The position numbers were made by a program, and so were the translations under genes. Below are positions 1 through 21,074 of a stretch of DNA of 21,074 bases, one piece after another. Position 1 is the first letter of the stretch. Each line of letters opens with the position of its first letter. The stretch spans positions 1 to 21,074 of the IMG/VR virus record IMGVR_UViG_3300040815_000435. One strand, 5' to 3'. Source of the DNA: a virus. The notes beneath the pieces were generated by a model. The model did no database searches. It saw only the letters and a program-made list of their open reading frames with translations, and was not told where the DNA came from.

Positions 1-1296
1 CAGCTCCAAGGCGAGGAAGCCGAGCAGTTCAAAGCTGAACTAGAGGCGGGGCTACAAAAGGTAGAGAACGAGGTCATCGACAACATGGAGACCACCCGTC
101 TCCGTACCAACCTGTTCAGTGTCCTCAAGAACCTGATCGTGGCTGGTAACGCCTTGTTCAACACCGACACTACCAACTGCTACAGCCTGCGTAACTACGT
201 GGCCCAGCGCGACCGCTCAGGTAACGCAACCCTAATCATCCTGCGCGAGATGGTATCCAAGCGTACACTTCCAGATCGCTTCGTGACCAAGCTGACAGAC
301 AAAGCCAAGCGGGACGGTAAGGACAAGCTGGCCGATGACCTAGAGATTTACACTGTGGTCGAACGGAAGTCCAAGGATCGCTGGGAAAGCTATCAGGAAG
401 TCGAGGGCGAAGAAGTCCCCGGCACCCGTGGTTACTACCGTGACGAGACTAACCCGTGGCTGGCCCTGCGCATGATCACAGTGGACGGCGAAGACTACGG
501 ACGGTCCTACGTCGAGGAACTCTACGGCGACCTTATGTCAGCCGAGGAGCTAACCAAGTCAATCGTCCAAGGCGGTATGATCGCCTCTAAGCTACTCTGG
601 TTGGTCAACCCTAACGGAATGACAGACATCGACGACCTGCAAGACGCAGCCAACGGTGACTTCGCTCCGGGTATGGGGACTGACGTAGAGGCTCTTAGAA
701 CTGACAAGATGGCCGACTTCCAGATCGCCCAGCAAGTCTTGAACAGCATCGAGATACGCCTTGAGCGTGCCTTCCTGATGACTGCAAGTGTCCAGCGGGA
801 CGCCGAGCGTGTCACAGCGTTTGAAATCCAAGTCATGTCTCAGGAGATCGAGGATGTCCTCGGCGGGTATTACTCGCTGATGGCGCAGGAACTCCAGTTA
901 CCTCTGGTGCGCCGTTGGATGTTCAAGATGCAACGCGAAGGTGAACTCCCAGAGTTCCCTGAAGGTACCGTAGAGCCCGTCATCGTGACAGGCACGGATG
1001 CTCTTGGACGTGGGCAAGACCTCACGCGCCTGAGAGGGTTCGCACAGGACATCGTTCAGTTAGGCCAAGCACTCCCTGCGCTGATCCAACGGGTCAACGA
1101 CGGTGAGCTGCTCACGCGCCTCGCTAACGGTCACAACATCGACACGGCTGGTCTCATTAAGACCGACCAAGAGATCGCGGCAGAACAAGAAGCCGCTCAA
1201 CAACAAGCTATGCAGCAATCCGTGATCGACAAGGGCACAGGCCCAGCGATCCAAGCGATGTCTCAAGCTGCACAAGCTCAACAGCCTCAAGGATAA
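1..1296 (+). CDS. Portal (head-tail connector) protein, T7 gp8-like, 5' partial
   Basis: The reading frame is open from base 1, so the gene starts upstream; the ATG at 85 is internal. The 431 visible codons compare with 536 in T7 gp8, so roughly the first 100 residues are missing. Portal proteins form the dodecameric ring at the capsid vertex through which DNA is packaged and ejected. Support comes from the visible text: an N-terminal helical stretch, a middle region containing NPWLALRM and GRSYVEELYGDL, the RDAERVTAFEIQ segment, and a Gln/Ala-rich C-terminal tail, all typical of T7-family connectors. It is also followed directly by a scaffold gene and then a capsid gene. The stop is three bases before the scaffold start, and an AAGGA ribosome site for the scaffold lies in the last codons. 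Confidence 0.93.
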   Translation, partial: QLQGEEAEQFKAELEAGLQKVENEVIDNMETTRLRTNLFSVLKNLIVAGNALFNTDTTNCYSLRNYVAQRDRSGNATLIILREMVSKRTLPDRFVTKLTDKAKRDGKDKLADDLEIYTVVERKSKDRWESYQEVEGEEVPGTRGYYRDETNPWLALRMITVDGEDYGRSYVEELYGDLMSAEELTKSIVQGGMIASKLLWLVNPNGMTDIDDLQDAANGDFAPGMGTDVEALRTDKMADFQIAQQVLNSIEIRLERAFLMTASVQRDAERVTAFEIQVMSQEIEDVLGGYYSLMAQELQLPLVRRWMFKMQREGELPEFPEGTVEPVIVTGTDALGRGQDLTRLRGFAQDIVQLGQALPALIQRVNDGELLTRLANGHNIDTAGLIKTDQEIAAEQEAAQQQAMQQSVIDKGTGPAIQAMSQAAQAQQPQG

Positions 1297-1299
1297 TAT

Positions 1300-2067
1300 A
1301 TGTCCCAAGAAGCAATTTCAGTAGGTCCTTCGTTGGACATTCTTGAAGAGACCCCAACCCCAGACATTGTGGAGGTCAGTCCCGCCACCTCTAGCGAGGA
1401 CGTTCAAGAAGCACCAACAGAAGACACGCCTAGTGAGCCTTCTGAGAACACCGCGACTTCCCCTAAGCCCTCTAAGATGGGTGAAGGGGAAGCCGAGGGT
1501 GAAGACGAAGAAGGTAACGATACGCCTGAAGATGGTTCCGACGAGAAGGCAGAGGACGGTGAAGTCCAGCCTGTAGACGTTGGTAAGTACTCCGCTGAGT
1601 TCTTCGAGAACGACGGTACTCTGTCAGAAGACAGTTACGCTGAGCTAGAAGCACGGGGTCTCGGTAAGGACGTGGTAGACATGTTCATGGCCGGGGTACA
1701 GGCTTTGCAAACCCAGCGCGGAGAGACCCTCGTGGATCTTGCGGGTGGCCAAGAAGGCTACGACGCTATGGTCTCTTGGGGAACCAAGAACCTTTCCGAA
1801 GCCGAGCAAGCTCAGTTCAACTCGGCTATTGACCAAGCGATCCTTGAAGGGGACTCAACGGCAGTCTCTATGCTGATCCCAGGCATCAAGGCCCGCATGT
1901 CCTCCGAGCCTAGCTACGTCAACACGGACAACAACCCGAACTCTGGCGGTGTCCGCCCGTTCGCCAACAAGTCCGAGATGATGGAAGCCATGCGTGACCC
2001 TCGGTATCGCAAGGACGGCGCTTATGTTGCCTCAGTGCAGCAACGCCTAGCAATCTCGGAGTTCTAA
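1300..2067 (+). CDS. Capsid assembly scaffold protein, T7 gp9-like
   Basis: A 255-residue, strongly acidic protein. Roughly the first 90 residues are a low-complexity Glu/Asp/Pro/Ser/Thr stretch, followed by an ordered part starting near VDVGKYSAEFFENDGTLSEDSY. The C-terminus (about residues 205-255) contains NPNSGGVRPFANKSEMMEAM and DPRYRKDGAYVASVQQRL, the conserved scaffold tail of T7-like phages that probably binds the capsid protein. The scaffold directs procapsid assembly and is lost before maturation. It is preceded by AAGGA about 7 bases upstream of the ATG. Position between portal and capsid genes agrees with the call, although here two small membrane-protein genes and a long non-coding stretch intervene before the capsid gene. 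Confidence 0.92.
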   Translation: MSQEAISVGPSLDILEETPTPDIVEVSPATSSEDVQEAPTEDTPSEPSENTATSPKPSKMGEGEAEGEDEEGNDTPEDGSDEKAEDGEVQPVDVGKYSAEFFENDGTLSEDSYAELEARGLGKDVVDMFMAGVQALQTQRGETLVDLAGGQEGYDAMVSWGTKNLSEAEQAQFNSAIDQAILEGDSTAVSMLIPGIKARMSSEPSYVNTDNNPNSGGVRPFANKSEMMEAMRDPRYRKDGAYVASVQQRLAISEF

Positions 2068-2068
2068 C

Positions 2069-2479
2069 ATGTGGAGCATATTCGGTGAGATCGCCAAGGA
2101 CATCGTTGGTATTTTTGCCGATGGCGTCCGATCCAAGCGTAGAATAAAAGAAGCTGAAGCTGAAGCGCGCGTCCAGATAGCTCTCCGCCAAGTTGAGGCG
2201 GAAATAGACTGGGACGTGCAGGCCATGCGGAACGCAGAGAAGTCGTGGAAGGATGAATATTTCACCCTGCTTCTCTCAGTCCCGTTGATCGGCGTGTTCA
2301 TCCCCGCCATGCGCCCTCATGTCTTTGAGGGCTTCTTGGCGCTTGAGGCGCTCCCGCAGTGGTACATTACGTTCATTGCGGTCGCTGTTTCAGCCGCCTT
2401 TGGATACCGCAAGTTGGCTAAGCCATTCATTGAGCGGAACCAGAGGTCAATCAACCCTTCGAAAACCCCAAAGGAATAA
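2069..2479 (+). CDS. Holin-like membrane protein, resembling the 3-TM holin family of gene transfer agents
   Basis: 136 residues. A basic, alpha-helical N-terminal half (residues 19-57, rich in Arg/Lys/Glu/Ala) leads into the motif KSWKDEY (58-64). A first hydrophobic segment follows (about 64-81, with Pro72 and Pro79), then FEGFLALEALPQWY and a second segment (about 98-113), ending in a short charged tail. The arrangement 'EAEIDWDVQAMRNAEKSWKDE' then two hydrophobic helices around a 'FEGF-ALEALPQWY' loop matches my recollection of the GTA_holin_3TM family, which is common in alphaproteobacteria. The likely role is making lesions in the inner membrane at lysis. The start is one base after the scaffold stop, with GGAG about 8 bases upstream, so it is probably co-translated with the scaffold. 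Function is inferred from family resemblance and topology only. Confidence 0.68.
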   Translation: MWSIFGEIAKDIVGIFADGVRSKRRIKEAEAEARVQIALRQVEAEIDWDVQAMRNAEKSWKDEYFTLLLSVPLIGVFIPAMRPHVFEGFLALEALPQWYITFIAVAVSAAFGYRKLAKPFIERNQRSINPSKTPKE

Positions 2480-2482
2480 CCT

Positions 2483-2728
2483 ATGTCAGAATTCCCAGTG
2501 AACCCATCAGCCCAAGACGAAGCCACCTCTAAAGAGTGGTACAAGTCTAAAGGCGTTTGGGGTTCTATCATCATGGTAGCTGCCGTTGCTGCAAGCTACG
2601 CAGGTTACAACCTGACGACCGACATCCAGCAAGACATCGTGACCGCTATCACGGATGTGGTTGCTCTCGGTGGTGCCATCGTGGCCCTCATCGGTCGCAC
2701 AGTCGCGACTAAAGAAATTCGCGGCTAG
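2483..2728 (+). CDS. Small two-TM membrane protein, putative second holin or holin partner
   Basis: 81 residues with a polar N-terminus, the segment WYKSKGVWGS (19-28), a first hydrophobic helix (about 25-42), a short polar loop (DIQQDIV, 47-53) and a second hydrophobic helix (about 56-71) ending in a basic tail. Small phage proteins of this layout (a 'YKSKxxWG' entry, two helices, a Gly-rich second helix ending in GR) are common beside lysis genes and are usually annotated as holins. Its strong AAAGGA ribosome site lies in the end of the preceding holin-like gene, three bases away, so the two are almost certainly one translational unit. It could be a holin, an antiholin or a co-holin; sequence cannot decide. 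No endolysin is next to it. Confidence 0.55.
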   Translation: MSEFPVNPSAQDEATSKEWYKSKGVWGSIIMVAAVAASYAGYNLTTDIQQDIVTAITDVVALGGAIVALIGRTVATKEIRG

Positions 2729-2791
2729 ACATCAGGACCAAGTGTCCCTATGTTCCCCTTAGCACGTTACTCTAAGCGTGTGTTTGTGTTG

Positions 2792-2822
2792 AGCCCTCGT
2801 CGTTAATTCGGCGGGGGTTCTT
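2792..2822 (+). terminator. Terminator-like hairpin after the holin-like genes
   Basis: CCCTCGTCG (2794-2802) pairs with CGGCGGGGG (2809-2817) around the loop TTAATT. Nine pairs form with two G-U wobbles, extendable by two more pairs (A2792, G2793 with T2818, T2819). TTCTT follows in place of a clean T run, so termination may be partial. It would end the portal-scaffold-holin message before the capsid leader. Confidence 0.55.
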
Positions 2823-2888
2823 ACATTTCTAAAGAACGTACCCCCTCCCATACGTTTACTGCTTAAGGTAAAAACGCCCGTCATCATG

Positions 2889-2928
2889 CGGTAATGCGTA
2901 TATTTTTTACTTATACGGTAACGCGTAT
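2889..2928. repeat. Duplicated CGGTAAYGCGTAT element
   Basis: CGGTAATGCGTAT at 2889-2901 and CGGTAACGCGTAT at 2916-2928 agree at 12 of 13 positions. They are 27 bases apart, separated by a run of six T. The second copy contains the inverted repeat ATACG (2913-2917) / CGTAT (2924-2928). Position ahead of the capsid gene suggests a promoter or protein-binding site pair; this is inference. Confidence 0.6.
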
Positions 2929-2930
2929 GC

Positions 2931-2977
2931 GACCCTCGTGAGAGCAACGCTCCGTCAACACGAGAGACGAGGGGGTC
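2931..2977 (+). promoter_or_regulatory. Pair of mutually exclusive hairpins
   Basis: CTCGTG (2935-2940) can pair with CACGAG (2959-2964), enclosing a small GAGC-AAC-GCTC hairpin (2942-2952). Alternatively CCCTCGT (2933-2939) can pair with ACGAGGG (2967-2973). The two structures share the same left arm and cannot coexist. The arms CCCTCGT and GGGGG also resemble the terminator-like hairpin 140 bases upstream. A pyrimidine-rich run, TCTCTTCCTTCCCC, follows. Confidence 0.45.
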
Positions 2978-2997
2978 TCTTCCTTCCCCAAGGTCAG

Positions 2998-3013
2998 CTT
3001 CCCCATCGGGAAG
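2998..3013 (+). promoter_or_regulatory. Short perfect hairpin
   Basis: CTTCCC (2998-3003) and GGGAAG (3008-3013) form six perfect pairs around the four-base loop CATC. No T run follows, so it is not a terminator. Such a compact hairpin could mark a processing or stabilising site in the capsid leader RNA; role unknown. Confidence 0.45.
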
Positions 3014-3026
3014 ACGTACACCTCAA

Positions 3027-3054
3027 GTCCGGTAAAATGTCCGGTTTATTACCG
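3027..3054. repeat. GTCCGGT direct repeat with CGGTAA/TTACCG inverted repeat
   Basis: GTCCGGT occurs at 3027-3033 and 3039-3045, a 12-base period. CGGTAA at 3030-3035 is inverted as TTACCG at 3049-3054. CGGTAA is also the core of the duplicated element at 2889 and 2916, so this hexamer is present three times directly and once inverted in about 165 bases. Confidence 0.5.
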
Positions 3055-3077
3055 TTCGGGAATATCTTTCGAGAGAA

Positions 3078-3112
3078 CCAAGCGTGTGCTGCTTCTTAGC
3101 TAGGCAGCTTGG
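3078..3112 (+). promoter_or_regulatory. Hairpin in capsid leader
   Basis: CCAAGC (3078-3083) can pair with GCTTGG (3107-3112). Nested inside, CTGC (3089-3092) can pair with GCAG (3104-3107), in partial competition for G3107. No terminator tail follows. Role unknown. Confidence 0.35.
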
Positions 3113-3175
3113 CCCTCACTCATCTTACTAAACTTGCAGAAACTTTGCTGCCGCTGGTGTCCGAGGACATCGCCA

Positions 3176-3208
3176 CTGAGTGTCTGAGAGCCTACTGAGA
3201 GAGCTGAG
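3176..3208 (+). repeat. CTGAG repeats just upstream of the capsid ribosome site
   Basis: CTGAG occurs at 3176, 3184, 3195 and 3204, three times extended to CTGAGAG, with irregular spacing of 8, 11 and 9 bases. The stretch is purine-rich and lies 30-75 bases before the capsid start. It could keep the leader single-stranded for ribosome loading or bind a protein; role unknown. Confidence 0.45.
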
Positions 3209-3253
3209 AGAGCCGCTTCAAAGCGAAACTCTTATCTCGAAAGGACAGCTACA

Positions 3254-4231
3254 ATGGCTGCACCAAACTTTACCCTCGCCCGTGGTGGTGAGAACCTCGG
3301 AGGCGCGGATGATCGCGCGCTATTCCTTAAAACTTATGGCGGCGAAGTTCTGACCGCCTTTGAAGAGAGCAACGTGTTCGGCGACCGCCACCTCGTTCGC
3401 ACTCTGTCAAGCGGCAAGAGCGCACAGTTCCCCGCAGTAGGCGGTAAGACCGCTGCATACCGCACTCCTGGCGTTATGTCTGTTGGTGAAACTGCAAACC
3501 TCACCGAAGTCCTGATCACTGTTGACGCGTTTGTCGAAGCTGCGACTTCTATCGCTGTTATCGACGAAGCTATGACCCACTTCGACTTCCGTCAGCCTCT
3601 GACACGTGAAGACGGTCGCGCTATCGCACGCTTCTACGATCAGAACGTTGCACGCGTTGGTGTCCAAGCCGCACTCGAAACCACTTCTCGTTTCGACGGT
3701 TCTGGTGACATCTACGAATCAAAGACTGTTGGCTTCATCGACGACCGCGCAAGCACTGACACTTCTGCGGCTGCCCTGAAGGCATCTCTGGTTGCTATCG
3801 CTACGAACTTCGATGAGAAGGACGTAACTGAGCAAGGCCGGAACTACTTCCTGAAGCCTGCCCAGTACAACCTGCTTGCTTCTGACAACGAAACCATCAG
3901 CTCTGACTTCGGTAAGGCTGGCGACATCAAAGGTCTCGCGATCCCGATGCTGCACGGTTTCAACCTGATCAAGACCAACAACCTCCCAACTACGAACGTA
4001 ACGGGAACGTACAACAACAAGTACAACGTAGACGCTCGTAACGTCGTTGGTCTCGCGATGCACGAAAGCGCAATCGGTACTGTCAAGATGCGTGACCTCT
4101 CGGTCGGCATGACTGGTAACGACTACATCGTGACGCACAACGCTACGCTGATCACCACGCGTATGCTCTGCGGCCACGGCGTTCTGCGCCCTGAGTGCGC
4201 TGCGGTAACACGCACAGGCGCTCCTGCATAA
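3254..4231 (+). CDS. Major capsid protein, T7 gp10A-like
   Basis: 325 residues, close to the 345 of T7 gp10A. The family signature is clear near the N-terminus: ALFLKTYGGEVLTAFEESNV, then HLVRTLSSGKSAQFPAVGG and AAYRTPG, then a DEAMTHFD segment. These correspond to the N-arm and E-loop parts of the HK97-fold capsid protein of T7-like phages. It assembles with the scaffold into the procapsid and then forms the icosahedral shell. The ATG has AAGGA (3240-3244) nine bases upstream. Codon use is strongly biased to a few C-ending codons and the gene has its own leader and terminator, both fitting very high expression. I saw no slippery site at the stop that would make a gp10B-like frameshift form. 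Confidence 0.96.
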   Translation: MAAPNFTLARGGENLGGADDRALFLKTYGGEVLTAFEESNVFGDRHLVRTLSSGKSAQFPAVGGKTAAYRTPGVMSVGETANLTEVLITVDAFVEAATSIAVIDEAMTHFDFRQPLTREDGRAIARFYDQNVARVGVQAALETTSRFDGSGDIYESKTVGFIDDRASTDTSAAALKASLVAIATNFDEKDVTEQGRNYFLKPAQYNLLASDNETISSDFGKAGDIKGLAIPMLHGFNLIKTNNLPTTNVTGTYNNKYNVDARNVVGLAMHESAIGTVKMRDLSVGMTGNDYIVTHNATLITTRMLCGHGVLRPECAAVTRTGAPA

Positions 4232-4251
4232 GGGTAGCACCTAAAGACACT

Positions 4252-4283
4252 AGAGGGGGCCACCACGGTCCCCTCTATTTTTT
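4252..4283 (+). terminator. Intrinsic terminator after the capsid gene
   Basis: AGAGGGGGCC (4252-4261) pairs with GGTCCCCTCT (4267-4276) around ACCAC, giving ten pairs with one wobble. ATTTTTT follows at 4277-4283. It is a textbook factor-independent terminator, in the same place as the T-phi terminator downstream of T7 gene 10. Partial read-through would be needed to express the tail genes unless they have their own promoter. Confidence 0.92.
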
Positions 4284-4309
4284 CCTTATCAAACTAACGA
4301 GGCTCCCCC

Positions 4310-4900
4310 ATGCCAATGGTATTGACACCACTGACCGAGCTAGAGGCTGTGAACATCATCCTCCGCAACGACGGAGAGGCTCCTGTAGCTTCGCTCGACG
4401 AGAGTGGCTTCAGTGAGGCAGCCGATGCATACGCAAAGCTGACTGAGGTAACTCGCCAGCACCAGTCGCGAGGCTGGGCGTACAACACCGATTACGAACG
4501 CAAGTTCACCCCGGACGTGTCCAACGAGATCGTCCTACCAACAAACACCTTGTGGGTTAAACCAGCTTACGAGAGCCAGCGCCTTTCAATCGTAGAGCGC
4601 GGACGAAAGCTGTATGACCTAGAGAACAACACCTACGAGTTCAACGGCCCGGTATACCTCGACGTGTGCCAGATGCTTGAGTTCACCGAGATGCCTACTG
4701 CGATGCGTGACTACGTGACCATTGTGGCCGCCCGGAGATACCAAGCGCAATCTACAGGTGCCTCGATGCAGCACTCGTTCACCCAAGAAGACGAGTGGGA
4801 AGCACGTGCGGCCATGAAATCCGCTGACATTCGTGCGCGGCCTAGAGGCTTCCAGAGAACACGTAAAGGACTTCGTGCGTCCATTCGGAGACCAATATAA
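4310..4900 (+). CDS. Tail tubular protein A, T7 gp11-like
   Basis: 196 residues, the same length as T7 gp11. N-terminal LTELEAVNIILRNDGEAPV (8-26) and the following Ala/Glu-rich helix are the family hallmark, as is SRGW (53-56) followed by AYNTDYERKFTPD. In T7 this protein forms the dodecameric adaptor under the portal and joins it to the nozzle. GAGG (4299-4302) precedes the ATG. The stop codon overlaps the start of the next gene as TAATG, so tail A and tail B are translationally coupled. The C-terminus is basic (FQRTRKGLRASIRRPI). Confidence 0.94.
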   Translation: MPMVLTPLTELEAVNIILRNDGEAPVASLDESGFSEAADAYAKLTEVTRQHQSRGWAYNTDYERKFTPDVSNEIVLPTNTLWVKPAYESQRLSIVERGRKLYDLENNTYEFNGPVYLDVCQMLEFTEMPTAMRDYVTIVAARRYQAQSTGASMQHSFTQEDEWEARAAMKSADIRARPRGFQRTRKGLRASIRRPI

Positions 4901-7257
4901 TGTTACTTGATCAGCCCATCCCTAACCTACACGGAGGGGTATCTCAACAGCCGCCTCAGTCCCGGTTCCTGAACCAAGTGGATGAGCAGATCAACTGCAT
5001 CGCTGACCCTGTTGAGGGCCTCAGTAAGCGTCCTCCGACCGAGCATATCCGCAAGATCATCAACGGGACACTGCCCGACAACCCTGCGTTCTTCAAGATT
5101 GATCGTGACAGGGACAAGCGCTTTATAGGTATGGTCTCTAACGGAGCCGTCCGTGTCTTTGACAGCGTAACAGGTACTGAAAAGACAGTAAGCGATCTTA
5201 CAGGCAGTAACGGGTATCTTACCACAGCAAACCCAAGGCAAGACATCACCACGCTAACCGTGGCAGATTATACCTACGTGCTGAACCGTTCCAAGAACGT
5301 CGCTAAGTTAGCGGATACAACCCCTGCCAGGCCGTTCGAGGGTCTCCTGTTTGTACGTGCTAGCAATTACGACCGCAACTACAAGGTAACGGTACGCCGT
5401 AAAGACAACGACGGTATTATCGCAGAGCACACTTTCACTACTGCGAAAGCAGACGCGACGAACGCATCGGACTCGATAAGAACCACGTGGATAGCAGAGC
5501 GCCTCGCCGCTGGCATTACTTACGGATTAGACACCGTTGAGCATGACGGTTCTAACGTCTACATCTCCCATTCAGTGGACTTTAAGATTGAGGTATCTGA
5601 CGACCAAGGCGGTCAAGCCTTAAAAGCATTCAAGGACAACATCCAACGCTTCTCTGACCTACCTGAGAAAGCCAAGGAAGACATCGTGCTTCGAATTGCA
5701 GGCGATAACACCTCTAACTTCGACGATTACTACGTACGCTTCGACGGGACTGTCTGGGAAGAAACGTCTAAACCGGGCACGCCTTACCGTCTCGACGCGG
5801 ACACCATGCCTGTTGCGCTGATACGCCAACCTGACGACACGTTCACGCTGGAGAAACTCCCTTGGGTAGACCGAGAGGCGGGCGATGACAATAGCGTCCC
5901 GTTCCCATCGTTCGTAGGGTTCCCTCTGAACTCAATGTTCTACTTCAGGAACCGGCTAGGCTTCCTAGCAGACGAGAACGTGATCCTCTCCAAGGCGGGA
6001 GACTACTTCAACTTCTTCCGTACAACAGCTACCCAGCTCCTCGACGATGACCCTATCGACGTAGCAGCTACAGACAACTCAGGGGAAGGGTCCCCAGTGT
6101 CTATCTTGAGACACGCTGTGGCCTTCGATAAGAAGGTCGCCCTGTTCTCTGACAACGCTCAGTTTGTCCTCGACAGTAAAGGCTTCCTGACCCCCTTCGA
6201 AACCGAGGTAGACCCCGTGACCGCCTTTGCGTGCTCACCGGATTGCCAGCCTCACCTGGCGGGCCGCTTCATCTACTTCCCGTTCGACCGTGACGGCGCT
6301 TCGGGTGTCCGGCAGTTCTTCATTGACGCCGTGACGGAAACCGAAGATGCCCAAGAGGTCACTGCGCACGTCCCTACGTACCTGCCAGCAAACCTAGTGT
6401 CACTCTCAGGGACAACCCTAGAGAATGTCATGCTGGCTCGATCCTCAGACGTTGCCAACAAGCTGTACGCTTATGAGTACTTCTTCTCAGGCGATGGCCA
6501 GGTGCAATCCGCGTGGGGAACTTGGGAGTTCTCTAACAGCAACACGCTGCACTTCACCGGGTTCTTCGACAACGTGGCCTATGTGGTCACGCAGCGTACC
6601 GATGGGTTCCACTTGGAGCGCATCCGCCTTCGCCCTGATCTTGTCGATACCGCCTTGGATTACTTCTCGATGCTGGACCACCGCGTCATTGGCATCACAG
6701 GGACCTACGACGCTATCAACAACAGGACAGACTTCACGCTGCCCTACACGGCCCCTACGGGCATCACAGCGTTCACTCTAAGTAACCCCGGCGTACACGC
6801 TCCGGGCCTTGAGTACGTCCCTGTGAACGTAGACGGTACAACCGTAAGCCTAGCAGGTGACGTGTCCACGTACAGCTTTGTGTTCGGCCTGAAGTACACC
6901 CAGCGGGTAGACTTCACGCAGCCTTATTACATGCAGTCCTCTCAGAACGGCATGGTGGCTAACACCCGCGCCGTGGTAAAGGTGAGGGACTTCGCAGTCG
7001 ATTACGCCGAGACTGGCTTCTTCGACCTAGAGTTCACTCCGAGATACCGCGACGGGTACACCAAGCGTTTCTCAGGGCAGATACTGGGTGCCACGCCGAC
7101 CGACAGTAAGTCTCTCGACGATGGTAGCTTCACAATCAAAACCCCATGCCGAAACAAGTACTGGGGTCTAACACTAACCAACGACAGCCCGTTCCCTTGT
7201 ACGCTCCTAGCAGCGTCGTGGCGCGGTGTCGTCCAGAGTAAATCACAACGTGTCTAA
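4900..7257 (+). CDS. Tail tubular protein B (nozzle), T7 gp12-like
   Basis: 785 residues against 794 in T7 gp12. The N-terminal signature GGVSQQPP (12-19) and GLSKRPPT are diagnostic of this family, as is YFRNRLGFLADENVILSKAG around residue 348, followed by DYFNFF. The protein forms the hexameric nozzle of the short tail, which carries the fibres and the DNA channel. It begins inside the stop of tail protein A (TAATG). Its last eight bases overlap the GTG start chosen for the next gene, so tail and internal virion genes are coupled. No unusual domain was noticed. Confidence 0.95.
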   Translation: MLLDQPIPNLHGGVSQQPPQSRFLNQVDEQINCIADPVEGLSKRPPTEHIRKIINGTLPDNPAFFKIDRDRDKRFIGMVSNGAVRVFDSVTGTEKTVSDLTGSNGYLTTANPRQDITTLTVADYTYVLNRSKNVAKLADTTPARPFEGLLFVRASNYDRNYKVTVRRKDNDGIIAEHTFTTAKADATNASDSIRTTWIAERLAAGITYGLDTVEHDGSNVYISHSVDFKIEVSDDQGGQALKAFKDNIQRFSDLPEKAKEDIVLRIAGDNTSNFDDYYVRFDGTVWEETSKPGTPYRLDADTMPVALIRQPDDTFTLEKLPWVDREAGDDNSVPFPSFVGFPLNSMFYFRNRLGFLADENVILSKAGDYFNFFRTTATQLLDDDPIDVAATDNSGEGSPVSILRHAVAFDKKVALFSDNAQFVLDSKGFLTPFETEVDPVTAFACSPDCQPHLAGRFIYFPFDRDGASGVRQFFIDAVTETEDAQEVTAHVPTYLPANLVSLSGTTLENVMLARSSDVANKLYAYEYFFSGDGQVQSAWGTWEFSNSNTLHFTGFFDNVAYVVTQRTDGFHLERIRLRPDLVDTALDYFSMLDHRVIGITGTYDAINNRTDFTLPYTAPTGITAFTLSNPGVHAPGLEYVPVNVDGTTVSLAGDVSTYSFVFGLKYTQRVDFTQPYYMQSSQNGMVANTRAVVKVRDFAVDYAETGFFDLEFTPRYRDGYTKRFSGQILGATPTDSKSLDDGSFTIKTPCRNKYWGLTLTNDSPFPCTLLAASWRGVVQSKSQRV

Positions 7258-7708
7258 GCAAATTGAAATCCGCCCAGCCACCAAGAGTGACCTCGCCTAT
7301 GTCGGTGAGAACTTACGCTTGGCGGACTTCGAGGAATACGTAATGTCCACCGGGAGACACCCAGCGAAACGCTTCGCGAGGTCTCTCGATGGCGTCCCCG
7401 ATCTACTCTGTGGAACTGTTAATGGGCGTCCTGCCTGCATCTTCGGGTGCTACGCAGGGCGTCCTTGGTTCCTCGGGACAGAAGACATAGAGGGTCCGCA
7501 AGTGGGCCTAGTCATGGCCAAGGAAGGCCGAAAGTTATTCAGGCAATGGGCCTCGGAGCAACCCGATGGAACCCTGAGTAACGAAGTGTACGACGATAAC
7601 GTACTACATAAGAGATACATCAAGTTACTCGGCTGTACGCTGAGTGACCGAACGATAACCAAAGGGCCGCTGGGAGGCATCTTCCGCCCCTTCACATTCA
7701 CAATATAA
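7250..7708 (+). CDS. Internal virion protein, T7 gp13-like, with acetyltransferase-like fold
   Basis: 152 residues from the GTG at 7250, which gives MSKQIEIRPATKSDLAYV. A GTG at 7226 in the same frame would add eight residues but sits deeper inside the preceding gene and has no ribosome site. The 7250 start begins right at the conserved 'IxIRPAT' strand and overlaps the upstream stop by eight bases. The pattern RPATxxD near the start, PACIFGCY and GRPWFLGTEDI in the middle, and a late NVLHKRYIKLLGC helix resemble the GNAT-like proteins at the T7 gp13 position. gp13 is a minor internal protein needed for virion assembly. Whether this one has any transfer activity is unknown; a clear acetyl-CoA loop (Q/RxxGxG/A) is not visible. 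Confidence 0.75.
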   Translation: MSKQIEIRPATKSDLAYVGENLRLADFEEYVMSTGRHPAKRFARSLDGVPDLLCGTVNGRPACIFGCYAGRPWFLGTEDIEGPQVGLVMAKEGRKLFRQWASEQPDGTLSNEVYDDNVLHKRYIKLLGCTLSDRTITKGPLGGIFRPFTFTI

Positions 7709-7723
7709 AGAGGATACCGCCTG

Positions 7724-8287
7724 ATGTGCGAACCAATGACTATCATTGCTGCCACCTCCACGGCGTTAGCGGCCACCCAGAGCGTCGTGTCCTACATGGG
7801 TGCCAGTGCTGACGCTGCCGCGCAGGATGCGCTCTATGAACAAAACAAACAGAACGCTCTGTCGGCCTACAGCGACGACATTGAGGCCACTAACCTCGAC
7901 ACTATGGCACGCCAAGAGGACGCCACGAACCAACGCCTAGACACCTCTGCGCAGGCATTAGCCTCCCGTGCGTCTGCCCGCGTGGCTATGGGCGAGAGAG
8001 GCTTAGGAGGCTTTACCGCCGCTGCCATTGAGCAGGACTTAGGGTTCCAAGAAGGTTCCTCTATTGCCAACATCAACCGTAACTCAGAGCTGAACGTACA
8101 GCGTAACCGAATGGCTGGTCGAGCAGCAGCTGGCACAGCCCAGAGCCGTATCAACTCCGTACAACGAGGCAAGAGGCCTTCCCTGTTAGCACTGGGTGCG
8201 CAGTTAGGACAGGCAGCCGTCGGAGGCTACCAGATGCGTTCAACCCTACGGGCGAACGAGGCCGCACGTCAGGCCGCCATTTCATAA
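7724..8287 (+). CDS. Internal virion protein, T7 gp14-like
   Basis: 187 residues, near the 196 of T7 gp14. It opens with MCEPMTIIAATSTALAATQSV, a hydrophobic N-terminal helix typical of gp14. A long Ala/Gln/Asn-rich helical region follows, including ALASRASARVAMGERGLGGF and TAAAIEQDLGFQEGSSIANI. In T7 this protein is ejected into the outer membrane at infection and forms the outer part of the DNA translocation channel with gp15 and gp16. The ATG is preceded by AGAGGA about ten bases upstream. It lies between the gp13- and gp15-equivalents as expected. Confidence 0.88.
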   Translation: MCEPMTIIAATSTALAATQSVVSYMGASADAAAQDALYEQNKQNALSAYSDDIEATNLDTMARQEDATNQRLDTSAQALASRASARVAMGERGLGGFTAAAIEQDLGFQEGSSIANINRNSELNVQRNRMAGRAAAGTAQSRINSVQRGKRPSLLALGAQLGQAAVGGYQMRSTLRANEAARQAAIS

Positions 8288-8305
8288 TCACTAAGGAAAC
8301 ACAGT

Positions 8306-10582
8306 ATGCCTAGAGACCGACTTACCGGAAGACGAGGCGTAGGCCGTCCAGGCATTCAAGCTGGAGGCTTTGCAGGGGGTACTTACGTCCGCCCAGCGGC
8401 ACCCGAAGAAAGCCAATTGACCCAATTGGGCAACGCTTTGGCTGGGGTGTCTCAGGGTGTGAACTCTGCGATCTACCAGAGGGAAGACAACCTGAACCGC
8501 AAGGCGCAGCTACAAGCTCAAGAGATAGCTGAGGAGCAGCGCCGGAAGAACGCTCAGGATGTTTTGCTACAGGACGAGGCCGAGAAGAAAGCTCAGGTCG
8601 TCCGCGCCAAGATGCAAGGCATGACCGAGCAAGCGCTCAGTGACTATATGGTCTCCGAAGAGATGCAGGCAGAGGTGAGAGATAACCCTTACCTCCTCCC
8701 GGCTATCAATAAGTATCGAGGCCAACGAGCTGCACAGGGTATCTGGCAGTCTGCCTCCGAGCAAGTCGATGTAATGGACGATGGGCAATGGACAGAGTTC
8801 CTTGCCAACAACACCCCAGAAGACGTTAATGACGAGGCATTTGCTGCTGGTTTCAACGGCTACATGGCTGGTGTCGAGAACCAACGCACTCAGTCGCAGG
8901 TGGCAGCTAACACTACACGGATAAAAGCCGAACGTCTTGAGATGGCATCCGCTGCGTTCACTGAGAGCATCCTGCAAGGTTCAGACTTCGAGGCTGACCT
9001 AGAGACACTCTACGCTGACCCAGTGTTCAACGGGATGTCCCCTGCGGAACGCACTGAGGTACAGCGCAACGGTGCAATTGCTCTGGCTGAGTCAGGGCGC
9101 ATGGAAGACCTTAAGGCTTTCCTAGAGACCCCTCGTGGTTCCGCTCCGTCACTCATGAAGGCCGACCCTGCGTTGGCTGCGCGTCTTATTGACGTTGCCG
9201 CTGGTGTGCAGGCAGAAGCTGACAACAAGCTGATCAACGAAAAATACGCTGACATGATGCGTATGGTAGACAGTGGAGGCGCTACGTTCAAGCAGGTCGA
9301 AGCCCGCTATGGTGACGTACTCAACGCTCTGACGCCTATCCAGCGTGTAAACGTAGAGCGCAGCGTTAACGACGCCCGCCGTCGAGCCCAAGAGGATGCC
9401 CGTAAGGTCGCTATCCGTGCCGAGGTGTCCCGTGCAGAGAACGTCCAGTTATCCTCTGCTGTCGCTGATATACTAGGGACACGCGGAGGGTTTAACGGCC
9501 TTGACCGCACTATCGACTATATCGACGAGGATGGCGATCAACGCCAAGTCAAGATCACGGTCAACGAGATGACCGAGAGAGCCCAAGAGGTTTTCCAAGA
9601 GGCTTTCCCTGAAGGTCTCTTTACGGATGACCCAGAGCAACGCGCTCAGATGTCCGAGGCACTGGTGAACATGAACGCTAACAACGTCACGTTACCTCCG
9701 CAGGTTCGATCACAGGTAAACTTGCTATCACAGATAGTGACTGAAGGTGAGCTACCTGAAGGCTTCTCTCCAGAGCGCCTAGAGCTAGCCATCGAGAACA
9801 TCTCCAGCCTCCCTGGCTCTGTTGCAACTAAGCTGGACGGCACAGGGGCTGTCAGCGCACAGGTTGGTTTGGTACGCGAAGGGCTTCGTATGGGTCTATC
9901 CCCTGCGGACGCACTAAGCAGTGCTCAGAGTACATACGCAGACGGCTTGTCACGTGCCACTACCTTACGCGATGTGACTAGAAACGTCGCCGAGATTGTT
10001 AAGCTGGTCCCTGCTTCAGACGGGGGTAAGGTGGCACTATCAGAAGCCACCCTAGAAGCTCTCATGAAGAATGACCCAGTGCGTCTACCAGCAATCCTAC
10101 AGAACGCTGCCGCAGGCGGTACAGGGTCGCGAGATCAGATCAAGGACATCCTCGGAGAACGCCTACTCAAAGTCAACGGACGTGCGGTTATCGCCCCTAT
10201 TGTAGACGGCAGGCCGGAGCCCCGTGTGGTCTCTGAGTGGTCACCGTCTCTAGCTTATGAAAAGCTGGGTGCGGACTTTGTAAAGTACAAGAAGAGGTCC
10301 GATACCTACGAATGGCGCAAGGACGTAGTGGTTGAAGTAATCCCAGCAGGGCCGCGCGCGAACGCAGTTAAGGTGTTCCGTGAAGACGACCCTGAAGGCG
10401 AGCACTACTTCTATCTAGAAGACTTAAAAGAGTTCGTTGAAGCAGATAACCTAGTGGCTAAGACGAACGACGAAGTGCTCACCCAAAATAACCTTGACAA
10501 GGGCATTGATAAAGGCGTGGCGGTCGCCAAGGAGCGGCAGGACGTGGCCCTCCCTAGAGTACCCATCGCGCCCATCTATTAA
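8306..10582 (+). CDS. Internal virion (core) protein, T7 gp15-like
   Basis: 758 residues against 747 in T7 gp15. The N-terminus is basic and Gly/Arg-rich (PRDRLTGRRGVGRPGIQAGG), followed by a Gln/Ala/Glu-rich, mostly helical protein with no membrane segment or enzyme motif. In T7, gp15 forms the periplasmic tube of the ejected trans-envelope channel and the middle ring of the internal core. The call rests on length, N-terminal composition (the 'QLTQLGNALAGVSQGVNSAI' segment) and its position between the gp14- and gp16-equivalents. TAAGGAAA precedes the ATG. Confidence 0.88.
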   Translation: MPRDRLTGRRGVGRPGIQAGGFAGGTYVRPAAPEESQLTQLGNALAGVSQGVNSAIYQREDNLNRKAQLQAQEIAEEQRRKNAQDVLLQDEAEKKAQVVRAKMQGMTEQALSDYMVSEEMQAEVRDNPYLLPAINKYRGQRAAQGIWQSASEQVDVMDDGQWTEFLANNTPEDVNDEAFAAGFNGYMAGVENQRTQSQVAANTTRIKAERLEMASAAFTESILQGSDFEADLETLYADPVFNGMSPAERTEVQRNGAIALAESGRMEDLKAFLETPRGSAPSLMKADPALAARLIDVAAGVQAEADNKLINEKYADMMRMVDSGGATFKQVEARYGDVLNALTPIQRVNVERSVNDARRRAQEDARKVAIRAEVSRAENVQLSSAVADILGTRGGFNGLDRTIDYIDEDGDQRQVKITVNEMTERAQEVFQEAFPEGLFTDDPEQRAQMSEALVNMNANNVTLPPQVRSQVNLLSQIVTEGELPEGFSPERLELAIENISSLPGSVATKLDGTGAVSAQVGLVREGLRMGLSPADALSSAQSTYADGLSRATTLRDVTRNVAEIVKLVPASDGGKVALSEATLEALMKNDPVRLPAILQNAAAGGTGSRDQIKDILGERLLKVNGRAVIAPIVDGRPEPRVVSEWSPSLAYEKLGADFVKYKKRSDTYEWRKDVVVEVIPAGPRANAVKVFREDDPEGEHYFYLEDLKEFVEADNLVAKTNDEVLTQNNLDKGIDKGVAVAKERQDVALPRVPIAPIY

Positions 10583-10594
10583 CAGGAAACCCCC

Positions 10595-13500
10595 ATGAAG
10601 AAGAATAAGCAGTTAGAGGCCCAGCTAGCGGAAGCGCGGCGAAACGCCCGCTCCTTGAAGGCGAAGGAGATACTCGCACGTCGCGAGAATAATCCGCTGT
10701 CCGTTTCCGAGCAGTGGTCAGAAACCTTAAACTTCGAACTTCCCGATAGTATGCGACAGGTTGAAGTGCCGGAGGTAAACGTCTCTGACGTATCCCCTGG
10801 CTGGGGCTTACCGGGTACTATGGACGAACATATGGCAGTCCTATGGCGTCGCTCTACGTTTGCCCGTGAGGCGGCAGCCACCGCTAACGGTATTGGCGTG
10901 TACGCTAAAGACGGGAGCCGTAATTGGGTCCCTACGCGGGAGGAGTACCAACGCCTCTCGGAAGAGTACGGCCTAGACCCGCGACATCCGTCTTTCCAGG
11001 TTATGTGGATGGCCCGGTCGTCTGAGCAGTTAGAAAAAGCTGCACAGCTGGTGCGCCGTAACATGGACCAAGATGGCTACGCCGCAGAGAACTACAACGG
11101 AGCCTTCGGAGACACTCTCGAAGTAGGGGCCATGTTCTTTGACCCTATCTTCTTAGGTGGGGGCGGGGTGGCGGCGTCGCTCAAGATAGGTGCTAAGTCA
11201 ACCAGACTTGCAACTACGGCTGACAAAGGCCGCAGAGCCCACATATGGGGCACTACGGTGGCCGCTGAGTCACTAGCTATTGATGCCCCCATCGAGGCGC
11301 TACGGGCGCTGACTGACGACACTGTAGGCTTCGCTGACTTCGTACTCAACCTGACAGTCTCAGGTCTCGCTGGGTACTCGCTGGGCCAAGGCTTCACGCG
11401 TATGACCTTCAACGAGAAGGTAGCCCTTGAGGATGCCGCTAAGGCTCTTGAAGGTGCCCGTAAGGCCCGCGACGTTGACCCAGTGTCTTTCGACGAGGCT
11501 GCCGCTACAGACGGCCTAGAGGTCTCCCCTGACGCCCCTGAAGGCACCCCTAAGAAGAAGAACCCCTACATGGGTCGTAAGTCTTTCCGGGGTGCTGAAG
11601 AAGGCCGAGGACCAAAGCCTGATGTAGACGAGAGATCCCTAGCCGCAGCTAAAGCACGAGACGAACAGCTTGCGGTGATTGCAGAGCTTGAGGCAAAGAT
11701 GCCGAGCCCTGAAGAACTCTCCAAGATGCCCAAGGCAGAGCTGATCGAACTCTACAACGAGTTGGGCGGAGATGCTGTGCCTACGATGCGCATGAAGAAG
11801 GATACCCTTCTCACCATGGTCGGAGGCGTCCTCCCGAACCGGAAGCGTACAGTCCGTAAGGCTTACGACTCAGCCGTCTCAGATGCTGGTGCTGGTAACA
11901 AACTTCAGCGCATCGAAGAAGGACAGGCGACCGCCCTCTCAGCGCGTCCATCCGTGGCTCAGGTCATCTCGACCAAATCAGAGGAGTCATACGGCGGAGA
12001 CCTTGGTACAGCCGCTAATTTACACTTTGCGGTTTCGAACCCGCGCCTAGCGGACGCGAAAGAGGCCGTCGAGGCTATCTCAGATAACGTCCTCAACCTC
12101 GCCACGAGCAATGAGAAGGCTCTAAAGGTAATCAAGCAGGAGCTGACGACAGCTCACTCAAAGAGAGAGCCTTACTTGGCGAACCCTGAGAACCCTTTGG
12201 ATGATGTCCTCGCTCGTTTCAATCGCGATGCGTCTCCAGAAGAACTCGTGGAGCTGGCTAAGGAAGCTAAACAAGCAGCCAACCAGTCGCGCCTGCTCAC
12301 TATGGAAGATGTGTTTCCTGAAACCCTCTCAGCGCGTAACCAAGACGACGTTGTGTCGATCCCTAAGAACCCTGACGTAGAGAAACCTAGCGACCCCAAG
12401 AAGCCTCGCTTCTCTGTCCTAGATCAGGGAGCTGTAGCAGACACCCCAATCTGGGTGGCCGCTCAGAAGGTATTAGGGGGCATGACACCTCCCAAGCGTA
12501 ACGACCCAGCGGTCGGTCGTGGTTTCGGCAAGTGGACTTACAACAAAGGCGAGAACGTCTCTGTGGGCCGTGGCTACTTCGTTCCTATCGCAAACCTAGA
12601 GGCAAGCCCAAGGGAAGGCGTGAGACAGCTTACGCATATCATCGTACCTAACCGAGGCACCGACAGTATCCCTCAAGGCGTTACCGCCTCAGAGGCCGCT
12701 GTGCGTCACTCAGACGTAGGCGCTGTGTTCCAGAGGGAACGCGTCGAGGCTGCTAGCCGGTTCTTTGCGAGACGCGGGCAGGTCAACGCGATCACGGGTA
12801 ACGTCTCTGATGGCCAGATCAACGACTTCAACTCGATGGTTGGTGCCCTTATTGACGGTATCGATGACCTTGAGTTCCACCCGTTGTTCCGTGAGTACGA
12901 CATTGATCCAGAGGAGTTCGCTAAGGACCCTGATGTCATCTCTGCGCGCCAAGCGACTGCCGAAGACTTTGATCAGAACCGCGTAGCGCTGCAAGACCCT
13001 AACCATATGCACGGGGACAACAGCCAAGGGTTCATTCATATCCCTGACCCTGAAGCTGGGTTCTCCATAGGTGACGAGTATCTCGACCGCCTCCGCGACT
13101 GGAAGAACAGCGAAGTATCTGCCGAGCCTACAAGCTCAGAGTTAAACACCGTGGGACGCCAAGGTTTACGCCGAGGTGCCTCTACAGGTGCTATCATCGG
13201 TGCCTCTCTTGCGGCCCCTGCGATTGGCTCTGTCCTTCTATTCAACGGAGAGGCTCTCGATGAGACCTCCCCTGTGGCTGGCCTAGCGCTCATGACGATT
13301 GCAGGCGCAGCCTTTGGCGGCCCTCGTGGTGCCTTACGCAGCCGTAAGCTACTTCGCCAGCGTAGAGCTAACCAGCGGGTCAAGTGGGAGAAAGCCAAAC
13401 CTGGCTTCTCTGTATTCTCTGACGCTAGTAGCCCTAACGCTGACCAAAAGAAACTAAAGCAAGCCCAGAAGCTAGACGCCGAAGGTGCAAGCCGAGACAC

Positions 13501-16500
13501 CATCTGGAGACAGACGGGTTGGTTCAAGGCTGCCGCCTCTAAGGAGTGGTTGTTTGAAGACGTAGCCGCGTATGCCGATGAGCTGACCGAGGAGACAATC
13601 CCAGCGTCACTCTTAGAAATACTACCGGATGACCTAGTGGTTGCCCTTCAGCGGGAAGACCCGTGGAGAGAGAACGTCCTTGGTGCCATGCGTACCAACG
13701 AGGATGGCTCCCTGACCATCAGGATCAACCAGAAGGCTGACGCCGGGATCCAAGTGTCCACGCTGCTGCACGAGTTCCAACACGCAGTGCAGAAGGGACA
13801 GGACCGTCTGGGTAAGATCGAGAGTACATTCCGAGAGTACCTACGGTCTCAACACGAGGCCGAAGCGCGTCTTGCAGCTAACCGCATGGGCATGACAGCG
13901 CAGGAGCGCAGTGCAGTCCCTCCGTATCGCATGTACGATGTCATCGTTGACGATATTACGGCTAAGGCTGCCGATGGAAACCCAGAGGATGTCCTCCGGT
14001 TATCCCAAGCTCTGGACGCTGTGAACCGTGAAGGATACCTTGCAGAGAACTCTAAGTTCGTAGGTGAGCACCCTGATTACGGTGGCCCTATGTGGCGCGT
14101 TGAGTTGCCTGAAGGCTCTGCCATTCACTACTACCTTGCACCTGACGGTACGCCCGATCAGATGGAAGTGTCGTGGGACTGGGTGGAGAACTTTGACCCT
14201 GAGATGGAGATGACCCAGTTGGACAAAACGTCCACTGAGATGCTCCAAGCGATGCAGCTAGCGAACAACATGACCGTCCAGGTTTTGAACGATGGTACAT
14301 ACCCGTTACTGTACTTCAGCGGTCTCACCGAAGGGCATACGCGCAAACAGCGTAAGCTCTTGTCTAAGCACATTGGTGGTACGCCCTACGCGGGATACAT
14401 TGCCGAGACTGAGCCTAAGCCTGATGGTTCCAAGAAGACGTACTATGCGTTGGTAAGGAACGATATAGGTGATGCAGAGGATCGCGTTCAAGCGCTCCAC
14501 AGTAGTAAGCTAAAGGTCTCTGAGACTGAGAGCTGGCGTCCATTCAACCCTGAAGCTGGTTACATGGCCAACGGTGTCCCTTACGAGGGCGCAGAGTTTG
14601 CTCACGGCTGGGTAAAGGACCCCAACTACTTCCACCGCTCGTTCCTCGGGGATCGCGTGAGGGAAGTCCTTTCGACCCCTAAAGGCGAAGCTACGCTGGC
14701 AGCGGAGATTGCTGATGCGGCTATCAGAAGCCCTGAGACAATCGGAAGCGTTCAGCGTGCAGTCCAGAAGCGTAAACCTGCCGACCTAAAGCAAGCCATG
14801 TTTGATGAGGTGATGCGTATCTCTACGAACTACGTGAAGACGCTTCGCGAAATCCACAACTTGGCCAAGAGTGATTCCACTCCTAACTTTGCTCCGCGTT
14901 CGCAGTCTACTAAGCAAACCGCAAAGGGTATCGCAGAGGCTCAACTGGGTCGCCAACTGACCCCAGAGGAGAACGAAGCGATTACTCTGTTCGGCGATAT
15001 CTTGGCTCCTCCAAAGGAACCAAATCGTCCGGGCTTCTCTAAGCGTAAGCTCAAGATGAAGATCAGCGCAAAGGATCACCCTACGCTCCTGAGCATACTC
15101 GACCATGACGTTTCTGCTGCTGCAAACAAAATACGTGCGCAGTCCGCAGGTCACGTAGGGTATCTCAAGGTAGGCATTAGGGACGCCTCCGCAGTAGACG
15201 CTGCTATCGCTAAGATGGAAACTGAGGCAGGCTTCTTGCCTGACACGGACAGCCAAAAGAGAACCGCAGAGGAACTCCAGATGGTTAGTCGCCTTCACGA
15301 CGAGGTAATGCACCGCGCCGAGGGGCCGACGGAAACTGTCAGTGCCATTAAGAAGCTCTTGATGTCTTTGACCCTATCCAACGTAGCGTTCTCTATGGGC
15401 GGTGAAGTCTTCAAGACAATGTTCTCTGCCGGAATGCCTCGCGTCCTTCGCGCCGTTACGGACTATGGTAGGTTTCGCGAAGCTGCCGCTGCTGGCAGGA
15501 CAGACGAGCTAGACCCTTTGTTCAAGCTGGCAGACGACCTCCACGGTGGTGCTATGATTCAGGCGGCCACTGGCGGTAACATTGCGCGTATCGAAGCGCG
15601 TGAAGGTGTTGCCCGAGACGGTCGCGAGAAAGGCTTTAATAAGTTTGCCCGAAAGGCAGCTAACGCCACCGCTAAGTTCTCTGGCATGGCTCCTTCTACT
15701 ATGTACATGCGCGCTACGCTGGTAGGCGTCAACGCCCGTAGGGCTCTAGAGCGCGTGCGTAAAGGCAAGCCTATGGAAGCCTCGAGTACTCTGAGATCAC
15801 GCTACGGTCTCACAGACGACATCGTGGGGCGCATTGAGCAGCAACTGCGTGACATGCCCTCTACGACTAGCCCGATCACAGGCCAGAAGGTCTCTGACTG
15901 GAGCTTCAATAGTTGGGCAGACGTCGAGGCTCGAGATGCGTTCATCTCCTACTTGGACAGAGTGTCAAAGCAGAAAGTCCAAGAGATACAGGCAGGCGAA
16001 GTCCCTCACTACTTCAAGAACGGACCCGCTTCGGCCCTGTTCCAGCTCATGTCGTTCACCATCGGTGCCACTAACAACTGGTCCCGCAAGGTGTACCGGG
16101 CGATCAACCCGTTGAGCGACGCAGACATGCGCTCTAGAGTACACGACACCTACGGCCTTCTCATAGGCTTGGCAGGGTCGGGCCTGTTTGCGTATGCACG
16201 CTTAGCTGCTGACGTGGCCACTATCGCTGACGAAGAGGAACGCAGGGCAGCCGCTGATGAGATGCTGCAAGGTAACTCCCCGGCGCTCATGAAAGCTATC
16301 ATGTACACGCCAGAGGTAGGTCCAATTCCTTCTGGAGCTGACCTACTGATGACAACATTCGGTCAAGACCCTTTGTTCTCTAGGTCCCGCAACAGCGGCC
16401 TTGAGACCATAGGCGCTGCGCCGTGGAAGTCATCACCCATCACGACGTTACCTGATCGTGCGTTGGCATTGGGGCAGTCCCCGTTCACAGAAGAACAGGA

Positions 16501-16615
16501 CTTCCTCAAAAGCGCTCGTCAAGCGACGCCTATGGGTAACTCTATGGCCGTCACTATGCTGGCCAACGAGGTCGCTGAAAAGCAAGAGCAGATACAAGAG
16601 GAAATCTTCGAGTAA
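10595..16615 (+). CDS. Giant internal virion (ejection) protein, T7 gp16-like, with an embedded zinc-metallopeptidase motif
   Basis: 2006 residues, far longer than the 1318 of T7 gp16. In order: a charged N-terminal helix; a region (about 160-275) with hydrophobic Gly/Ala-rich segments; a possible SAP/Rho-N-like helix pair (about 370-405, 'LSKMPKAELIELYNELGG'); a Pro/Lys linker with PRFSV (604-608); an unrecognised segment; a Gly-rich hydrophobic pair (863-909); PGFSV (936-940); an LPD-like 'AEGASRDTIWRQTGWF' motif (962-977); and HEFQH at 1059-1063 with downstream glutamates E1088 and E1090, the layout of a zincin peptidase. PGFSK (1479-1483) precedes the conserved gp16-like C-terminal region (about 1580-2006), which has a hydrophobic stretch near 1853. 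gp16 is ejected into the host and helps translocate the DNA. I found no lytic transglycosylase motif at the N-terminus. AGGAAA precedes the ATG. Confidence 0.87.
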   Translation: MKKNKQLEAQLAEARRNARSLKAKEILARRENNPLSVSEQWSETLNFELPDSMRQVEVPEVNVSDVSPGWGLPGTMDEHMAVLWRRSTFAREAAATANGIGVYAKDGSRNWVPTREEYQRLSEEYGLDPRHPSFQVMWMARSSEQLEKAAQLVRRNMDQDGYAAENYNGAFGDTLEVGAMFFDPIFLGGGGVAASLKIGAKSTRLATTADKGRRAHIWGTTVAAESLAIDAPIEALRALTDDTVGFADFVLNLTVSGLAGYSLGQGFTRMTFNEKVALEDAAKALEGARKARDVDPVSFDEAAATDGLEVSPDAPEGTPKKKNPYMGRKSFRGAEEGRGPKPDVDERSLAAAKARDEQLAVIAELEAKMPSPEELSKMPKAELIELYNELGGDAVPTMRMKKDTLLTMVGGVLPNRKRTVRKAYDSAVSDAGAGNKLQRIEEGQATALSARPSVAQVISTKSEESYGGDLGTAANLHFAVSNPRLADAKEAVEAISDNVLNLATSNEKALKVIKQELTTAHSKREPYLANPENPLDDVLARFNRDASPEELVELAKEAKQAANQSRLLTMEDVFPETLSARNQDDVVSIPKNPDVEKPSDPKKPRFSVLDQGAVADTPIWVAAQKVLGGMTPPKRNDPAVGRGFGKWTYNKGENVSVGRGYFVPIANLEASPREGVRQLTHIIVPNRGTDSIPQGVTASEAAVRHSDVGAVFQRERVEAASRFFARRGQVNAITGNVSDGQINDFNSMVGALIDGIDDLEFHPLFREYDIDPEEFAKDPDVISARQATAEDFDQNRVALQDPNHMHGDNSQGFIHIPDPEAGFSIGDEYLDRLRDWKNSEVSAEPTSSELNTVGRQGLRRGASTGAIIGASLAAPAIGSVLLFNGEALDETSPVAGLALMTIAGAAFGGPRGALRSRKLLRQRRANQRVKWEKAKPGFSVFSDASSPNADQKKLKQAQKLDAEGASRDTIWRQTGWFKAAASKEWLFEDVAAYADELTEETIPASLLEILPDDLVVALQREDPWRENVLGAMRTNEDGSLTIRINQKADAGIQVSTLLHEFQHAVQKGQDRLGKIESTFREYLRSQHEAEARLAANRMGMTAQERSAVPPYRMYDVIVDDITAKAADGNPEDVLRLSQALDAVNREGYLAENSKFVGEHPDYGGPMWRVELPEGSAIHYYLAPDGTPDQMEVSWDWVENFDPEMEMTQLDKTSTEMLQAMQLANNMTVQVLNDGTYPLLYFSGLTEGHTRKQRKLLSKHIGGTPYAGYIAETEPKPDGSKKTYYALVRNDIGDAEDRVQALHSSKLKVSETESWRPFNPEAGYMANGVPYEGAEFAHGWVKDPNYFHRSFLGDRVREVLSTPKGEATLAAEIADAAIRSPETIGSVQRAVQKRKPADLKQAMFDEVMRISTNYVKTLREIHNLAKSDSTPNFAPRSQSTKQTAKGIAEAQLGRQLTPEENEAITLFGDILAPPKEPNRPGFSKRKLKMKISAKDHPTLLSILDHDVSAAANKIRAQSAGHVGYLKVGIRDASAVDAAIAKMETEAGFLPDTDSQKRTAEELQMVSRLHDEVMHRAEGPTETVSAIKKLLMSLTLSNVAFSMGGEVFKTMFSAGMPRVLRAVTDYGRFREAAAAGRTDELDPLFKLADDLHGGAMIQAATGGNIARIEAREGVARDGREKGFNKFARKAANATAKFSGMAPSTMYMRATLVGVNARRALERVRKGKPMEASSTLRSRYGLTDDIVGRIEQQLRDMPSTTSPITGQKVSDWSFNSWADVEARDAFISYLDRVSKQKVQEIQAGEVPHYFKNGPASALFQLMSFTIGATNNWSRKVYRAINPLSDADMRSRVHDTYGLLIGLAGSGLFAYARLAADVATIADEEERRAAADEMLQGNSPALMKAIMYTPEVGPIPSGADLLMTTFGQDPLFSRSRNSGLETIGAAPWKSSPITTLPDRALALGQSPFTEEQDFLKSARQATPMGNSMAVTMLANEVAEKQEQIQEEIFE

Positions 16616-16644
16616 CCTGCTGGCCTCCCAAACCTAAACCTCAA

Positions 16645-16678
16645 GGCCCCTCCTAGTTCACGCTGGGAGGGGTCTTTT
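16645..16678 (+). terminator. Intrinsic terminator between the gp16-like gene and the tail fibre
   Basis: GGCCCCTCCTAG (16645-16656) pairs with CTGGGAGGGGTC (16663-16674) around the loop TTCACG. Twelve pairs form with two wobbles, followed by TTTT at 16675-16678. The downstream 23 bases hold only the fibre ribosome site AGGAAA. Confidence 0.88.
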
Positions 16679-16701
16679 CATTTATACCTACAGGAAACCT
16701 C

Positions 16702-19700
16702 ATGGCTCTGTCATATGATGCGTACCCCGCCGATGGGGTAACTACGCAGTTCGACATCACGTTCGGCTACCTTAGCCGCTCTCATGTGTTTGTCTTTGTG
16801 GACGACGCGCTCCGCAGCTACCGATGGATTAACGGTACTCGCGTTGAGCTAAACCTTGCCCCTGATCCCGGGCAAACCGTGCGTGTCCAGCGGTTGACTG
16901 ATCGTGTCACTAGGGTCACCGACTTTGTTGACGGACAGACACTCCTCGCTGGCGACCTAGATGCTGGCGACTTACAGAATTTCTACATCCTCCAAGAGAT
17001 TGCCGATCAGGTTGCTGACGGTGTTCTCACTGGGGCGATCCCCATAGCTACTGCTTCCGGCTCCGGTACGGGTGGCTTTGTCACCGAGCAGTGGATCAAC
17101 GAACAACTCGAAAGCAACGCGTATAGCACGCAGGCTTACCTCCAGCTTCTCCAACAGATCACTGATGAAGAGGTTGCACGTGCCCAGGCGATTGCCTCTG
17201 AGGCTGCTGCGCGGGCTGCGGCTGTGGCACAAGAGGCCGCTGATAGAGCCACTGCGATTACCGCAGAGGCCACCCAGCGCGCTCAGGACGTCTTGAACCT
17301 AGAGCAAGCTGACCTAGCTGCTGGTCAACGCTTGGATGCCCTAGAGAGCACCGTGGACACTCCTACGACTGGCCTCAGTGCCAAGATCGCTACCCTTGAG
17401 ACTGTCACGACGGACCTTGAGAACAACAAGGCCGAAGCCTCCGTGGTCACGGCTATCCAGTCTGACCTCGACGATCCTACAACAGGTCTAAAGGTCCGCG
17501 CTACGTCTCTCGAAGATCGCACTACAGCGGTCGAGAACGGTAAGGCTGACACCTCAGTCACTGACCTTCTGGACACTGAGATCAACGATCCTACGACTGG
17601 CCTCAAGACCCGAGCGACTTCGCTGGAGAACCGAGCGACAACCCTAGAGAACGGCAAGGCCGAAGCCTCCGCACTCACAGCGCTTACGACCCGCGTAGAC
17701 GACGCTGAGGCGGACATCGTGGCCGAGCAGACAGCTCGCTCTACCGCTGACTCCGCGTTCACCCAGCAACTCAATACTCAGATCGCACGTATCGACGGCG
17801 CTGAGGGTGACATTACTAGCCTCCAAACGACGGTCGCCACTGAGACTGGAGTGCGTGTCTCCCAGATCAACGCAGCGAACGCTCGTATCGACGGCGTAGA
17901 GACGGACGTAACTACCGTTACCCAGCAACTGGCGACGGAAACCCAAGCACGTATCGACGACATCGCAGCGGCCAGCGCCGCAACCGCATCGGCCCAAGCT
18001 GACGCCACGAGCGCTCTCTCTCTGGTTGCCACTGAGGAAGCCTCGCGTATCTCTGAGGTATCTCGGCTGCAAACCCGGTTCGACAACAAAACCGATGGTG
18101 GTCGCCTGCTGCGCAATGACCGCTTCCAAGCCGACGAGGTGGGTGCCACCAAGTGGCCTGAGCACTGGAATGCGTGGGTCAGCGGCGTCACGACGTTTAA
18201 CGCGGAGGCAACAGGAGCCCCCGGCGTGGTGGCGTATATGCCCGTGGCTGCCGGAAACCAAGGGGGTATGTACCAACGCGCTGACGGTCTTCAGGGAGGT
18301 GGCACGTACATGGTTACAGCACGAGTGAGACGACGCGGTGGTACTTTCGCAGCCGCAGGTATCTTCATTCAGTGGCGCGATGCGTCCAACGCCACCCTCA
18401 GTCCCAACGCCTCCCTCGTGTTTAAGAGTTCTACAAGCCACGAAGGTCAGACAGGAGAGACCCCGGACGGCCTTATGACATACACGGCGGAAGTTACCGC
18501 GCCTGCTGGTACTGTAGCTGCGATTGTGTACGCAATGGGGCAATACAATGGCTTCGGCAGCAACGCTGTTGGCTGTCAAATAGATTGGTATGAAGCGTCT
18601 ATTCTCCCGCTGTCCGGTGCGGACCAACGGGCTATCAACGCGCAGGCAACCGCTGACAGTAACACCCAGCTAATCTCGAACGAGACGGCTGCTCGTGCCT
18701 CAGCGCTCGATAGCCTAGAGGCTCAGTACCGCTCAGAGATGGCGCGGCACAACCTGATCCCCGGACCTTACCGCATCATGACGGAAGCGGCTTGGATGGC
18801 TGACCCCAAGATGGTCCGCCTGTACAACGCTAGCCTCTATGGGACCGGGATACAGAACCCTTGGACCAGTACCGATGCTCTCAAATTTGATAGCACCGCA
18901 GGCGACGCTCGCCTTGCCTTCACCCCTGACTTAGGGACTGACTTCTTCAACCGCCCCGACAGGCTAGGTGTAGTCATGGAGGCCGGTCGAAGCTACGCAG
19001 GGAAGATCGACGTCCAGATCAACGCAACGCACACCAACGTTGCACTGTTTGCCCGAGGTAATGACGATGGGGGTCTCTACACCATCGTCTCTGGCACACC
19101 GAACGGCGGTGTGCAGACCCTAAACGGCATCTTCACCCCCACGGTAACCCAGAAGTACTCCTTCGAGTTGAGGGTACTTAGCCCGTCCGGGCAGATCAAC
19201 AACTGGATTTACCGTATGCAGGTCACGCGCCTGTTCCCCGGTGAGATCGCCTATGATGTTCCTTGGATTGACGACGAGGCTGACACCACGAGCGAAGCGG
19301 CAGTTAAGGTCCTCAAGGATGCCCTAGCAACCGGAAGCGCCTCACAGGCTCGCCTGTTCATGGGAGTAAACACCTCGAACAACGAAGCGTTCCTTGAAGC
19401 GTACGCTGGTGAAGGCGATGGTGTCTGGAACGGATCGAAGATCAAGCTCAAAGCTGACTTCTTCGAGTTCGACGGCACCGCTGTGTTCAACCAAGGCGCT
19501 CTCAGTGCTGCGGGTACTGCGGTCAACTTCACGGTCTCAGGGACAGCCCCTAGCTCCCCTGTAGATGGCGAATGGTGGGCCGATAGTGTCGGAGGTTCCC
19601 TCTACATCCGCTTGGCTGGTGCATGGCAGCTCATCTCAAACATCTCTCTGGATAATGCTTTCAGACTGACAGGGGCACCTGTGGTGATCGCCGAGGCACC

Positions 19701-19971
19701 TACGTCATCAGCGAGTGCTACCGCTACCACGGGTACGCCGGGAATAGCCGCCGTGAATGCCACAGGAACCGTAACTTACGCTTGGTATCGAGTAGGTGGA
19801 GACGCCTCCATAGCCTGCTCTAACACCGCCACAGCTAACCCTACGTGGTCAGGTGTTCCGGGCGCTGTGCCTAGCACCAAAGACGCTGCGTGGCGTTGTG
19901 TAGCTACTGATGCTGCTACCGGAGATACGGCGATCTTCGACACCATCGTGCGTCTAACGAACCTCTTCTAA
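16702..19971 (+). CDS. Tail fibre protein, T7 gp17-like N-terminus with carbohydrate-binding-like and Ig-like C-terminal domains
   Basis: 1089 residues, about twice T7 gp17 (553). Residues 1-105 are the conserved nozzle-attachment domain of T7 tail fibres (ALSYDAYPADGVTTQFDITF, then SRSHVFVFVDD and a late LLAGDLDAGDLQNFYILQEI). Residues about 125-460 are a trimeric coiled-coil-like shaft with Ala/Glu heptads and two families of internal repeats. Two beta-rich blocks follow: about 465-640 (LLRNDRFQADEVGATKWPEH start, like sugar-binding jelly rolls) and about 680-855 (HNLIPGPYRI start). A short segment with ARLFMGVN and DGEWWAD comes next. The last 95 residues (about 992-1089) look Ig-like, with TYAWYRVGG and AAWRCVATDAATGDTAIFDT. 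The distal part should recognise the host surface. No self-cleaving chaperone end was seen. Confidence 0.9.
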   Translation: MALSYDAYPADGVTTQFDITFGYLSRSHVFVFVDDALRSYRWINGTRVELNLAPDPGQTVRVQRLTDRVTRVTDFVDGQTLLAGDLDAGDLQNFYILQEIADQVADGVLTGAIPIATASGSGTGGFVTEQWINEQLESNAYSTQAYLQLLQQITDEEVARAQAIASEAAARAAAVAQEAADRATAITAEATQRAQDVLNLEQADLAAGQRLDALESTVDTPTTGLSAKIATLETVTTDLENNKAEASVVTAIQSDLDDPTTGLKVRATSLEDRTTAVENGKADTSVTDLLDTEINDPTTGLKTRATSLENRATTLENGKAEASALTALTTRVDDAEADIVAEQTARSTADSAFTQQLNTQIARIDGAEGDITSLQTTVATETGVRVSQINAANARIDGVETDVTTVTQQLATETQARIDDIAAASAATASAQADATSALSLVATEEASRISEVSRLQTRFDNKTDGGRLLRNDRFQADEVGATKWPEHWNAWVSGVTTFNAEATGAPGVVAYMPVAAGNQGGMYQRADGLQGGGTYMVTARVRRRGGTFAAAGIFIQWRDASNATLSPNASLVFKSSTSHEGQTGETPDGLMTYTAEVTAPAGTVAAIVYAMGQYNGFGSNAVGCQIDWYEASILPLSGADQRAINAQATADSNTQLISNETAARASALDSLEAQYRSEMARHNLIPGPYRIMTEAAWMADPKMVRLYNASLYGTGIQNPWTSTDALKFDSTAGDARLAFTPDLGTDFFNRPDRLGVVMEAGRSYAGKIDVQINATHTNVALFARGNDDGGLYTIVSGTPNGGVQTLNGIFTPTVTQKYSFELRVLSPSGQINNWIYRMQVTRLFPGEIAYDVPWIDDEADTTSEAAVKVLKDALATGSASQARLFMGVNTSNNEAFLEAYAGEGDGVWNGSKIKLKADFFEFDGTAVFNQGALSAAGTAVNFTVSGTAPSSPVDGEWWADSVGGSLYIRLAGAWQLISNISLDNAFRLTGAPVVIAEAPTSSASATATTGTPGIAAVNATGTVTYAWYRVGGDASIACSNTATANPTWSGVPGAVPSTKDAAWRCVATDAATGDTAIFDTIVRLTNLF
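17362..17703 (+). repeat. Triplicated 114-bp (38-residue) repeat in the fibre shaft
   Basis: The codons for PTTGL start at 17362, 17476 and 17590, an exact 114-base period. Each is followed by a similar 'xxRATSLExRxTxxENxKAExS' coiled-coil segment. The copies differ at many bases, so the repeat is not recent in all parts. Thirty-eight residues equal five heptads plus three, which would break the coil register at each PTTGL. Confidence 0.8.
17788..17979 (+). repeat. Second fibre-shaft repeat, 96 bp (32 residues)
   Basis: ARIDGAEGDITSLQ and ARIDGVETDVTTVTQ start 96 bases apart (codons for RIDG at 17788 and 17884). A shorter third start, ARIDDI, is at 17950. Each copy contains an 'ATET' segment. 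It extends the shaft distal to the 38-residue repeats. Confidence 0.65.
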
Positions 19972-19989
19972 CTTTTAGGAAAAACTATA

Positions 19990-20640
19990 ATGATAAGGAA
20001 AGCCTTGGCGGTTCTGTCCGCCTTGGCTGTTTCCGCGTGCTTACTCGCCCCGGGCACTGCGGTCTCGGCCACTCATGAACAAGTGTTCGTGAGGAAGTTT
20101 AATTGTGAGGTCCCCGTAGTGGACCCCCGTGGCGACATTAAGGCGGCTAAACGTACAGCGACAACCGTGCGCGTAGGTGACGCAGTCTTGACAGCTGGGC
20201 ACGTATCTACGGGCTGCGCTGATAAAGACGCAGGTGTGGTGTTCCCGAGCATCGACCTGGCCATCTTAAAGGCGGGCAAAATGGTATCCTGTAGGGAACC
20301 TAAGCCCGGTGAACCTCTACGGTTCTATGGGTATCCGGGCAGTGACCTGGAGACAGGCTTGCGACGTTCTGAAGTCGTGCTGGAATGGCAGGACGGAGAG
20401 GTAACTGTGAACAACGTCCCCGTGCTCTTAGCGCTGGACACGTTCAATAACATCGCGGTCTACAAGAACCATACGAGCGCTAAGGCCCCCAACGTACGCC
20501 GAGGGTACTCCGGCGGTGCGGTTGTGAACCGTGACACGGGGGAGTTCCTTGGGATTATCTCAACGGCATCCCCTGTGAAAGACAGCGCTTCGTTTATCCC
20601 TGCCAACATTATCTGCGAGAAGATGGAGGCTCTCCTATGA
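19990..20640 (+). CDS. Exported trypsin-like serine protease, possibly a lipoprotein
   Basis: 216 residues. Basic start (MIRK), hydrophobic helix, then VSAC (14-17), which fits a lipobox; alternatively AVSA (24-27) could be a plain signal-peptidase site. The mature part has the chymotrypsin-fold triad: LTAGHV with H71, SIDLAIL with D89, and GYSGGAV with S174. H71 to D89 is only 18 residues, shorter than usual for this fold. Four cysteines besides Cys17 (39, 76, 101, 209) would allow two disulfides in the periplasm. It follows the fibre by 18 bases with AGGA upstream, and its stop overlaps the next start (ATGA). It occupies the position where T7 has its holin (gene 17.5). Target is unknown: envelope proteins, lysis components or surface receptors are all possible. 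Confidence 0.78.
   Translation: MIRKALAVLSALAVSACLLAPGTAVSATHEQVFVRKFNCEVPVVDPRGDIKAAKRTATTVRVGDAVLTAGHVSTGCADKDAGVVFPSIDLAILKAGKMVSCREPKPGEPLRFYGYPGSDLETGLRRSEVVLEWQDGEVTVNNVPVLLALDTFNNIAVYKNHTSAKAPNVRRGYSGGAVVNRDTGEFLGIISTASPVKDSASFIPANIICEKMEALL
20625..20629 (+). promoter_or_regulatory. Strong ribosome site inside the protease gene
   Basis: GGAGG lies seven bases before the ATG at 20637, inside the last codons of the protease gene, and supports the ATGA-coupled start of the small membrane protein. Confidence 0.75.
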
Positions 20641-20867
20641 TTGCCTCTATCCTAAGTTCACCAGAAGTACTCTGGTCGGCGCTTGTGGCTGGTGTCACCG
20701 GCGTTGGGGCCACTGGAGCCAAGGTTTTGCACCTGCATCACAGAGTCGATGCCCTCGAAGAAGAACTAGATGACACCAAAAGTGACGTTAAGGAGGACTT
20801 AAAGTACCTCCGAGATCGCATGGACAAGGTGTTTGAGTATCTAATGGAGACTGAGCCTAATGTCTAA
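20637..20867 (+). CDS. Small membrane protein with C-terminal coiled coil, possible lysis component
   Basis: 76 residues. One hydrophobic segment (about 11-31, Gly/Ala/Val-rich) is followed by a strongly charged helix (about 33-70, RVDALEEELDDTKSDVKEDL) with heptad spacing of Leu, Val and Met. The layout (one N-terminal TM then a coiled coil) is that of a miniature inner-membrane spanin or of small accessory membrane proteins in phage lysis cassettes, but it is too short to be a typical Rz-like spanin, and T7 gp18.5 is 143 residues. It begins in the stop of the protease gene (ATGA) and its end overlaps the small terminase start by eight bases, so all three are translationally linked. Family not recognised. 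Confidence 0.65.
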   Translation: MIASILSSPEVLWSALVAGVTGVGATGAKVLHLHHRVDALEEELDDTKSDVKEDLKYLRDRMDKVFEYLMETEPNV

Positions 20868-21074
20868 AGCCGCCTCTATGGACGTACTGGAGCAATTACA
20901 CGCTGCGGTCGCCAAGACACTTACAGATGCCCTTACGGGCGCAGAGGAAGTGAGCCCTCAGATGCTCGCACAGGCCATCAAGTTTCTCAAAGAGAACGGT
21001 GTTGAGCCTGCAAAGGATGTCGATCACTCGGCCCTCGATGCACTCTCGGAGCAAGTCTCCAAGTTTGTCTCAGG
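20860..21074 (+). CDS. Terminase small subunit, T7 gp18-like, 3' partial
   Basis: The frame opens at ATG 20860 (MSKAASMDVLEQLHAAVAKT) and runs off the window after 71 codons; T7 gp18 has 89. The pattern 'LEQLHAAVAKTLTDALTGAE' then 'VSPQMLAQAIKFLKENGVEP' resembles small terminases of T7-like and many other phages: an Ala/Leu helix, an acidic turn, then the 'sp..l..ai.fLk.n.i' helix. The small subunit recognises concatemeric DNA and regulates the large subunit, whose gene should lie just beyond the window. GGAG at 20846-20849 gives a ten-base spacer. The first eight bases overlap the upstream gene. Confidence 0.82.
   Translation, partial: MSKAASMDVLEQLHAAVAKTLTDALTGAEEVSPQMLAQAIKFLKENGVEPAKDVDHSALDALSEQVSKFVS

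Follow-up and report, generated by a model that had tools for sequence, protein, structure and literature searches.

A predicted exported, trypsin-fold serine protease encoded beside the tail fiber of a T7-like podophage

The window analyzed here, a virus record of 21,074 bases, covers the late region of a T7-like podophage. Between its tail fiber and small terminase genes lies a gene for what is very probably an exported, active serine protease, with catalytic activity, late expression, and compartment deduced from sequence features and a structural model. The protein is a previously uncharacterized variant within a known enzyme class (we found no characterized member of its family), and it probably acts on a protein of the host envelope. 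The target and the purpose are proposed with low confidence; our leading reading, to which we give a probability of roughly 0.4, is that the protease works in the envelope in connection with the fiber's receptor, serving superinfection exclusion or progeny protection.

The gene and its neighborhood

The genes of the window run in the order portal, scaffold, capsid, tail tubular proteins, internal virion proteins, fiber, protease, small membrane protein, and small terminase. The features needed below are the following.

16702..19971, + strand: tail fiber gene, 1089 aa, directly upstream of the protease gene; distal modules common to other protease-positive phages
19990..20640, + strand: gene for the predicted exported trypsin-like (HtrA/MarP-fold) serine protease, 216 aa, ATG start; recognized from the ORF, homologs, and predicted fold
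19990..20070, + strand: predicted signal peptide, aa 1-27, MIRK plus hydrophobic core; lipobox-like VSA/C17, alternative signal-peptidase-I site VSA/T28
20200..20202, + strand: codon of the predicted catalytic His71 (TAGHV), invariant in the four-sequence alignment; helix 70-74 in the model
20254..20256, + strand: codon of the predicted catalytic Asp89 (IDLAIL), which aligns with the MarP Asp (SVDVAIL)
20509..20511, + strand: codon of the predicted catalytic Ser174 (GYSGG), invariant in the alignment
20637..20867, + strand: gene for a small transmembrane (TM) and coiled-coil protein, 76 aa; its start codon and the protease stop overlap by 4 nt, and the L197 homolog has the same overlap
20860..21074, + strand: small terminase (TerS) gene, continuing past the window end; Pfam DNA_Packaging_2

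The protease gene is not a chance ORF, given its three homologs (34%-44% identity), the location between fiber and TerS that these share in related phages, and the retention of the triad and cysteines. An earlier note on this DNA had placed it between fiber and terminase and described its product as made late; the neighboring genes confirm the first point and support a late-operon position. Its ATG lies 18 nt past the fiber stop codon, with an AGGA motif upstream, and its composition is similar to that of its neighbors (GC 0.565, GC3 0.641). The same note likened the locus to T7 gene 17.5 (holin). The fiber and terminase neighbors agree with this comparison, but the small TM/coiled-coil gene sits between the protease and TerS, so that the gene 17.5 position belongs to it and not to the protease.

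Elsewhere in the window, positions 10595-16615 encode a 2006-aa gp16-like internal core protein with an LPD23 domain (E 4e-11). Upstream of its phrog_342 C-terminal region, at aa ~1037-1114, the sequence weakly matches a metallopeptidase and contains an HEFQH motif, and the protein possibly carries a fused, ejected Zn-protease. Two small membrane proteins are encoded at 2069-2728, between the scaffold and capsid genes, which is an odd site for lysis genes. One is a phrog_2524 protein, common to relatives G004 and G001-G003; the other is holin-like (81 aa) and matches phrog_34682/297.

Homologs and rarity

We gathered related loci via the small terminase, and the two nearest of them, L093 and L095, proved to carry homologs of the protease. 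A fixed-spacing motif was derived from these (TAxHVxxxC, 12 residues, D-x-x-I). Among viral contigs it matched only that of L093; across 85,000 genomes it had 15 matches, one of them a true homolog (L197). The three homologs, L093, L095, and L197, have 44%, 34%, and 34% identity to the window protease. The other bacterial-genome matches to the pattern are due to chance or, in Pleionea (L193), to a lipoprotein whose HtrA-like domain is of the ordinary type and whose patterned Asp is not likely the triad Asp. Early viral-contig matches, obtained with the single protein, a two-sequence alignment, or loose H-D-S DNA patterns, proved to be chance similarities within long structural proteins. No phage record was matched when the protease and two homologs were run by tblastn against 50,697 records, even at E 10 or 1, and a plasmid search with the protease gave only weak cellular trypsin-like matches.

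The protease is present in two of 56 TerS loci with >2 kb of upstream sequence. It adjoins the 3' side of the fiber gene in three of the four phages that have it; in L095 one small gene lies in between. Judging from these sequence searches, the family is a rare, phage-restricted trypsin-fold subfamily whose hairpin between the catalytic His and Asp (H-D) is trimmed to ~18 residues.

The L197 contig (JAKVAX010000027.1, 45.7 kb) derives from the same T7-like phage type and is binned into a Flavobacteriales MAG. This is likely binning contamination, as its relatives resemble Proteobacteria phages. Both L197 (741-3532) and L093 (6273-9492) have an extra large receptor-binding-like gene (781-853 aa), absent from the window, which is accompanied by a conserved 76-aa partner gene next to the small terminase.

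Predicted fold and catalytic residues

The triad proposed earlier (H71-D89-S174) and the cysteines (17, 39, 76, 101, and 209) are at the positions given for them, and a survey of the locus in related podoviruses, which had been suggested as a check, found all three catalytic residues kept in every homolog. Invariant in all four sequences are H71, D89, S174 within GYSGG, a GYP motif, and C39, C76, C101, and C209; a Cys at H+5 is likewise common to all four. The order His, Asp, Ser with a GxSGG motif, retained among the homologs, is that of chymotrypsin-fold serine peptidases. The H-D spacing had been called unusually short, and it is: 18, 18, 18, and 20 residues in the phage proteases, against a count on the sequences of 29 for both MarP and the Pleionea protein and 32 for an Acaryochloris relative.

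The AlphaFold2 model has a chymotrypsin/HtrA-type fold, as expected of a trypsin-like protease (pLDDT 74 and pTM 0.73 with four sequences; 66 and 0.67 in a three-sequence run). Its top Foldseek match in the PDB is MarP/Rv3671c (E 5e-8), and VIA-align gives Z of 15-17 for MamO, Deg, DegS, DegP, and HtrA. Alignment of 992 trypsin-fold-ranked chains to the model yielded Z up to 16.8 and the double beta-barrel of the fold. In the model, H71 opens helix 70-74, D89 immediately precedes strand 90-94, and S174 is in the loop before strand 177-180, so the predicted placement of the three is as would be expected for the fold. A sequence profile separately selects MarP, aligning D89 with the Asp of SVDVAIL and C39 with a MarP Cys. 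Scores against Pfam Trypsin_2 (clan PA; cut-off 27.6 bits) are 21.5 for the window protein, 17.6 for L197, and 29.1 for L095, the only one above it. There is no C-terminal PDZ domain; the protein ends 42 residues past Ser174, and its last element is helix 205-215. A disulfide has been reported in MarP between residues 214 and 397 (PMC4992679), and because C39 aligns with a MarP Cys, a C39-C209 bond is plausible by analogy in the phage protein.

Export and the putative lipid anchor

All four proteases have a basic N-terminus, a hydrophobic core, and a Cys in the signal region. Across the kin records scanned, no other coding-strand ORF has a convincing secretion signal with a Cys; in the protease-less relatives G001-G003, we found none of this kind, bar one implausible frame. 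Export, as claimed previously, is well supported by these sequence features, and the four mature cysteines, conserved in all homologs, would fit an oxidizing compartment.

Lipid anchoring is uncertain. The earlier note saw a signal sequence with lipobox VSAC, which does fit the strict published consensus ([LVI][ASTVI][GAS]C), as does LVAC of L095. However, ATC of L093 and AVC of L197 do not, and thus the lipobox is not retained in two of the four. In three (the window, L093, and L197), good AxA signal-peptidase-I sites follow the signal Cys. Spanin lipoboxes are known to deviate from the consensus. A similar Cys-bearing signal occurs in T4 Spackle, which is cut after residue 22; a Spackle match to the protease was rejected as a sign of kinship, as it covers only the signal peptide.

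A tentative link to the tail fiber

The distal fiber modules of the window have 51%-57% identity to those of L093 and 61% (over 75 aa) to those of L197, and those of L093 have 34%-38% identity to those of L095. These modules are confined to the four protease-positive phages and occur in no other locus compared; the fiber tips differ among the four. Capsid identity to the window is 68% for L197, 67%-74% for the protease-less G001-G003, and 89% for G004. The capsid of L197 is therefore no closer than those of phages without the protease, indicating that the protease is distributed with the distal fiber and not with the phage backbone. With only four phages, and with G004 as the nearest backbone relative, the association is weak and partly confounded, and we treat the idea that the protease travels with the distal modules as a lead, not proof. 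The major capsid gene of G004 appears to be interrupted by a group I intron (L178:9861-10478, minus strand; Rfam RF00028, E 1.9e-18) that holds an HNH-endonuclease-like ORF.

In L004, the slot after the fiber gene is occupied by a tail-fiber-assembly chaperone. Together with the tracking of protease and distal fiber, this makes the slot look like a site for fiber-partner genes. The gene for the T5 exclusion lipoprotein Llp is likewise adjacent to and downstream of that for the receptor-binding protein pb5 (PMC9586334). Among the purposes suggested earlier, receptor stripping and superinfection blocking fit best with the fiber linkage.

Proposed role and alternatives

The mechanism that we propose starts from a compact chymotrypsin-fold serine protease (triad H71-D89-S174) that would be expressed with the late genes and directed by its signal peptide across the inner membrane. 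Disulfides would hold it in shape in the periplasm, where it may be lipid-anchored at the outer membrane, and it would cut a host envelope protein there. The likeliest target would be the receptor that the phage itself uses, or else a protein on which adsorption or DNA entry depends; once it is cut, infected cells and their debris would stop capturing sister phages (superinfection exclusion, or progeny protection). The fiber adjacency, the shared distal modules, and the T5 Llp precedent are what lead us to link the protease to the receptor; it would be a proteolytic counterpart of Llp.

Next in rank, though we think it rather unlikely, is a lysis accessory: a late-exported protease that would open the envelope of a host whose phage has no recognizable spanins, either by cleaving (lipo)proteins of the outer membrane or linked to peptidoglycan, or by activating a murein hydrolase of the host. 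Translational coupling to the gene at the T7 holin position favors such a role: in the window and L197, whose small proteins are homologous, the TM/coiled-coil start codon and the protease stop overlap, and the protease and a small gene are coupled in L095 also, with the order swapped. The two Pfam families searched for spanins, Rz and Rz1, had no match in G000-G005 (G000 and G005 are fragments, and the L197 contig lay outside this search), and a scan with a lipobox rule of our own, in place of LipoP or SignalP, found no further candidate lipoprotein. Spanin-less phages do exist (no spanin was found in 91 of 677 surveyed), and the way in which they disrupt the outer membrane is still unsettled (PMC6139136). 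However, G001-G003 have no candidate lipoproteins, no detectable spanin, and no protease, and must open the envelope nonetheless; the protease is thus no stand-in for a spanin lost in this clade, which weakens the earlier suggestion of a spanin substitute. Its rarity (two of the 56 TerS loci counted above) also counts against a part in lysis. Nor does it resemble an o-spanin or u-spanin, being a folded protein of 216 aa with no C-terminal TM segment and no Rz1 family match. A match of the small TM protein to phrog_739 (Rz-like spanin) was dropped, as that profile gave matches in 14 of 14 control genomes.

It is unlikely, in our judgment, that the protease serves counter-defense or envelope remodeling by destroying a host factor of the periplasm or outer membrane that has no part in adsorption or lysis (e.g., an envelope-stress or defense protein, or a host protease). 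The HtrA/MarP-type fold belongs to a class active in envelope quality control, and the gene is accessory and patchily distributed, as counter-defense genes are, but it occupies a late-operon site between structural genes. The defense-library matches are weak and due to the shared trypsin fold, and those to RT-protease and LmuA were set aside for that reason. Least probable of all is a decayed, non-catalytic trypsin fold that works as a binding protein. It would accord with an H-D segment ~11 residues shorter than that of MarP and with the sub-threshold Pfam score of the window protein; against it, H, D, S, and GYSGG are invariant across four divergent homologs, and pseudo-enzymes seldom keep a triad together with a GxSGG-type motif. 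We therefore rank the fiber- and receptor-linked protease above the lysis accessory, then other host-envelope targets, and last the non-catalytic fold. Put more broadly, we suggest tentatively that an exported protease paired with the tail fiber acts late in infection to destroy the phage's receptor or some other protein of the envelope, so that exclusion or outer-membrane opening would come about through proteolysis and not through lipoprotein binding or spanin action.

Comparison with known systems

MarP (Rv3671c), a membrane-bound serine protease in the periplasm of M. tuberculosis, is the best profile and Foldseek match in the PDB. It has the same order of elements (H..D[VL]AIL..GYPG..GxSGG), and the N-terminal Cys of the phage domain aligns with a MarP Cys upstream of the triad. 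However, MarP has N-terminal TM helices and an H-D spacing of 29, whereas the phage protein has a cleavable or lipoprotein-like signal and a spacing of 18. The HtrA/Deg proteases (DegP, DegQ, DegS; HtrA family S1C) are a periplasmic class with the same protease-domain fold (VIA Z ~16), but the phage protein, at 216 aa and with a short C-terminal helix, has no room for a PDZ domain, and its H-D hairpin is shorter. The window family thus adds to the trypsin fold a subfamily with this hairpin cut to ~18 residues. Trypsin-like serine proteases have been reported in T4-like alphaproteobacterial phages (PMC10783043); these too are phage-encoded, but their context differs, and the window family matches no phage record searched.

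The likeness to T4 Spackle (gp61.3), also a phage periplasmic protein, is confined to the Cys-bearing signal; Spackle is a lysozyme inhibitor and the product of an early gene (PMC7677548). T5 Llp is, like the window protein, an exported phage protein whose gene adjoins a receptor-binding gene on its downstream side (PMC9586334), but Llp blocks FhuA by binding, whereas the window protein is predicted to fold as a protease, and its lipid anchoring is uncertain. Both exclusion proteins compared here, T5 Llp and T4 Spackle, work by binding, and the protease is a concrete candidate for receptor removal or envelope opening by proteolysis at the junction of the fiber and holin positions.
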